Positions 1 to 64,000 of a DNA stretch of 64,000 bases are shown piece by piece. This DNA comes from Gulosibacter sp. 10. Lineage in GTDB: Bacteria; Actinomycetota; Actinomycetes; Actinomycetales; Microbacteriaceae. The first letter of the stretch is position 1; the number at the start of each line of letters is the position of its first letter. The notes beneath the pieces were generated by a model that was not told the DNA's origin, ran no database searches, and saw only the letters and a program-made list of their open reading frames with translations. Where the stretch lies: the NCBI RefSeq assembly GCF_900163695.1, contig NZ_FUIC01000008.1:124001-188000 (forward strand), written 5' to 3'. The translations under genes and the position numbers were made by a program.

Positions 1-443
1 TCGGCGGCCTCGATCCACTCGCCCGCCTCCTCCGGGATGAGGTCGGGGGTGATCGCGCCGGCGCCGCCGGCGGCCGCGAGGTCGGCCGCGAAGCGCTCCA
101 CGCCGTGCTGCATGATGAGGTTGTAGTAGCTCATGACCAGCACCGGCACGTCGGTGCGCTCCCGCACACGGCGGATCGCCTCGAACAGCTGCGCGACCTT
201 GAAGCCGTGCTGCAGGGCGGTGTTGCACGCGGCCTGGATCACGGGGCCGTCCATCACCGGGTCCGAGTACGGCACGCCGAACTCGATGACGTCCACCCCG
301 TTCCGGGCCAGCGCGACCGCGGCCTCCACGGAGGTGTCGAGGTCGGGGAATCCCGCGGGCAGGTAGCCGATGAAGGCGCCCCTCCCCCGGTCCCTCGCCG
401 CGTCGATCGCGCGCTCGACCTGGGATGCGTTGGGGTTCGTCAC
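1..443 (-). CDS. trpA: Tryptophan synthase alpha subunit (partial, C-terminus beyond window)
   Basis: TrpA cleaves indole-3-glycerol phosphate to indole and glyceraldehyde 3-phosphate and passes indole to TrpB in the alpha2beta2 complex. About 147 N-terminal residues are visible. They carry the TIM-barrel start ([13 protein letters not shown]), the segment with the catalytic glutamate ([12 protein letters not shown]) and the following MDGP containing the second catalytic acid. The GTG start at 443 overlaps the trpB stop as GTGA, so translation is coupled. It is the last visible gene of the his-trp run. The gene continues past position 1 with no sign of damage. Confidence 0.96.
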
Positions 444-1666
444 AGCTCTCCTCCGCCGATGACGCGCGAGGCGTCGCCGAGCTCGAAATACTTCATGGCG
501 GTCTCCATGTCCTTGTCGCCCCGGCCCGAGAGCGAGACCACGATCGTGGCATCGGGGCCGAGCTCGCGGCCGAGCGTCATCGCCCCGGCGAGGGCGTGCG
601 CCGACTCGATCGCGGGGATGATGCCCTCGGTCTGCGCGAGGAGCCGCATCGCCGTCATCGTCTCGTCGTCGGTCGCGCCCCGGTACTCGACGCGGCCGAT
701 GGCCTGCAGCCAGGAGTGCGCCGGGCCGACGCCCGGGTAGTCGAGGCCCGCCGAGATCGAGTGCGATTCGATGGTCTGGCCGTCCTCGTCCTGCAGCAGC
801 ATCGTCTTGGCGCCGTGCAGCACGCCCGGGCGTCCCCGCCCGAGCGTCGCCGCGTGCTGGGGGGTGTCGATGCCCTCGCCGTACGCCTCCACGCCGTAGA
901 TGCGCACCGACTCGTCGTCGAGGAACGCGTCGAACATCCCGATCGCGTTCGACCCGCCGCCGACGCAGGCGATGACGGCGTCCGGCAGGCCGCCGAACCG
1001 CTCGATGCACTGCGCCCGCGTCTCGTCGCCGATCACCTTCTGCAGATCGCGCACGAGCCCCGGGAAGGGATGGGGGCCCGCCGCGGTGCCGAAGAGGTAG
1101 TTGGTGCTGTCCACGTTGGCCACCCAGTCGCGGAAGGCCTCGTTGATCGCATCCTTGAGGGTCCTCGAACCCGAGGCCACCGAGACGACCTCCGCGCCGA
1201 GCAGCCGCATGCGGGCGACGTTAAGCGCCTGGCGCTCGATGTCGACCGCTCCCATGTAGATGGTGCACTCGAGCCCGAACAGCGCCGCCGCCGTGGCCGT
1301 GGCCACGCCGTGCTGGCCGGCCCCCGTCTCGGCGATCACGCGGGTCTTCCCGATGCGCCGGGTCAGGAGGGCCTGCCCGAGCACGTTGTTGATCTTGTGC
1401 GAGCCCGTGTGGTTGAGGTCCTCGCGCTTGAGCAGGATGCGCGCGCCGCCGCAGTGCTCGGCGAAGCGCGGCGCATCCGTGAGCAGGGAGGGCCGGCCGG
1501 CGTAGTCGCGCAGCAGATCCTCGAACTCCGCCTGGAATGCGGGGTCGACCTTCGCGGCCTCCCACTCGGTGTCGAGCTGGTCGAGCGCGGCGACGAGGCT
1601 CTCGGGGGCGAAGCGCCCTCCGAACTCGCCGAAGTAGGGGCCCTTGACGTTGCGAAGTTGGGTCAC
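440..1666 (-). CDS. trpB: Tryptophan synthase beta subunit
   Basis: TrpB condenses indole with L-serine to L-tryptophan using PLP. The 408-residue protein has the family N-terminus ([14 protein letters not shown]), the PLP-lysine motif [10 protein letters not shown], the indole/serine site around AETGAGQHG and the phosphate-binding glycine loop [11 protein letters not shown] longer in-frame reading from 1756 exists, but its extra residues overlap trpC and look unlike TrpB. The GTG at 1666 gives the usual family length and sits 1 nt after the trpC stop. Length and motifs are complete, so it is expected to be functional with TrpA. Confidence 0.97.
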
Positions 1667-1667
1667 G

Positions 1668-2441
1668 TTATGCCTGCTGGAACTCTCTGATCGTGGTTTC
1701 GGGGTCGTTGCCGGTGACGAGCGCCTCGCCGATGAGCACGGCGTCCGCACCCGCATCGCGATAGCGGCGGACGTGCTGCGGCTCGAGCACCGCGGATTCC
1801 GCCACCCTGACGACGCCCTCCGGGTATTCGGGCGCGAGTTCCGCGAAGAGCTCGGGATGCATCTCGAAGGTCTTGAGATCGCGGGCGTTCACGCCCAGCA
1901 CGCGCGAGTCGGCCTCGAGGGCGCGGGTGAACTCGTCGCGCGTGTGCGCCTCGACGAGCACGGTCATGCCGAGCTCCTCGGCGAAGGCCTTGAGCCGCAC
2001 GAGGGTGCGCTGGTCGAGGCAGGCGACGATGAGCAGCACGAGGTCCGCCCCCGCGGCGCGGGCCTCGAGGATCTGGTACTCCTCGCCGATGAACTCCTTG
2101 CGGAGCACGGGGATGCCCACCTGCGCGCGGACCGCGCGCAGGTCGTCGAGGGAGCCGAGGAACCGGCGCTCCTCGGTCAGCACGCTGATGGCCGCCGCGC
2201 CGCCGCGCTCGTAGAGCCCGGCCAGCGCGGCCGGGTCCGGGATGTTCGCGAGCCGGCCGCGCGAGGGGCTCGCGCGCTTGACCTCCGCGATGATGTTGAT
2301 CCGATCGCCGTGGGCGAGCGCCGCCGCGGCGTCGATCGCGGGCGTCTGCGCGAGCGCGGCGCGCTCCACCACGGCCGCGGGTGCGTCCGCGCGGCGACGG
2401 GCGGCGTCCTCGAGCGATCCTGCGAGCAGGTCGTCGAGCAT
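1668..2441 (-). CDS. trpC: Indole-3-glycerol phosphate synthase
   Basis: TrpC closes the indole ring, turning CdRP into indole-3-glycerol phosphate with loss of CO2 and water. The 257-residue monofunctional protein shows the motifs [13 protein letters not shown] (substrate lysine), [12 protein letters not shown] (catalytic lysine), [12 protein letters not shown] and the terminal phosphate site VLIGEALV. Its ATG overlaps the stop of the upstream small membrane protein by 1 nt (TGATG), and trpB begins 1 nt after its stop. No PRAI (TrpF) domain is fused, so TrpF activity must be elsewhere (in Actinobacteria often PriA/HisA). Confidence 0.97.
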
Positions 2442-2668
2442 CAGTGCGCCTTCGGACCGAGACCGACCGCGTGGAGGATGGGCCAGAGGATCGCGCCGAG
2501 CACGACGAGCCCGATGCCGATGTAGACGACGATGTCCTGCACGAGGAAGAGCCCCACGGTTCCCACGAGGAAGCCGAGGATGATGATGAGCACCGAAGCC
2601 CAGCCGGCTACCGAGTTGCCCTCGCCCTCGACGTGGTAGCGGGACAGGACGATGTCCTTCTCTGACAT
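2441..2668 (-). CDS. Small Trp-operon membrane protein (HGxxPAAW/DUF6704-like)
   Basis: The 75-residue protein has a short polar N-terminus, two membrane segments (about residues 23-44 and 47-68) and a short GPKAH tail. In Actinobacteria a protein of this size with an HGxxPAAW motif usually lies just before trpC. Here the equivalent stretch reads EGNSVAGWAS, so the signature is degenerate. The start at 2668 (MSEKD) is chosen because residues further upstream are low-complexity and overlap the preceding gene region. The function is unknown. Its stop overlaps the trpC start, so it is probably co-translated with trpC. Confidence 0.8.
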   Translation of the reverse strand: MSEKDIVLSRYHVEGEGNSVAGWASVLIIILGFLVGTVGLFLVQDIVVYIGIGLVVLGAILWPILHAVGLGPKAH

Positions 2669-2705
2669 GCGATGACTCCTTCGAACGGGGACGTACCGAT
2701 CCAGT

Positions 2706-3338
2706 CTACCGGGGGTTTGCGGCCTCGGCGTCGTCCTCGGTCGGGTCGTCGCCGACCGAGAGCGCATCCCACTGCGAAACCGGGTCGGAGGCCGTCGAGG
2801 CCCGGGCCTCCCCCTCGGGCGCGAGCGCGGCGCGGCGGTAGCGCCGCGCCGATTCGGGCCACCGCCGGGCGGTGACCACGACGAGGACGCCGAGCGCCGC
2901 CTGGACCGCGCCCGCGGCGAGCGCGACGAAGGGCCAGACCGTATCCGACATCGTGCCCTGGGCGATGATCTCGCCGATGCCCTCGGCATCGGTGATGCCG
3001 CTGAGCTCGCGTACCGGCCCGACGAAGCCCACCGCGGGTTCGCTCGCCGCGTAGCCGGCGGCGACGGCGATCCCGATGCCCAGCACGGCCGACAGCGCGC
3101 CGATCACGACCCGGAACCCCCGGCCCGCGATGGCGAGCGCGGCGATCGCGGCGAGGCCCGCGAGCGAGAACGCCATCACCGCCAGGGCCGGATCGCCGCC
3201 GTTCGAGATCACCGAGCGGTCGAACTCCGAGGTATGCAGCTCCAGCACCGCCCAGGTCTGCGTCCGCGCGAGCATGGCCGCGCCGATGCTCGCGAGCATC
3301 CCCAGCAGGATGAGCCGCTTCAGCCGTCCGCCGCTCAA
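2706..3338 (-). CDS. Trp biosynthesis-associated membrane protein (TIGR02234-like)
   Basis: This is a roughly 210-residue protein with four predicted membrane spans: about residues 6-24, 46-66, 72-92 and 132-154. A periplasmic-side loop lies between spans 1 and 2 and the C-terminus is acidic and polar ([14 protein letters not shown]). Size, topology and the position between hisI and trpC match the uncharacterised membrane protein of actinobacterial trp operons. The chosen TTG start at 3338 overlaps the hisI stop as TTGA; an ATG at 3299 is the alternative. trpE normally separates it from hisI, but here it abuts hisI directly. Confidence 0.8.
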
Positions 3339-3721
3339 GCGCCCGCCTCCTCCTGGAATACGACCGCGAGCGGGTCCGTGTCCCAGCAGGTCCGGGTGTT
3401 GCGGTGGCAGGCCGCGCCGACCTGGTCCACGCCGAGCAGGATCGTGTCCGCGTCGCAGTCCGCCGCGAAGGACACGACCCGCTGGGTGTGGCCCGAGGTG
3501 TCGCCCTTGCGCCAGAGCTCGCCCCGGGAGCGGGACCAGTACACGGCGCGGCGGCTCGACAGCGTCTCGCGGATGGAATCGCGGCTCATCCAGGCCATCA
3601 TGAGCACCTCGCCGCTGTCCCACTGCTTGGCGATGGCCGGCACCAGCCCCCGGTCGTCGTAGCGCAGGGCGGCGACGATCTCCTCGATCTGCTCCGCGCT
3701 CAGGGCGTCGACGCTACGCAT
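3335..3721 (-). CDS. hisI: Phosphoribosyl-AMP cyclohydrolase
   Basis: HisI hydrolyses the adenine ring of PR-AMP, the third step of histidine synthesis. The 128-residue monofunctional protein carries the family motifs [36 protein letters not shown] and the metal ligands in DCDADT and CHRNTRTCW. The HisE step is encoded separately (5411-5674). Its start overlaps the end of hisF by 8 nt and its stop overlaps the TTG of the next membrane-protein gene. Confidence 0.97.
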
Positions 3722-4526
3722 CGCCCCTCCCCTCCCGCACCGGCAGATCGGCGTCGGCCAGCGAGCGCTTGACCTCCGCGATCGTCATCTCGCCGTAGTG
3801 GAAGACGCTCGCCGCGAGGACGGCGTCGGCCCCGGCGCCGACGGCGGGCGCGAAGTGCTCGACCCGGCCGGCCCCGCCCGAGGCGATGACCGGCACGTCG
3901 GCGACCTCGCGGACGCGGCGGATGAGTTCGAGGTCGAAGCCCGCCTTGGTGCCGTCCGCATCCATCGAGTTCACGAGCAGCTCGCCGGCCCCTCGCCGGC
4001 AGCTCTCCCGCGCCCATTCGACGGCGTCGAGATCGGTCTCCCGGCGCCCGCCGTGGGTGGTGACCACGAATCCGGAGGGCATGCGCTCGGAGCGCCTGAT
4101 GTCGAGCGAGAGCACGAGCACCTGGGCGCCGAACTGGCTCGCGATCTCGTCGATGAGCTCGGGTCTCGCGATCGCCGCCGAGTTGACGCCGACCTTGTCC
4201 GCGCCGGAGGCGAGCAGCCTGGTCACGTTCTCGACCGACCGCACCCCGCCGCCGACGGTGAGCGGCACGAAGACCTGCTCCGCGGTGCGGGTCACGAGGT
4301 CGTAGGTCGTCGCGCGGTCGTCACTCGTCGCGGTGACGTCGAGGAAGGTGATCTCATCCGCGCCGTCGGCGGCGTACTTCGCGGCCAGCTCGACGGGATC
4401 GCCGGCATCGCGCAGATCGAGGAAGTTCACGCCCTTGACGACGCGCCCGGCGGCGACGTCGAGGCACGGGATGACCCGGATCGCGAGGCCCTCCCCATCG
4501 TTCGTGGTCGGCTCGGTCACGGACAT
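3714..4526 (-). CDS. hisF: Imidazole glycerol phosphate synthase cyclase subunit
   Basis: HisF with the glutaminase HisH forms imidazole glycerol phosphate and AICAR from PRFAR and ammonia. The 270-residue barrel has the catalytic aspartates in [17 protein letters not shown] (N-terminal) and [11 protein letters not shown], plus the two phosphate sites [11 protein letters not shown] and [11 protein letters not shown]. The ATG at 4526 overlaps the hisG stop by 1 nt (TGATG). hisH and hisA are not in this window and must be encoded elsewhere. Confidence 0.97.
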
Positions 4527-5365
4527 CACATCCGCGCGGCCTGCAGCGCCGTCACGAGGATGGCGCGCGCACCGATGGCGTAGAGGCGGTCCATGATGCC
4601 GTTGAGGTCGCTCTGCGGGACGAGCGAGCGCACCGCCACCCACTCCTCGTCGTGGAGCGGCGAGACCGTCGGCGACTGGTAGCCGGGCGTGACGGCGAGC
4701 GCCTCCTCGAGCTTCGACACGTGGATGTCGTAGTCCATGATGCTGTTGCGGCGCGCGACCAGGACGCCCTCGAGCCGCTTGATCAGCGTCCGCGCGCCCT
4801 CGACCTTGTCGGGCGTGGAGATGAGCACCGCCGTCGAGTCGAGGATGACGGGGCCGAAGATCTCGAGCCCGGCCTGGCGGAGCGTGTTGCCGGTCGAGAC
4901 GACGTCGGCCACCGCGTCGGCCACGCCGAGCTGGATCGCGGACTCCACCGCGCCGTCGAGCTTGACGAGCTCGACGGCCAGGCCGCGCTCCTTGAAGAAC
5001 TGGTCGAGCAGCCCCGTGAAGCTCGTGGCCACGCGCTTGCCCTCGAGCTGCTCGACCTCGGTGAACAGTCCGGGGGGCGCCGCGAAGCGGAAGGTGGAGT
5101 CGCCGAAGTCGAGCGCGCGGATCTCCTCGGCCGGCGATTCGGAGTCGAGCAGCAGATCGCGGCCCGTGATGCCGGCGTCGAGGACGCCCTCGCCCACGTA
5201 GGTCGCGATGTCGCGGGGGCGGATGTAGAAGAACTCGACCTCGTTCTGGGGGTCGAGCGCGACGAGCTCGCGGCTGCTGCGGCGGCCGCGATAGCCGGCC
5301 TCGACGAGCATCTCGTTGGCGGTCTCTGCGAGCATGCCCTTGTTGGGCACTGCGATGCGAAGCAA
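4526..5365 (-). CDS. hisG: ATP phosphoribosyltransferase (long form)
   Basis: HisG joins ATP and PRPP in the committed, histidine-inhibited step. The protein is 279 residues. Residues 1-205 form the bilobal catalytic part ([21 protein letters not shown], and the PRPP loop [15 protein letters not shown]). The last 70 residues match the C-terminal regulatory domain of the long HisG form, so no HisZ partner is expected. The start is TTG at 5365 with an AGGAG Shine-Dalgarno sequence 7 nt upstream. It follows hisE after 45 nt and overlaps hisF by 1 nt. Confidence 0.96.
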
Positions 5366-5410
5366 TTGGTCTCCTCAGGAGCGAAGAAGCGTGGCGGTGG
5401 AAGATCGGGG

Positions 5411-5674
5411 CTAGAGGTACCGGTAGAGGTCCTCGAGCGTGTAGCCCTTGGCGAGCATCATGACCTGCAGATGGTAGACGAGCTGCGCCATCTCCTCCCG
5501 GCACTCGGCGTCGGACTCGTATTCGGCCGCCATCCAGGTCTCGGCCGCCTCCTCGACGAGCTTCTTGCCGATGAAATGGACGCCGCGGTCGAGTTCGGCC
5601 ACGGTGCCCGAGCCCTCCGGGCGGGTCTGCGCCTTCTCGGCGAGTTCAGCGAATAGCGATTCGAACGTCTTCAC
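5411..5674 (-). CDS. hisE: Phosphoribosyl-ATP pyrophosphatase
   Basis: HisE removes pyrophosphate from PR-ATP, the second histidine step. The 87-residue protein is an all-helical MazG-like enzyme with the metal-binding pattern [19 protein letters not shown] and [15 protein letters not shown]. It is a stand-alone enzyme, as usual in Actinobacteria. It lies 9 nt after rpe and 45 nt before hisG, inside the fmt-to-trpA run. Confidence 0.95.
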
Positions 5675-5683
5675 ACCGCCAGC

Positions 5684-6352
5684 CTAGTGGGTGCATCCGT
5701 GCTGCGAGGCGAGCTCCCGCAGGCGCGCGATCTCCTCGGCCGGCTCGCCGCGGAAGACCGCGGAGCCGGCCACGAACGTGTCCGCGCCCGCCTCGGCCGC
5801 CATCCCGATCGTATCGGCGGAGACGCCCCCGTCGACCTGCAGCCGGATCTCCGAGCCGTGCCGCCTGGCCCATTCCCGCGCGAGCCGCAGCTTGGGCATG
5901 GTCTCGGGCATGAACCGCTGCCCGCCGAAGCCGGGCTCGACGGTCATGATGAGCAGCTGGTCGAAGTGCTCGAGGAGCTCCTCGATCTGCGCGAACGGCG
6001 TGCCCGGGCGCAGGGCGATCCCCGCGCGGGCCCCACGCTCGCGCAGCTGCCGCGCGAGCGTGACGGGCGCCGTGGCGGCCTCGAGGTGGAAGGTCACGGA
6101 GAACACGCCCATCTCGGCGAACCCGGGCGCCCACCGGTCCGGGTCCTCGATCATCAGGTGCAGGTCCAGCGGCACCGGCGAGACCTGCTGCAGCCGCTCC
6201 ACCATGGGCTGGCCGAAGGTGAGGTTGGGCACGAAGTGGTTGTCCATGACATCGACGTGGGCGGCGTCGGCGGTGCCGATGCGCCCCAGCTCGCGCTCGA
6301 AGTTCGCGAAATCGGCGGCCAGGATGGACGGGTTGATGCGGACGTTCGTCAA
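5684..6352 (-). CDS. rpe: Ribulose-phosphate 3-epimerase
   Basis: Rpe interconverts ribulose 5-phosphate and xylulose 5-phosphate in the pentose phosphate pathway, supplying PRPP for His and Trp synthesis. The 222-residue TIM barrel shows the start motif INPSILAADF, the metal ligands in HVDVMDNHFVPN and DLHLMI, the loop VEPGFGGQRFM and the catalytic LQVDGGVSADT. The TTG start at 6352 overlaps the rsmB stop as TTGA; the next codon matching V is GTC, so no alternative start fits better. Confidence 0.95.
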   Translation of the reverse strand: MTNVRINPSILAADFANFERELGRIGTADAAHVDVMDNHFVPNLTFGQPMVERLQQVSPVPLDLHLMIEDPDRWAPGFAEMGVFSVTFHLEAATAPVTLARQLRERGARAGIALRPGTPFAQIEELLEHFDQLLIMTVEPGFGGQRFMPETMPKLRLAREWARRHGSEIRLQVDGGVSADTIGMAAEAGADTFVAGSAVFRGEPAEEIARLRELASQHGCTH

Positions 6353-7908
6353 CGGTCGGCGCTCCTCGTATCGGGCTCGGATGCGGGTGTGTGGTCGGTC
6401 TCGACCGCCTCGGCGGCGGGCCTCCTGCGCAGCAGCGCGATGAACATCGCGTCCGTGCCGTGCCGATGGGACCACAGCTGCACCGCGCGGCCTCCGGCGA
6501 GATCGACGGCGCCGGTCGAGGGGAGGTCGAGCTCGGGGGCGAGCGCGTCGCACACCACCGCGGCGTCGAGCACCTCGATCCCCTCCGCGCTCAGGCCGGT
6601 GCGGAGCACCGTGCGCACCACCCCGACGGTCTCGGCGGGATGCGGCGAGCAGGTGGCGTAGACGAGCGCGCCGCCGGGCGCGAGCGCGACGAGCGCGGCC
6701 TCGAGCAGCTCCTCCTGGAGGCGGGTGAGCGTCCCGACGTCCTCGGGCCGCTTCCGCCAGCGCGCCTCGGGGCGCCTGCGGAGCGCGCCGAGGCCGGTGC
6801 AGGGCGCGTCGACGAGGATGCGGTCGTAGGCTTCGGGCCGCTCGGCGAACTCCCGGCCGTCGAGCTCCGTCACGCGGAGCCCGTCCGGCCCCGACAGCGG
6901 CTCGAGGGCCCGCCGGACGAGTCGGGCCCGCGCCGGCACCACCTCGTTCGCCTCGAACTCCGCGCCGGCGAGCCGCGACTCGGCCGCCAGCAGGGCGGAC
7001 TTGCCCCCGGGGCCGGCGCAGAGGTCGAGCACACGCTCGCCGGGGCGCAGCGGCGCGCAGCGGCTCAGCGCGAGCGCCACGAGCTGCGAGCCGGCGTCCT
7101 GCACGCGCACCGCGCCGGAGCGCACCTCCTCGAGCTCGACCGGATCGCCCTCGGCGAGCCGCATCGCCACGGGCGAGGCCGGATCCTCGCGGAGCCGATC
7201 GGGATGCGCCGCGACCGTCTCCCGCCGATCCGCCAGGCCCGGCAGCGCGGCGAGCCGCACCTCGGGCGAGCGGTTGTCCGCCTCGAGCGCGCGCTCCAGC
7301 TCGGCCGTGTCGTCCTGCGAGGGCGCGCCGGCGCCGAGCCGCAGCGCGTCGCGCAGCGCCCGCGCGATCCAGAGCGGGTGGGCCGTCAGCAGCGCCAGTC
7401 GGGCGAGCGCATCGGGCTGCGTCGCGGCGACCCGCTCGCGCCACTCCTCCGGCTCCGCCTCGGACACCCGGCGCAGATTGGCGTTCACGAATCCGGCGGC
7501 GCCCTGCCCGCCCCGGTTGCGGACGGCGCTCACCGTCTCGTTCACCGCGGCGTGCGTCGAGACGCGCATGTTGAGCAGCTGGTGGATGCCGAGCTGCAGC
7601 GCCGACCGGGCGAGCGGATCCACCTGCTCGGCCGGCCGCTTCGCGACGATGCCGATGATCGCGTCGTAGTAGCCGGACATGCGCAGCGCCCCGTACGCGA
7701 GCTCGGTGGCGAGCGCCGCGTCGGCCGCCGAGAGCCGGGCCTCCTCGATCCGGTGCGGCAGCAGCAGGTTCGCATAGGCGTCGTCCTCCGCCACCGAGAC
7801 GAGCACCGAGAGCGCCGCATCGCGAGCCGTCGGCCGCGGTGCGCGACGGCCCCCGCCGCCTCCTCCTCGTCGGCCGTCCCGGCGACGGCCGTCTCCGCGT
7901 CCACTCAT
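6349..7908 (-). CDS. rsmB: 16S rRNA (cytosine-C5) methyltransferase RsmB/Sun
   Basis: RsmB methylates C967 (E. coli numbering) of 16S rRNA with SAM. The 519-residue protein has a basic, glycine/arginine-rich N-terminal tail (residues 1-27), a NusB-like RNA-binding domain (about 28-160), and a Rossmann methyltransferase domain with the SAM motif DLCAGPGGK, the motif IV cysteine in DAPCTGLG and the catalytic cysteine in YATCSPHPAE. Its ATG overlaps the fmt stop (ATGA) and its stop overlaps rpe. Confidence 0.95.
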   Translation of the reverse strand: MSGRGDGRRRDGRRGGGGGGRRAPRPTARDAALSVLVSVAEDDAYANLLLPHRIEEARLSAADAALATELAYGALRMSGYYDAIIGIVAKRPAEQVDPLARSALQLGIHQLLNMRVSTHAAVNETVSAVRNRGGQGAAGFVNANLRRVSEAEPEEWRERVAATQPDALARLALLTAHPLWIARALRDALRLGAGAPSQDDTAELERALEADNRSPEVRLAALPGLADRRETVAAHPDRLREDPASPVAMRLAEGDPVELEEVRSGAVRVQDAGSQLVALALSRCAPLRPGERVLDLCAGPGGKSALLAAESRLAGAEFEANEVVPARARLVRRALEPLSGPDGLRVTELDGREFAERPEAYDRILVDAPCTGLGALRRRPEARWRKRPEDVGTLTRLQEELLEAALVALAPGGALVYATCSPHPAETVGVVRTVLRTGLSAEGIEVLDAAVVCDALAPELDLPSTGAVDLAGGRAVQLWSHRHGTDAMFIALLRRRPAAEAVETDHTPASEPDTRSADR

Positions 7909-8825
7909 CCGAGCCGCACCTCCGCCTCCTGCACTCCCCGGAACCAGTCCGCCGCGCGCATGGCGCGCTTGCCCGCGGGCTGCACCTCGATGAGCTCGAG
8001 CGCGCCGGAGCCGCAGGCGGCGAGCACCCGCCCGCCGTCGAGCACGACGGCGCCCGGGCCGCCTGCAACGGCGGCATCCGTCGCCGGCGCGGCCCGCAGC
8101 ACCTTGAACCGCTCCCCGCGCCAGGTCGTCGAGGCGCCCGGCTCCGGGGTCGCGCCGCGGATGCGGGCATCCGCCCGGGCCGCGGTCGCGGTCCAGTCGA
8201 TCGCGCCGTCCTCAACGCGCAGCTTGGCCGCGTGCGTGGCCTCGCCCCGCTGCGGCTCGGCGACCGCGGTGCCCGCGCCGATCGCGGCCACGGTCTCGAG
8301 CACGTCCGGGACGCCGAGCTCGGCGAGCCTCGCCAGCAGCTCGCCGGCGGTCTCCCCGGCGCCGATCGGGACCTCGCGGTTCACGAAGGTCGGCCCGGTG
8401 TCGAGCCCCGCCTCGAGACGGAAGACGGCGATCCCGGTGCTCGAGTCGCCCGCCATCACGGCGCGCTGCACGGGGGCCGCCCCGCGCCAGCGCGGCAGCA
8501 GCGAGAAGTGGAGGTTGATCCAGCCGTGGACCGGCTGCGAGAGCAGCGGCTCGCGGATGAGCCCCCCGTAGGCCACCACGACGCCGAGGTCCGGCGCGAG
8601 GCCGGCGATCCGCGCGGCGACGGCCTCGTCGATGCGGTTGGCGCGCACGACCGGGAGCCCGAGGGACTCGGCGCGCGCCGCGACCGGCGAGGGCTGCAGC
8701 CGGCGCTTCCGCCCGACCGGCGCGTCCTCCCTCGTGATGACGGCGACGATCTCGTGTCCGGCGTCGACGAGTCCCTGAAGCGTCGGGACGGCCGCGTCCG
8801 GCGTGCCTGCAAAGGCGATGCGCAT
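7905..8825 (-). CDS. fmt: Methionyl-tRNA formyltransferase
   Basis: Fmt formylates initiator Met-tRNA with 10-formyl-THF. The 306-residue protein has the catalytic segment NLHFSLLPRWRGAAP (Asn and His), the following aspartate in LEAGLDTGP and a C-terminal OB-like tRNA-binding domain (about 205-306). The ATG at 8825 is preceded by AGGAGG, 5 nt upstream. It is the first gene of the leftward core run; in Actinobacteria priA often lies a short way upstream, but here a divergent peptidase begins 98 nt away. Confidence 0.95.
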   Translation of the reverse strand: MRIAFAGTPDAAVPTLQGLVDAGHEIVAVITREDAPVGRKRRLQPSPVAARAESLGLPVVRANRIDEAVAARIAGLAPDLGVVVAYGGLIREPLLSQPVHGWINLHFSLLPRWRGAAPVQRAVMAGDSSTGIAVFRLEAGLDTGPTFVNREVPIGAGETAGELLARLAELGVPDVLETVAAIGAGTAVAEPQRGEATHAAKLRVEDGAIDWTATAARADARIRGATPEPGASTTWRGERFKVLRAAPATDAAVAGGPGAVVLDGGRVLAACGSGALELIEVQPAGKRAMRAADWFRGVQEAEVRLG

Positions 8826-8922
8826 GAAACCTCCTGTAGACCTCCGATCGTACCGTCGCGCCGCACTCCCGGCGGCACGCGGTGCGGTTGAATGGACGTC
8901 CACGAGGAACGAGGAGGGCCGG

Positions 8923-10947
8923 ATGACGGATCCGTACACATGGCTTGAGGACGTCGAGGGCGAGCGCGCGCTGGAATGGGCGAGAGCCAGGAACGCCGAG
9001 GCGGCCGAATCGCTCGCCGCCGCGCCGGAGTTCGCCGAGACCCGGGAGCGCATCCTCGAGGTGCTCGACTCCTCGGACCGCATCCCGGCGGTCTCGAAGG
9101 TCGGGCGGCACTACTACAACTTCTGGCGGGACGACCGGCACGAGCGCGGGCTCTGGCGCAGGACGACGCCGGAGTCCTATGCGAGCGACAGGCCCGACTG
9201 GGAGACGGTGCTCGACCTCGACGCGCTGGGCGAGCAGGAGGGCGTGAACTGGGTGTGGCACGGCGCCTCGATCCTGCGGGGCGACGACGAGTTCCGGCTG
9301 GCGCTCGTCGACCTCTCGCGGGGCGGCTCCGACGCGGACGTCACCCGCGAGTTCGACCTCGAGCGCAAGGCCTTCGTCGAGGGCGGCTTCACCCGTCCGG
9401 AGGCCAAGGGATCGGTGTCCTGGATCGACGAGGACACCGTCTTCGTCGCGACCGACACGGGCGAGGGCAGCATGACCGCCTCCGGCTATCCGCGGCTCGC
9501 CCGGCGCTGGACGCGCGGCGCGCCCCTGGCCGAGGCGCCGATCGTCTACGAGGGCGAGGAGGCGGACATGTCGATCCACGCCGTGCACGACTCGACCCCG
9601 GGCTTCGAGCGCGACCTCGTCATCCGCATGCGGGCCTTCTACGACGCGGAGTTCTTCCTGCTCGGCGACGGCGACGAGCAGGTCCGCATCGACGTGCCGC
9701 GATCCGCCGAGCCCGACCTCCACCGGGAATGGCTCACGGTGCGGCTGCGCGACGCGTGGTCCGTCGGCGGCCGGGACTACGCGGGCGGCAGCCTGCTGGC
9801 GATCCGGCTCGAGGAGTTCCTCGCCGGCGACCGCCGTTTCCGGGTGCTCTTCGAGCCGGATCCGCGCGTCTCCCTCGTCGATGCGGTGTGGACGCGCGAG
9901 CACCTCGTGCTCACCACGCTCGAGGATGTGAAGTCCCGAGTGCGGGCGCTGCGCGCCGGCGACTTCGAGGAGGTGGCGCTGCCGGGTCTACCGGAGGTCG
10001 GCACGATCGACGTCCGCCCCGTCGACGCGAAGACCTCTGAAGCAGTCTGGATCACGACCACCGACTTCCTCTCCCCCACGGCCCTCTCGATCGCCGAGAT
10101 CGGGACCGGCGAGGCGCCGCGGGCGCTGAAGTCGCAGCCCGAGCTCTTCGACGCGTCGGGACTCGTCGCGACGCAGCGCTTCGCGACCTCCGAGGACGGC
10201 ACTCGCGTCCCGTACTTCCTCGTGCACCGCGGCGACCTCCCGCCGGACGGCGGCACGCCGACGCTCCAGTACGCCTACGGCGGCTTCGAGATCTCCCTGA
10301 CCCCGGAGTACAACGCGGCGCTCGGCCGGGCCTGGCTCGAGCGAGGCGGCGCCTATGCGCTCGCGAACATCCGCGGGGGCGGCGAATACGGGCCGGCCTG
10401 GCATCAGGCCGCGCTGAAGCGGCACCGGCATCGCGCCTACGAGGACATGGCGGCCGTGTCGCGAGACCTCATCGATCGGGGCCTCACCTCGCCGGAGCGC
10501 CTCGGCATCCGCGGCGGCTCGAACGGCGGCCTGCTCACGGGCAACATGCTCGTGCGCGAGCCCGGGCTCTACGGCGCGGTCGTGGTTGAGGTGCCGCTGC
10601 TCGACATGAAGCGCTACTCCCACCTGCTCGCCGGCGCCTCCTGGATGGCGGAGTACGGCGATCCCGACACCGCGGACTGGGAGTTCATCCGCACGTTCTC
10701 GCCCTATCACCTGTTCGACCCCGAGGCCGACTACCCGCCGGTGCTGTTCACGACCTCGACGCGCGACGACCGCGTGCACCCGGCCCACGCGCGGAAGATG
10801 GTGGCGGCGATGCTCGCGGCGGGCAAGGACGTGACCTACTACGAGAACATCGAGGGCGGCCACGGCGGCGCCGCGACGAACGAGCAGTCCGCGCACGTGC
10901 GGGCGCTCGTCTACCGCTTCCTCGCGGAGCGCCTCGGGCTGGGGTAG
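8923..10947 (+). CDS. Prolyl oligopeptidase family (S9) serine peptidase
   Basis: The 674-residue protein has an N-terminal beta-propeller-like region (about 1-400) and a C-terminal alpha/beta hydrolase domain. The nucleophile is Ser533 in GGSNGG, the acid is in the DDRV motif (residues 615-616) and the histidine is His647 in EGGHGG. There is no signal peptide, so it is probably cytoplasmic and degrades short peptides, as S9A enzymes do. The start ATG at 8923 follows GAGGAGG; earlier in-frame codons lack family similarity. It is transcribed away from fmt and ends at a strong hairpin. It is the left edge of the accessory block. Confidence 0.9.
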   Translation: MTDPYTWLEDVEGERALEWARARNAEAAESLAAAPEFAETRERILEVLDSSDRIPAVSKVGRHYYNFWRDDRHERGLWRRTTPESYASDRPDWETVLDLDALGEQEGVNWVWHGASILRGDDEFRLALVDLSRGGSDADVTREFDLERKAFVEGGFTRPEAKGSVSWIDEDTVFVATDTGEGSMTASGYPRLARRWTRGAPLAEAPIVYEGEEADMSIHAVHDSTPGFERDLVIRMRAFYDAEFFLLGDGDEQVRIDVPRSAEPDLHREWLTVRLRDAWSVGGRDYAGGSLLAIRLEEFLAGDRRFRVLFEPDPRVSLVDAVWTREHLVLTTLEDVKSRVRALRAGDFEEVALPGLPEVGTIDVRPVDAKTSEAVWITTTDFLSPTALSIAEIGTGEAPRALKSQPELFDASGLVATQRFATSEDGTRVPYFLVHRGDLPPDGGTPTLQYAYGGFEISLTPEYNAALGRAWLERGGAYALANIRGGGEYGPAWHQAALKRHRHRAYEDMAAVSRDLIDRGLTSPERLGIRGGSNGGLLTGNMLVREPGLYGAVVVEVPLLDMKRYSHLLAGASWMAEYGDPDTADWEFIRTFSPYHLFDPEADYPPVLFTTSTRDDRVHPAHARKMVAAMLAAGKDVTYYENIEGGHGGAATNEQSAHVRALVYRFLAERLGLG

Positions 10948-10953
10948 CCCCGG

Positions 10954-10997
10954 CGCGCACGGCCCGGATGCCCCTCGCGGCATCCGGGCCGTGCGCG
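10954..10997. terminator. Bidirectional terminator hairpin
   Basis: Perfect 19-bp inverted repeat (10954-10972 and 10979-10997) with a 6-nt loop, between the convergent peptidase and DUF2087 genes. There is no clear T-run, but the GC stem is strong and could stop transcription from both sides. Confidence 0.75.
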
Positions 10998-11001
10998 TGC
11001 A

Positions 11002-11490
11002 TCAGGCGCGGGGCCGGTACTCGCCGCCGTCCGGCGCGCGATCGAGCAGCCCGTAGTCGACGAGGTACCGGCGCAGCACGACGTGATCGTCGTGGTAGCG
11101 GGAGAGCCGCTCGCCGACCTCCCGCTCGGTGAGCGCCTCGTCCGGGCGGAAGGCGCGCCGCGCGACCCAGCGGAGGAGCTCGCCGCGCTCCCCCTTGTCG
11201 GCCGGATACTGGCGGATCCGCCCGTCCTCCAGGAATCGCTCGACGCCGACGCGCCTCGGGCGGCTCGCCCCGCCGAGCGCGCGGGCGAAGACCCCGGCGT
11301 CGAAGCGCAGGTCCTCGTCGAGCATGCCCGCTCCCCGGAGCGCCTGCTCGATGCGCCTGCGGCGGGACGGCGAGTGGCGATCGAGCGCGGCAGCGATGTC
11401 GCCGCCCTGCATGCCGATGCACGCGACGGCGCGGGCGTCCTCGTTCGCGAGCACCGCCATGATGGGCTGCCATGCCGTGCGGGTGGTCAT
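11002..11490 (-). CDS. DUF2087 domain protein, probable regulator
   Basis: The 162-residue protein has an N-terminal helical region and a C-terminal DUF2087 pattern: FLEDGRIRQYPADKGERGEL, then LTEREVGERLSRYHDDHVVLRRYLVDYGLLDR and GGEYRP. DUF2087 is often found in, or fused to, transcriptional regulators and looks like a winged helix with a conserved RRYLVD stretch. The target is unknown. No Shine-Dalgarno sequence precedes the ATG, but TAGCGT lies 6 nt upstream, compatible with a leaderless mRNA. It is divergent from the MarR gene, with 70 nt between starts. Confidence 0.75.
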   Translation of the reverse strand: MTTRTAWQPIMAVLANEDARAVACIGMQGGDIAAALDRHSPSRRRRIEQALRGAGMLDEDLRFDAGVFARALGGASRPRRVGVERFLEDGRIRQYPADKGERGELLRWVARRAFRPDEALTEREVGERLSRYHDDHVVLRRYLVDYGLLDRAPDGGEYRPRA

Positions 11491-11496
11491 GCCGCC

Positions 11497-11502
11497 ACGC
11501 TA
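11497..11502 (-). promoter_or_regulatory. Possible -10 box for leaderless DUF2087 gene
   Basis: TAGCGT (minus strand) ends 6 nt before the ATG at 11490, and no ribosome-binding site is present. I found no convincing -35. Confidence 0.35.
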
Positions 11503-11525
11503 CCAATCGGCTCGCGCCGCAGCGC

Positions 11526-11555
11526 TCGACTCCATCATGAGATTATTATATAATC
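11526..11555 (+). promoter_or_regulatory. Leaderless promoter and operator of the MarR-MFS operon
   Basis: A -35-like TCGACT (11526-11531), a 17-nt spacer and a perfect TATAAT (11549-11554) end 6 nt before the ATG at 11561, so transcription should start at or next to the A of the start codon. The inverted repeat GATTAT-TAT-ATAATC (11541-11555) covers the -10. It is a natural site for repression by the MarR protein encoded next to it. Confidence 0.7.
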
Positions 11556-11560
11556 CCCTT

Positions 11561-12034
11561 ATGGATAACGGACATGGGATCGCGGACAGCCTCTCGGAGC
11601 TGCTCGAGCAGCTGGTCCACCGGCTGCGCGACCAGGCCTCGGACGAGCAGCTCTCCCGCGCGTGGACCACGGCGCTGTCCCGGCTCGACAACGAGGGGCC
11701 GCTGCCCGTCACCCGGCTGGCGCACGCCGTGGGGGTCTCGCAGCCGGCGATGACCCAGCTCGTCGACCGGATGGCCGCCGAGGGCTTCGTGCTGCGCGCC
11801 GCCTCCGAGCAGGACCGCCGGGTGCAGCTCGTGGAGATCACGGAGGCCGGCCGGTCCGCCATCGATGCGCGACGCCGATGGCGCGCATCCCGGCTGGACG
11901 ACCGCCTCCGCACCCTCGACCCCGCGGATCGCGCGGCCGTGGCAGGGGCCATCCCCGCGCTCGAGCGGCTCGTCGAGTCCCTCGCACGTCCCGACGCCGA
12001 AGACCACGACAAGAAAGAAGAAGCACAGCACTGA
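11561..12034 (+). CDS. MarR family transcriptional regulator
   Basis: The 157-residue protein has the MarR winged-helix fold. The recognition part is GPLPVTRLAHAVGVSQPAMTQLVDRMAAEG (about 44-73), followed by the wing LRAASEQDRRVQLVEITEAG. MarR proteins are dimeric repressors released by small aromatic ligands or drugs. It overlaps the downstream MFS transporter by 1 nt (TGATG), so it very probably controls that pump and itself through the palindrome over the -10 box. The start ATG at 11561 lies directly after TATAAT; longer in-frame readings have no family similarity. Confidence 0.93.
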   Translation: MDNGHGIADSLSELLEQLVHRLRDQASDEQLSRAWTTALSRLDNEGPLPVTRLAHAVGVSQPAMTQLVDRMAAEGFVLRAASEQDRRVQLVEITEAGRSAIDARRRWRASRLDDRLRTLDPADRAAVAGAIPALERLVESLARPDAEDHDKKEEAQH

Positions 12035-13698
12035 TGAGTCAGTCCCAAGGAAAGCAGCAGGGCCTGCTCAAACAACCCAAGGCGGTCTGGGCGGTCGCCT
12101 TCGCCTGCGTCATCTCGTTCATGGGCATCGGGCTCGTCGACCCCATCCTGCCGGCGATCTCCGACAGCCTCGGCGCCTCGCCCGCCCAGGTGTCGCTCCT
12201 GTTCACGAGCTACCTCGTGGTGACGGCCATCGCGATGCTCGGGGTCGGCTGGGTGTCGAGCCGGATCGGCTCCAAGTGGGCGCTCATCGTCGGACTCGCG
12301 CTCATCGTCGTGTTCGCCGCGCTCGCGGGCGCCGCGGGCAGCGTCGACGGCATCATCGCCTTCCGCGGCGGCTGGGGCCTCGGCAACGCGCTGTTCATCG
12401 CGACGAGCCTCGCCGTGATCGTCGCCTCGGCGCAGGGCGGCTTCTCGGGCGCCATCATCCTCTACGAGGCCGCGCTCGGCCTCGGCATCGCGGCGGGCCC
12501 GCTGATCGGCGGCCTGCTGGGCCACATCAGCTGGCGCGGGCCGTTCTTCGGCGTGGCCGTGCTCATGGGCATCGCGCTCGTCGCGACGCTCCTGTTCATC
12601 CCGAAGACCCCCAAGCCGGCGGAGAAGATCTCGCTCGGCGCCCCGCTCGCCGCGCTCAAGCACCGCGGCCTGCTGACCATGGGCATCATGGCGCTGCTCT
12701 ACAACTGGGGCTTCTTCACGATGCTCGGCTACGCGCCATACCCGATGAAGCTCGACGCGCTCCAGCTCGGCTTCGTGTTCACCGGATGGGGCCTGCTCGT
12801 CGCCGCGTTCGCGGTGTTCTTCGCGCCCCGCCTGCAGCGGCGCTTCGGCACCGCGGCCGTGCTCTACGCGAACCTCGCCGGGCTCGGCATCGTGATGACC
12901 GCGATCGCGATCGGCGTCGACTCCCCGCCCGTCGTGATCGCCGCCGTGATCATCAGCGGCGCCTTCATCGGCATCAACAACACGCTCACCACCCAGGCCG
13001 TCATGCTGGTCTCCCCGGTGGAGCGCTCCGTCGCCTCGTCGGCCTACGGCTTCCTCCGCTTCTTCGGCGGCGGGCTGGCGCCCTTCGTCGCGGGCATCGT
13101 GGCGCAGCACTTCGGCCAGGGATGGGCCTTCGGGCTCGGCGCCATCGCGTTCTTCATCGCGATCCCCGTGCTCGCGAGCGGCCACAAGCTGCTCGTCCGG
13201 GCCGAGTCCGCCGAGGAGGCCGAGGAGGAGCCGGAGCTCCCCGGCGCCTCCCTGACGGTGCTCGACGAGGTGGAGCTCGGCGCCAAGCCGATCATCGCCG
13301 CCATCGACGACACCGAGCTGGCCGACCAGGTGGTGGACCGGGCCGTGGCCCTCGCCCGGGAGCACCGCGCATCGGTGGAGATCGTCCACGTCACCGAGAC
13401 CGAGGTGGTGGCCGACCAGACCCTCGACCCCGAGAGCGCGCGCCACTCCCGCGCGGTGGTCGACGCCCAGCTCGACCGGGTGCGCGGCTCCGACGTCGTC
13501 GCCCGAGGGGTCCTGCTCACGAGCGTCGGCGACCACGCCGCGACCGGCGCGGTCATCGCGCGCCGCGCCGCCGAGCTGCACGCCGGCATGGTGGTGCTCG
13601 GCCGGTCCAAGAACGGGCCGGTGGCGAGGCTCTTCGACGCGGACCTCGTCGGCGAGATCGAGCGCGCCGAGGACTGCCGGGTGATCCTCGTCGCCTGA
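12034..13698 (+). CDS. MFS transporter with C-terminal universal stress (USP) domain
   Basis: The 554-residue protein has about 12 membrane segments between residues 15 and 390, with the MFS loop 2-3 motif seen as GVGWVSSRIGSKWAL and a drug-efflux-like GIGLVDPILPAISDSLG opening. Residues 391-416 are an acidic linker (SAEEAEEEPELP). From about 417 to 554 there is a soluble Usp-like domain (PIIAAIDDTELADQVVDRAV, then MVVLGRSKNG and DCRVILVA). The nucleotide-binding glycine motif is not canonical: after GRSKNG the usual late Gly-Ser is missing. It probably exports a drug or toxic metabolite under MarR control, with the cytoplasmic USP part as a sensor; the substrate is unknown. Confidence 0.88.
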   Translation: MSQSQGKQQGLLKQPKAVWAVAFACVISFMGIGLVDPILPAISDSLGASPAQVSLLFTSYLVVTAIAMLGVGWVSSRIGSKWALIVGLALIVVFAALAGAAGSVDGIIAFRGGWGLGNALFIATSLAVIVASAQGGFSGAIILYEAALGLGIAAGPLIGGLLGHISWRGPFFGVAVLMGIALVATLLFIPKTPKPAEKISLGAPLAALKHRGLLTMGIMALLYNWGFFTMLGYAPYPMKLDALQLGFVFTGWGLLVAAFAVFFAPRLQRRFGTAAVLYANLAGLGIVMTAIAIGVDSPPVVIAAVIISGAFIGINNTLTTQAVMLVSPVERSVASSAYGFLRFFGGGLAPFVAGIVAQHFGQGWAFGLGAIAFFIAIPVLASGHKLLVRAESAEEAEEEPELPGASLTVLDEVELGAKPIIAAIDDTELADQVVDRAVALAREHRASVEIVHVTETEVVADQTLDPESARHSRAVVDAQLDRVRGSDVVARGVLLTSVGDHAATGAVIARRAAELHAGMVVLGRSKNGPVARLFDADLVGEIERAEDCRVILVA

Positions 13699-13719
13699 GC
13701 CGGGGACCCGGCATCGGCG

Positions 13720-13752
13720 GGGCCGCGGCGGAGCATCGCTCCCCCGCGGCCC
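13720..13752. terminator. Bidirectional terminator hairpin
   Basis: The 9-bp arms GGGCCGCGG/CCGCGGCCC (13720-13728, 13744-13752) enclose a second 4-bp stem GGAG/CTCC with one C-C mismatch between them. It lies between the convergent MFS and ABC permease genes. Confidence 0.7.
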
Positions 13753-13768
13753 TTCGCGCTGCGCGGCC

Positions 13769-14560
13769 TCACTCCCAGCGGAACAGCAGGGCGGCGACCC
13801 CGGTGCCGATCACGGCGCTGCCGCCCAGGGAGGCCCAGTTCTGCCAGGGCACCGGCTCGGTGACGAGCGTCGACTGCAGCGCTTCGACGGCCGCGCCGAA
13901 CGGCAGCCAGGAGCCGACCGCGGCGAGCGGCTCCGGCAGATTCCCGACCGGGCCGAACATGCCCCCGAGCGCCCCGATCCCGAAGAACGCGACGAGGCCG
14001 ATGGCCACCGCCGAGTTCGGCGTGGGGGCGATCGACGCGACGATCATCCCGACCCCGTACATCGCGGTGCACGCCGCCAGGAACACGAGCGCCGTCAGCC
14101 AGGGATGCCGCGGCATCGACGCCTCGAAGAAGACGGCGCCCACGAGGAGCGCCATGCCCACGCCGAGGAGCATCTGCGCGAAGCTCACGATCAGCTGCGC
14201 GATGAGCACCATCACGGGCGAGGCCGGCGTGACCGCGAGCCTTCGGAGCAGGTGCGTCTTGCGGTACGTCGCCAGGAAGCTCGGCATGTTGATCATCGCA
14301 ATGGTCGCGACCACCATCGCGACGATCACCGGCAGCAGGAAGTAGTCGAGCACGGTGACGCCCTCCGCCACGGGCGTCCCGAGGTCGTCGAAGGCCATGG
14401 CCTGCATGACGAGGATCAGCATCGGCATGCCGAAGGGGATGATCAGCCCGGCCGTGTCCCGGACGGTCATCCTCGCCTCGGCCTGGACGAGCCTGAGCCA
14501 GGCGCCCGCCCCCGGGCCGCCCGCCCGGGTCCGCGCGGCTGCGGCGCTCGCGGCGCTCAC
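13769..14560 (-). CDS. ABC-2 type permease (DrrB-like)
   Basis: The 263-residue membrane protein has an Ala-rich cytoplasmic N-terminus (1-35) and six predicted spans: about 40-58, 72-95, 120-143, 150-172, 178-197 and 235-258. The ABC-2 signature region is around IGALGGMFGPVGNLPEPLAAVGSWLPFG. The GTG start at 14560 overlaps the ATPase stop as GTGA, so the two make one exporter. DrrB-type permeases pump drugs or lipids out of the cell. Lying beside a two-component system, it may be that system's output. Confidence 0.9.
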   Translation of the reverse strand: MSAASAAAARTRAGGPGAGAWLRLVQAEARMTVRDTAGLIIPFGMPMLILVMQAMAFDDLGTPVAEGVTVLDYFLLPVIVAMVVATIAMINMPSFLATYRKTHLLRRLAVTPASPVMVLIAQLIVSFAQMLLGVGMALLVGAVFFEASMPRHPWLTALVFLAACTAMYGVGMIVASIAPTPNSAVAIGLVAFFGIGALGGMFGPVGNLPEPLAAVGSWLPFGAAVEALQSTLVTEPVPWQNWASLGGSAVIGTGVAALLFRWE

Positions 14561-15348
14561 GCCGCCTCCTCCGCGTCGATCTCCCTGCCGGTGAGCGCCA
14601 CGAACGCCTCCTCGAGGGACTGCGCCCCGGCATGGGCGGTCACCTCGGCGGGCGTGCCCTGCACGAGGATCCGTCCCGCGTCGATGAGCGCGATGCGGTC
14701 GCACAGCCGCTCCACCTCGTCCATCGCATGGCTGACGAGGATCACCGTCTGCCGCTCGAGCCCCTCGACGGTCTCCCAGATCCGCCGTCTCGCGCGGGGG
14801 TCGAGCCCGGTCGTCAGCTCGTCTAGGATCACGACCTCGGGACGCCCGATGAGCGCGAGTGCGATGGAGAGCCGCTGCATCTGGCCGCCGGAGAGATTCG
14901 CGAAGCTCGTCCTCGCCATGCCCTGCAGCTCGACCATGCCCAGCGCCTCCTCGGCGGAGAGCGGGTCCGGGTAGAAGCTGCGGTAGAGCGTCACGAGCTC
15001 GCCGCAGGTGAGGGCGTCGTGCAGCATCGCCTCCTGGAGCTGCACGCCGAGGATGCGGCGCACCGCGGCCCGGTCGGCGAAGGGATCGAGCCCCAGCACG
15101 CGGACCCTCCCGCCGTCGGGGCGGTGCAGCCCCGCGATCATCTCGACCGCGGTGCTCTTGCCCGCCCCGTTGGTACCGAGGATCCCGAAGGTCTCGCCGG
15201 CCCGGATCTGCAGCGTCACCCCGTCCACCGCAGTGCGGCGGCCGTAGCGCTTGACGAGGTCCCGTGCGTCCACCGCGTGCTCCGTCACGGCGAGCCCGCC
15301 CGGGACGGCCGTCTCGAGTGCGTCGTGCTGTCGTCTGCGTATCTCCAT
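14557..15348 (-). CDS. ABC transporter ATP-binding protein (DrrA-like)
   Basis: The 263-residue ATPase has Walker A GTNGAGKST, Q-loop GVQLQEAML, signature LSGGQMQR, Walker B VVILDELTTGLD and H-loop VSHAMDE. The D-loop GLDPRARR is typical of drug-exporter ATPases of the DrrA/CcmA group. The ATG at 15348 gives a 20-residue extension; a GTG at 15288 (VTEHAVDARDL) is an alternative start closer to the family norm. It is cotranscribed with the permease and divergent from the histidine kinase gene (109 nt between starts). Confidence 0.93.
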   Translation of the reverse strand: MEIRRRQHDALETAVPGGLAVTEHAVDARDLVKRYGRRTAVDGVTLQIRAGETFGILGTNGAGKSTAVEMIAGLHRPDGGRVRVLGLDPFADRAAVRRILGVQLQEAMLHDALTCGELVTLYRSFYPDPLSAEEALGMVELQGMARTSFANLSGGQMQRLSIALALIGRPEVVILDELTTGLDPRARRRIWETVEGLERQTVILVSHAMDEVERLCDRIALIDAGRILVQGTPAEVTAHAGAQSLEEAFVALTGREIDAEEAA

Positions 15349-15445
15349 GCCTCAAGGCTGCTCCCCGCGGACCCGGCGGCGCGGGTGCCGCCGGTCATCG
15401 CCCCGCTCGTGACGATCGGCACCTCCGCGGCCGGTCCCCGGTCAG

Positions 15446-15451
15446 TAGGCT
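15446..15451 (+). promoter_or_regulatory. Probable -10 box for leaderless histidine kinase mRNA
   Basis: TAGGCT ends 6 nt before the ATG at 15458 and there is no Shine-Dalgarno sequence (the intervening bases are CTCCCC). This is the same geometry as the MarR gene. The -35 is not clear. Confidence 0.45.
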
Positions 15452-15457
15452 CTCCCC

Positions 15458-16651
15458 ATGAATGCCCCCGCGACGCCCCGCCCCGCGATGGGGCGGCGCG
15501 CCCCGACCCCGCCGCAGCACTGGGAGCTCTACTCGGGCGCCGCCATGATCGTGATCTGCGTGGGCATCGCCGTGCTCATGCTCTTCACGAGCGGGCCGCC
15601 CCGCATTCCCGAATGGCTCTGGGGCGGGCTCTTCCTGCTCGCCGTCTCGCTCGTCGTGCTCGCCGTGTCGGGCCTGCTCCCCCGCCCCTGGCCCCTCCCC
15701 GTGTTCGCCGGGGCCGTGCTCCTCAGCTGGCTCCTGCTCATGGCCATGCCCGGTCAGGGCCTGTTCATCGTGATCTTCGTGATGATCGCCGCAGCCGGCG
15801 TCTCCATCCTGCCGATGCCCGCGATCCTCGGCCTCGTCGTCGCGAACAGCGCGGTCGTGATGCTGCACCAGCTCCTCGCCGGCGCCGACGCGCCGGAGGT
15901 CGTCGCGACCACGGTCTTCTGCCTGCTCATCCACCTCGCAAGCGTGTTCAGCAGCTCCGCGATGCAGCGCGAGAGCGAGCTGCGCGCCGAGCTCGAGGAG
16001 CAGCACGTCGAGCTCACCGCCGCGGCGGCGCTGCTCGAGGACTCGGCCAAGGCCTCGGAGCGGCTGCGGATCTCCCGGGAGCTCCACGATCTCATCGGTC
16101 ATCAGCTCACCGTCCTCAGCCTCGAGCTCGAGGCGGCCAAGCACCGGGACGCCGAGCGCCGGGGCGTGCACGTCGATCGTGCGGCGGAGGTCGCACGGGA
16201 GCTGCTCCGGGACGTGCGCAGCACCGTCGGCGAGCTCCGCGCCGCCGAGCGCGGCGGGCTCCGGGCCCATCTCGAACGGCTCGGCGGGGCGGTGCCGACC
16301 CTCCAGGTCCACGTGCACGTCGAGGAGGGCGTCTACCCGGACGAGCAGCAGACGGCCGCCCTCGTGCGCGCCGCCCAGGAGATCGTCACCAATGCGGTGA
16401 AGCACGCGAACGCGCGCGAGCTGTGGCTCGACGTGACCCGCGACGCCGAGACGATCCGGCTCGTGGGCGTGGACGACGGGTACCCGCCCGGCAGCATCGA
16501 GTTCGGCAACGGGCTCACCGGGCTGCGCGAGCGCGTGGAGCTGCTGGACGGGGAGCTCCGTGTGGAGCCCCGCGGCGAGTTCACGGTGGAGGTGCGGCTG
16601 CCCGCCTCCGCGCGCCCCGCCTCCGCAGCCGCCGAGGGGGCCGGCGCATGA
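15458..16651 (+). CDS. NarL/DesK-type sensor histidine kinase
   Basis: The 397-residue kinase has a membrane sensor of about five hydrophobic spans (residues 25-170), a coiled-coil linker (about 170-203), a HisKA_3 dimerisation domain with the phospho-acceptor His210 in SRELHDLIGHQL, and a HATPase domain (N-box AAQEIVTNAVKHANA, then VDDGYPPG and FGNGLTGLRERVE). There is no extracellular ligand domain, so it probably senses within the membrane. Its stop overlaps the response-regulator start (ATGA). The divergent ABC exporter is its likely target, as in many antibiotic-sensing systems; this is inferred from position. Confidence 0.93.
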   Translation: MNAPATPRPAMGRRAPTPPQHWELYSGAAMIVICVGIAVLMLFTSGPPRIPEWLWGGLFLLAVSLVVLAVSGLLPRPWPLPVFAGAVLLSWLLLMAMPGQGLFIVIFVMIAAAGVSILPMPAILGLVVANSAVVMLHQLLAGADAPEVVATTVFCLLIHLASVFSSSAMQRESELRAELEEQHVELTAAAALLEDSAKASERLRISRELHDLIGHQLTVLSLELEAAKHRDAERRGVHVDRAAEVARELLRDVRSTVGELRAAERGGLRAHLERLGGAVPTLQVHVHVEEGVYPDEQQTAALVRAAQEIVTNAVKHANARELWLDVTRDAETIRLVGVDDGYPPGSIEFGNGLTGLRERVELLDGELRVEPRGEFTVEVRLPASARPASAAAEGAGA

Positions 16652-17337
16652 CCGGCTCCGGCATCCGCGTGCTCGTGGTCGACGACCAGACCCTCGTGCG
16701 CCGCGGGATCGGGACGCTGCTCGAGCTCGGCGGCATCGATGTGGTCGGCGAGGCCGCGGACGGCGCCGACGCCCTCGAGGCCATCCGGCGCGACAGCCCC
16801 GACGTGGTCCTGCTCGATCTGCGGATGCCGCGCTACGACGGCCTCTGGTTGCTCGAACGCCTCGCGGAGCCCCGTTCCGCCGCCCCGGATGCGGACGACC
16901 CCGAGGCGGAGCCGCCGCCCGTGCTCGTCCTCACGACCTTCGACGACGACGCGCTGCTGCTCGAGGCCCTCCGCCTCGGCGCGCGAGGCTACCTGCTCAA
17001 GGACGTCACCGTCGAGCGGCTCGCCGCCGCTGTCGCGACGCTCGCGGAGGGCGGCACGCTCATCGCCCCCTCCATCACCGACCGGCTGCTCAGGGCCATC
17101 CGATCGGGCCCGCCGCCGGCCGGCGCCGACGACGCGCCCGTGCAGCCGCTGACCGGACGGGAGCTCGAGGTGCTCCGCCTCGTCGCCGAGGGCTACACGA
17201 ACCGGCAGATCGCGGAGATCGTGCACCTGGCCGAGGGGACCGTGAAGAACCACCTGTCGGTGATCCTCGCGAAGCTCGGCGCGAGGGATCGCACGAACGC
17301 CGTGCTCCGGGCGCTGCATGAGGGCATCCTCGGCTGA
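16648..17337 (+). CDS. NarL-family response regulator
   Basis: The 229-residue protein has a receiver domain (1-135) with the acidic pair VVDDQ, phospho-acceptor Asp57 in VVLLDLRMP and the conserved Lys in GYLLKDV. A Pro/Ala-rich linker follows, then a LuxR-type HTH (about 165-225: LTGRELEVLRLVAEGYTN, EGTVKNHLS). A short acidic insert (residues about 77-92) lies between beta-3 and alpha-3 of the receiver. It is the partner of the kinase it overlaps and probably regulates the divergent ABC exporter. Confidence 0.95.
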   Translation: MTGSGIRVLVVDDQTLVRRGIGTLLELGGIDVVGEAADGADALEAIRRDSPDVVLLDLRMPRYDGLWLLERLAEPRSAAPDADDPEAEPPPVLVLTTFDDDALLLEALRLGARGYLLKDVTVERLAAAVATLAEGGTLIAPSITDRLLRAIRSGPPPAGADDAPVQPLTGRELEVLRLVAEGYTNRQIAEIVHLAEGTVKNHLSVILAKLGARDRTNAVLRALHEGILG

Positions 17338-17375
17338 ACGGCGGCGGCCCCGGCGCGCGCTCGCCGGGAGCCGCC

Positions 17376-17414
17376 GCGGAGGCCGGGCGCCGGATGACAG
17401 CGCCCGGCCTCCGC
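17376..17414. terminator. Bidirectional terminator hairpin
   Basis: Perfect 15-bp inverted repeat (17376-17390, 17400-17414) with a 9-nt loop, between the convergent response regulator and keto-acid decarboxylase genes. Confidence 0.75.
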
Positions 17415-17427
17415 CGGCCGATCCGGT

Positions 17428-19107
17428 TCAGGCGTTCCGCGGGCCGCGGGGGCCGTAGTCGAAGTCGGCCGTCATCGGGCCGAAGCCCTGGAGGCCGGCC
17501 GGCGCGTCCTCAGGGTCGAGGTGCAGCTCGAGGAAGGCGCCCTCGGAGGAGGACTCGATCGCCGCGAGCGCCTCTTCGAGCTCCCCCTCGGTGCGGGCGG
17601 AGTAGGAGACCATCGAGGTGTCCGGGCGGAACACCTTCGGCAGGGCGCCGTAGTCCCAGTCGGCGACGTCGTTGTACTCGGAGCGCATGCCGAGGATCCA
17701 GCGCTCGATCGTGTAGCCGCGGTTGTTCACGAGCACGATGATGGGCGCGAGGTCCTCGCGCAGGATGGTGGAGAGCTCCTGCGCGGTGAGCTGGAAGGAG
17801 CCGTCGCCGATGAACAGGATGTGGCGTCGCTCGCGCGCGGCGAGCTGGCTGCCGAGCAGCGCGGGCAGGGTGTATCCGATCGATCCCCAGATCGCCGAGT
17901 TGATGTACTTCACGCCCGCGGGCAGCGTCTGGGTGCCCAGCCCGATGTTCGAGGTGCCGGCCTCCGCGATCACCACGTCCTCCTCGCGGAAGAAGCGGCC
18001 GAAGCGCGGCCAGAGCCGCGCCTGCGTCAGCGGCGCGTCGCGGTCCGCCCGCCACGGCTCCGGCTCGGCGGCGGGCTCCGGAGCCGCGCCAGCGCGCTCG
18101 GGCGCGCGCTCGAGCAGCACGTCGAGCAGTTCGAGCACGTCGATGCCGATGTAGTCCACGCCGTGGATGCCGACGTGCTGGTCGCCGAAGTCGACGGTCG
18201 CCTCACGGGGGAGCTTCGCGGAGAAGCCGCCCGAGTTGCCCTCGATGAGCCGGGGCGTCGTGGTGAGGAGGAAATCGGCCTCCTCGATCGCCTCGCGCAC
18301 GCCGGGCGCGGAGGCGGCGCCGTTGTAGGTGCCCAGGAAGAGCGGGTGCCGCTCGTCGAGGATCGCCTTGCCCGAGTTGAGCTGCGCGTAGCGCGTGCCC
18401 GTCTTCTCGGCGAAGGCCTGCAGCTTGGCCGCGAAGCCGTGCCGGTCCGCGTCGAGATCGACCAGCAGCGCGGGGCGCTCGGCGGCCTCGAACAGTTCGA
18501 GCACGCGCGATACCGCCGATTCGAGCCGCTCCGGGTCGCTCGACGCGATGCTCGCGGCGGGGTCGAAGGGCGCCTCGGGAGCCTCGATGGTGAGGTGGGA
18601 GATGTCCGAGGGCACCTGGATGTGCACCGGCCGCTTCTCGCGCAGGGCGGTGTGCAGGGCGCGGTCGATCTCCTCGGCGGCGTTGGCCGGGGTGATGCGC
18701 ACCGCGGCCGCGGTGAACTGGCCGACGCTCGCGAGCATGTTCGTGAAGTCGCCGTCCGCCATCGTGTGGTGGAGGTCGTAGCGGCCCTCCGTCGCGTAGA
18801 GCGGCGGCGCGCCCGCGATCGAGATCATCGGCACGTGCTCGGCGGCGGCGCCGGCGATGCCGTTCAGCGCGCTGAGCTCCCCCACTCCGTAGGTGGTCAT
18901 GAGCGCGCCGAGGCCTCGGGAGCGCGCGTACCCGTCCACCGCGTAGGCGGCGTTGAGCTCGTTGCAGGTGCCGACGAACCGGATGCCGTCGAACTCGTCG
19001 ATCTGCTCGAGCAGATTGAGGTTGAAGTCGCCGGGCACGCCGATGACCTCGGTGATGCCGGCCTGGGCGAGGCGGGTGAGCAGGAACTCGCCGATGGTGA
19101 TGCGCAT
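17428..19107 (-). CDS. Thiamine-dependent 2-keto acid decarboxylase (pyruvate/indolepyruvate type)
   Basis: The 559-residue enzyme has the three-domain PDC fold. The N-terminal PYR domain carries the catalytic Glu in TCNELNAAYAVDGYAR and the His-His pair in YDLHHTMADGD. A central domain spans about 195-340. The C-terminal domain has the ThDP/Mg motif GDGSFQLTAQELS...LVNNRGY. The family decarboxylates pyruvate, phenylpyruvate or indolepyruvate to aldehydes; the substrate cannot be read from motifs alone. The ATG at 19107 has an AAGGGAG ribosome site. The gene stands alone, divergent from the TipAL-like regulator across an AT-rich spacer. If it acts on indolepyruvate it would link tryptophan to indole-3-acetaldehyde. 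Confidence 0.88.
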   Translation of the reverse strand: MRITIGEFLLTRLAQAGITEVIGVPGDFNLNLLEQIDEFDGIRFVGTCNELNAAYAVDGYARSRGLGALMTTYGVGELSALNGIAGAAAEHVPMISIAGAPPLYATEGRYDLHHTMADGDFTNMLASVGQFTAAAVRITPANAAEEIDRALHTALREKRPVHIQVPSDISHLTIEAPEAPFDPAASIASSDPERLESAVSRVLELFEAAERPALLVDLDADRHGFAAKLQAFAEKTGTRYAQLNSGKAILDERHPLFLGTYNGAASAPGVREAIEEADFLLTTTPRLIEGNSGGFSAKLPREATVDFGDQHVGIHGVDYIGIDVLELLDVLLERAPERAGAAPEPAAEPEPWRADRDAPLTQARLWPRFGRFFREEDVVIAEAGTSNIGLGTQTLPAGVKYINSAIWGSIGYTLPALLGSQLAARERRHILFIGDGSFQLTAQELSTILREDLAPIIVLVNNRGYTIERWILGMRSEYNDVADWDYGALPKVFRPDTSMVSYSARTEGELEEALAAIESSSEGAFLELHLDPEDAPAGLQGFGPMTADFDYGPRGPRNA

Positions 19108-19157
19108 GAAACTCCCTTGTGTCGATTCCTCCCATAGTCGGGAGAACATGCATTGTG

Positions 19158-19178
19158 TGCAAGTGATTGCAAATCATA
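19158..19178 (-). promoter_or_regulatory. Candidate promoter/operator of the decarboxylase gene
   Basis: In an unusually AT-rich stretch (about 19150-19215), a minus-strand TATGAT (19173-19178) is followed by the inverted repeat TGCAA-GTGA-TTGCA (19158-19171), which would cover the start of transcription. I could not find a good -35, so the promoter call is tentative. Confidence 0.35.
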
Positions 19179-19286
19179 CTTACAAATTGACGCATTAATT
19201 GCTTATAAATAGGCAAGCTGTCCGTACCTGATCTCGATTCGGAGTGCTGGGTGCCGCCTCGTTCGGAGTTCCTGCGGGGTCGGTGC

Positions 19287-19317
19287 TTGACCTTGACGTT
19301 GCGTCAACCAATAGCGT
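19287..19317 (+). promoter_or_regulatory. MerR-type promoter of the TipAL-like gene
   Basis: The -35 TTGACC (19287-19292) and -10-like TAGCGT (19312-19317) are separated by 19 nt, the over-long spacing typical of MerR-activated promoters. The spacer holds the perfect dyad TTGACG-TTG-CGTCAA (19293-19307). The gene's own product is the obvious binder, giving autoregulation, as for tipA. Confidence 0.7.
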
Positions 19318-19345
19318 GGAGTCGCCGACGACCGAGGAGGACCAC

Positions 19346-20116
19346 ATGGACTGGTCGATTCAGGAGATCGCCAAGCTCGCGGGCACGACGAGCCGCACGC
19401 TGCGCCACTACGACGCCATCGGGCTGCTCGAGCCCACCCGCATCGGGGGCAACGGCTATCGCCGCTACGACGAAGAGGCGCTCGTGCGCCTCCAGCGCAT
19501 CCTGCTGCTGCGCGAGCTCGGCCTCGGGCTGCCGCAGATCGCGGAGGTGCTCGACCGTCAGTCCGATCCGGTCGAGGCGCTCGAGAGCCATCTCGAGTGG
19601 CTCCGCGAGGAGCGGGATCGGCTCGGACGCCAGATCGCGTCCGTGCGGTCCACGATCGAGGTATTGCAAGAAGGAGGAGTACTCATGGCCACGACCATGT
19701 TCGATGGATTCGACCACACCCGGTACCGCGAGGAGGTGGAGCAGCGCTGGGGCGCCGACGCGTATGCCGAGGGCGACCGCTGGTGGCGCTCCCTCTCCGA
19801 AGCGGAGCGCGCCGACTGGCAGCGTCGGGTCGCGGACCTCGCGAACGACTGGTCCTCCGCCGCGGAGCGCGGCGTCGACCCGGCGTCCGAGGAGGCGCAG
19901 GCGCTCGCGCACCGGCACGTCGAATGGCTTCGCGGCGTGCCCGGCACGCCGGCGGCCGCGCCCGACGGCGACATCGCCGGCTACGTGCGGGGACTCGCCG
20001 ACATGTACGTCGCGGATCCCCGATTCGGGGCGAACTACGCGACCTCGGAGGGCGGGGCCGCGGGCGCGGAGTTCGTGCGCGACGCGCTGCACCGCTATGC
20101 CGAGGAGCGCCTCTAG
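19346..20116 (+). CDS. TipAL-like MerR regulator with TipAS drug-binding domain
   Basis: The 256-residue protein has a MerR winged-helix HTH (1-70: IQEIAKLAGTTSRTLRHYD, NGYRRYDEEAL), a coiled-coil dimer helix (about 75-110) and a C-terminal TipAS domain (114-256) rich in Trp and acidic helices (EQRWGADAYAEGDRWW, FGANYATSEGGAA). Streptomyces TipAL (253 aa) binds thiopeptide antibiotics through TipAS and activates its own promoter; size and domain layout match closely. The ATG at 19346 follows GAGGAGG. A second in-frame start lies at codon 114. The stop shares a CTAG with the convergent uvrA-like gene. Confidence 0.92.
   Translation: MDWSIQEIAKLAGTTSRTLRHYDAIGLLEPTRIGGNGYRRYDEEALVRLQRILLLRELGLGLPQIAEVLDRQSDPVEALESHLEWLREERDRLGRQIASVRSTIEVLQEGGVLMATTMFDGFDHTRYREEVEQRWGADAYAEGDRWWRSLSEAERADWQRRVADLANDWSSAAERGVDPASEEAQALAHRHVEWLRGVPGTPAAAPDGDIAGYVRGLADMYVADPRFGANYATSEGGAAGAEFVRDALHRYAEERL
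19671..19687 (+). promoter_or_regulatory. Internal ribosome site and start for a TipAS-like short protein
   Basis: AAGGAGGAG (19671-19679) lies 5 nt before an in-frame ATG at 19685, codon 114 of the TipAL-like gene. Starting here gives a 143-residue protein made of the ligand-binding domain only. Streptomyces tipA makes TipAS (144 aa) from the same mRNA in this way. Confidence 0.75.
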
Positions 20117-22407
20117 CCCTCGGCGGCCGCTCGGAGCGCGCGGCCGGTGAGGGAGGCCTCGCACCGCATCACCTCGGCGGGGGTGCCCGTCACGAGCAGG
20201 CGCCCGCCGTCGGCCCCTGCCCCCGGGCCGATGTCGATGACGCGGTCCGCCCTGGCGATGACCCGGAGGTTGTGGTCGACCACGACCAGGGTGGCTCCCG
20301 CATCGACGAGCTCCGCGAAGAGGTCGTTGATGCGATCGACGTCGCCCGGGTGCAGGCCGGTCGTCGGCTCGTCGAGCACGATTCGCTCGCGGGTGAGATC
20401 CGCGGAGGCGCCGAGGTGCTTCGCGAGCAGCAGCCGCTGCTTCTCGCCGCCGGAGAGCGTGTCGAGCGACTGGCCGACCGCGATGTAGCCGAGGCCGACC
20501 CGATCCATCCACCGCATCGCCGAGACGATCTCGGGATCGTCCGCGAACAGCGCCGCGAGGTCGTCCGCGGTCATCCCGAGCACGTCGGCGATGCTCCGCC
20601 CCCGGATCCTCGCGGCGAGCGCCTCCTCGTTGAACCGCGCGCCGCCGCACACGTCGCAGGGCGTGGCCACGTCGTCGAGGAAGGCGAGCTCCGTCGTGAT
20701 GTAGCCCTTTCCCCTGCAGGCGGGGCACGCGCCCTTCGAGTTGAAGCTGAACCACGCGGGGGCGAGGCCCGATGCCCGGGCGAACCGCTCGCGCACCGCG
20801 TCCGCGATGCCGAGCACGCTGAGCGACGTGGACCGGACGCCGCCGCGCAGCGGATCCTGCCCGACGACGACGAAGTCGGGCCGCTGCCCGGGCAGCTCCA
20901 CCGTGGCGAGCGAGCTCTTGCCGGAGCCGGCCACCCCCGTGATCGCGGTCAGCACCCCGAGCGGGATGTCCACGTCGAAGCCCGTGAGGTTGTGCGCGCT
21001 CGCCCGCTCGACGCGGACGCTGCCCCGCTCCCGCCGCACGGCCGCCGCCGGCTCGAGCGGCCGCGCGAGCAGCCGCCCCGTGATGGTGCCGCTCCCGACG
21101 AGGGCCGCGGGATCGCCCTCGAACTGCACCGAGCCGCCTTCGCGGCCGGCCCCCGGCCCCATGTCGATCACGTGGTCGGCCGTCCGGATGACCTGCGGAT
21201 GGTGCTCGACCACCACGACGGTGTTGCCCGCGTCGCGCAGCTCCCGCAGCAGCCGGTTCAGCCGCTGCACGTCCGCCGGGTGCAGGCCGGAGGACGGCTC
21301 GTCGAAGACGTAGGTGACGTCGGTCAGCGCACTGCCGAGATGCCTGACGATCTTCACCCGCTGCGCCTCGCCGCCGGAGAGCGTCGAGGATTGCCGGTCG
21401 AGGGTGAGGTAGCCGAGCCCCACCGAGACGAGTGCGCCGAGGGTGCGCCGCATGCCGTGCACCGCGGGAGCCACCCGCGGATCGTCCATCGTCGCGAGCA
21501 GGGCGTGGAGGGCCGAGACCGACATCCCGGTCCAGTCGACGATCGACCGGCCGTCGATCAGGCTGGACCGGGCCGCCTCGTTGAGGCGGGCGCCCTCGCA
21601 CTCGGGGCAGCGCCGCCGGGTGAGGATGCGGTCCAGCTCCTCCCGCACGGCCGCCGACATCTTCTCGGGGCGGTTGCGGATGTACACGTCGCGGATCCGC
21701 GTGACCACCCCGTCGAACCGGGCCGTCTTCGGGAACTCCGGCTCCGGGGCCGGCAGCTTCAGCTGCTCCGCGTAGAGGAAGAGCCGCATCTCCTCCTCCG
21801 TGTAGTCCTTGAGCGGCTTGCGCCGGTCGAATAGGCCGCAGTAGGCGAACCGCTTCCAGCGGTAGACGCCCGGCCGGAACTGGCTGAACCGCACCGGCCC
21901 CTCGTCGATGCTCTTCTCTGGGTCGATGAGCTCGTCCAGGTCGATGTCGACGACCGTGCCGAGGCCGTCGCAGCGGGGGCACATGCCGGCCGGGTCGTTG
22001 AAGGAGTAGGCCGGCGAATATCCGGCCGAGGGCTCGCCGATCCGCGAGAACACGAGTCGCAGCAGCGGCGCGATGTCGGCGGCGGTCGCCACGGTCGACC
22101 GGGCGTTGCCCGTGAAGCGCCGCTGGTCGATGAGCGCGGTGAAGGTGAGCCCGCTCATCGACTGCACCTCCGGCTCGGGCAGGTGCGGCAGCCGGTTGCG
22201 CACGAACGCGGGATAGGAGTCGTTCACCAGCCGTTGCGCCTCCGCGGCGATCGTGTCGAGCACGAGCGAGGACTTGCCCGAGCCCGAGACGCCGGTGACC
22301 GCGGTGAGCGCCTTCTTCGGCACGTCCACCGTGACATCGCGCAGATTGTTGGTGGCCGCGCCCACCACCCGGATGAAGTCTCCGCCCTGAGGCTCCTGCC
22401 TGTCCAT
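20113..22407 (-). CDS. Class II UvrA-like ABC protein (UvrA2/DrrC type)
   Basis: The 764-residue protein has two ABC modules (Walker A GVSGSGKSS and GVAGSGKSS; signatures LSGGEAQR and LSGGEKQR; Walker B YVFDEPSSGLHP and IVLDEPTTGLHP) and zinc-type cysteine pairs (CPRCDGLG, CPECEGARL, CPACRGKG, CDVCGGARF). It is about 180 residues shorter than housekeeping UvrA and lacks the UvrB-binding insertion, like class II UvrA and DrrC, which protect against DNA-intercalating drugs. The ATG at 22407 is preferred because TAGGAT lies 7 nt upstream with no Shine-Dalgarno sequence; an ATG at 22416 is possible. It is not the main UvrA, which should be elsewhere. Confidence 0.9.
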   Translation of the reverse strand: MDRQEPQGGDFIRVVGAATNNLRDVTVDVPKKALTAVTGVSGSGKSSLVLDTIAAEAQRLVNDSYPAFVRNRLPHLPEPEVQSMSGLTFTALIDQRRFTGNARSTVATAADIAPLLRLVFSRIGEPSAGYSPAYSFNDPAGMCPRCDGLGTVVDIDLDELIDPEKSIDEGPVRFSQFRPGVYRWKRFAYCGLFDRRKPLKDYTEEEMRLFLYAEQLKLPAPEPEFPKTARFDGVVTRIRDVYIRNRPEKMSAAVREELDRILTRRRCPECEGARLNEAARSSLIDGRSIVDWTGMSVSALHALLATMDDPRVAPAVHGMRRTLGALVSVGLGYLTLDRQSSTLSGGEAQRVKIVRHLGSALTDVTYVFDEPSSGLHPADVQRLNRLLRELRDAGNTVVVVEHHPQVIRTADHVIDMGPGAGREGGSVQFEGDPAALVGSGTITGRLLARPLEPAAAVRRERGSVRVERASAHNLTGFDVDIPLGVLTAITGVAGSGKSSLATVELPGQRPDFVVVGQDPLRGGVRSTSLSVLGIADAVRERFARASGLAPAWFSFNSKGACPACRGKGYITTELAFLDDVATPCDVCGGARFNEEALAARIRGRSIADVLGMTADDLAALFADDPEIVSAMRWMDRVGLGYIAVGQSLDTLSGGEKQRLLLAKHLGASADLTRERIVLDEPTTGLHPGDVDRINDLFAELVDAGATLVVVDHNLRVIARADRVIDIGPGAGADGGRLLVTGTPAEVMRCEASLTGRALRAAAEG

Positions 22408-22414
22408 GCCGCTC

Positions 22415-22420
22415 ATCCTA
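22415..22420 (-). promoter_or_regulatory. Probable -10 box for leaderless uvrA2-like mRNA
   Basis: TAGGAT on the minus strand ends 7 nt before the ATG at 22407. It faces a second -10-like box for the divergent secA2-like gene 54 nt away. Confidence 0.4.
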
Positions 22421-22474
22421 CGAGCGGCCCCCGACATCGGATGGAGCGCCCGTCCCCCGTCCTGGCGGCGGCGC

Positions 22475-22480
22475 TAGGCT
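22475..22480 (+). promoter_or_regulatory. Probable -10 box for leaderless secA2-like mRNA
   Basis: TAGGCT ends 7 nt before the ATG at 22488. The G-run between them is too close to the ATG to act as a normal ribosome site. Confidence 0.4.
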
Positions 22481-22487
22481 GGGGGCG

Positions 22488-24824
22488 ATGACCCGCCGAC
22501 GCATCGCATCCCGGCCCCGCTCCCCGTGGGAGCGGATCGCGCTGCCCTTCCGGCGCCTCCGACAGGAGCCCGGCACCGTCGACACCCGCCGCCACGCGGC
22601 TCTCGCCGATCGCGCCGCCGCCTTCGCCGTCTCGCTCCGCCCCCTGGACGACGCGCGGCTCGTCGACCGGCGGCCCGGCGCGGAGGGCGGGATGCTCCGA
22701 CGCGACGACGCGCTCGCGCGCCTGCTCGGGTGGACCGCGGAGCACGCGCGGCGACGGCTCGGGCTCGACCCGCGCCGCGAGCAGCTGCTCGCGGCGGCGT
22801 GCATGCTGCGCGGCCTCGTCGTCGACATGGCGACCGGGGAGGGCAAGACGCTCGTCGGCCACCTGGTCGCGGCGGTGCACGCGCTCGCCGGGCGCCGCGT
22901 CCACGTGCTGTCCGCCAACGACTTCCTCGCCGCGCGGGACGCGGCGGAGGGGCTGCCGCTGTTCGAGGCGCTCGGGCTGCGCGGAGCCGCCGTGGCCGAG
23001 CGGATGCCGCACGCCGAGCGGCAGGCCGCCTATCGCGCGGACATCGTCCACGCCACGATCCACGCGGTCGGCTTCGACCTGCTCCGGGACCGGCAGCGCA
23101 CCGACCCCGAGGACCGGCTCGTGCCGGAGCCCGACGTCGCCGTGATCGACGAGCTCGACGCGGTGCTGCTCGACGACGCGACGGTGCCGCTCGTCCTCGC
23201 CGGCGAGGCCGACGCCGCCGAGGAGGAGGAGACCCTGACATCGATCATCGCCGGGCTCCGCCCCGAGATCGACTACACCCTGGACGGCGAGCGGCGGAAC
23301 GCCGGATTCACCGACGCGGGCATCGCCCGGCTCGAGGAGGCGCTCGACGTCGAGGACCTCTACGCCGAGGACCGCGCCGAGCTCATGAGCGCCGCCCACG
23401 TGGCCCTGCACGCCCGCGCCGTGCTCGAGCGGGACGTCCACTACGTCGTCCGCGACGGGCGCCTGCGGCTCGTGAGCGATGCGCGCGGGCGCACTGCCGA
23501 CCGGCGCCGCTGGCCGGACGGGCTGCACGCCGCCGTCGAGCGCAAGGAGGGGCTCGAGGTCACCGTCCGGGCCGAGATCCTCGACCAGGTCCTCGTCGAG
23601 AGCGTCGTGCGCGGCTATCGGAGCATCACCGGGATGAGCGGCACCGCCCTCGAAGCCGCCGAGCGGCTCGCCGACGACCTGCAGCTGAAGACCGCGGTGG
23701 TGCCCGCCCACCGCCCGTGCATCCGCGAGGACGAGCCCGACCGGCTGTTCGCCGGCATCCGGGAGCGCGACGACGCGGCGGCGGAGCGCGTCCTCGAGGC
23801 CGCGCGGGCCGACCGGCCGGTGCTCGTCGGAACGGCCAGCGTCGCGGAGTCGGAGCGGTTCGCGGACCGGCTCCGGGCCGCGGGCGTGCATCCGGCGGTC
23901 CTCAACGCCAAGAACGACGCCGAGGAGGCCGAGACCATCGCCCGCGCAGGCCGCCTGGGCGCCGTCACCGTCTCCACCCAGATGGCGGGGCGCGGCGTCG
24001 ACATCCGGCTCGGCCCCGGCGCCGCCGACGCCGGCGGGCTCCTGGTCCTCGGACTGGGCAGGTACGAGAGCGCCAGGCTCGATCATCAGCTGCGCGGCCG
24101 GGCGGGCCGCCAGGGCGACCCCGGCTCCTCGGTGTTCTTCACCGCCTTCGAGGACCCCGTGGTCCGCGAGCACCTCGTCCTCGACCGCCGCACGGAGATC
24201 CCCGCGGAAGGGCCGATCGAGTCCCCGGAGCTCCGGGCCCTCTACGACCACGCGCAGCGGGTGGCGGAGGGCCGGCGGATGCAGCTGCACCGGACCACCC
24301 GCGACTATCACCGGGCCGCGGACGAGCACCGGGCGCTGCTCCTCGACACGCGCGAGCGGGTGCTCCGCGAGGACGAAGCGCTGGACCGGTACCTGCGGGG
24401 GCTCTGGCCCGCCGACCCGGGGCGGGCCGAGCGCTGGCGCGATCGGCGCGGTTTCGCGAGACAGGTCGTCCTGCACCACCTCGACCGCGGGTGGAGCCGG
24501 CACGTGAACCGCCTCGCCGACGTCCGCGAGGGGATCCACCTCCGCGCCCTGGGGCGGCAGAACCCGCTCGAGGAGTTCTCGCTCATCGCCGTCGAGTCCT
24601 TCCGCGGCATCGCCTCGGCCGCCGCGGCCGCGAGCCGCGCCGACCTGGAGCGCGCCGCCGAGCAGGACCTCGACCTCGAGGGCCTCGGCCTTCGCCGCCC
24701 CGCGTCGACCTGGACCTATCTCATCACCGACAATCCCTTCGGCACGGAGGCGGACCGCGTGCTCGCCTTCGTGGGACGGGTGGTCCGCGGCGGCCGGCCG
24801 CCGCGGATCTCGTACACGGCATGA
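22488..24824 (+). CDS. SecA2-like accessory translocase ATPase
   Basis: The 778-residue SecA-family DEAD motor has Walker A ATGEGKT (115-121), a Walker B that reads VIDELDA instead of the usual VDEVDS, the GMSGTA element, MAGRGVDIRLG and HQLRGRAGRQGDPG. It lacks the long C-terminal zinc tail of housekeeping SecA and ends shortly after the helical scaffold region. Compact SecA2 proteins in Actinobacteria export a small set of proteins through SecYEG. No secY2, secreted substrate or asp gene lies nearby, so it would have to use the main channel. It is divergent from the uvrA2-like gene, and the following nitronate monooxygenase gene may be cotranscribed. Confidence 0.88.
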   Translation: MTRRRIASRPRSPWERIALPFRRLRQEPGTVDTRRHAALADRAAAFAVSLRPLDDARLVDRRPGAEGGMLRRDDALARLLGWTAEHARRRLGLDPRREQLLAAACMLRGLVVDMATGEGKTLVGHLVAAVHALAGRRVHVLSANDFLAARDAAEGLPLFEALGLRGAAVAERMPHAERQAAYRADIVHATIHAVGFDLLRDRQRTDPEDRLVPEPDVAVIDELDAVLLDDATVPLVLAGEADAAEEEETLTSIIAGLRPEIDYTLDGERRNAGFTDAGIARLEEALDVEDLYAEDRAELMSAAHVALHARAVLERDVHYVVRDGRLRLVSDARGRTADRRRWPDGLHAAVERKEGLEVTVRAEILDQVLVESVVRGYRSITGMSGTALEAAERLADDLQLKTAVVPAHRPCIREDEPDRLFAGIRERDDAAAERVLEAARADRPVLVGTASVAESERFADRLRAAGVHPAVLNAKNDAEEAETIARAGRLGAVTVSTQMAGRGVDIRLGPGAADAGGLLVLGLGRYESARLDHQLRGRAGRQGDPGSSVFFTAFEDPVVREHLVLDRRTEIPAEGPIESPELRALYDHAQRVAEGRRMQLHRTTRDYHRAADEHRALLLDTRERVLREDEALDRYLRGLWPADPGRAERWRDRRGFARQVVLHHLDRGWSRHVNRLADVREGIHLRALGRQNPLEEFSLIAVESFRGIASAAAAASRADLERAAEQDLDLEGLGLRRPASTWTYLITDNPFGTEADRVLAFVGRVVRGGRPPRISYTA

Positions 24825-24865
24825 TCGGGGCGGCCCGCGGCGGCCCCGCGCAGGAAGGAGCGCCC

Positions 24866-25903
24866 ATGACCCGCAACCGACCGCTCGGAGCCCTCCCGGT
24901 CCCGATCCTCGCAGCCCCCATGGCGGGAGGACCGTCCACGCCCGAACTCGTGATCGCCGTCGCGGAGGCCGGCGGCTTCGGCTTCCTCGCGGGCGGCTAC
25001 GCGACCGTCGACTCGCTCGCCGAGCAGGTCGGCCGGGTCCGCGCGCGCACCGACCGCTTCGGCGTCAACCTCTTCGTCCCGAACCGCCGGCCGATGGATG
25101 CGGACACCTTCCGCGCCTACGCCGAGGCGCTCGTTCCCGAGGCGGAAGCGCTCGGGGTCGGGATCGATCCGGAGCCCGTGGACGACGACGATCTCTGGAC
25201 GGCGAAGCTCGAGTGGCTGCTCGATCATCCCGTGCCCGTGGTCTCGCTGACCTTCGGACTGCCCGACGCCGCCGAGGTGGCCGCGCTGCACGCCGTCGGC
25301 ACCGCGGTGCTCGCCTCGGTGACCACGCCCGAGGAGGGGCGGAGCGCCGCGGAGCTCGGCGTCGACGGCCTCGTCGTGCAGGGGCCGGGCGCCGGCGGGC
25401 ACAGCGCGGGTCACGATCCGCGCCGGCTCCCCTCCCCCGTCGACGGAGCCGAGCTCGTGCGGCGCGTCGTCGACGGCGTCGGCCTGCCCGTGATCGCGGC
25501 GGGCGGCGTGGACGGCCCCGGCGCGATCCGCGCGCTGCTCGACGCCGGCGCCGAGGCCGTCGCGATCGGCACGCTGCTCCTGCGCTCGGAGGAGGCCGGC
25601 ACCGCACCCGCGCACCGCAGGGCCCTCGCGGACCCGAGGTTCGAGGAGACGGTCGTGACGCACTGCTTCACCGGCCGGCCCGCGCGCGCCCTGCGCAACG
25701 GCTTCATCGAGCGCCACGGCGCGCAGGCGCCGTTCGCCTACCCCGCGGTCCACCACCTCACCCGGCCCATCCGCCGGGCGGCGGCCGCCGCGGAGGACCC
25801 GGAGCGGCTGCACCTGTGGGCCGGGACGGGCTACCGGAGCGCCGAGGAGCGGCCCGCCGGCGAGATCGTCCGCGACCTCGCCGCCGCCCTGCGGCGGGGA
25901 TGA
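24866..25903 (+). CDS. Nitronate monooxygenase (2-nitropropane dioxygenase family)
   Basis: The 345-residue FMN-dependent TIM-barrel enzyme has the N-terminal PILAAPMAGGPSTPEL, the phosphate-binding stretch VIAAGGVDGPGAIRALLDAGAEAV and the active-site region VVQGPGAGGHSAGHD with the expected histidine. The family oxidises alkyl nitronates such as propionate 3-nitronate. The ATG at 24866 has an AAGGAG site 5 nt upstream; the long in-frame reading before it is only an antisense-type shadow of the secA2-like gene. It is 41 nt after that gene and converges with priA. Confidence 0.88.
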   Translation: MTRNRPLGALPVPILAAPMAGGPSTPELVIAVAEAGGFGFLAGGYATVDSLAEQVGRVRARTDRFGVNLFVPNRRPMDADTFRAYAEALVPEAEALGVGIDPEPVDDDDLWTAKLEWLLDHPVPVVSLTFGLPDAAEVAALHAVGTAVLASVTTPEEGRSAAELGVDGLVVQGPGAGGHSAGHDPRRLPSPVDGAELVRRVVDGVGLPVIAAGGVDGPGAIRALLDAGAEAVAIGTLLLRSEEAGTAPAHRRALADPRFEETVVTHCFTGRPARALRNGFIERHGAQAPFAYPAVHHLTRPIRRAAAAAEDPERLHLWAGTGYRSAEERPAGEIVRDLAAALRRG

Positions 25904-25939
25904 TCGCGGCGCGCTCCTCGGCGGGCGGCCCGTCGCGGC

Positions 25940-27976
25940 TTAGAAGATGTCCGGCGCATCCATCTTGACGCGCAGCGTCGAGGCCGGCCGGTGCCCGCCT
26001 CGACGGGCGGCTCCCGCACGGGCGCTCGTCGCGCGGGTGACGAGCTCGCTCTTCAGCGCCGCTGCGATCTCGGCGCCCGCGCGATAGGGGAAGCGGAGCA
26101 CGGCCCGCTGCAGGTTCGCGTCCTCGGGGTCCGGCACCGGCCCGAGGACGTGGAGCCCCGCCGGGTCGAGATCGCGGAGCCGGCGGAGCGCGCCGTCCAC
26201 CTCGTCCTCGCTGCCCCGCACCGACGCGACCCGCACCGCGGGCGGGAATTCCAGGGCCCGGCGCTCGTCCAGCTCGTGATCGAGCCAGGACTCCTGCTGC
26301 CAGTCCCGGAGGGCGACCAGCGGAGCCGAGGGGGCGCCGGTGAGCATCACCGAGCCGCCCCGGGCTGCGAGCGCGGCGGCGTTCGACCAGGCGCGCAGCG
26401 CGAACACCACGGTGTCGAGCGACTCGCGCATGAGCGCCCCCTCGGTGTCGAGCAGCAGTACCGCCCGGTAGCCGCCCTCGGCGACCGGCTCGGCGCCGCG
26501 CGTGGAGATCACCAGGGCGGGCTCGTCCGGCACGCCGACGACGCGCTTCTCGCCGTCGGCGACCAGCACCTTGGCGCCCGGGAACGCCCTGCCCAGCTCC
26601 TCGGCCGTCCGCTCGTGCCCCGCGCCGGTGCCCCGCAGCTGCTGCCCGCTGCACTCCGGGCAGAGCCACGCCGCGTGCACCTGCCCGCACACCGTGCAGC
26701 TCGGCGCCGCGTTCGCGTGCCGCTGGCCGAGCGGCCCTCCGCAGCGGGTGCAGCGCGCGAGCGTCCGGCAGTGCGCGCAGGCCAGCCCCGGGCGATAGCC
26801 CGCGCGGCCCACCTGGACGAGCACCGGACCGCGCTCGAGCCCCTCGCGCGCCGCGCGCCACGCCGCCTCGGGGATGCGCGCGGCCTGCGCCCGGGGGTCG
26901 TCCGTCATGGTCGTCGAGGCGGGGATGATGCGCGGGCGGGAGCGACGCGACGGCGCGAACTCGCGCAGCCATCCCGTGCGCACGAGCCGGCGCGCCTCGA
27001 GCGAGGGCGAATGGCTCGCGAACACGATGCCCGCCCCCTCGATCCCGCTGCGCATGAGCGCGACCTCGCGGCTGTGCGCATAGGGGGCGTGGGGCTCGCG
27101 ATACGACTCGTCGCCGTCGTCCCACATCAGGATCATGCCGAGCTCGTGAGCCGGCGCGTACACCGCCGCGCGGTTGCCCACGATCACCTGGGGGATGGGC
27201 TCGAGGGCGCGGAGGAACTGCTCGTAGCGGGGCTTGGGCTTGTGCCGCCCGTCGATCGGGCGGATGCGCGACGCCGGCAGCTGCGCGCCGAACCGCTCGA
27301 GCGCCAGGTCGAGATCCCGGTAGTCGGGCAGCAGCACCAGCACCGACCTGCCGCGCGCGAGGGTCGCGGCGGCGATCTCCGCGAACGTCGAGAGGTATCG
27401 GGGCGCGCCCTCGGCGACGCCGGGCACCGCCCGCAGCGCGATGCGCGCGCCATCGCCCTCCGCGGCGAGCGCGACCGCCGCCTCCTCGCCGTAGTCCTCC
27501 GCGAGCGATCCCGACGGCGGTGCGAGCGGCTCCTCCGCGGGAATCGGATCCGCCTCCCGCTCCTCGAGCCATTCCTGCTCGAGGCGCACCGAGCGATTCG
27601 GGATCGCGAGCCGCAGCACATCGGCCATCGTCCCGGCCTGGCGGTCCGCGACGCGCCGGGCGAGCTCCGCGATGGGCGCCGTCAGCACCCGTGCCGGGGA
27701 TTCGAGGGAGTCGAGCGGGGCGAGACGCCCCGAGTACTCGGGGGTGGCAGCCGTGCCGAGCACGAATCCGCGCACCAGGCGGCCGCCCGTGCGCAGGGGC
27801 GCCTTCACGCGCATCCCGGCGCCGACCCGGCCGCGCAGCGCCGGCGGGATCTCGTACTCGAAGACGCGATCGAGCTGCGGCAGCGGGGAGTCGAGCACCA
27901 CGCGGGCGACGCGGTGCTCCTCCTCCCCCTGCCCGGCCCCGGGGGTCGGGTCCGGCGCGCCGCCGCCCCCGAGCAT
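25940..27976 (-). CDS. priA: PriA-like primosomal protein N' (helicase motifs degenerate)
   Basis: PriA restarts stalled replication forks. The 678-residue protein has the N-terminal 3'-DNA-end-binding domain (VFEYEIPPALRGRVGAGMRVKAPL) and a zinc-binding region with eight cysteines (CAHC, CTRC, CTVC, CPEC). The Walker A site is lost: where GVTGSGKT is expected the sequence reads GVAEGAPR. The DEEH box has become WDDGDESY. This loss is known for actinobacterial PriA, which is thought to load partners without unwinding DNA. The ATG at 27976 is 2 nt after the metK stop. It ends facing the accessory block rather than being followed by fmt. Confidence 0.92.
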   Translation of the reverse strand: MLGGGGAPDPTPGAGQGEEEHRVARVVLDSPLPQLDRVFEYEIPPALRGRVGAGMRVKAPLRTGGRLVRGFVLGTAATPEYSGRLAPLDSLESPARVLTAPIAELARRVADRQAGTMADVLRLAIPNRSVRLEQEWLEEREADPIPAEEPLAPPSGSLAEDYGEEAAVALAAEGDGARIALRAVPGVAEGAPRYLSTFAEIAAATLARGRSVLVLLPDYRDLDLALERFGAQLPASRIRPIDGRHKPKPRYEQFLRALEPIPQVIVGNRAAVYAPAHELGMILMWDDGDESYREPHAPYAHSREVALMRSGIEGAGIVFASHSPSLEARRLVRTGWLREFAPSRRSRPRIIPASTTMTDDPRAQAARIPEAAWRAAREGLERGPVLVQVGRAGYRPGLACAHCRTLARCTRCGGPLGQRHANAAPSCTVCGQVHAAWLCPECSGQQLRGTGAGHERTAEELGRAFPGAKVLVADGEKRVVGVPDEPALVISTRGAEPVAEGGYRAVLLLDTEGALMRESLDTVVFALRAWSNAAALAARGGSVMLTGAPSAPLVALRDWQQESWLDHELDERRALEFPPAVRVASVRGSEDEVDGALRRLRDLDPAGLHVLGPVPDPEDANLQRAVLRFPYRAGAEIAAALKSELVTRATSARAGAARRGGHRPASTLRVKMDAPDIF

Positions 27977-27978
27977 CG

Positions 27979-29172
27979 TCAGTCGAGCGCCGCGCGCAGC
28001 GCTTCCACGCGGTCGGTGCGCTCCCACGTGAACTCGGGCAGCTCGCGGCCGAAGTGGCCGTACGCCGAGGTGAGCGAGTAGATGGGGCGGGTGAGGTCGA
28101 GATCCCGGATGATCGCGCCCGGCCGCAGGTCGAAGACGCGCTCGACCGCGGCGACGATGCGCGCGGGCTCGACGGTGTGCGTGCCGAAGGTCTCGCAGTA
28201 GAGGCCGACCGGCTCGGAGGAGCCGATGGCGTAGGCCACCTGGAATTCCGCGCGCTTCGCGAAGCCCGCCGCGACCACGTTCTTCGCGACCCAGCGCATG
28301 GCGTAGGCGGCGGAGCGGTCGACCTTGGACGGGTCCTTGCCCGAGAAGGCCCCGCCGCCGTGGCGCGCCATCCCGCCGTAGGTGTCGACGATAATCTTCC
28401 GCCCGGTGAGCCCGGCGTCCGCGGCGGGGCCGCCGAGCACGAAGGGCCCGGCCGGGTTCACGAACACCTTGAGCTCCGAGGCGTCGAGCCCGAGCCCGCC
28501 GAGGACGGCGTCGATGACCTCGGCGCGGACGTCCCGCCGCAGCCGCTCGAGCGGGATGTCGCCGTCGTGCTGGGTCGAGACGACCACGGTGTCGACGGTG
28601 CGGGGCACGTCGTCCTCGTCGTAGCCGATCGTCACCTGGGTCTTGCCGTCGGGGCGCAGGTAGCCGAGCACGCCGTTCTTGCGCACCTCCGTGAGCCGCT
28701 CCGAGAGGCGGTGCGCGACCCAGACGGGCAGCGGCATGAGCTCGGGGGTCTCGTCGCTCGCGTATCCGAACATGATGCCCTGGTCGCCGGCGCCGAGCTT
28801 CGCGATCTCGTCCTCGCCGCCGCCCTCGCGATGCTGCAGCGAGGTCTCCACGCCGCTCGCGATCTCGGCCGACTGGGCGCCCACCGAGGCGGAGACGCCG
28901 CAGAGGTTGCCGTCGAAGCCCATGTCGCTCGACACGAAGCCGATCTCCGTGATGGTGCGGCGGACGATGCCGGCGATGTCGGCGTAGCCCTCGGTGCGGA
29001 TCTCGCCCGCGACGTGGACCTGTCCGGTGGTGACGAGCGTCTCGACCGCGACTCGGGAGTTGGGATCCTGCCTGAGCAGATCGTCGAGGATGCCGTCGGA
29101 GATCTGATCGCAGATCTTGTCGGGGTGGCCTTCGGTCACCGATTCCGACGTGAAGAGGCGGAGTGCTGACAT
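27979..29172 (-). CDS. metK: S-adenosylmethionine synthetase
   Basis: MetK makes SAM from methionine and ATP, supplying for example RsmB. The 397-residue protein has the signatures [20 protein letters not shown], the methionine loop [12 protein letters not shown] and the P-loop [20 protein letters not shown]. The ATG at 29172 gives the family length; the further in-frame upstream codons are not conserved. The 94 nt upstream to coaBC show no riboswitch that I recognise. Confidence 0.97.
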
Positions 29173-29266
29173 TGTTGACTCTCTTTCCCTGGGAGTGCGC
29201 GCCGCTTCGCCTGCGCTCGGCGGCACGTGGGAGGACTGCGGAGTGATGGTGCGCCGTCGAGGACGG

Positions 29267-30514
29267 CTATTCGTGCTCGTGCACGAGGTCCAGGATGCTA
29301 TCGGCCACCGACATCTTGTCGCCCACGGCCTCGGACACGACGTGCCCGTCGAGGTCGAGGATCTGGATGGCCGTCTCGTCGCGGGCGAAGCCGTGGTGCC
29401 ATCCGACGCGGTTGAGCACCAGGAAGTCGCATCCCTTGCGTCGGATCTTCGCGCGCCCCAGCTCGAGGCGCGCCTCGTCGTCCTCCTCCGTCTCGGCGGC
29501 GAAGCCGATGATGGTCTGGCCCGGCACGCGGGCCGCGACCATGTTCTTGAGGATGTCCGGGTTCTTCTTGAAGGTCAGGGTGAGGTCGTCGCCCGTGGCC
29601 TCCTTCTTGATCTTGCCCGCCTGGACGTGCTCGGGGCGGTAGTCCGCCACGGCGGCCGCCATCACGATCGCGTCCTGCCGCGGCGCGAGCTCGGCGCAGG
29701 CGGCGGCCATCTGCTCCGCGCTCGAGACGAGCACGACGCGGACGTCCTCCGGGGTCGGCACCTCGATGTTCGCCGCGACGAGGGTGACCTCGGCGCCGCG
29801 CTCGGCCGCCTTCCGGGCGATCGCGACGCCCTGCCTGCCGGAGGAGCGGTTGCCGAGGAAGCGCACCGGGTCGATGGGCTCGCGGGTGCCGCCCGCGGTG
29901 ACGAGGACCGTGTGGCCCACGAGATCCCGGCCGCGCTCGGCCGCGAGGCGCTCGCGCTGCCCGCGGCGCGCCGCCGAGACGATCGCGTTCACGATCTCCT
30001 CGGGCTCCGCGAGCCGCCCGGGGCCCTCGTCGCTGCCCGTGAGCCGCCCCGATTCGGGCCCCACGAAGGTCACGCCGCGCTCGTCGAGCCGCCTGGCGTT
30101 GGCCTGCGTCGCGGGGTTCTGCCACATCTCGGTGTGCATGGCGGGGGCCACGACCACGGGCGCGAGGGAGGCGAGCACCGTGTTCGTGAGCAAGTCGTCG
30201 GCCATGCCGGTCGCGAGCTTGGCCAGCGTGTTGGCGGTCGCGGGGACCACGGCGATCACGTCGGCCGATTGGCCGAGCGCCACGTGCTGCACCGTGTCGA
30301 CGTTCTCGTAGAGATCCGTCCGCACCGGGTTGCCGCTGATCGCCTCGAAGGTCGGCGCGCCGACGAAGCGGAGCGCGGCCCCGGTCGCGATCACGTCCAC
30401 GTGGTGGCCGAGCAGCACGAGCGAGCGGATGACGGAGACGGCCTTGTAGGCGGCGATGCCGCCCGTGACGCCGACCGCCACCCGCAGCGAGGAACCCCCG
30501 AGGGCGCCCATCAT
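29267..30514 (-). CDS. coaBC: Bifunctional phosphopantothenoylcysteine synthetase/decarboxylase
   Basis: CoaBC makes 4'-phosphopantetheine for coenzyme A. The 415-residue protein has the flavin-dependent CoaC domain (1-190: [17 protein letters not shown], active-site His in [15 protein letters not shown]) and the CoaB domain (195-415: [39 protein letters not shown]). It starts 6 nt after rpoZ (ATG at 30514, with a second Met immediately following). The order gmk-rpoZ-coaBC-metK-priA is typical of Actinobacteria. Confidence 0.96.
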
Positions 30515-30520
30515 CGGCGG

Positions 30521-30856
30521 CTACTCGGATTCTGCCGGGCTGACCGAGTCGTCGCCGAAGTCCAGCAGGTCCTCCGCGGACTCCTCGAGCACGATCTCCT
30601 CCTGCTTGGGCTCGTGCATGACGAGCTTGCCCTCGTTGATCTCGCGCAGCGCGATCGACAGCGGCTTGTCGTCCACGTTGGAGTCGACGAGCGGCCCGAC
30701 GTTGTTGTAGATGGCGCCGTCCTGCAGGTCGCTGTAGTAGTCGTTGATCTGCCGCGCGCGCTTGGATGCGAAGGTCACCAGCTGATAGCTGCTGTCGACG
30801 CGGTTCAGCAGATCGTCCAGCGGCGGATCGATGATCCCCTTGGGCTTGTCAATCAT
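30521..30856 (-). CDS. rpoZ: RNA polymerase omega subunit
   Basis: Omega helps fold and assemble the beta' subunit of RNA polymerase. The 111-residue protein has the omega core ([39 protein letters not shown]-like segment) and an acidic C-terminal tail. It follows gmk by 11 nt and has a GAGAGGA ribosome site. Confidence 0.95.
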
Positions 30857-30867
30857 GCGGAGTCCTC

Positions 30868-31767
30868 TCAGTCGTTGATGTCGTGGTCGAGCCCCATGAG
30901 CCGCACGATCTCCTGCGCGGCCCGGGGAACGGTGTCGTTCACGACGCGGGCGTCGAACTCGTCCTGTGCGGCGAGCTCGACCTTCGCGGTCGCGAGTCGG
31001 CGGTCCTGTTCCTCCGGGGACTCGGTGCCCCTGCCGATGAGCCGGTTGACGAGCTCGTCCCAGCTCGGCGGCAGCAGAAACACCATTCTAGCCTCTGGCA
31101 TGTGCTCGCGGACCTGGCGTGCCCCCTGGAGGTCGATCTCGAGCAGCACGGGGCGCTCCTGCGCGAGATGCTCGAGGATGGGGCCGCGCGGCGTGCCGTA
31201 GCGGTACGAGTTGTGCACCGTGGCGTATTCGAGCAGTTCGTCCTCCGCGATGAGCCGGTCGAACTCGTCCTCGCCGAGGAAGTAGTAGTCCCTGCCCTCG
31301 ACCTCGCCCGGCCGCGGCGCGCGCGTGGTGGCGGAGACCGAGATGTGCACCTGCGGATAGTGCTCGCGGATGTACCGGGAGACGGTGCCCTTCCCCACCG
31401 CGGTGGGGCCGGCGAGCACCACGACCCGCGGCGCCTGCGGGCTCGACCGCTCCCAGCCCTCCAGGAACTCCTCGAGCCGCGCCCGCTGGTTGCGGCCGAG
31501 CCCGCCGAGCCGCTTGACCGGCGCGATCCCCAGGTCGGCGAGGATCCGCTCCGTCTTGGTCACCCCGATATGGGGGATCGAGCGCAGGAACTGCGTGACG
31601 CGCAGCGAGGCCGCGGCGCTCTCGGGGTTCTCGGACGCCGCGAGCACGTCGAGCGGCCGGGCCGCGCCGCTCGCCATCCGCGCCTTGATCGACGCGCGGG
31701 CGCGCCGGGCCGCGACCGCCGCGCGGGAGGCCGCGACGCGGTCGACGGGTGGGGGTGTCTGGTTCAT
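30868..31767 (-). CDS. gmk: mIHF-guanylate kinase fusion
   Basis: The 299-residue protein has two parts. Residues 1-110 match mycobacterial-type integration host factor: a basic helix rich in RRARA, then [30 protein letters not shown] and a C-terminal helix, the helix-two-turn-helix DNA-binding domain. Residues 114-299 are guanylate kinase (P-loop [41 protein letters not shown]), which makes GDP from GMP. In mycobacteria mihF and gmk are adjacent separate genes. The ATG at 31767 overlaps the pyrF stop (ATGA) and there is no start with a good ribosome site between the domains, so a true fusion is likely. Confidence 0.92.
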
Positions 31768-32653
31768 GCAAATGCGGTTTTCAGTGTTGCCAGCTGGGTG
31801 TCGATCGCACGATCGAGGCCGTCGAGGCCGTTCTCGAGCATGCCGCGCGAAGAGGTCACGATGACATTCTCCGCCGACTTGCCGAAAATCCTCCGTACGT
31901 CGGCGAACTCCGCGCCCTGATGCCCGAACCCGGGCGCGAGGATGGGCGTGTTCGGCTCGGCCGCGAGGTCCTCGGTGTCGATGTCGAGCAGATCGAGGTC
32001 CACGGTGGCGCCGATGACGACGCCCACCGACCCCTGCTCGCGCCCGGCCGAGTGCTCGCGGTTCCACTGCGCGGCGCGCGCCGCGATGCCGCCCGCCACC
32101 GTGCGGCCCTCCTGCGAGCCCCGCACCCGGCGCGCGGTCTGCACCGACGCCGACTCGGGGTTGGAGGTCGCCGCCAGGACGAACAGCCCCTTGCCGTAGG
32201 ACTCCGTCATGTCCAGCGGCTTCCTGAAGGTATCGAAGCCCTGGTACGGGTTGATCGTCATCGCATCCGCCTCGAGCGGCATGCCGGGCGTGAGCCACGC
32301 TTCGGCGTAGGCGTCGAGCGTCGACCCGACGTCGCCGCGCTTCACGTCCGCGATCACGATGAGCCCGGCCTCGCGGGCCGCCGCGAAGACGTCCTCGAGC
32401 ACCTTGAAGCCGTTGGCCCCGAAGCGCTCGTAGAACGCGACCTGCGGCTTGACGATGCCGACCCGGCCCCGGAGCTTCTCGATGATGCGCAGGCCGAACT
32501 CGTGCGCGCCGACCGCGGAGACCGGCAGCCCCCACTGCTCGAGCAGATAGGTGTGCGGATCGATGCCCACGCAGAGGTGGCCGTACTCGTCCATGGTCTC
32601 GGCGAGCCGGACCCCGAAGGGCCTCGGGTCCACGATCGGGATCGTCGAAGTGA

Positions 32654-32657
<4 letters not shown>
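31764..32657 (-). CDS. pyrF: Orotidine 5'-phosphate decarboxylase (type 2)
   Basis: PyrF makes UMP from OMP. The 297-residue long form, common in Actinobacteria, has the catalytic [17 protein letters not shown]-like HLCVGIDPH at the start, VATSNPES-like [10 protein letters not shown] and the phosphate site [12 protein letters not shown]. The GTG start at 32657 overlaps the carB stop as GTGA. pyrD and pyrE are not in this window. Confidence 0.95.
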
Positions 32658-35953
<3,296 letters not shown>

Positions 35954-35973
35954 TGTAGTGAGGGCTCCTAGGG

Positions 35974-37119
35974 TTACTTCGCGGACTTGTGGGCGGCGAC
36001 CATGTCGCGGAATCGGTCGAACAGGGGGGCCGCGTCGTGCGGGCCCGAGGCCGCCTCGGGGTGGAACTGCACCGAGAAGGCGGGGATGTCGAGGCAGCGC
36101 AGCCCCTCGACGACCTGGTCGTTGAGCCCGATGTGGCTCACCTCGACCCTGCCGAAGCCGGCGGGCGAGTCGACGGCGCCCTCGAGCGGCACGTCCACGG
36201 CGAACCCGTGGTTCTGCGCGGTGATCTCGACGCGGTTGGTGGCGGTGTCGCGCACCGGCTGGTTCACGCCGCGGTGCCCGAAGGGCAGCTTGTAGGTGCC
36301 GAAGCCGAGCGCGCGGCCGAGCAGCTGGTTGCCGAAGCAGATGCCCATGTACGGCAGTCCGTCGCGGAGCAGCTCCTGCAGGGTGCCCACCTGCTGCTCG
36401 TTCGCCTCCGGGTCGCCGGGGCCGTTCGAGTAGAACACGGCGTCGACGTCGAGGGCGCGGATCTGGTCCGCCGTGGTCTCGGCGGGCAGCACGTGCACGT
36501 CGAAGCCGCGGGTGTTGAGGTTCCGGATGGTGGCCTTCTTGATGCCGAGGTCGAGCAGTGCGACGGAGCCGACCCGCTCCCCCTCCAGCGTGTGCTCGGA
36601 GAGGTAGGCCTCCTTGGTGGTCACCACGTCGGAGAGGTAGCGGCCCGCCATGGCGGGCTGCTCCCGGACGCGCTCGAGCAGCTGCTCGGCGGGCAGGCCC
36701 GCGGCCTCGCCCGAGAAGACGCCGGCGCGCATCGCGCCGGCGTCGCGGATGCGGCGGGTGAGCGCGCGGGTGTCGATCTCGCTGATGCCCACGATGCCCT
36801 GCTCGGTCAGCGCCGTCTCGAGGTCGCCCTCGGCGCGGAAGTTGGAGACCACGCGGCTCGGGTCGCGGACGACGTAGCCGGCCACCCAGAAGCGGTCCGA
36901 CTCCATGTCCGCGGCGTTGACGCCGGTGTTGCCGATGTGCGGAGCCGTCTGCACGACGATCTGCCCGGCGAAGCTGGGGTCCGAGAGCGTCTCCTGGTAG
37001 CCGGTCATGCCGGTGGTGAAGACGATCTCGCCGAGACGCTCACCGGTTGCGCCGTATGCGAATCCCTCGTAGCGGGTTCCGTCCTCAAGGACCAGAACGG
37101 CGGGGTCGGTGCGGATCAT
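35974..37119 (-). CDS. carA: Carbamoyl-phosphate synthase small subunit (glutaminase)
   Basis: CarA hydrolyses glutamine and feeds ammonia to CarB. The 381-residue protein has the CPSase small-chain domain (1-185) and a class I glutamine amidotransferase domain with Cys in [10 protein letters not shown] and the His/Glu pair in [10 protein letters not shown]. The usual GICLGHQ is slightly changed (Phe, Asn), but the cysteine is kept. The ATG at 37119 overlaps the stop of the preceding membrane protein. Confidence 0.96.
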
Positions 37120-37637
37120 TTGTGCTCCTCACGGGTTGCGTGTTCGGTTGCGGTGATGGTGGTGATCGCCTCGAGCAGCGCCCGTCGCGCCGAGGGCTCG
37201 ACGATGCGGAGGAAGGTCTCGACCGAGAGTTCGGGGCCGAGCTGCCATTGGACGGCGATCAGGCCGTCGGGTTCGACGGCGCGGTCGATCGTGGCCTGCG
37301 TGCGGGCCACGAGGGTGATGCGCTCGCGCGGGATGAAGAAGGGGTCCTCGGCGGCGATCCCGATCGCGACGCCCTGGGGATGCACCTCGACCACGGCGCG
37401 GCCGCGGTAGCCGAAGGGGCGGACGGCGATGCGCTCGAGCGCCGTGCCGGTGTACGAGGTCGCGACGTAGTGCGCGTCGTCCACCGCGAGCCGCGGGGCG
37501 CCGAGCCCCGCCGGCAGCGCCGGGGGCGCCGGGATCGCGGACTGCTTGCGGACGCGACGGCGCCAGCCGAGCCACATGCCGAGGACGATGAGCCCGAGGA
37601 AGGCCAGGATGCCGAGGGTGACGAGAGCGACTTCCAT
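37116..37637 (-). CDS. Membrane-anchored PH-like protein of the pyr operon
   Basis: The 173-residue protein has one N-terminal transmembrane helix (about 3-24), a basic stop-transfer GWRRRVRKQ and a soluble domain (about 45-165). The family is recognised mainly from its position: actinobacterial pyr operons, for example in Mycobacterium, carry a membrane protein of this kind between pyrC and carA. Its function is unknown. It lies 5 nt after pyrC and overlaps carA by 4 nt, so it is translated with them. Confidence 0.8.
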
Positions 37638-37642
37638 GGCTC

Positions 37643-38988
37643 CTACTCCCCGCTCTCCGCGATGCGCGTCCGGCTGGCCCGGGCGACGTCCTGCTCGGGC
37701 GCGGTGCGCCCGTCGCGCACCGTGAACGTGCCGCGATAGATCGTGTGGCGGACCGAGCCCGGCAGCTCCAGGCCGAGGTAGGGCGAGTTGACGGACTTGC
37801 CGGCCAGGTCGTCCTCGGTGAACACGCTCGACGTCTCGGCGTCGTACAGCACGAGGTTCGCGGGCTCGCCCGCGGCGAGCGGGCGCCCGGCCTCCCCCGC
37901 CGCGCCGATGCGCGCCGGGGCCTCGCTCATGACCCGGGCGACGCCGCGCCAGTCGAGCAGGCCGGTCTCGACCATCGCGAGCTGGACGATGCGCAGCGCG
38001 GATTCGAGGCCGACCATGCCCATCGAGGCGTGATCCCACTCCTTCTGCTTGCTGTCCATCGGGTGCGGCGCGTGGTCGGTGCCGACCACGTCGATCGTGC
38101 CGTCGGCGAGGGCCTGGCGGAGCACCTCCACGTCGGCGTCCGTGCGCAGCGGCGGGTTCACCTTGAAGCGGGCGTCGAAGCCGCGCACCTTCTCCTCCGT
38201 GAGCAGCAGGTGGTGCGGCGTCACCTCGGCCGTCACGGCGATGCCGCGCGCCTTGGCCCAGCGGACCACGTCGACCGCCGTCGCGGTGGACAGGTGGCAT
38301 ACGTGCACGCGCGAGCCGACCTGCTCGGCCAGCAGCGCGTCGCGCGCGACGATCGAGGTCTCCGCGGACTCCGGCCAGCCGCCCAGGCCGAGCTCGGCGG
38401 ACAGGGCGCCCTCGTTCATCTGCGCGCCGACGGTGAGCTTCGGCTCCTGCGCGTGCTGGGCGACCACGCCGTCGAAGGACTTCACGTACTCGAGCGCCCG
38501 TCGCATGATGAGCGGATCGAACACGCACCTGCCGTCGTCCGAGAACACGCGCACGCGCGCCCGGGAATCGGCCATCGATCCGAGCTCGGCGAGCTGCTCG
38601 CCGTCCTGCCCGACGGTGACCGCGCCGATCGGGTGCACGTCGGCGTAGCCGGCGTCGCGGCCGAGCGCCCAGACCGACTCCACCACGCCGGCGGAGTCCT
38701 GCACGGGCTTCGTGTTCGGCATCGCGAAGATCGTGGTGAAGCCGCCCTTGGCGGCGGCGCGGCTGCCCGTCAGCACGGTCTCCGAGGACTCGAAGCCGGG
38801 CTCGCGCAGGTGCACGTGCAGGTCCACGAGCCCGGGGAGGGCGATCAGGCCGGATGCGTCGACGATCTCGGCGCGCTCGGGCGCCTCGATCGTCCCCGGG
38901 GCGGCGATCTCGGCGATCGCGCCGCCCTCGATGAGGATGTCGCGGGGGTCCTCGCCGTACGGCTTCGCGCCGCGGATCAGGATGGTGG

Positions 38989-38992
<4 letters not shown>
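37643..38992 (-). CDS. pyrC: Dihydroorotase
   Basis: PyrC cyclises carbamoyl aspartate to dihydroorotate. The 449-residue class I amidohydrolase has the metal motif [20 protein letters not shown], the later His ligands in HVCHLST and the catalytic Asp in VVGTDHAPH. The ATG at 38992 overlaps the pyrB stop (ATGA). Confidence 0.96.
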
Positions 38993-40607
<1,615 letters not shown>

Positions 40608-40635
40608 TCATCGGGCCGGGGTGTCGACGGCGCGC

Positions 40636-41052
40636 TCAGGCGCCGTGCCGGTCCGAGATGCGCGCGAGCACGCCGTTGATGAAACGGCTCGAGTCCTCGG
40701 TCGAGTACTCGGTGGCGTTCTGCACCGCCTCCGAGATGGCGACGACGTCGGGGACCTCCTCGTTGAACCGGATCTCCCACACGGCGATCCGCAGGATCGC
40801 GCGGTCGACCCGCGGCATCCGCTCGAGGCGCCAGTCGCGCGCGGTGGACTCGATGTCCTCGTCGATCTCGGCGAAGTGCTCGGCCACGCCGGAGACGATC
40901 TGCCGCGCGTAGCGCCAGGAGGCGGCGCGCTCCGGCTCGTTCGCGGCGCGCGCCTGCTCGTCCGCGAGCACCTCCTCGATCGAGTGGCCGACGAGGTCCG
41001 CCTTGAACAGCATGTCCATGGCGCGCTTGCGCGCCTTGCTCCGGGCGCTCAC
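40636..41052 (-). CDS. nusB: Transcription antitermination factor NusB
   Basis: NusB with S10 (NusE) binds boxA of rRNA transcripts. The 138-residue all-helical protein shows ARKRAMDMLFKADL at the start, then RMPRVDRAILRIAVWEI and AISEAVQNATEYSTEDSSRF at the end. The GTG start at 41052 shares one base with the efp stop (TAGTG). Confidence 0.95.
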   Translation of the reverse strand: MSARSKARKRAMDMLFKADLVGHSIEEVLADEQARAANEPERAASWRYARQIVSGVAEHFAEIDEDIESTARDWRLERMPRVDRAILRIAVWEIRFNEEVPDVVAISEAVQNATEYSTEDSSRFINGVLARISDRHGA

Positions 41053-41615
41053 TAGTCGTTCACGCGACCGAGGTAGTCGCCCGAACGGGTGTCGACCTTG
41101 ACCCGCGTGCCCTGGTCGACGAAGAGCGGGACCTGGATCTCGGCGCCCGTCTCGACGGTGGCCGCCTTGGTGCCCGCGTTGGAGCGGTCGCCCTGGAGGC
41201 CGGGCTCGGTGTACGTGATCTCGAGCACGACCGAGGGCGGCATCTCGATGTAGAGGGGGTTGCCCTCGTACATGCCGATCTGCACCTGCTGCTGCTCGAG
41301 CATGTACTTCGCGGCGTCGCCCACGACGGCCTCGGGCACCGTGAGCTGGTCGTAGTCCTGCTGGTCCATGAAGACGAAGTCGTCGCCGTCGCGGTAGAGG
41401 TACTGGTAGTCGCGACGGTCGACCGTGGCGGTCTCGATCTTCGCGCCGGCGTTGAAGGTGCGGTCGACGGTCTTGCCCTGCACGATGTTCTTCAGCTTGG
41501 TGCGCACGAAGGCGCCGCCCTTGCCGGGCTTCACGTGCTGGAACTCGAGTACCTGCCAGAGCTGGCCGTCGATGATCAGGACGAGGCCGTTCTTGATGTC
41601 TGCGGTGGTTGCCAT
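41052..41615 (-). CDS. efp: Elongation factor P
   Basis: EF-P rescues ribosomes stalled at proline runs. The 187-residue, three-domain protein has the tip loop [13 protein letters not shown] and the C-terminal signature ending ARVNT-like [11 protein letters not shown]. No EF-P modification enzyme lies nearby. A GGAAGGA ribosome site precedes the ATG, and TAAGCT (41646-41651, minus strand) may be its own -10. Confidence 0.96.
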
Positions 41616-41671
41616 GTGAGGATTCCTTCCAGATTAAGACGATCCAGCTTAGCGCGCCGAACGCGCTCGCT

Positions 41672-42760
41672 TCAGGATCCGATCTCCTGATAGGCGGCGA
41701 AGAGCATCGACTCGTCGGGCGCCTGCATGATCGTGGGCTTGCCGATCTCGTCGAGCACGACGAAGCGCAGCATCGAGCCGCGCGCCTTCTTGTCGCGCTT
41801 CATCACCGACAGGAGCGTCGGCCAGCGGCCGGCGGGGTACTGCGTGGGCAGCCCGAGCAGCTCGAGCACGCGCAGGTGGCGGTCCGCGTCCTCGTCGCTC
41901 AGCCGGCCGGAGAGCCGGGCGAGCTCCGCCGCGTAGCGCATGCCCACGGAGACCGCGGCGCCGTGGCGCCACTGGTAGCGCTCGGCGTGCTCGATCGCGT
42001 GGCCGAGCGTGTGGCCGTAGTTGAGCATCTCGCGCCCGCCCTGCTCGGTGAGATCGTTCGCGGTGACGTCGAGCTTGTACCGGATCGAGAGCTCGATGAT
42101 GCGCCGGAACTCGTCCGACTCGGGGTCGGTGGCCCGGTCCGGGTCGGCCTCGATGAGGTCGAGGATCTCCGGGGCGTGGATGAATCCCGTCTTGACCGCC
42201 TCGGCGAACCCGGTGACGAGCTCGTTCCGGGGCAGCCCGGCGAGCGCGTCGAAGTCGACGACGACCCCCGCGGGCGGGTAGAAGGCGCCCACGAGGTTCT
42301 TGCCCTCGTTCGTGTTCACGCCGGTCTTGCCCCCGATCGAGGCGTCGACCATGCCGAGCACGGTGGTGGGGACGTGGACGACCTTGATGCCGCGCAGCCA
42401 GGAGGCCGCCGCCCAGCCGCCCAGATCGGTGACCGCTCCCCCGCCGATCGCGAGCACCGCGTCGGAGCGGGTGAAGTCGGACTGCCCCATGATCTGCCAG
42501 AGGAACTCGGCGACCTGGACGCGCTTGCCCGCCTCGGCGTCCGGGATCTCGGCCATCAGCACCCGGCGGTACTTCGGCGCGAGCAACTGCCTGACCTCCT
42601 CGGAGATCGCGCCGAGCGAGGGCTGATGCACGATCAGCAGCTGCTCGACGCGGTCGCCGAGCAGCTCGTCGAGGCGATCGTCCAGCGTGCGGATGAGTCC
42701 GCGGCCGATCTGGACCGGCCCGTGCCCGCGGCCGCCTTCCAGCGTGAGGAATTCCGTCAC
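41672..42760 (-). CDS. aroB: 3-dehydroquinate synthase
   Basis: AroB converts DAHP to 3-dehydroquinate with NAD and a metal. The 362-residue protein has the NAD/substrate motif GGGAVTDLGGWAA, PTTVLGMVDASIGGKTGVN and metal-ligand histidines in YGHTLGHAIEHAE. The GTG start at 42760 follows AAGGAG. It lies 49 nt after aroK. Confidence 0.96.
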   Translation of the reverse strand: MTEFLTLEGGRGHGPVQIGRGLIRTLDDRLDELLGDRVEQLLIVHQPSLGAISEEVRQLLAPKYRRVLMAEIPDAEAGKRVQVAEFLWQIMGQSDFTRSDAVLAIGGGAVTDLGGWAAASWLRGIKVVHVPTTVLGMVDASIGGKTGVNTNEGKNLVGAFYPPAGVVVDFDALAGLPRNELVTGFAEAVKTGFIHAPEILDLIEADPDRATDPESDEFRRIIELSIRYKLDVTANDLTEQGGREMLNYGHTLGHAIEHAERYQWRHGAAVSVGMRYAAELARLSGRLSDEDADRHLRVLELLGLPTQYPAGRWPTLLSVMKRDKKARGSMLRFVVLDEIGKPTIMQAPDESMLFAAYQEIGS

Positions 42761-42809
42761 CGAGAATGCTCCTTCGTGTTCGTATCTGCAGGTGCGCCGG
42801 CGCCGTCCA

Positions 42810-43370
42810 TCAGCCCGTCGGCACCGTTCCGTCCTCGTCCGCCTGCTCGGCGGCCTTGCGCGCGAGCAGCGGCGAGTCGATCTTCTTGAGATGCCGCCGG
42901 ACCTCGTTCACGACCTGCCACATCGGGCGGAAGCTCGTGTCCACCCTCAGGTCGGCGAGGCGCTCGTAGACGGGCCTGCGCCGCTCGAAGGTCTCGACCC
43001 AGGAGTCGATCCCGCTGAGCAGCGGCCGGTTGGTCTTGCCCGAGATCCGCTCCTCGATCGCCCGGCGATTGGCGACGAGCAGGACCACCTCGTGCTCGCC
43101 GTACTCGAGATCGGCCTGCGTCCCCTCGTCGAGGATGGCGCCGCCGCCGAGCGAGACCACATCGTACTCCCGCAGGGCGTTCGCGACGACCTCGCGCTCG
43201 AGTCGGCGGAACGCCGGTTCGCCCTCCCGGGGGATGAACTCGTGGATCGGCCCGTGCTCGCGCACGAAGAGCTTGTCGGTGTCGGCGTAACTCGCGCCGA
43301 GGCGCTGCGCGAGGCGCTTGCCCGCGCGAGACTTGCCCGCCGCCGGGGGCCCGATGAAGACGAGGCTCAT
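42810..43370 (-). CDS. aroK: Shikimate kinase
   Basis: AroK phosphorylates shikimate at O3. The 186-residue protein has the P-loop [16 protein letters not shown], the shikimate-binding DTDKLFV, the GGGAI loop and the lid RNRPLL-like KTNRPLL. The ATG overlaps the aroC stop (ATGA). Confidence 0.95.
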
Positions 43371-44635
43371 ACCTTCCACTCGCTCCGCGAGTCGCCCATC
43401 GGCGTCTCGTCGACCGGCCCCTCCACCGTCTCGGGGTCGACGAGCTCGGGGCTCGTCCGCAGCGTCTCGGGGATCGCCTCCAGATAGGCGGCGAGGTTGC
43501 GGCGCACCTCGGCGAGCGAGTCGCCGCCGAACTTCTCGAGCACGGCGTCCGCGAGCACCAGCGCGACCATCGCCTCGGCGACCACACCCGAGGCGGGCAC
43601 CGCGCACACGTCGGAGCGCTGATGGTGGGCGGTGGCGTTCTCGCCCGTGCGCACATCGACGGTGTGGAGCGCGCGCGGCACCGTGGCGATCGGCTTCATG
43701 CCGACGCGCGCCCGGAGCACCGCGCCCGTGGTCATGCCGCCCTCGATGCCGCCGGCGCGATCCCCGGCGCGGTGGATGGTCCCGTCCACCGCGTACAGGG
43801 GGTCGTGGGCCTGCGAGCCCGGGCGGCGCGCGGTCTCGAGGCCGTCGCCGATCTCCACCGACTTGATGGCCTGGATGCCCATGAGCGCGCCGGCGATGCG
43901 CGAGTCGAGGCGGCGGTCCCAGTGCACGTAGGAGCCGAGCCCGGGAGGCAGGCCGTAGACGAGCACCTCGGTGACGCCGCCGATCGTGTCGCCGCTGCGC
44001 CGCGTCTCGTCGATCCTCTCGACCATGGCTGCCGAGGTCTCCGCGTCCAGGCAGCGGACGGGGTCGGCGTCGAGCCGCTCCACGTCCTCCGGCCGCGGCC
44101 AGGGCGCCTCCTCCGGCACCAGCCGGTCGCCGATGGCGACCGTGTGGCTCACCGTGCGGATGCCCAGCTCGGCGAGGAACTTCTTGGCGACGGCGCCGAG
44201 CGCCACGCGGGCCGCCGTCTCGCGCGCGCTCGCACGCTCGAGCGCCGGCCGCGCCTCCTCGAACCCGTATTTCTGCATGCCCACGAGATCGGCGTGCCCC
44301 GGGCGCGGACGGGTGAGCGGCGTGCCCCGCCCGGTCTCGAAGACCTCGGGGGCGACGGGCTCGGGGCTCATGACCTCGGTCCATTTCGGCCACTCGGTGT
44401 TCTGGATCCGGATGCCGAGCGGCGAGCCGATCGTGAAGCCGTGCCGCACGCCGCTCGACAGCGTGAGCTCGTCCTGCTCGAATTTCATGCGCCCGCCGCG
44501 GCCGTGACCGAGCTTGCGGCGCGCGAGATCGGCCCGGACCTCGTCGAGCGAGACCGGGACGCCGGCCGGCAGGCCTTCCAGCAATGCGAAGAGTTCGGGG
44601 CCGTGAGATTCCCCTGCGGTGAGCCAACGAAGCAT
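43367..44635 (-). CDS. aroC: Chorismate synthase
   Basis: AroC makes chorismate from EPSP using reduced FMN. The 422-residue protein has the signatures [37 protein letters not shown] and [20 protein letters not shown]. It is somewhat longer than most relatives because of its C-terminal tail. The ATG at 44635 follows GGAAG. It has its own promoter because the LuxR gene separates it from aroE. Confidence 0.96.
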
Positions 44636-44707
44636 TCTTCCATCATCTCATGAACCGCCCGCCGCGATCCCCCCGGAATAGACGGCGAACCCACATGAAA
44701 GGCGGAT

Positions 44708-44735
44708 ATTCTACAGACGTTCGATGAAATCGCAA
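44708..44735 (-). promoter_or_regulatory. Promoter of the aroC operon
   Basis: TTGCGA (44730-44735), a 16-nt spacer and TAGAAT (44708-44713) on the minus strand predict a start near 44701, about 66 nt before the aroC ATG. Confidence 0.6.
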
Positions 44736-44902
44736 GCATCGCGAGCGGATCATCGGAGTGAATCTGGGCCGCGGATCACAACTGGGTGGCTCGATGGGTG
44801 GTTTTCACCGACGACTCGTGCACTGCCGCGGCTGTCGAGAGCGGGCTGTGCCAGTGTTTCTCGTCGCGATACCGGGCCGCCGCCGACAAGGGAGGTCGAG
44901 GA

Positions 44903-47530
44903 ATGGCCGAGAAAATCACAACCGTAGGGGGAACCGTGCGACAGGACTCCGCCCATGAGACGCCGTTCGGATACGGTCGTCCGCGAACCGTCACCCGGCT
45001 CATCGAGCGCCCGCGGCTCGCATTCTCCCCGGCCCCTCCGCTGACCGTCTTCACCGCCCCCGCCGGCTACGGGAAGACCATCGCGCTCTCCCAGTGGGCG
45101 GACGCCCTCGAGCAGGAGGAGCACGAGGTCGTCTGGTTCCGCCTGGCCGAGTTCACGGAGGGCCGGCACGAGTTCTGGCGGCTGCTCGCGGGGGCGTTCG
45201 GGCTCCCCTCCGGGCCCGACGAGCCCTCCGAGCACCTCCGGAAGCGGCTGCTGCAGCACTGCACCGGGCTGCGCCGCCCCACGTTCCTGTTCATCGACGA
45301 CTATCAGACCGCGACCGACTCCACGACGGATGCGATGCTCGCGGAGCTCGTGCAGCGCAGCCGCCACCTCCACCTCGTCGTCGCGGCGCGGCACTTCGCG
45401 CTCCTCGACGGGCCCCTCGTGACGAGCAAGTTCGACGTGCGCATCGTGCTGGAGTCCGAACTCGCCTTCACCCTCGAGGAGGCCTGCGAGCTCGCGCGGC
45501 GCTGCGGCTGGGAGGACGAGGAGCCGGTGCGTGCCCTGCACGCGCAGGTCGGCGGCTGGCCGCTCGTCCTGCAGACCGCCCTCGCCGCCGGCAACGCCGA
45601 AGGCGTCGACCGGGCCAATCCGCGCGGCGTCTTCGACCGCCAGCTGGCGGGGCTCGCGGAGGGCTTCCTCTCGACCGTGGATCAGCGGCACGGCCGCCTC
45701 GCACTGCTCGCCGTCGCGCTGTGCCCGGGCATCAGCCTCCGGCTCGTCACGGAATGCGTCCGCTTCGCCGACGGCGGCGCAGAAGCCGAGCCGGTTCCGC
45801 AGCAGTCCGTCGACCGGATCATGATCCGCCTGCAGGGCCTCGGCCTCGTGGAGCGCACCCACAGCTTCCAGACCCAGCGGTTCCGCTGCCATCCCGGGCT
45901 CGAAGGGGCGCTGCGGCTCCGCGCGCACGACGAGATCGAGGACGGCTGCCTGCGCGAGCTCACGAGCGCGCACGCCTCGGACCTGGCCGAGGACGATCCC
46001 CCCTCGGCGTTCAGGCTCCTCTGCGAGATCGAGAACTACGAGGCGGCCGAGATCGTGATGCGCCGCCACTTCATCGCGATCCTCTCGAGCGACGAGGCGA
46101 CCCGGGCCGCGCTCGCGGCCATCCCCTTCTCGCGGCTCTTCCGGCATCTCGCGCTCTCGGGGGCCCGGGTGCTGTTCGCGCTCTCGGACCCGCTGATCCC
46201 CGACTCCACGGTGACCGCGCTGCTCGAGGGCATCCGGGACACCGCGCGGCAGGCCGTCTCGGGCCGCGACCGCGGCGCCGCCTTCCCCGCCATCGCCGTC
46301 CTCGCGGGCGTGGAGCTCTACCTCGGCAACGTCGCGGACTCGCTCCGCCTCGCGCAGGATCTCGAGCACCGGCTCTCCGAGGACGCCCGACCGGGCGCCT
46401 TCGCGCCGAAGGAGATCCAGGCGTTCACGTTGAACATCATCGGCCTCGTGGGGCTCGCCAACGGCGATTTCGCGCTCGCCAACCGCAACTACCGCGCGGC
46501 GCTGAAGCTCGCGATGCACGCGGGCAGTCTGCCGAGCCAGATCCGGGCGCTGCAGGGACTGGCGCTCGCGGCCGGCATCGTCGGCGACATGGAATCGCTC
46601 CGGTCCTATCTCGAGCGCGCCGGGCAGATCGCCGACCACCACGACGAGGCGGACTTCATCGTCGAGGACACCGTCTGCGCGCAGCTGATCGCGGCGTGCG
46701 AGCGGGGCGACCAGCAGCGCGTGCAGCAGCTCTCGGCCGCCATCCAGCCCCTGCTCTCCCGGATGGTCACGGCGCCGCTCATCGTCATGACGCAGATCAT
46801 GACCGTGCGGAAGCACAGCGGCACGTACTCGGCGCTCACGGCGCTGCATCAGCGTGTGCCCGCGGGTTGGCTCGAGGCCCCCGAGAAGACCTACTTCACG
46901 CGCCTGTTGGGGGTCTTCGCCGCCGATCTCAACACGCTGCTCGGCAATTTCGCCGCGGCGGAGGCGCAGCTGCGCCGCATGGACGCCGAGCAGCCGGAGG
47001 TGCGGCTCGCCCGCGCCAGGGTGCAGTTCTTCGGCGGCGACGCCCAGGGCTCGCTGCGCACCGTGCAGCAGCTGCAGCCGCCCCTGAACGAGCGGCTCCA
47101 GCTCGAGTGCGAGCTGCTCACCGCGCTGTCCTCCTGGCAGCTCGGCTTCGCCGACGACGCGTTCGCGGCCCTCGACAGCGCGACCCGGCGGATGGCCGAG
47201 ACCTCCGGATACGGCTCGCTGCTCCAGCTGCCCTTCGAGCCGCTGCGGCAGCTCGCCGAGGAGGCGGCGGAGCGGGGGCGGGAGTCCCCGCTGCAGGAGA
47301 TCGAGGCGATCCCGGAGACGCTGCGCGCCGTGCAGATCGAGCCGCTCACCGCCGCGGAGATGCGCGCGCTCGCCGTGCTCGCCGAGGGCCGACCGCTCGA
47401 GGAGACGGCCCAGCTGATGTACGTCTCGCTCAACACGCTGAAGTTCCACCTGCGCAGCATCTACCGCAAGCTGCACGCCTCCAATCGGGAGGAGGCCGTC
47501 GGCAGGGCCACCCGGATGGGGCTCGTGTGA
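44903..47530 (+). CDS. Large LuxR-family regulator (LAL/MalT-like)
   Basis: The 875-residue protein has an N-terminal STAND-type NTPase (Walker A APAGYGKT near residue 50, Walker B FLFIDDYQ), a long helical, probably TPR-like middle (about 380-800) and a C-terminal LuxR HTH (about 812-870: LTAAEMRALAVLAEGRPLEE, VSLNTLKFHLRSIYRKL). LAL proteins activate transcription after binding an inducer and ATP. The target is unknown; the only neighbours are aroC and aroE. The ATG at 44903 follows GGGAGGTCGAGGA. Longer in-frame readings from 44786 are unlikely. Confidence 0.9.
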   Translation: MAEKITTVGGTVRQDSAHETPFGYGRPRTVTRLIERPRLAFSPAPPLTVFTAPAGYGKTIALSQWADALEQEEHEVVWFRLAEFTEGRHEFWRLLAGAFGLPSGPDEPSEHLRKRLLQHCTGLRRPTFLFIDDYQTATDSTTDAMLAELVQRSRHLHLVVAARHFALLDGPLVTSKFDVRIVLESELAFTLEEACELARRCGWEDEEPVRALHAQVGGWPLVLQTALAAGNAEGVDRANPRGVFDRQLAGLAEGFLSTVDQRHGRLALLAVALCPGISLRLVTECVRFADGGAEAEPVPQQSVDRIMIRLQGLGLVERTHSFQTQRFRCHPGLEGALRLRAHDEIEDGCLRELTSAHASDLAEDDPPSAFRLLCEIENYEAAEIVMRRHFIAILSSDEATRAALAAIPFSRLFRHLALSGARVLFALSDPLIPDSTVTALLEGIRDTARQAVSGRDRGAAFPAIAVLAGVELYLGNVADSLRLAQDLEHRLSEDARPGAFAPKEIQAFTLNIIGLVGLANGDFALANRNYRAALKLAMHAGSLPSQIRALQGLALAAGIVGDMESLRSYLERAGQIADHHDEADFIVEDTVCAQLIAACERGDQQRVQQLSAAIQPLLSRMVTAPLIVMTQIMTVRKHSGTYSALTALHQRVPAGWLEAPEKTYFTRLLGVFAADLNTLLGNFAAAEAQLRRMDAEQPEVRLARARVQFFGGDAQGSLRTVQQLQPPLNERLQLECELLTALSSWQLGFADDAFAALDSATRRMAETSGYGSLLQLPFEPLRQLAEEAAERGRESPLQEIEAIPETLRAVQIEPLTAAEMRALAVLAEGRPLEETAQLMYVSLNTLKFHLRSIYRKLHASNREEAVGRATRMGLV

Positions 47531-47545
47531 CCCGATCGAAGCCTC

Positions 47546-47564
47546 CCTCGCCCCTCGGGCGAGG
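47546..47564 (+). terminator. Terminator hairpin after the LuxR gene
   Basis: CCTCGCCC-CTC-GGGCGAGG, perfect 8-bp arms (47546-47553, 47557-47564), 15 nt after the stop codon. No T-run follows. Confidence 0.5.
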
Positions 47565-47743
47565 CGACGGGTGAACCTGCGGGTGAATCCCCTGTCAGGA
47601 CGGCGCATCCCTCGACCCGAGGGAGTAGCATCGCTGACGGCCGGGGCGCCTGGAGTCCGTATCGCTATGTATTTCCTCCTAGCACCCCTCGCTCACTCGC
47701 GGGTCACTCGCCGCGGAGAAGGGGCGGACCGGGGCTTCGGCCC
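47565..47743. other. Non-coding spacer between LuxR gene and aroE terminator
   Basis: I see no gene here. It holds a short direct repeat CGGGTGAAYC near 47570-47590, a TAGCAT hexamer (47624) and a GGGC-TTCG-GCCC mini hairpin near 47730. Some of these could belong to a small RNA or promoter, but nothing is strong enough to name. Confidence 0.4.
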
Positions 47744-47776
47744 GGCGGCCCTGCCGTCCCTACCGGCAGGGCCGCC
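47744..47776 (-). terminator. Terminator hairpin after aroE
   Basis: Perfect 13-bp arms (47744-47756, 47764-47776) with a 7-nt loop, 40 nt past the aroE stop. It would end the rarA/alaS/mltG/aroE-side transcript. Confidence 0.7.
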
Positions 47777-47815
47777 CCCATCGGGGACTCCCGCCGGTGC
47801 CCGGCGTCGAGGAGG

Positions 47816-48763
47816 CTAGCCCAGCGCCGTGCGCATGGCGTCGATGATGCCGAGCTCGCCGGGCAGCGCCTCGTCGATATCGCGCCCCGAGAAGAGCCGG
47901 ACCTGCCGGACCGCCTGGTGCAGCAGCAGGTCCAGGCCGGTGACGATCGGCGCCGCCGCCCGCGACCACTCGACGGCGAGGGGCGTCGGCCAGGGCGAGT
48001 AGGCGGCGGAGAAGAGCACGGGCGCCGCACCCGCGCGGAGCCCTGCGCGCAGCTGCTCGGCATCGGCCGCGCAGCCGCCGGGGATCGTGTCGATCACCGC
48101 GGCCGCATCGGCCTCGAGCCGCCAGGCGGCGAGGTCCGCGGCCGTGAACGTCGTCCGCGACCGGGCGCCGCCCGCCGAGGCGTTCAGCGACTCGGCGAGC
48201 GCGGCCGCCCGCTCCGGCCGACGCGCCCAGATGCGCACCTCGCCCGCGCCGAGGCGCTCGGCGGCGATGCCGAGCGAGGCGGCGGTGCCGCCGCTGCCCA
48301 GGACGTCCGCCCGCCCCTCCACGGCCGCCACCCCCCTCTCCGCGAAGGCGTCGATCGCACCGGGGATGTCGGTGTTCCAGGCGCGGGCCGGCGATCCGGG
48401 GTCGAGCGCGTCGAAGACGAGGGTGTTCGCGGCCCGGGACCGGACGGCGTCCTCCGAGGCGCTCGCCGCGAAGCGCAGCGCCTCGGCCTTGAGCGGCGCG
48501 GTCACGGAGAAGCCGCGCCAGCCCTGCCCCCGCCCCCGCAGCGCCTCCTCGAGCCCGCCGGCGGGGATCCGCCAGCGCTCGTAGGTCCAGTCCGCCCCGA
48601 GTAGTCGGTACGCGGCCAGCTGCAGCTGCGGCGAGCGGGAGTGCTCGATCGGGTCGCCGAGCACGGCGAGCCTCGCGGCGCCCCCTCCGCGCGGGGGCTC
48701 GACGCTGTGCAAGCCCTCCGGCACGGCGGGGAAACGCGGTTCTTCACGATGCGGTGCGGCCAC
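47816..48763 (-). CDS. aroE: Shikimate dehydrogenase
   Basis: AroE reduces 3-dehydroshikimate with NADPH. The 315-residue protein has a 28-residue N-terminal extension, the substrate motif PIEHSRSPQLQLAAYR, the catalytic Lys in FSVTAPLKAEA and Asp in NTDIPG, and the NADP site LGSGGTAASLG. The GTG start at 48763 gives the extension; the conserved part begins at ARLAVLGDP. It is 43 nt after mltG and is separated from aroC by the LuxR gene. Confidence 0.92.
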   Translation of the reverse strand: MAAPHREEPRFPAVPEGLHSVEPPRGGGAARLAVLGDPIEHSRSPQLQLAAYRLLGADWTYERWRIPAGGLEEALRGRGQGWRGFSVTAPLKAEALRFAASASEDAVRSRAANTLVFDALDPGSPARAWNTDIPGAIDAFAERGVAAVEGRADVLGSGGTAASLGIAAERLGAGEVRIWARRPERAAALAESLNASAGGARSRTTFTAADLAAWRLEADAAAVIDTIPGGCAADAEQLRAGLRAGAAPVLFSAAYSPWPTPLAVEWSRAAAPIVTGLDLLLHQAVRQVRLFSGRDIDEALPGELGIIDAMRTALG

Positions 48764-48806
48764 GGCGGCCCTTTCTCACTCGGCTCGGGCGGAGGGGCCC
48801 GCGGCG

Positions 48807-50426
48807 CTAGCTGTAGTCCGGGTTCTCCTCGAGCCAGGCGATCCACTGGTCCACCGCTTCGAGATGCTCCTCGTAGCTGGAGGTGAACACGGTCTCCCCC
48901 GTCTCGAGGTTCACCGTCACGAAGTAGAGCCAGGGCCCTTCCGCGGGGTGCATCGCCGCGTCGATCGCGAGGTCGCCGGGGTTCGAGATCGGCCGGATCA
49001 CGAGGCCGTTGTGCTGATAGGTGTTGTACTCGTTGCTCGCGTCGTTGCGCTCGGCGTCCGTCGTGGCCGCGCGGTCGTACTCGCCCGTGCCGTAGGTCAC
49101 GGTCGCGTCGGACTGCAGCGGCATGTCGATGTCGATGCGGTTGAGGAAGACGCGGGACACCTTGTAGAAGTCGTCCTCGAATCGGGCCTCCTTCTCGATG
49201 AGGGAGGCCAGGCGGATGACGTCCCACACCTGGTCCTCGGGCACGCCGTGCGCCTCGAGCGACTCGTAGGTGCGGTCGACCATGATGGTCAGCACCGCCT
49301 CGGCGTCATCCTCGGGCGCGAACGTATAGGTGGCGGGGAACAGGAAGCCCTCGAGCGATTCGGCCTCCTCCGGCAGGCCGAAGGCCTGCGGGTCCGCGGC
49401 CGCCGCCTCGAGCTCCTCGACGGGAATGCCGATCGAGCCCTCGATGAGCGTGAAGACGTCGCGCATGATGGTGCCCTCGGGGATGGTCACCGTGTTCTCC
49501 ACGCGGTTCTCCTCGTCGGTCAGCGCGACCAGCGCCGATGCGGCGCTCATCTCCTCCTGCATCGTGTACGTGCCGGGCATGAACACCGGCTCCTCCGGCA
49601 TCGCGGTGATCGAGCGCAGGAAGGCGTCCGAGGTCTTGATGATGCCCTCGTCCTGCAGCCGGATGCCGATATCGGTGCCCGTGTCCCCGGGCAGGATCGT
49701 GAAATTCACCTCGGTGCCGTTCCCGGTGCCCTCGAAGTCGTCCTGCTGCCAGCCCAGCACCTCCTGGATGCGGTCGCCGAAGACGTTCCAGCCCACGACG
49801 CCGGCGCCGATGACGGCCGCCAGCGCGATGAGCACCACGATGAGGCCGCCCCAGCGGCGGCGCCTGCGCCCCTCGCGCTTGCGGGGGGCGGCGGACGCCT
49901 CCGTCGGCTCCCCCGCTCCGGCGAGGATGTCCGCGAAGGGATCCGCGGCATCGCCCGCCCGCCCGGAGGCCGATCGCGACTCGCCTCCCCGTGGCGCCCT
50001 CTCCGCGGGCTGCTCCTCGGCCGCCGGCTTCCGCCGCCCGGCTGCCGCGGCCTGCTCGGCTGCCGCAGCCTGCTCAGTGGCGCGGTGCTCCCGCGCCGGC
50101 TCCGCGCGCCGGTCCGAGGCGGCCTGCTCCCGCGAGGGCCGGGCACGCCCCGGAGGACGTTCTCCCCCGGCCCGCTCGCCGGGCTGCTGCGCCGGCCGCT
50201 CGTCTCGCACCGCCTCCGGACGTTCCCGCGGTCCGGGCTCTCCCGGCGCGGCCCCCTCGGGCCGCGCCCCGGAGGCGGCCGGCTCCGCGGGTCGCTCCCG
50301 GCCCGCGGCCTGCGCGTCCAGCTCCGCCCGGCGGGCGCGCTCCTCCGCACGAGCCCGCTCCGCCTCCCGTCGCTCGCGACGGGTCATCGGGCGGCCATCG
50401 CCTTCGTGCTCGCGGTGCGAATCCAT
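48807..50426 (-). CDS. mltG: Endolytic murein transglycosylase MltG
   Basis: MltG cuts nascent peptidoglycan glycan strands. The 539-residue protein has a long low-complexity cytoplasmic tail rich in Arg, Ala, Glu and Pro (about 1-190), one transmembrane helix (about 190-212) and the extracytoplasmic YceG domain (about 240-530) with the catalytic Glu in LASLIEKEAR and the conserved TPNYNTYQ-like SNEYNTYQHNGLVIRPISNPG. mltG-ruvX-alaS order is usual in Actinobacteria. Confidence 0.94.
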   Translation of the reverse strand: MDSHREHEGDGRPMTRRERREAERARAEERARRAELDAQAAGRERPAEPAASGARPEGAAPGEPGPRERPEAVRDERPAQQPGERAGGERPPGRARPSREQAASDRRAEPAREHRATEQAAAAEQAAAAGRRKPAAEEQPAERAPRGGESRSASGRAGDAADPFADILAGAGEPTEASAAPRKREGRRRRRWGGLIVVLIALAAVIGAGVVGWNVFGDRIQEVLGWQQDDFEGTGNGTEVNFTILPGDTGTDIGIRLQDEGIIKTSDAFLRSITAMPEEPVFMPGTYTMQEEMSAASALVALTDEENRVENTVTIPEGTIMRDVFTLIEGSIGIPVEELEAAAADPQAFGLPEEAESLEGFLFPATYTFAPEDDAEAVLTIMVDRTYESLEAHGVPEDQVWDVIRLASLIEKEARFEDDFYKVSRVFLNRIDIDMPLQSDATVTYGTGEYDRAATTDAERNDASNEYNTYQHNGLVIRPISNPGDLAIDAAMHPAEGPWLYFVTVNLETGETVFTSSYEEHLEAVDQWIAWLEENPDYS

Positions 50427-50441
50427 AAGTGTGAGGGGCTC

Positions 50442-50903
50442 CTAGAGGTCGTGAAGTGCGGTTCCCGGCGCCGCGCCGTACTGGCGCTCCCGATCGAGCG
50501 CGTCCTGCAGCAGCACCACCGCGGCCGCCTGGTCGATGACCCGGCGCGACCTCGAGGCCTGTCTGCCGGCGGCTCGGAACTGTCGGGCGGCGCTCACCGT
50601 GGTGAGCCGCTCGTCCAGCAACCGTACCGGTGCATCGACGATAGCCGCCAATTGCCCGGCGACGCTCACCGCATCCTCAGTCGAGGGGGTGGATTCCCCG
50701 CGCATGTTCAGGGGATGGCCGACGACGAGCTCGAAGGCGCCGTACTCCTCCGCGAGCTCCGCGATGCGGCGCGCGTGCGCGTCGCCCTCGAGGTCCCGCG
50801 GCACGGTCTCGAGCGGCACGGCGAGCAGGCCGTCGGGGTCGGACCGCGCGACGCCGATCCGCGCCTTGCCGACGTCGACGCCGAGGCGCACTCCGCGCCG
50901 CAC
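50442..50903 (-). CDS. ruvX: Holliday junction resolvase-like RuvX/YqgF
   Basis: RuvX is an RNase H-fold nuclease linked to 16S rRNA maturation. The 153-residue protein has LGVDVGKARIGVARSD at the start, VVGHPLNMRGE and DERLTTVSA, with the acidic active-site residues present. The GTG start at 50903 shares a base with the alaS stop (TAGTG). mltG follows after 15 nt. Confidence 0.93.
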   Translation of the reverse strand: MRRGVRLGVDVGKARIGVARSDPDGLLAVPLETVPRDLEGDAHARRIAELAEEYGAFELVVGHPLNMRGESTPSTEDAVSVAGQLAAIVDAPVRLLDERLTTVSAARQFRAAGRQASRSRRVIDQAAAVVLLQDALDRERQYGAAPGTALHDL

Positions 50904-53572
50904 TACGCCCTCGAGAGCTCGGCGCGGATGGCGCTGATCGCCTCGGGCAGCTTGGCGGGGTCCTGCCCGCCGCCCTGGGCGACGTCCGGCTTCCCGCCGC
51001 CGCCTCCGCCGAGGATGCCCGCCGCGAGCTTGACGAGCGATCCCGCCTTCAATCCCGCCCCGCGGGCCGCCTCGTTCGTGGCCACGACGATGATCGGCTT
51101 GCCGTTCGACTCCCCGCCCAGCGCGACCACCGCGGCCTCCGAGCCGAGGCGCTCCCGGATCTCCAGCGCCAGGCCGCGCACGTCCTCGGCCGAGCCGACT
51201 GCGCCGAGCGAGCCGCCCACGTAGGTCGCGGGGCCCGCGGCGGCGGCCTGGGAGACGAGCTCCGGCACGCGCGCGCGGAGCGCCTGCGCCTCCAGCTGGG
51301 CGATGCGCTTCTCGGCGCGCTTGAGATTGGTCAGGAGGTCCTCGATGCGGTTCGTCAGCTGCTCGCGGGGCACCTTGAGCCCGCCGGAGAGCTCTCGGAC
51401 GATCGCCCGCTCCGCGGCGAACTCCGCGAACGCGTTGCGGCCCACGAGCGCCTCGACGCGGCGGTTCTGCGAGCCCACGCTCGACTCGCCGATGAGGTTG
51501 ACGAGCCCCACCTCCGAGGAGTGCGCGACGTGCGTGCCGCCGCAGAGCTCCCGCGACCACGGGCCCCCGATCTCGACCATGCGGACGGTCGAGCCGTACT
51601 TCTCGCCGAACAGGGCGCGGGCGCCGAGGGCCTTCGCCTCGTCGATGCCCATGACGCGGGTGACGACCTCGTGGTCGGCCCGCACCGCGGCGTTCGAGAT
51701 CTCCTCGAGCTCGGTGCGCGTCTCCTGGCTGAGCGGCTGGTTCCACGAGAAGTCGAGCCGCATGTAGCCGGCCTTGTTGTACGAGCCGGACTGGTGGGCG
51801 CCCTCGCCGAGGGTGTCGCGGAGCGCCGCGTGGATGAGGTGGGTCGCGGTGTGCGCCTCGCTCGCCTGCCGGCGGTAGACCTCGTCGACCACGGTCTCGA
51901 CGCGCTCGCCCACGACGATCTCGCCCGAGACCACCTCCACCGTGTGCGCGGTGAGGCCCGCGACGGGCTGCTGCACGTCGTCCACGCGCGCCTCGAAGCC
52001 TCCCGACGGCGCGACGAGCCATCCCTGGTCCGAGTCCTGGCCGCCCGCCTCGGCGTAGAGCGTGGTCGCGGCGAGGATGATCTCGGCGTGGCTCCCGGCG
52101 CTCGCCGCCGGCACGCTCTCGCCGTCAACGATGATGCCGAGCACCTCGGACTCCGCGCGCAGCTCGTCGTAGCCGAGGAAGCGCGTCTGGCCCTTGGCCC
52201 GGAAGTCGCTATAGACCGACAGGTCGGCGAGCGCCGAGAGGCGGGAGCGGGCGTCCGCCTTCGCGCGCTCGCGCTGCTCGGTCATGAGCTCCGCGAACTT
52301 CTCGCGGTTGACCCGGAGCCCGGCCTCCCCCGCCATCTCCAGCGTGAGGTCGATGGGGAAGCCGAAGGTGTCGTGCAGCTTGAAGGCGACGTCGCCCGCG
52401 AGCTGACCGCTGCCCGAGCGCTTCGCGTCCGCCACCGCCTCCTCGAAGATCGTCGTGCCCTGGGCGAGGGTGCGCAGGAACGTCTCCTCCTCGGCGTAGG
52501 CCGTGCTCGAGATCCGGTCGAAGTCCCGCTCCACCTCGGGGTACGCGTCGCGCATCGCCCGCATGGACGCCGGGAAGAGCCGGTCGAAGGTGGCGTGCTC
52601 GACGCCGAGCAGGCGCATGTTGCGCACGACCCGGCGCAGCAGCCGGCGCAGGATGTACCCGCGCCCCTCGTTGCCCGGCTGCACGCCGTCGGCGATGAGC
52701 ATGAGCGCCGAGCGCACGTGGTCGGCGACCACGCGCAGCCGCACGTCATCCTCGGCGTCGTCCCCGTAGGCCTTGCCGGAGAGCTCAGCCGCGAGGTCGA
52801 GCACGGGCCGCACCTGATCGGTCTCGTACATGTTGTCCACGCCCTGCAGCAGGAAGGCGATGCGCTCGAGGCCGATGCCGGTGTCGATGTTCTTCTTCGG
52901 CAGCTCCCCGAGCAGCTCGTAGCTGCCGTCGCCGAGGTCCGCGCCGCGCTCGTACTGCATGAACACGAGGTTCCAGATCTCGACGTAGCGGTCGTCCTCG
53001 GTCGCGGGGCCGCCGTCGGCGCCGTACTCGGGCCCGCGGTCGAAGAAGATCTCCGAGTCCGGACCGGCGGGGCCGCCGGGCTTGCCCGCCGACCAGAAGT
53101 TCTCCTCGCGGCCCAGCCGCTGGATCCGATCCTCGGGCAGCCCCGAGATCTCGCGCCAGTGGTCGAACGCCTCCTGGTCCTCGTGGTACACGGTGACCCA
53201 GAGGTCCTTCGGGTCGAAGCCCAGCCCGCCCTCGGCCTGCGGCGTCGTGAGGAAGGTCCACGCGTACCCGATCGCCTCGCGCTTGAAGTAGTCGCCGAAG
53301 GAGAAGTTGCCGCCCATCTGGAAGAAGGTGCCGTGACGCGGCGTCCGGCCCACCTCCTCGATGTCGTTGGTGCGGATGCACTTCTGCACGCTCGTCGCCC
53401 GCGCGTAGGGCGCGGGCACCACGCCGGTCATGTACGGGATGAAGGGGACCATGCCGGCGATGGTGAACATCACCGTGGGGTCATCCGAGACGAGGGAGGC
53501 CGAAGGCACCACGACGTGGTCGCGGTCGGCGAAGAACTTCAGGAAGCGACGCTTGATCTCTGCGGTCTGCAT
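50903..53572 (-). CDS. alaS: Alanyl-tRNA synthetase
   Basis: AlaS charges tRNA-Ala and edits mischarged Ser and Gly. The 889-residue protein has the class II catalytic core (RFLKFFADRDHVVVPSAS at the start, RTPRHGTFFQMGGN), the editing site HTATHLIH with CGGTHV and a Gly-rich C-terminal Ala domain. The ATG at 53572 gives the standard start; an upstream GTG at 53584 adds four residues. Confidence 0.97.
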   Translation of the reverse strand: MQTAEIKRRFLKFFADRDHVVVPSASLVSDDPTVMFTIAGMVPFIPYMTGVVPAPYARATSVQKCIRTNDIEEVGRTPRHGTFFQMGGNFSFGDYFKREAIGYAWTFLTTPQAEGGLGFDPKDLWVTVYHEDQEAFDHWREISGLPEDRIQRLGREENFWSAGKPGGPAGPDSEIFFDRGPEYGADGGPATEDDRYVEIWNLVFMQYERGADLGDGSYELLGELPKKNIDTGIGLERIAFLLQGVDNMYETDQVRPVLDLAAELSGKAYGDDAEDDVRLRVVADHVRSALMLIADGVQPGNEGRGYILRRLLRRVVRNMRLLGVEHATFDRLFPASMRAMRDAYPEVERDFDRISSTAYAEEETFLRTLAQGTTIFEEAVADAKRSGSGQLAGDVAFKLHDTFGFPIDLTLEMAGEAGLRVNREKFAELMTEQRERAKADARSRLSALADLSVYSDFRAKGQTRFLGYDELRAESEVLGIIVDGESVPAASAGSHAEIILAATTLYAEAGGQDSDQGWLVAPSGGFEARVDDVQQPVAGLTAHTVEVVSGEIVVGERVETVVDEVYRRQASEAHTATHLIHAALRDTLGEGAHQSGSYNKAGYMRLDFSWNQPLSQETRTELEEISNAAVRADHEVVTRVMGIDEAKALGARALFGEKYGSTVRMVEIGGPWSRELCGGTHVAHSSEVGLVNLIGESSVGSQNRRVEALVGRNAFAEFAAERAIVRELSGGLKVPREQLTNRIEDLLTNLKRAEKRIAQLEAQALRARVPELVSQAAAAGPATYVGGSLGAVGSAEDVRGLALEIRERLGSEAAVVALGGESNGKPIIVVATNEAARGAGLKAGSLVKLAAGILGGGGGGKPDVAQGGGQDPAKLPEAISAIRAELSRA

Positions 53573-53619
53573 GGCGGGTTGCACCGGGGTTTCGTGTGAG
53601 CGGGCGGACGGGGGTGTGG

Positions 53620-53829
53620 TCAGTGCCTGTCGGCGTCGATGGCGGCGTAGATCGCCTCGGTGCGGGCTCGGTAGCCCTCGCCGATCGCCGCCTTGACCTC
53701 GTCGACGCGGGTGTTGACCGATTCGAAGAATGCGCGGCCGCGCGGGGTCGAGTTGACGAAGTGCGCGACGGCGAAGCCCGCCGCGACGCCGCCTGCCACG
53801 AGCGCGGCCGAACGGAGGAAGGTACGCAT
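53620..53829 (-). CDS. Small single-span membrane protein
   Basis: The 69-residue protein has one hydrophobic segment (about 6-24) followed by a charged, probably helical part (GRAFFESVNTRVDEVKAAIGEGYRARTEA). I do not recognise a family. It lies between the DUF948 gene and alaS and is probably cotranscribed. Confidence 0.7.
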   Translation of the reverse strand: MRTFLRSAALVAGGVAAGFAVAHFVNSTPRGRAFFESVNTRVDEVKAAIGEGYRARTEAIYAAIDADRH

Positions 53830-53874
53830 GGTGTGCCGGTTGCCTCTCGGGAAGGGGATGGGATGGATCGTCCG

Positions 53875-54249
53875 CTAGCGGCGCTTGCGGCGCGTGCGCT
53901 GCGGGCGCATGGCGCGGAGCCCCGCCGCCGCGGCGGCGGAGAAGCCCGCGAGCTTGATGAGGGGGCCGCCGACCGTGGCGGCGGTGAGGGCCACGAGCGA
54001 ATTCACGTTGCTCGTGACCTCGTGCACGTTGGTCGTGATGGCGTCGACCTTCGCGAGCTGCTTGTTCGTCTCCTGCATCGTGACCTGGGTCTCGGCCAGC
54101 GTGGGCGTGATCTCGTCCACCGACTTGCGGATGCCGCGTCGAAGCTCGTCGAAGACGCCGCCGAGCTTGAGGATCGGCACGGCGAGCAGGACGACGAGGA
54201 CGAGGAACACACCCGCCGCGATGAGACCGGCGATGTCACCACCTGACAT
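53875..54249 (-). CDS. DUF948 membrane protein
   Basis: The 124-residue protein has an N-terminal transmembrane helix (about 6-26), a long amphipathic coiled-coil-like region (VFDELRRGIRKSVDEITPTLAETQVTMQETNKQLAKV-like, about 32-85), a second hydrophobic stretch (about 84-108) and a very basic tail. This is the DUF948 pattern; the function is unknown. It is common upstream of alaS in Actinobacteria. Confidence 0.85.
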   Translation of the reverse strand: MSGGDIAGLIAAGVFLVLVVLLAVPILKLGGVFDELRRGIRKSVDEITPTLAETQVTMQETNKQLAKVDAITTNVHEVTSNVNSLVALTAATVGGPLIKLAGFSAAAAAGLRAMRPQRTRRKRR

Positions 54250-54342
54250 GAAAACACTCCTGAGATAGCTGCGGTCGCGTCGAGCCCGCGGGGCGCGTGC
54301 GACCTCGATCGCCCGGAACAATGAGCGCTCGAAGAATGAGCA

Positions 54343-54374
54343 GAGGGCGGATCGCCTGCCGGCGATCCGCCCTC
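54343..54374 (-). terminator. Terminator hairpin after rpsD
   Basis: Perfect 14-bp arms (54343-54356, 54361-54374) with a TGCC loop, 20 nt past the rpsD stop. A T-rich stretch follows on the minus strand, so this is a good intrinsic terminator. Confidence 0.8.
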
Positions 54375-54393
54375 AATGCTAGCGGTCTCGAGA

Positions 54394-55023
54394 CTAGCGC
54401 GCGGCGTAGTACTCGACGACGAGCTGAACCTCGCACTGCACGGGCACCTCGTCGCGCTTGGGACGACGCTCGAGCACGGCCTGGAGCTTGTCCAGCTCGA
54501 CGCTCAGGTAGCCGGGAACGGCCGGGAGCACCTCGGCGTGGCCGCCGGCTGCGGCGACCTGGAAGATCTCCAGCTCCTCCGAGCGCGGCTTCACGTGGAT
54601 CATCTGCCCGGCCTTCACGCGGAAGGAGGGGCGGTCGACGATCTTGCCGTTGACGAGGATGTGGCGGTGCACGACGAGCTGGCGGGCCTGGGCGGTCGTG
54701 CGGGCGAAGCCCGCGCGCAGCACGAGCGCGTCGAGGCGCATCTCGAGCAGCTCGACCAGGTTCTCACCGGTCAGGCCGCCCTGGCGGCTCGCCTCTTCGA
54801 AGGCGATGCGCAGCTGCTTCTCGCGCAGGCCGTACTGGGCCCGCAGACGCTGCTTCTCGCGCAGGCGGACGGCGTAGTCGCTCTCGGTGCGGCGACGCGT
54901 GCGGCCGTGCTGGCCGGGGGCGTAGGGGCGCTTCTCGATGAGGCGGGCGGCCTTCGGGGTCAGGGCGACGCCGAGGGCGCGCGAGAGGCGCACCTTCGAG
55001 CGGGTCCGGGACTTCTTCGACAT
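54394..55023 (-). CDS. rpsD: 30S ribosomal protein S4
   Basis: S4 starts 30S assembly and binds 16S rRNA. The 209-residue protein has the S4 N-terminal region without zinc cysteines (EKRPYAPGQHGRTRRR) and the S4 RNA-binding domain (MRLDALVLRAGFARTTAQARQLVVHRHILVNG). The ATG at 55023 follows AAAGGAG. It stands alone between two hairpins. Confidence 0.97.
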   Translation of the reverse strand: MSKKSRTRSKVRLSRALGVALTPKAARLIEKRPYAPGQHGRTRRRTESDYAVRLREKQRLRAQYGLREKQLRIAFEEASRQGGLTGENLVELLEMRLDALVLRAGFARTTAQARQLVVHRHILVNGKIVDRPSFRVKAGQMIHVKPRSEELEIFQVAAAGGHAEVLPAVPGYLSVELDKLQAVLERRPKRDEVPVQCEVQLVVEYYAAR

Positions 55024-55171
55024 TAAGAAGTCTCCTTTCATTGTTTCGCAATTGGCGCGCGTGAGCGCGCAGATGGCATGTGCTCTCCGCCCGGGCTTTC
55101 ACGAGCCCCGGCGTCAAACGCGATCGGATGTCCGAAGCGTCCGGTTCAATGGACGACCTCTGCTGAGCGCA

Positions 55172-55187
55172 GGGCACACGAGTGCCC
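55172..55187 (-). terminator. Terminator hairpin after rarA
   Basis: GGGCAC-ACGA-GTGCCC (6-bp arms) next to the palindrome CCTGCGCGCAGG, 25-40 nt past the rarA stop. It separates rarA from rpsD. Confidence 0.5.
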
Positions 55188-55211
55188 GCCTGCGCGCAGG
55201 ACCGAGCAAGC

Positions 55212-56534
55212 CTACCACGAACGGGTGATGCGGCGCAGTCGCTCCAGGCGGGTCGAGATCTCCCGCTCCCAGCCCAGCTCGGTCGGCCGGTAGTACTCGC
55301 GCTCGACCAGGGGGTCGGGCAGGTACTGCTGCGGCACGACCCCGTGCGGATCGTCGTGGGGATAGCGGTAGCCCTTGCCGTGCCCGAGCTGCTTGGCCCC
55401 CGCGTAGTGCGCGTCCCGTAGGTGCGGGGGCACGCGGCCGATCCCGCCGCCCTTGACGTCGGCGATGGCCTGCTCGATCGCCGTGATCGCCGAGTTCGAC
55501 TTGGGCGCGGTGGCGAGGTAGATCGTGGCCTGGGCGAGCGGGATCCGCCCCTCCGGCATGCCGATGAGCTGCACCGCGCCGGCCGCGGCCTCCGCGATGA
55601 GCAGCGCCTGCGGGTCGGCCATGCCGATGTCCTCGGCCGCGTGGACGATGAGCCGCCGGGCGATGAAGCGGGGGTCCTCCCCCGCCACGATCATCCGCGC
55701 CAGGTAGTGCACCGCGGCGTCGGGATCCGAGCCGCGGATCGACTTGATGAAGGCCGAGATCACGTCGTAGTGCTCGTCGCCGTTCTGGTCGTAGCGCAGC
55801 AGCGCCTGGTCGCTCGCGCCCTCGACGTCCTCGGCGGTGATCTCCTCCCGGTCGTCCGCGCGCGTCCCCTCGGCCGCCGCCTCGAGCGTCGTGAGCGCCC
55901 GCCGGGCGTCCCCGCTCGCGAGCCGCACGATCGCGTCCCGCGCATCCCCGGCGATGGCCACCTCGCCGTCCAGGCCGTGCGGGGCCTCGATCGCGCGGTC
56001 GATCAGCCCCTCCAGATCGGCGCTCTCGAGCGGCCGCAGCGTCAGGAGCAGCGAGCGGCTGAGCAGCGGCGAGATCACCGAGAACGAGGGGTTCTCCGTC
56101 GTGGCCGCGACGAGCGTCACCCATCCCTGCTCGACCCCCGGCAGCAGGGCGTCCTGCTGCGCCTTCGTGAACCGGTGGATCTCGTCGAGGAACAGCACCG
56201 TCTGATCGCCGTAGAAGTCGCGCTCGCGCAGCGCCTCGTCCATGACCTGGCGGACGTCCTTCACCCCGGCCGAGATCGCGGAGAGCTGGACGAAGCGTCG
56301 CTTGCCCGATGCGGCCAGCGCCTGGGCAATGGTCGTCTTGCCGCAGCCCGGCGGCCCCCACAGGATGACGGAGGTGCCCGCGGCGCTCGCCGCGCCGTTG
56401 TCGGCGAGGCGGCGCAGCGGCGAGCCCGGCCGGAGGAGATGCTCCTGCCCGACCACCTCGTCGAGGTTGCGCGGCCGCATCCGGGCGGCCAGCGGTGCCG
56501 TCCCGCCGCCCCCGAGCAAAGTCTGTTCTGCCAT
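55212..56534 (-). CDS. rarA: Replication-associated recombination protein A (RarA/MgsA)
   Basis: RarA is a clamp-loader-like AAA+ ATPase acting at stalled forks. The 440-residue protein has Walker [10 protein letters not shown], Walker [10 protein letters not shown], sensor 1 TTENPSFS and the C-terminal MgsA domain (about 260-435). The ATG at 56534 starts the conserved region; the in-frame upstream part is not conserved. Confidence 0.95.
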
Positions 56535-56583
56535 CGCTAGCGATGGTAGCGAGTTCCTCCGACATCGTCGCGGCGCTACTGAG

Positions 56584-56628
56584 TAGACTGCTCGGGTTGA
56601 TCCGCCCCGCGCACCGCGGGGCCCGAGC
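56584..56628 (+). promoter_or_regulatory. Promoter and leader hairpin of the cyclophilin gene
   Basis: TAGACT (56584-56589) is a likely -10. The leader then folds: GCTCGGG (56590-56596) pairs with CCCGAGC (56622-56628), and inside it CCCCGCG-CAC-CGCGGGG (56605-56621) forms a second stem, with an 8-nt one-sided bulge. The ribosome site GAGGGG follows. Confidence 0.45.
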
Positions 56629-56646
56629 ACTGACGAGGGGACCGGC

Positions 56647-57438
56647 GTGGCCGATTCATCCAAGAAAGCCCGCGAGGAGCGCCGCCGCGCACGCGAGTAC
56701 GAGGCGCGCATCGTGGTGAACGACGTGCAGCAGGACCGCCGCCGGCGCGACAACCGCACCGGGATCGCGGTGCTCGCCGTGGTCGCCGTGCTCGCGGTGG
56801 CCGCGACGGTCGGCTTCTACGCCGCCGGCGGGCAGACCACGATCGCGGACGCCCCCGAGACCCCGGCGCCCACCGAGGCCCCGATCGAGGAGACCGCGCC
56901 CGCGGAGACCGGCGAGGCCCCCTCCCCCGAGCTCGCCGAGAATCGCGAGTGGACCGGCACGATGACGCTCAACGGCGGCCTCGACCTGGGCATCACGATC
57001 GACGGCGCGAACGCGCCGCAGGCCGCGTCGAACTTCATCGACCTGTCGCAGCAGGGGTTCTACGACCAGACCCCGTGCCACCGCCTCACCACCGAGGGCC
57101 TGTTCGTGCTGCAGTGCGGCGACCCCACCGGCACCGGCACCGGCGGCCCCGGCTACTCGTTCGGCCCGCTCGAGAACGTCCCCGAGGACGACGTCTACCC
57201 CGCCGGCACCATCGCGATGGCCCGCGCGCAGGCCGAGGACTCGATGGGCTCGCAGTTCTTCATCGTCTACGAGGACACCGAGCTCCCCGCCCCGGGCTAC
57301 ACCGTCTTCGGGCAGGTGACCGACGGGCTCGATCAGCTCAAGGCCGAGATCGTCGATCAGGGCGTGACCCCCGGCATGAGCGAGACCGACGGGCAGCCGG
57401 TCGTACCCGTCGACATCACCGGCATCACGCTCGAGTGA
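56647..57438 (+). CDS. Membrane-anchored cyclophilin-type peptidyl-prolyl isomerase
   Basis: The 263-residue protein has a charged cytoplasmic N-terminus (1-38), one transmembrane helix (about 40-61), a Pro/Glu/Thr-rich spacer (68-95) and a cyclophilin domain (about 100-263) with [39 protein letters not shown] and the closing [12 protein letters not shown]. It probably acts outside the membrane on secreted proteins. The GTG start is at 56647. Confidence 0.92.
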
Positions 57439-57553
57439 TCCTCGAGGCCTCCTCGTCTGCGGCGTTCGCCGGCATGCCATACGATTGAGGAATATGCCTG
57501 CCGCCGCGGGCGCACGCCCGCGGAACACCCCTGATGAGTACCGAGGAACACGC

Positions 57554-58786
57554 ATGTCTGCTCTCCCCACCCATCCGTTCGGTCGCGTCGACGAGGACGG
57601 CACCGTCTACGTCATCGAGGGCGACCGCGAGCGTTCCGTCGGCCAGTACCCCGACGGCACGCCCGAGGAGGCCCTCGCCTACTTCGTCCGCAAGTTCGAC
57701 GACCTCGCCGGCCAGGTCGGCCTGCTCGAGCAGCGGGCCCGCGCCGGCGCGAACGCGAACGACGTCGCGAAGTCCGTCCGCCACCTGCGCTCGCAGCTCC
57801 GGGACGCGAACGCCGTCGGCGATCTCGCGGCGCTCCGCTCCCGCCTCGACGCGCTCGACGGCGAGGTCGAGCACCTGGGCGACCAGCAGAAGGAGGAGCA
57901 GCAGGCCGCGCTGACCGAGGCCATCGCCTACCGCGAGTCCATCGTGGTCGAGGCCGAGTCCCTCGCCGCTCAGAACCCCGCCTCCATCCAGTGGAAGCGC
58001 ACCTCCGCGCAGCTCGAGGACCTCTTCGCCCGGTGGCAGCAGCACCAGAAGGAGGGCCCCCGCCTGCCCAAGAGCGACGCGAACGCGCTCTGGAAGCGGT
58101 TCCGCACGGCCCGCACCCACCTCGACTCCGAGCGCCGCAAGTTCTTCGCCGAGCTGGACGCCCAGCACAAGGCCGCCCGCCAGGCCAAGCAGGCCATCAT
58201 CGAGCGCGCGCAGGCCCTCGCGCCGCAGGGCGCGGACGGCGTCCCCGAGTACCGTCGCCTGCTCGACGAGTGGAAGTCGGTCGGCCGCGCCGGCCGCAAG
58301 CACGACGACGCGCTCTGGGAGCGGTTCAAGGCGGCGGGCGACGTGCTCTTCCAGGCGAAGGCCGAGATCGACGCCCGTGACGACGAGGAGTACCAGGAGA
58401 ACCTCGTCGCGAAGGAGGCCCTGCTCGAGGAGGCCGAACCCCTGCTCAAGGTCACCGACCGGCAGGCCGCGCGCGAGAAGCTCCGCAGCATCCAGGAGCG
58501 CTGGGACGCCATCGGCCGGCTCCCGCGCGACCGGTTCCGCGAGATCGAGGACCGCCTCCGCAAGGTCGAGACGCACGTCCGCCAGCTCGACGACGAGCAC
58601 TGGGCGAACAGCAACCCCGAGAAGCAGGCGCGCCAGAGCGGCATGGCCTCGCAGCTCGAGGAGGCCATCGCCAAGCTCGAGGAGGAGCTCGAGGAGGCCA
58701 AGGCCGGCGGCGACGCCGCGAAGATCAAGGCGGCCCAGGAAGCGCTCGACGCCCGGCGCAGCTGGCTCCGGGTCGTGGGCGGCTAG
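57554..58786 (+). CDS. DUF349 coiled-coil protein
   Basis: The 410-residue highly charged protein is largely alpha-helical, with repeated DUF349 units (for example ALWKRFRTARTHLDSERRKFF and ALWERFKAAGDVLFQAKAEI, plus LRSIQERWDAIGRLPRDRFREIEDRLR). The function is unknown. It is found in many Actinobacteria near relA and the cyclophilin gene. The ATG at 57554 follows GAGGAAC. The 5' leader holds a GC hairpin (57504-57523). Confidence 0.88.
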   Translation: MSALPTHPFGRVDEDGTVYVIEGDRERSVGQYPDGTPEEALAYFVRKFDDLAGQVGLLEQRARAGANANDVAKSVRHLRSQLRDANAVGDLAALRSRLDALDGEVEHLGDQQKEEQQAALTEAIAYRESIVVEAESLAAQNPASIQWKRTSAQLEDLFARWQQHQKEGPRLPKSDANALWKRFRTARTHLDSERRKFFAELDAQHKAARQAKQAIIERAQALAPQGADGVPEYRRLLDEWKSVGRAGRKHDDALWERFKAAGDVLFQAKAEIDARDDEEYQENLVAKEALLEEAEPLLKVTDRQAAREKLRSIQERWDAIGRLPRDRFREIEDRLRKVETHVRQLDDEHWANSNPEKQARQSGMASQLEEAIAKLEEELEEAKAGGDAAKIKAAQEALDARRSWLRVVGG

Positions 58787-58806
58787 TCCCCGGGCCTCGA
58801 GGCCGG

Positions 58807-58842
58807 CGCGGCTGGGGAGAACTTCGGTTATCCCCAGCCGCG
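58807..58842 (+). terminator. Intrinsic terminator with UUCG loop
   Basis: A 12-bp stem (58807-58818, 58831-58842), then a G-A mismatch and a 3-bp AAC/GTT stem closed by a TTCG tetraloop, followed by TCCCGTTT. It is 20 nt after the DUF349 stop. Confidence 0.8.
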
Positions 58843-58887
58843 TCCCGTTTCCCGACGCCGGCGGCCCGTCCGGGCCATGATGCGCTC

Positions 58888-59358
58888 ATGAACCCGCTCG
58901 ACCCGTCGCCCCAGCACCGCTCGCCGCTCGACCGCCGGCTCGAGGGGTTCCCCGAGGTCGAGCTGCGCGCGATGGTGCTCGCCGGCGAGCTGGCGCGGCA
59001 CGGCATCCCGGGCTTCGAGTTCTATCTGCCGATCGGGATGCTGCCGACCGCCGTGGAGCGGGCCGCGAGCCTGCTCGGCATCATGCGCCCGGGCAGGACG
59101 GTCACCGGTCGCAGCGCCCGGTGGGTGCACGTCGGCGGTCCCGCGCCCCGGGAGGTGGAGGTCTCGCGCAGGAGCGGCCGCATGCTCAGGGTGGACGCGC
59201 CGGTGCGCTGCCGCTTCCGGCGCCTCGAGCGCTCGGAGGTGACGACCCTGGCGGGGCTCGTCCTCACCACCCCCATGCGGACCATGCGGGATCTGCTGCG
59301 CGAGGGCTTCGAGGAGGACGCCCGGCTGCTCGCGGCCGCGCTGGAGCCGGCGGGCTAG
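58888..59358 (+). CDS. Small unknown protein, weakly AbiEi-like
   Basis: The 156-residue protein has no signal or membrane segment. The stretch RSARWVHVGGPAP and LERSEVTTLAGLVLTTPMRTMRDLLR resembles the 'ttp.rT..DLL' region of AbiEi-type antitoxins, but the similarity is weak and no toxin gene lies beside it. Its stop shares a CTAG with relA on the other strand. Confidence 0.6.
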   Translation: MNPLDPSPQHRSPLDRRLEGFPEVELRAMVLAGELARHGIPGFEFYLPIGMLPTAVERAASLLGIMRPGRTVTGRSARWVHVGGPAPREVEVSRRSGRMLRVDAPVRCRFRRLERSEVTTLAGLVLTTPMRTMRDLLREGFEEDARLLAAALEPAG

Positions 59359-61604
59359 CTGTTGTGCACGCGGTACACGTCGTAGGTGCCCTCGACCGAG
59401 CGCACGGCCGCGAGCAGCCGGTCGAGGTGGGTCGTGTCACCCATCTGGAACGAGAACTTCGAGATCGCGACCCGGGCCTTCGAGGTGTGCACCGACGCCG
59501 AGAGGATGTTCACGTGGTACTCCGAGAGCACGCGCGTGATGTCGCTGAGCAGTCCGGCGCGGTCCAGCGCCTCGACCTGGATGTTCACGAGGAAGAGCGC
59601 CTGGGAGCGCTCGGCCCACTCCACGTCGATCATCCGCTCGGGCTGCCGCTTGAGCTCCACCACGTTGCGGCAGTCGGAGCGGTGCACCGAGACGCCCTGC
59701 CCGCGCGTGATGAAGCCGACGATCTCGTCGCCCGGGACAGGCGTGCAGCACTTCGAGATCTTCACGAGGATGTCCGGGGCGCCGCGGACGAGCACCCCCG
59801 AGTCGCTCACCGCCGACTGGTCGACCTCCGTGCCGGAGATCTCCTGGTTCACGTTGAGCTCGACGTCGCTCTCGCTGTCGACGCGGAGCTCCGCCTGGAT
59901 CTTCTCCATGACCGACTGCACCGACACGTTGCCGTCGCCCACGGCGGCGTAGAGGCCCGACACGTCGACGTAGCGCAGCTTGGAGGCCACCGTCGCGAAC
60001 GCCTCGCGGACGAGCTCGCCGGACTCTCGCAGATGCAGCTTGCGCAGCTCCTTCGCGATCTGCTCCTTGCCGATCTCGATCGCCTCGTCGCGGCGCTCCT
60101 TCGAGAACCACTGGCGGATCTTGTTGCGCGCGCGGGGCGAGGTCACGAAGGAGAGCCAGTCCTGCTTGGGCCCGGCGTCGGGGTTCTTCGAGGTGAAGAT
60201 CTCGACGGTGTCCCCCGTCTGCAGCTTCGTGTCGAGCGAGACGAGCCGGTGGTTCACCTTGGCGCCCATCGTGCGGTGGCCCACGTCCGTGTGCACCGCG
60301 TAGGCGAAGTCGACGGGCGTGGCCGACTGGGGCAGGCCGATGACCTTGCCCTGCGGGGTGAAGACGTAGACCTCCTTGGCGCCGATCTCGAAGCGCAGGG
60401 AGTCGAGGAACTCGTCCGAGTCCTCGGTCTCCTGCTGCCAGTCGTTGATGCGCTTGAGCCAGGCCATCTCGCTGGTCCCGGCCCGCGGCGTCTGCTGACG
60501 CCCCGACTGGACGTTCTGCTTGTACATCCAGTGGGCGGCCACCCCGTACTCGGCGCGCTGATGCATCTCATGCGTGCGGATCTGGATCTCGACGGCCTTG
60601 CCGTCGGGGCCGATCACGGTCGTGTGCAGGGACTGGTAGAGGTTGAACTTCGGCGTGGCGATGTAGTCCTTGAACCGGCCCGGCATGGGCGTCCACCGCG
60701 CGTGGATCGCGCCGAGCACCGCGTAGCAGTCCCGCACGGTGTCCACGATCACGCGGATGGCGACGAGGTCGTAGATCTCGTCGAAGTCGCGGCCCCGCAC
60801 CACCATCTTCTGATAGATCGAGTACAGCTCCTTGGGGCGCCCCATGACTTCGCCCCGGACGCGCATCTCCCGCAGATCCTTCCGGATCTCGCCCATGACG
60901 ACGTTGAGATAGCGCTCGCGCTGCGGCTGGCGCTCGCTCACGAGGTGCTCGATCTCCGAGTAGATCTTCGGATGCATCACGGCGAAGGAGAGCTCCTCGA
61001 GCTCGTTCTTCATCGCCTGGATGCCCATGCGGTGCGCCAGCGGCGCGTAGATCTCGAGCGTCTCGCGCGCCTTCTTCTTCGCCTTCTCGGGGGGCATGAA
61101 CCCCCAGGTCCGGGCGTTGTGGAGCCGGTCGGCGAGCTTGATCACGAGCACGCGGATGTCCCGCGACATCGCCACGATCATCTTGCGGACCGTCTCGGCC
61201 TGGGCCGCGTCGCCGTAGGTCACCTTGTCGAGCTTGGTGACGCCGTCCACGAGCATCGCGATCTCGTCGCCGAAGTCGGCGCGGAGCTCGTCGAGCGCGT
61301 ACCCGGTGTCCTCGACCGTGTCGTGCAGGATCGCGGCCGCGATCGTCACCGGGCCGATGCCGAGCTCCGCGAGGATCGTGGCCACCGCCACGGGGTGGGT
61401 GATGTACTCCTCGCCCGAGCGCCGATACTGCCCCTTGTGCCAGTGCCTCGCCGTCTCGTAGGCGCGCTGGACGAGGGCGACATCGGCCTTCGGATCGTGC
61501 CGGCGGATGAGTCGGATGAGCGGCGAGATCTCCGGGTCCGCGGGCGACTTCGTGAAGATGCGCGGGACGAGCCGCCGCATGGAGATCGAGCTCTGGTCGC
61601 TCAT
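59355..61604 (-). CDS. relA: Bifunctional (p)ppGpp synthetase/hydrolase (Rel)
   Basis: Rel makes and degrades (p)ppGpp in the stringent response. The 749-residue long RSH protein has the HD hydrolase domain with LHDTVEDTGY, the synthetase domain (YSIYQKM, RFKDYIATPKFNLYQSLHT), TGS (VYVFTPQGKVIGLP), the conserved cysteine region KCCTPVPGDEI and a C-terminal ACT domain. Both catalytic halves look intact. A GGAGGTGAGGG site precedes the ATG at 61604. Confidence 0.97.
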   Translation of the reverse strand: MSDQSSISMRRLVPRIFTKSPADPEISPLIRLIRRHDPKADVALVQRAYETARHWHKGQYRRSGEEYITHPVAVATILAELGIGPVTIAAAILHDTVEDTGYALDELRADFGDEIAMLVDGVTKLDKVTYGDAAQAETVRKMIVAMSRDIRVLVIKLADRLHNARTWGFMPPEKAKKKARETLEIYAPLAHRMGIQAMKNELEELSFAVMHPKIYSEIEHLVSERQPQRERYLNVVMGEIRKDLREMRVRGEVMGRPKELYSIYQKMVVRGRDFDEIYDLVAIRVIVDTVRDCYAVLGAIHARWTPMPGRFKDYIATPKFNLYQSLHTTVIGPDGKAVEIQIRTHEMHQRAEYGVAAHWMYKQNVQSGRQQTPRAGTSEMAWLKRINDWQQETEDSDEFLDSLRFEIGAKEVYVFTPQGKVIGLPQSATPVDFAYAVHTDVGHRTMGAKVNHRLVSLDTKLQTGDTVEIFTSKNPDAGPKQDWLSFVTSPRARNKIRQWFSKERRDEAIEIGKEQIAKELRKLHLRESGELVREAFATVASKLRYVDVSGLYAAVGDGNVSVQSVMEKIQAELRVDSESDVELNVNQEISGTEVDQSAVSDSGVLVRGAPDILVKISKCCTPVPGDEIVGFITRGQGVSVHRSDCRNVVELKRQPERMIDVEWAERSQALFLVNIQVEALDRAGLLSDITRVLSEYHVNILSASVHTSKARVAISKFSFQMGDTTHLDRLLAAVRSVEGTYDVYRVHNS

Positions 61605-61657
61605 CCTTCCCTCACCTCCGCAGGCCGTGGCGCCACCTGTGGCCGCCTAGAGATGCG

Positions 61658-61663
61658 AGTCTA
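61658..61663 (-). promoter_or_regulatory. Candidate -10 box of relA
   Basis: TAGACT (minus strand) lies over the end of secF (within TATAGACT, which includes the secF stop). It would start transcription near 61651, about 47 nt before relA. No -35 is evident. Confidence 0.35.
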
Positions 61664-62674
61664 TACCGACGCTGCCTCCGGTACCGCATCGCCTGCGCCC
61701 GACGCCTCGCGCTCCTCGAGGATGCGCTCGTCGGTCTCGCGGATGGTGGGCTCGCGCATCCGCAGCTGCGCGTAGAGCGGCCCCGCGAGGAACACCGTCG
61801 AGAGCGCTCCGACGAGGATGCCGATGAACAGCGCGAGCGAGATGTCGCGCAGCGTTCCGGCGCCCATCATGAACGTGCCGATGAACAGGATGCCCGCGAC
61901 CGGGAGCAGGGCCACGACCGAGGTGTTGATCGAGCGCACCAGCGTCTGGTTGATCGCGAGGTTCACCCGCTCCCCGAAGGTCCTCGCCGAGGTCCCGCCG
62001 TAGTTCGCGGTGTTCTCGCGGATCTTGTCGAAGACCACGACCGTGTCGTAGAGCGAGTACCCGAGGATCGTGAGGAAGCCGATGACGGCGGCCGGGGTGA
62101 CCTCGATGCCCGTGAGCGCGTAGATGCCCGCCGTCAGGATGAGGTCGTGGAACAGGGTGAGGATCGCCGCCAGCGACATCTTCCAGGTGCGGAAGTAGAT
62201 CGCCATGAACGCCGAGGCGATCACGAGGAAGATCCCGAGCCCGATGAGCATCTGCCGGGTGATGTCGCTGCCCCAGGACGGGCCGATGGTGGAGACGGCG
62301 ACCTCTTCGACGTCCACGCCGTAGCCCTCCGCGAGCTCCGCTCGCAGCTGCGTGTTCTGCTCGCTCGTGAGCGGGTCGGTCTGCACGCGGATGGAGCCGT
62401 CGCCGAGCGTCTGCACGCGTGCGGGCGACTCGCCGTACTCCCCCGCGATCTCGCCCGCGATGGCGTCGTCGGCACCGGCGGGTGCCGAGATCTGGTACTC
62501 GGAGCCGCCCGTGAACTCGATGCCGAGGTTGAAGCCGCCGCGCACGAAGGGCACGAGCGCCGAGAGGACGATCAGCACCGCGGCGATCGTGAACCACAGC
62601 TTCCGGCGGCCGACGAAACGGAAGGACCGCTCGCCCGTGTAGAGGTCGTTTCCGAGGCGAAGGAATGATTTCAC
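61661..62674 (-). CDS. secF: Protein translocase subunit SecF
   Basis: SecF with SecD uses the proton gradient to aid late steps of Sec export. The 337-residue protein has six membrane spans, an extracytoplasmic loop after span 1 with GIEFTGGSEYQIS, and the conserved VIGFLTILGYSLYDTVVVFDKIREN. The GTG start at 62674 overlaps the secD stop. Confidence 0.96.
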   Translation of the reverse strand: MKSFLRLGNDLYTGERSFRFVGRRKLWFTIAAVLIVLSALVPFVRGGFNLGIEFTGGSEYQISAPAGADDAIAGEIAGEYGESPARVQTLGDGSIRVQTDPLTSEQNTQLRAELAEGYGVDVEEVAVSTIGPSWGSDITRQMLIGLGIFLVIASAFMAIYFRTWKMSLAAILTLFHDLILTAGIYALTGIEVTPAAVIGFLTILGYSLYDTVVVFDKIRENTANYGGTSARTFGERVNLAINQTLVRSINTSVVALLPVAGILFIGTFMMGAGTLRDISLALFIGILVGALSTVFLAGPLYAQLRMREPTIRETDERILEEREASGAGDAVPEAASV

Positions 62675-64000
62675 TGTTCTTCACTCTTTCCAGCGGCGGC
62701 GAGTTCCGCCGCTTTCCGCTCCGCGATGGACTGTCGGCGCTCCGCCTCGCTCTGCGCGCCGCGCTTGCGCCTGCGGTCGGTGACCTTGAACTCGCCCCGG
62801 CCGCGGTAGACCGCGCCGAGCGCCTCGGGGTTGAGCCCGGAGGCCGGGTGCCCGCCGCCGAAGAATCGGGTGGTGGCGAGCAGCCGCATGAGCGGGTGCG
62901 TGAACATCGCCACGACGAGGAGGTCGATGAGCGTGGTGATGCCGAGCGTGATCGCGAAGCCGCGCACGTTGCCGACCGCGACCATCGCCAGCACGAGCGC
63001 GACGAGCAGGTTGATCATGTCCGAGGCGAGGATCGTGCGGATGGCGCGGGACCAGCCCGACTCCACCGATGAGGTGAGCGATTTCCCCTCGCGCAGCTCG
63101 TCCTTGATGCGTTCGAAGTAGACGATGAACGAGTCCGCCGTGATGCCGATCGCGATCATGAGCCCCGCCACGCCTGCGAGCGACAGCCGGTAGCCCTCCT
63201 GATTCGACAGGAACGTCACCACGAGATAGGCGACCCCGCCCATGATGAGCAGCGAGGCGACCGTGACGAGGCCGAGGGCCCGGTACTGGAACAGCGAGTA
63301 GATGATCAGCGCCAGCATGCCGATCGCCCCGGCGATGAGCCCCGCGGTGAGCTGCCAGGAGCCGAGCGAGGCCGAGATGGTCTGGTCGGACTGCGTCTGG
63401 AAGCTGAACGGCAGCGCGCCGAACTTCAGCTGATCCGCGAGCTCCTTCGTCGATTCCTCGGTGAAGGCGCCGGAGGAGTTCGTGATCTCGGCCTTGCCGT
63501 CGGTGATGACGGCGTTGGCCGTGGGAGCGACGATGACGAGGTCGTCCATCGTCACCGCGAACCGCGAGCGGTTCGTGTCCGGCATGCCCGTGTTGGGATC
63601 GACGGTCGAGCCGATCGCGTAGAGGCGCTCGGTCACCTCGCGGAACTGCTCGGTGCCGGTCGCGTCGAACTCGAGGTTCACGGCCCACTGGTTGGTGGCC
63701 ACGCCGTTCTGCGCCTGCACCTGGCCGTTGCCGGCGTCCTTGATGTTGGCGCCGGTGATCTCGACCGGGCCGAGCACGAACTTCTCGGTGCCCGTGGCGT
63801 CGCACGTGATGAGCAGTTCGTCGGGGTCGGCGGGCTCCGTGCGGTCCTCGAGGTCCTCGCAGCTGAACGCGTAGAAGTCGACCATCACCTGATCCGTGAG
63901 CTGCACGACGTCCGATGGGTCGGCCGGCTCGCTCTCGGGCTCCGAGGCGAAGGTCTCCCCGGGCTCCATCCCCATCATCTCGGGCGTGATCTCCTGGACC
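62671..64000 (-). CDS. secD: Protein translocase subunit SecD (partial, N-terminus beyond window)
   Basis: SecD partners SecF. About 442 C-terminal residues are visible: part of the P1 domain, then the P1 base with NLEFDATGTEQFREVTERLYA, five to six membrane spans (about 215-400 of the visible part) with GITADSFIVYFERIKDELREGK, and a basic C-terminal tail. The N-terminal span lies past position 64000. It precedes secF and relA in the usual order secD-secF-relA. Confidence 0.95.
   Translation of the reverse strand, partial: VQEITPEMMGMEPGETFASEPESEPADPSDVVQLTDQVMVDFYAFSCEDLEDRTEPADPDELLITCDATGTEKFVLGPVEITGANIKDAGNGQVQAQNGVATNQWAVNLEFDATGTEQFREVTERLYAIGSTVDPNTGMPDTNRSRFAVTMDDLVIVAPTANAVITDGKAEITNSSGAFTEESTKELADQLKFGALPFSFQTQSDQTISASLGSWQLTAGLIAGAIGMLALIIYSLFQYRALGLVTVASLLIMGGVAYLVVTFLSNQEGYRLSLAGVAGLMIAIGITADSFIVYFERIKDELREGKSLTSSVESGWSRAIRTILASDMINLLVALVLAMVAVGNVRGFAITLGITTLIDLLVVAMFTHPLMRLLATTRFFGGGHPASGLNPEALGAVYRGRGEFKVTDRRRKRGAQSEAERRQSIAERKAAELAAAGKSEEQ

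Follow-up and report, generated by a model that had tools for sequence, protein, structure and literature searches.

The window, the whole 64,000-nucleotide stretch of DNA analyzed here (Gulosibacter sp. 10), contains at 19346-20116 (+) a gene for a MerR-type regulator with a C-terminal TipAS domain, and a second candidate start lies in frame within this gene. The features of the locus are as follows.

19287-19317 (+): MerR-type operator-promoter, with -35 TTGACC (19287-19292), a 19-bp spacer and -10 TAGCGT (19312-19317); the pattern is conserved
19334-19340 (+): Shine-Dalgarno (SD) sequence GAGGAGG of the full-length start, from the sequence; anti-SD energy -11.6 kcal/mol
19346-20116 (+): full-length MerR-TipAS regulator (TipAL-like), 256 amino acids; Pfam MerR_1 and TipAS, sequence matches to solved structures
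19346-19669 (+): helix-turn-helix (HTH) and long coiled-coil helix, residues 1-108; AlphaFold2 model, helix 75-108
19671-19679 (+): internal SD AAGGAGGAG, within codons 109-112; rare-codon peak and strong anti-SD pairing kept in orthologues
19685-20116 (+): predicted second product, the TipAS domain alone (TipAS-like), 143 amino acids; conserved internal SD-start

A divergent gene for a thiamine-pyrophosphate enzyme (17428-19149, -) shares the intergenic region with the operator, and a convergent 774-amino-acid gene (20113-22437, -) has matches to ABC-type ATPases (Pfam ABC_tran and others) and is presumably UvrA-like. A pair encoding a histidine kinase and a LuxR-type response regulator is found at 15458-17321 (+).

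The regulator belongs to the TipA class, in which MerR and TipAS domains are joined. The N-terminal HTH matches PF13411 (MerR_1, 3.2e-18) and PF00376 (3.7e-13), and the C-terminal domain matches TipAS (PF07739) over the whole profile (1-117 of 117; 4.9e-28, 98.4 bits), which bears out the TipAS similarity proposed in a preliminary description of this DNA. Among solved proteins, the best full-length sequence matches are SkgA and the Listeria MerR-like protein 3qao (which we take to be Lmo0526), with MtaN and the N-terminal domain of TipA coming next, and the C-terminal half matches solved TipAS. An AlphaFold2 model (25-sequence alignment, pLDDT 86.8, pTM 0.55) has a fold like that of TipAS and SkgA: Foldseek ranked SkgA first (E 5e-7, across its 139-residue chain) and TipAS 2mbz 38th (E 0.0065, TM 0.67 by target length). 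In the model, residue 108 is the last of the coiled-coil helix and the main effector helices start from 128, which places Met114 in the linker, where the 10-residue-block pLDDT of the model is lowest (75 and 68).

Codon 114 is an in-frame ATG at 19685, just after CAAGAAGGAGGAGTACTC; the internal SD and this start are present as first described, and the 143-residue product and 256-residue full length given then are as computed. The lengths cited at the same time for Streptomyces, 144 for TipAS and 253 for TipAL, fit the solved chains (143-144 amino acids) and the limits of TipAS stated in PMC6078987 (G111-P253). The predicted internal product would be 15.9 kDa and free of Cys. G+C is 0.50 in the 30 bases around the internal start, compared to about 0.74 in the rest of the gene, and 0.53 in the 30 bases that open the gene. 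Of the other codon positions in the gene, about 3.4% have an anti-SD match as strong as that of the internal start. Moreover, with synonymous recoding of the eight upstream codons, the SD was not stronger than the null (-12.6 compared to a mean of -12.9 kcal/mol, P = 0.46), because E-G-G, however coded, spells an SD-like string. The site in this single gene is thus unusual and inconclusive, and we therefore compared its relatives.

Genome contigs yielded 227 relatives, in genera including Arthrobacter, Paenarthrobacter and Microbacterium; the best 80 of these (58-77% identical) made up the orthologue set, or 81 genes with that of the window. The codon-114 column is ATG in 72, GTG in 8 and GTA in one; hence an ATG or GTG stands at one column in 80/81 genes, and the sole GTA gene (L069) has an ATG one codon upstream. 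GTG fills 8 of the 9 non-Met positions, compared to 38% of Val codons in these genes (P = 0.0025). When codon rarity was scored column by column against each gene's own usage, the highest bias fell at columns 106-110 (z 10.1-12.9) and 115 (z 7.8), followed by columns 224 (z 4.9) and 111 (z 4.8); the six top columns were unchanged after dereplication to the 41/81 genes below 80% nucleotide identity (z 5.6-8.4). For instance, Leu107 is TTG in 28/47 genes (usage 6%) and Arg108 is AGA in all 10 (usage 2%). Anti-SD energies average -14.6 for the internal site, compared to -9.8 for the annotated start and -3.9 for positions elsewhere. Pairing at the internal site beats the mean of the synonymous null in 36 of the 41 dereplicated genes, with only 35/81 genes reaching P < 0.05 singly. 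G+C at the site averages 0.54 compared to 0.70 in the rest, and is lower in all 81 genes. The aligned SD lies 7 nt from the start in 28/81 genes and 10 nt in 45/81 (together 73/81), and its register relative to the codons differs by group (GGA-GGT, GAA-GGA-GGA or GGG-GAT-GGA); thus, bases rather than residues are conserved.

Conservation of the internal SD-start across the 81 orthologous genes is far beyond chance. The preliminary description had called the internal site strong, which holds for the orthologues taken together but not for the window gene by itself (P = 0.46). That same P value speaks for an accident of coding E-G-G-x-x-M, yielding both an SD and an ATG, but such an accident is barely credible given the codon bias seen column by column in the orthologues and again in a separate clade described below. 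We also considered that the SD-like stretch might produce no second protein, serving instead as a translational pause that aids folding at a domain boundary. Its position between the coiled coil and the TipAS domain and its cluster of rare codons would suit a pause; a pause, however, needs no start codon, yet ATG or GTG is kept at one column, with the aligned spacing held to 7 or 10 nt in most genes, GTG in excess where Val replaces Met, and an adjacent ATG in the GTA gene. We consider a pause alone very unlikely. Evolution thus supports the production of two proteins from the window gene, which is very probably real, and the TipAL/TipAS reading first proposed is very probably right.

To place the window gene in its class, we assembled 83 further TipAS-class genes: a paralogue in the host genome, 58 genes from phylum and order searches, 22 from plasmid records and 2 from viral contigs. 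The TipAS domain was present in 65/198 genomes of the phylum search and 118/149 of the order search, from which we took the best 30 matches per search, so that these loci are not random; the plasmid genes were taken from among the matches listed, and the set includes near-duplicates (L126/L127, L121/L125 and L169/L174). The viral-contig search gave just the 2 relatives, and a phage search gave 17 records, which stand outside the set. A gene was scored as passing if its linker had an ATG or GTG with an anti-SD energy of -8 or lower, judged by the best linker start, which may not be the true one.

A strong linker SD-start was found in 68/84 genes (window included), compared to 21/333 equal 30-codon stretches elsewhere in the same 84 genes, likewise judged by their best start. 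Counting single codons, 77/194 linker ATG or GTG codons pass, compared to 30/562 elsewhere in the same genes (P about 4e-28). MerR genes without TipAS passed in 6/31 cases (Fisher P about 2e-9 relative to 68/84), although these controls were drawn solely from the host genome and its order, and many encode shorter proteins. They represent 31 of 38 MerR loci, after removal of five that match TipAS (of which two passed -8 and three failed) and two that were too short; L138, the locus of the window gene itself, was excluded. Because the controls include no Bacillota, each gene was compared with itself: linkers passed in 10/10 Bacillota plasmid genes compared to 4/39 equal stretches elsewhere, and in 58/74 non-Bacillota genes compared to 17/294. 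One of the three alphaproteobacterial genes passes, by means of a GTG. Two sphingomonad plasmid genes (L129 and L130) are of the TipAS class and have no linker SD-start, and are possible losses.

A positive control is provided by L086, a Streptomyces-like TipAL gene whose product shares 34/36 residues with solved TipAS and in which the Met of EARK-M-GINLTPEE corresponds to residue 1 of TipAS 2mbz; thus, the Met equivalent to that of the window is where solved TipAS begins. Its internal SD passes (-9.3), although a GTG located 12 codons further on is marginally stronger (-10.2). Among the Cys-bearing Actinomycetota genes, 24/42 have the form E-A-x-x-M, and in 19 of these 24 the Ala codon is GCA, compared to a usage of 7% (z = 10.3). 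Codon choice in this TipAL-type clade appears as a signature independent of that in the window's clade.

Sixteen of the 84 class genes fall short of the threshold, so a member of the class need not make two products, and the predicted internal linker SD-start is common rather than universal. The host paralogue (L081, contig C49) is one of the sixteen: it keeps the TipAL-type cysteine, lacks a start codon within the 25 residues that precede its domain (a weak one, -6.4, lies further up), and carries no TTGACGnnnCGTCAA dyad within its locus over bases 701-1140. A plasmid record of Enterococcus raffinosus contains a stand-alone TipAS gene (L128, 1564-1983), whose annotated start is the ATG that corresponds to the internal start; its 3.5-kb locus yielded no MerR-like match. 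Among the matches listed, two other records of this species match the TipAS part only and two match at full length. The two-product trick known from Streptomyces is thus probably common in its family, as judged by these linker starts.

The window gene is not a TipAL proper with an active cysteine. TipAS binds its ligand through a cysteine (PMC7762955), and the column that is presumably the reactive one, the TipAL-type column, is Cys in 48/93 aligned rows and Asp in the window; nine orthologues aligned with the window protein likewise have no Cys there, one of them being gapped. The window protein is Cys-free over its whole length, and the C-terminal part contains no Cys in 75/81 orthologous genes (window included) and one in the other 6. 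Thus, covalent thiopeptide capture as in TipAS is unlikely, and we reject thiostrepton, put forward in the preliminary description, or another thiopeptide captured through Cys as the ligand. Trp and Tyr residues are invariant in the alignment, which would fit an aromatic or hydrophobic ligand bound non-covalently.

We then examined how the gene might be controlled. The promoter spacer contains a dyad, TTGAC-GTTGC-GTCAA, and the promoter layout, searched with a constant 19-bp spacer, is matched by 77 of the 81 orthologous genes, the other four having diverged versions. The host genome (3.65 Mb, 55 contigs) contains a single copy of the 31-base operator pattern even at up to 3 mismatches, which is as far as the scan reaches, and the core dyad also occurs once at up to 1 mismatch; blastn of plasmids with the promoter region gave no match. 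The gene is therefore the only recognizable target of its regulator, and it is probably autoregulated, as this layout suggests. If so, the induced product must itself act, which points to drug sequestration. A separate short mRNA from a promoter inside the gene would also yield the short form, and the G+C dip could conceal such a promoter, but we found no promoter-like site in a consensus scan of 19150-20180; this argues weakly against it, as the scan covers 16-18 bp spacers and also missed the 19-bp-spaced promoter. We regard an internal promoter as highly improbable.

Together, these results suggest that the window gene encodes an autoregulated drug sensor of the TipA class, with two proteins translated from a single mRNA, drug-activated transcription of its own gene and sequestration of the drug, an explanation to which we assign a probability of roughly 0.85. 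Of this, the two domains, the conservation of the internal SD-start and the operator pattern with its one genomic copy are computed directly. Full-length dimers would act at the promoter at 19287-19317 and, upon binding a hydrophobic or aromatic drug, would switch on transcription of their own gene. Ribosomes would also initiate at 19685 on the same mRNA to make the 143-amino-acid drug-binding domain, which would mop up the drug. Sequestration, mostly by the cheaper short form, would be the likely resistance function, since no other copy of the operator was found in the genome. The short form might instead be made to buffer the ligand and thereby set the threshold for induction (or to form inactive partners) rather than to act as the resistance agent. 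Without the HTH and coiled coil, it would compete for ligand, and the single operator is equally compatible with such a self-tuning loop. On the other hand, AlbAS, a TipAS-type domain alone, can protect E. coli cells (PMC12144233), and the stand-alone gene in E. raffinosus is hard to explain as a buffer only. Thus, we think a pure buffering role unlikely, if still worth weighing, and we favor sequestration.

The closest known system is TipAL/TipAS of Streptomyces lividans, where tipA yields both forms (PMC2893106; PMC7762955), with TipAS predominating (PMC7762955). Both systems join MerR to TipAS, with two in-frame products (predicted here) whose sizes agree within 3 residues, an internal start in the same linker, and autoregulation (probable here). 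They differ in that the window protein has no cysteine for covalent thiopeptide capture, its internal start is 13 rather than 21 residues before the Pfam TipAS match, and its linker sequence is not alike. SkgA (7cla) and Listeria 3qao, its best full-length solved matches, have a Met aligned at the same linker place, but are alphaproteobacterial and Listeria proteins, and the available text of PMC7762955 mentions no two products for them. AlbA of Klebsiella is also MerR-like, but has tandem TipAS-like domains (348 amino acids); its short drug-binding form, AlbAS, is assumed by analogy with TipA, and its authors state that both forms are still to be identified in vivo (PMC6078987). Mta of Bacillus subtilis is likewise of the TipA class (PMC7762955) but activates other transporter genes (PMC9909328), whereas the window operator was found only at its own gene.

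The MerR-TipAS two-product kind is already known, and the possible novelty lies in how broadly the internal start is conserved. NolA of Bradyrhizobium is a class member from which several proteins arise by internal starts. Two products were shown for Streptomyces tipA and only assumed for AlbA, according to PMC6078987, and among the matches listed we found no report of a family-wide internal start in literature titles and abstracts on TipA or internal starts. We somewhat favor the idea that the TipA class inherited the two-product design from its common ancestor, such that most "single" TipAS-class regulators would be sensor-plus-sponge circuits, with occasional losses and fission. If so, the linker-codon SD would have been kept in Bacillota, Actinomycetota and some Alphaproteobacteria, Mta-like and AlbA-like regulators would count among such circuits, the host paralogue and the two sphingomonad plasmid genes would be losses, and fission would have produced the stand-alone sponge. 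Codon-level conservation makes the two-product question testable across many genera and predicts where each short form begins; it also suggests that annotation may miss a drug-binding protein in many TipAS-class genes. The two-product design, which is kept, is separable from the cysteine chemistry, which is absent in the window's clade.

We also note that the two starts of some orthologues appear to differ in kind. In 19 of the 77 promoter-bearing genes (for example, L028, L049, L050 and L064, upstream of position 1501), the first start codon is only 6-7 nt past the -10, which leaves no room for a leader; thus, the full-length form looks leaderless, while the short form would be SD-led. Anti-SD energies of these 19 genes range from +1.9 to -6.8 at the full-length start, and their internal SDs are strong (mean -13.8, weakest -10.0). 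With a leaderless-looking sensor and an SD-led sponge, the state of the ribosomes may affect the two forms unequally. Five of the 19 have a further ATG at codon 20 (energy -8.4), which would cut into the HTH if used.
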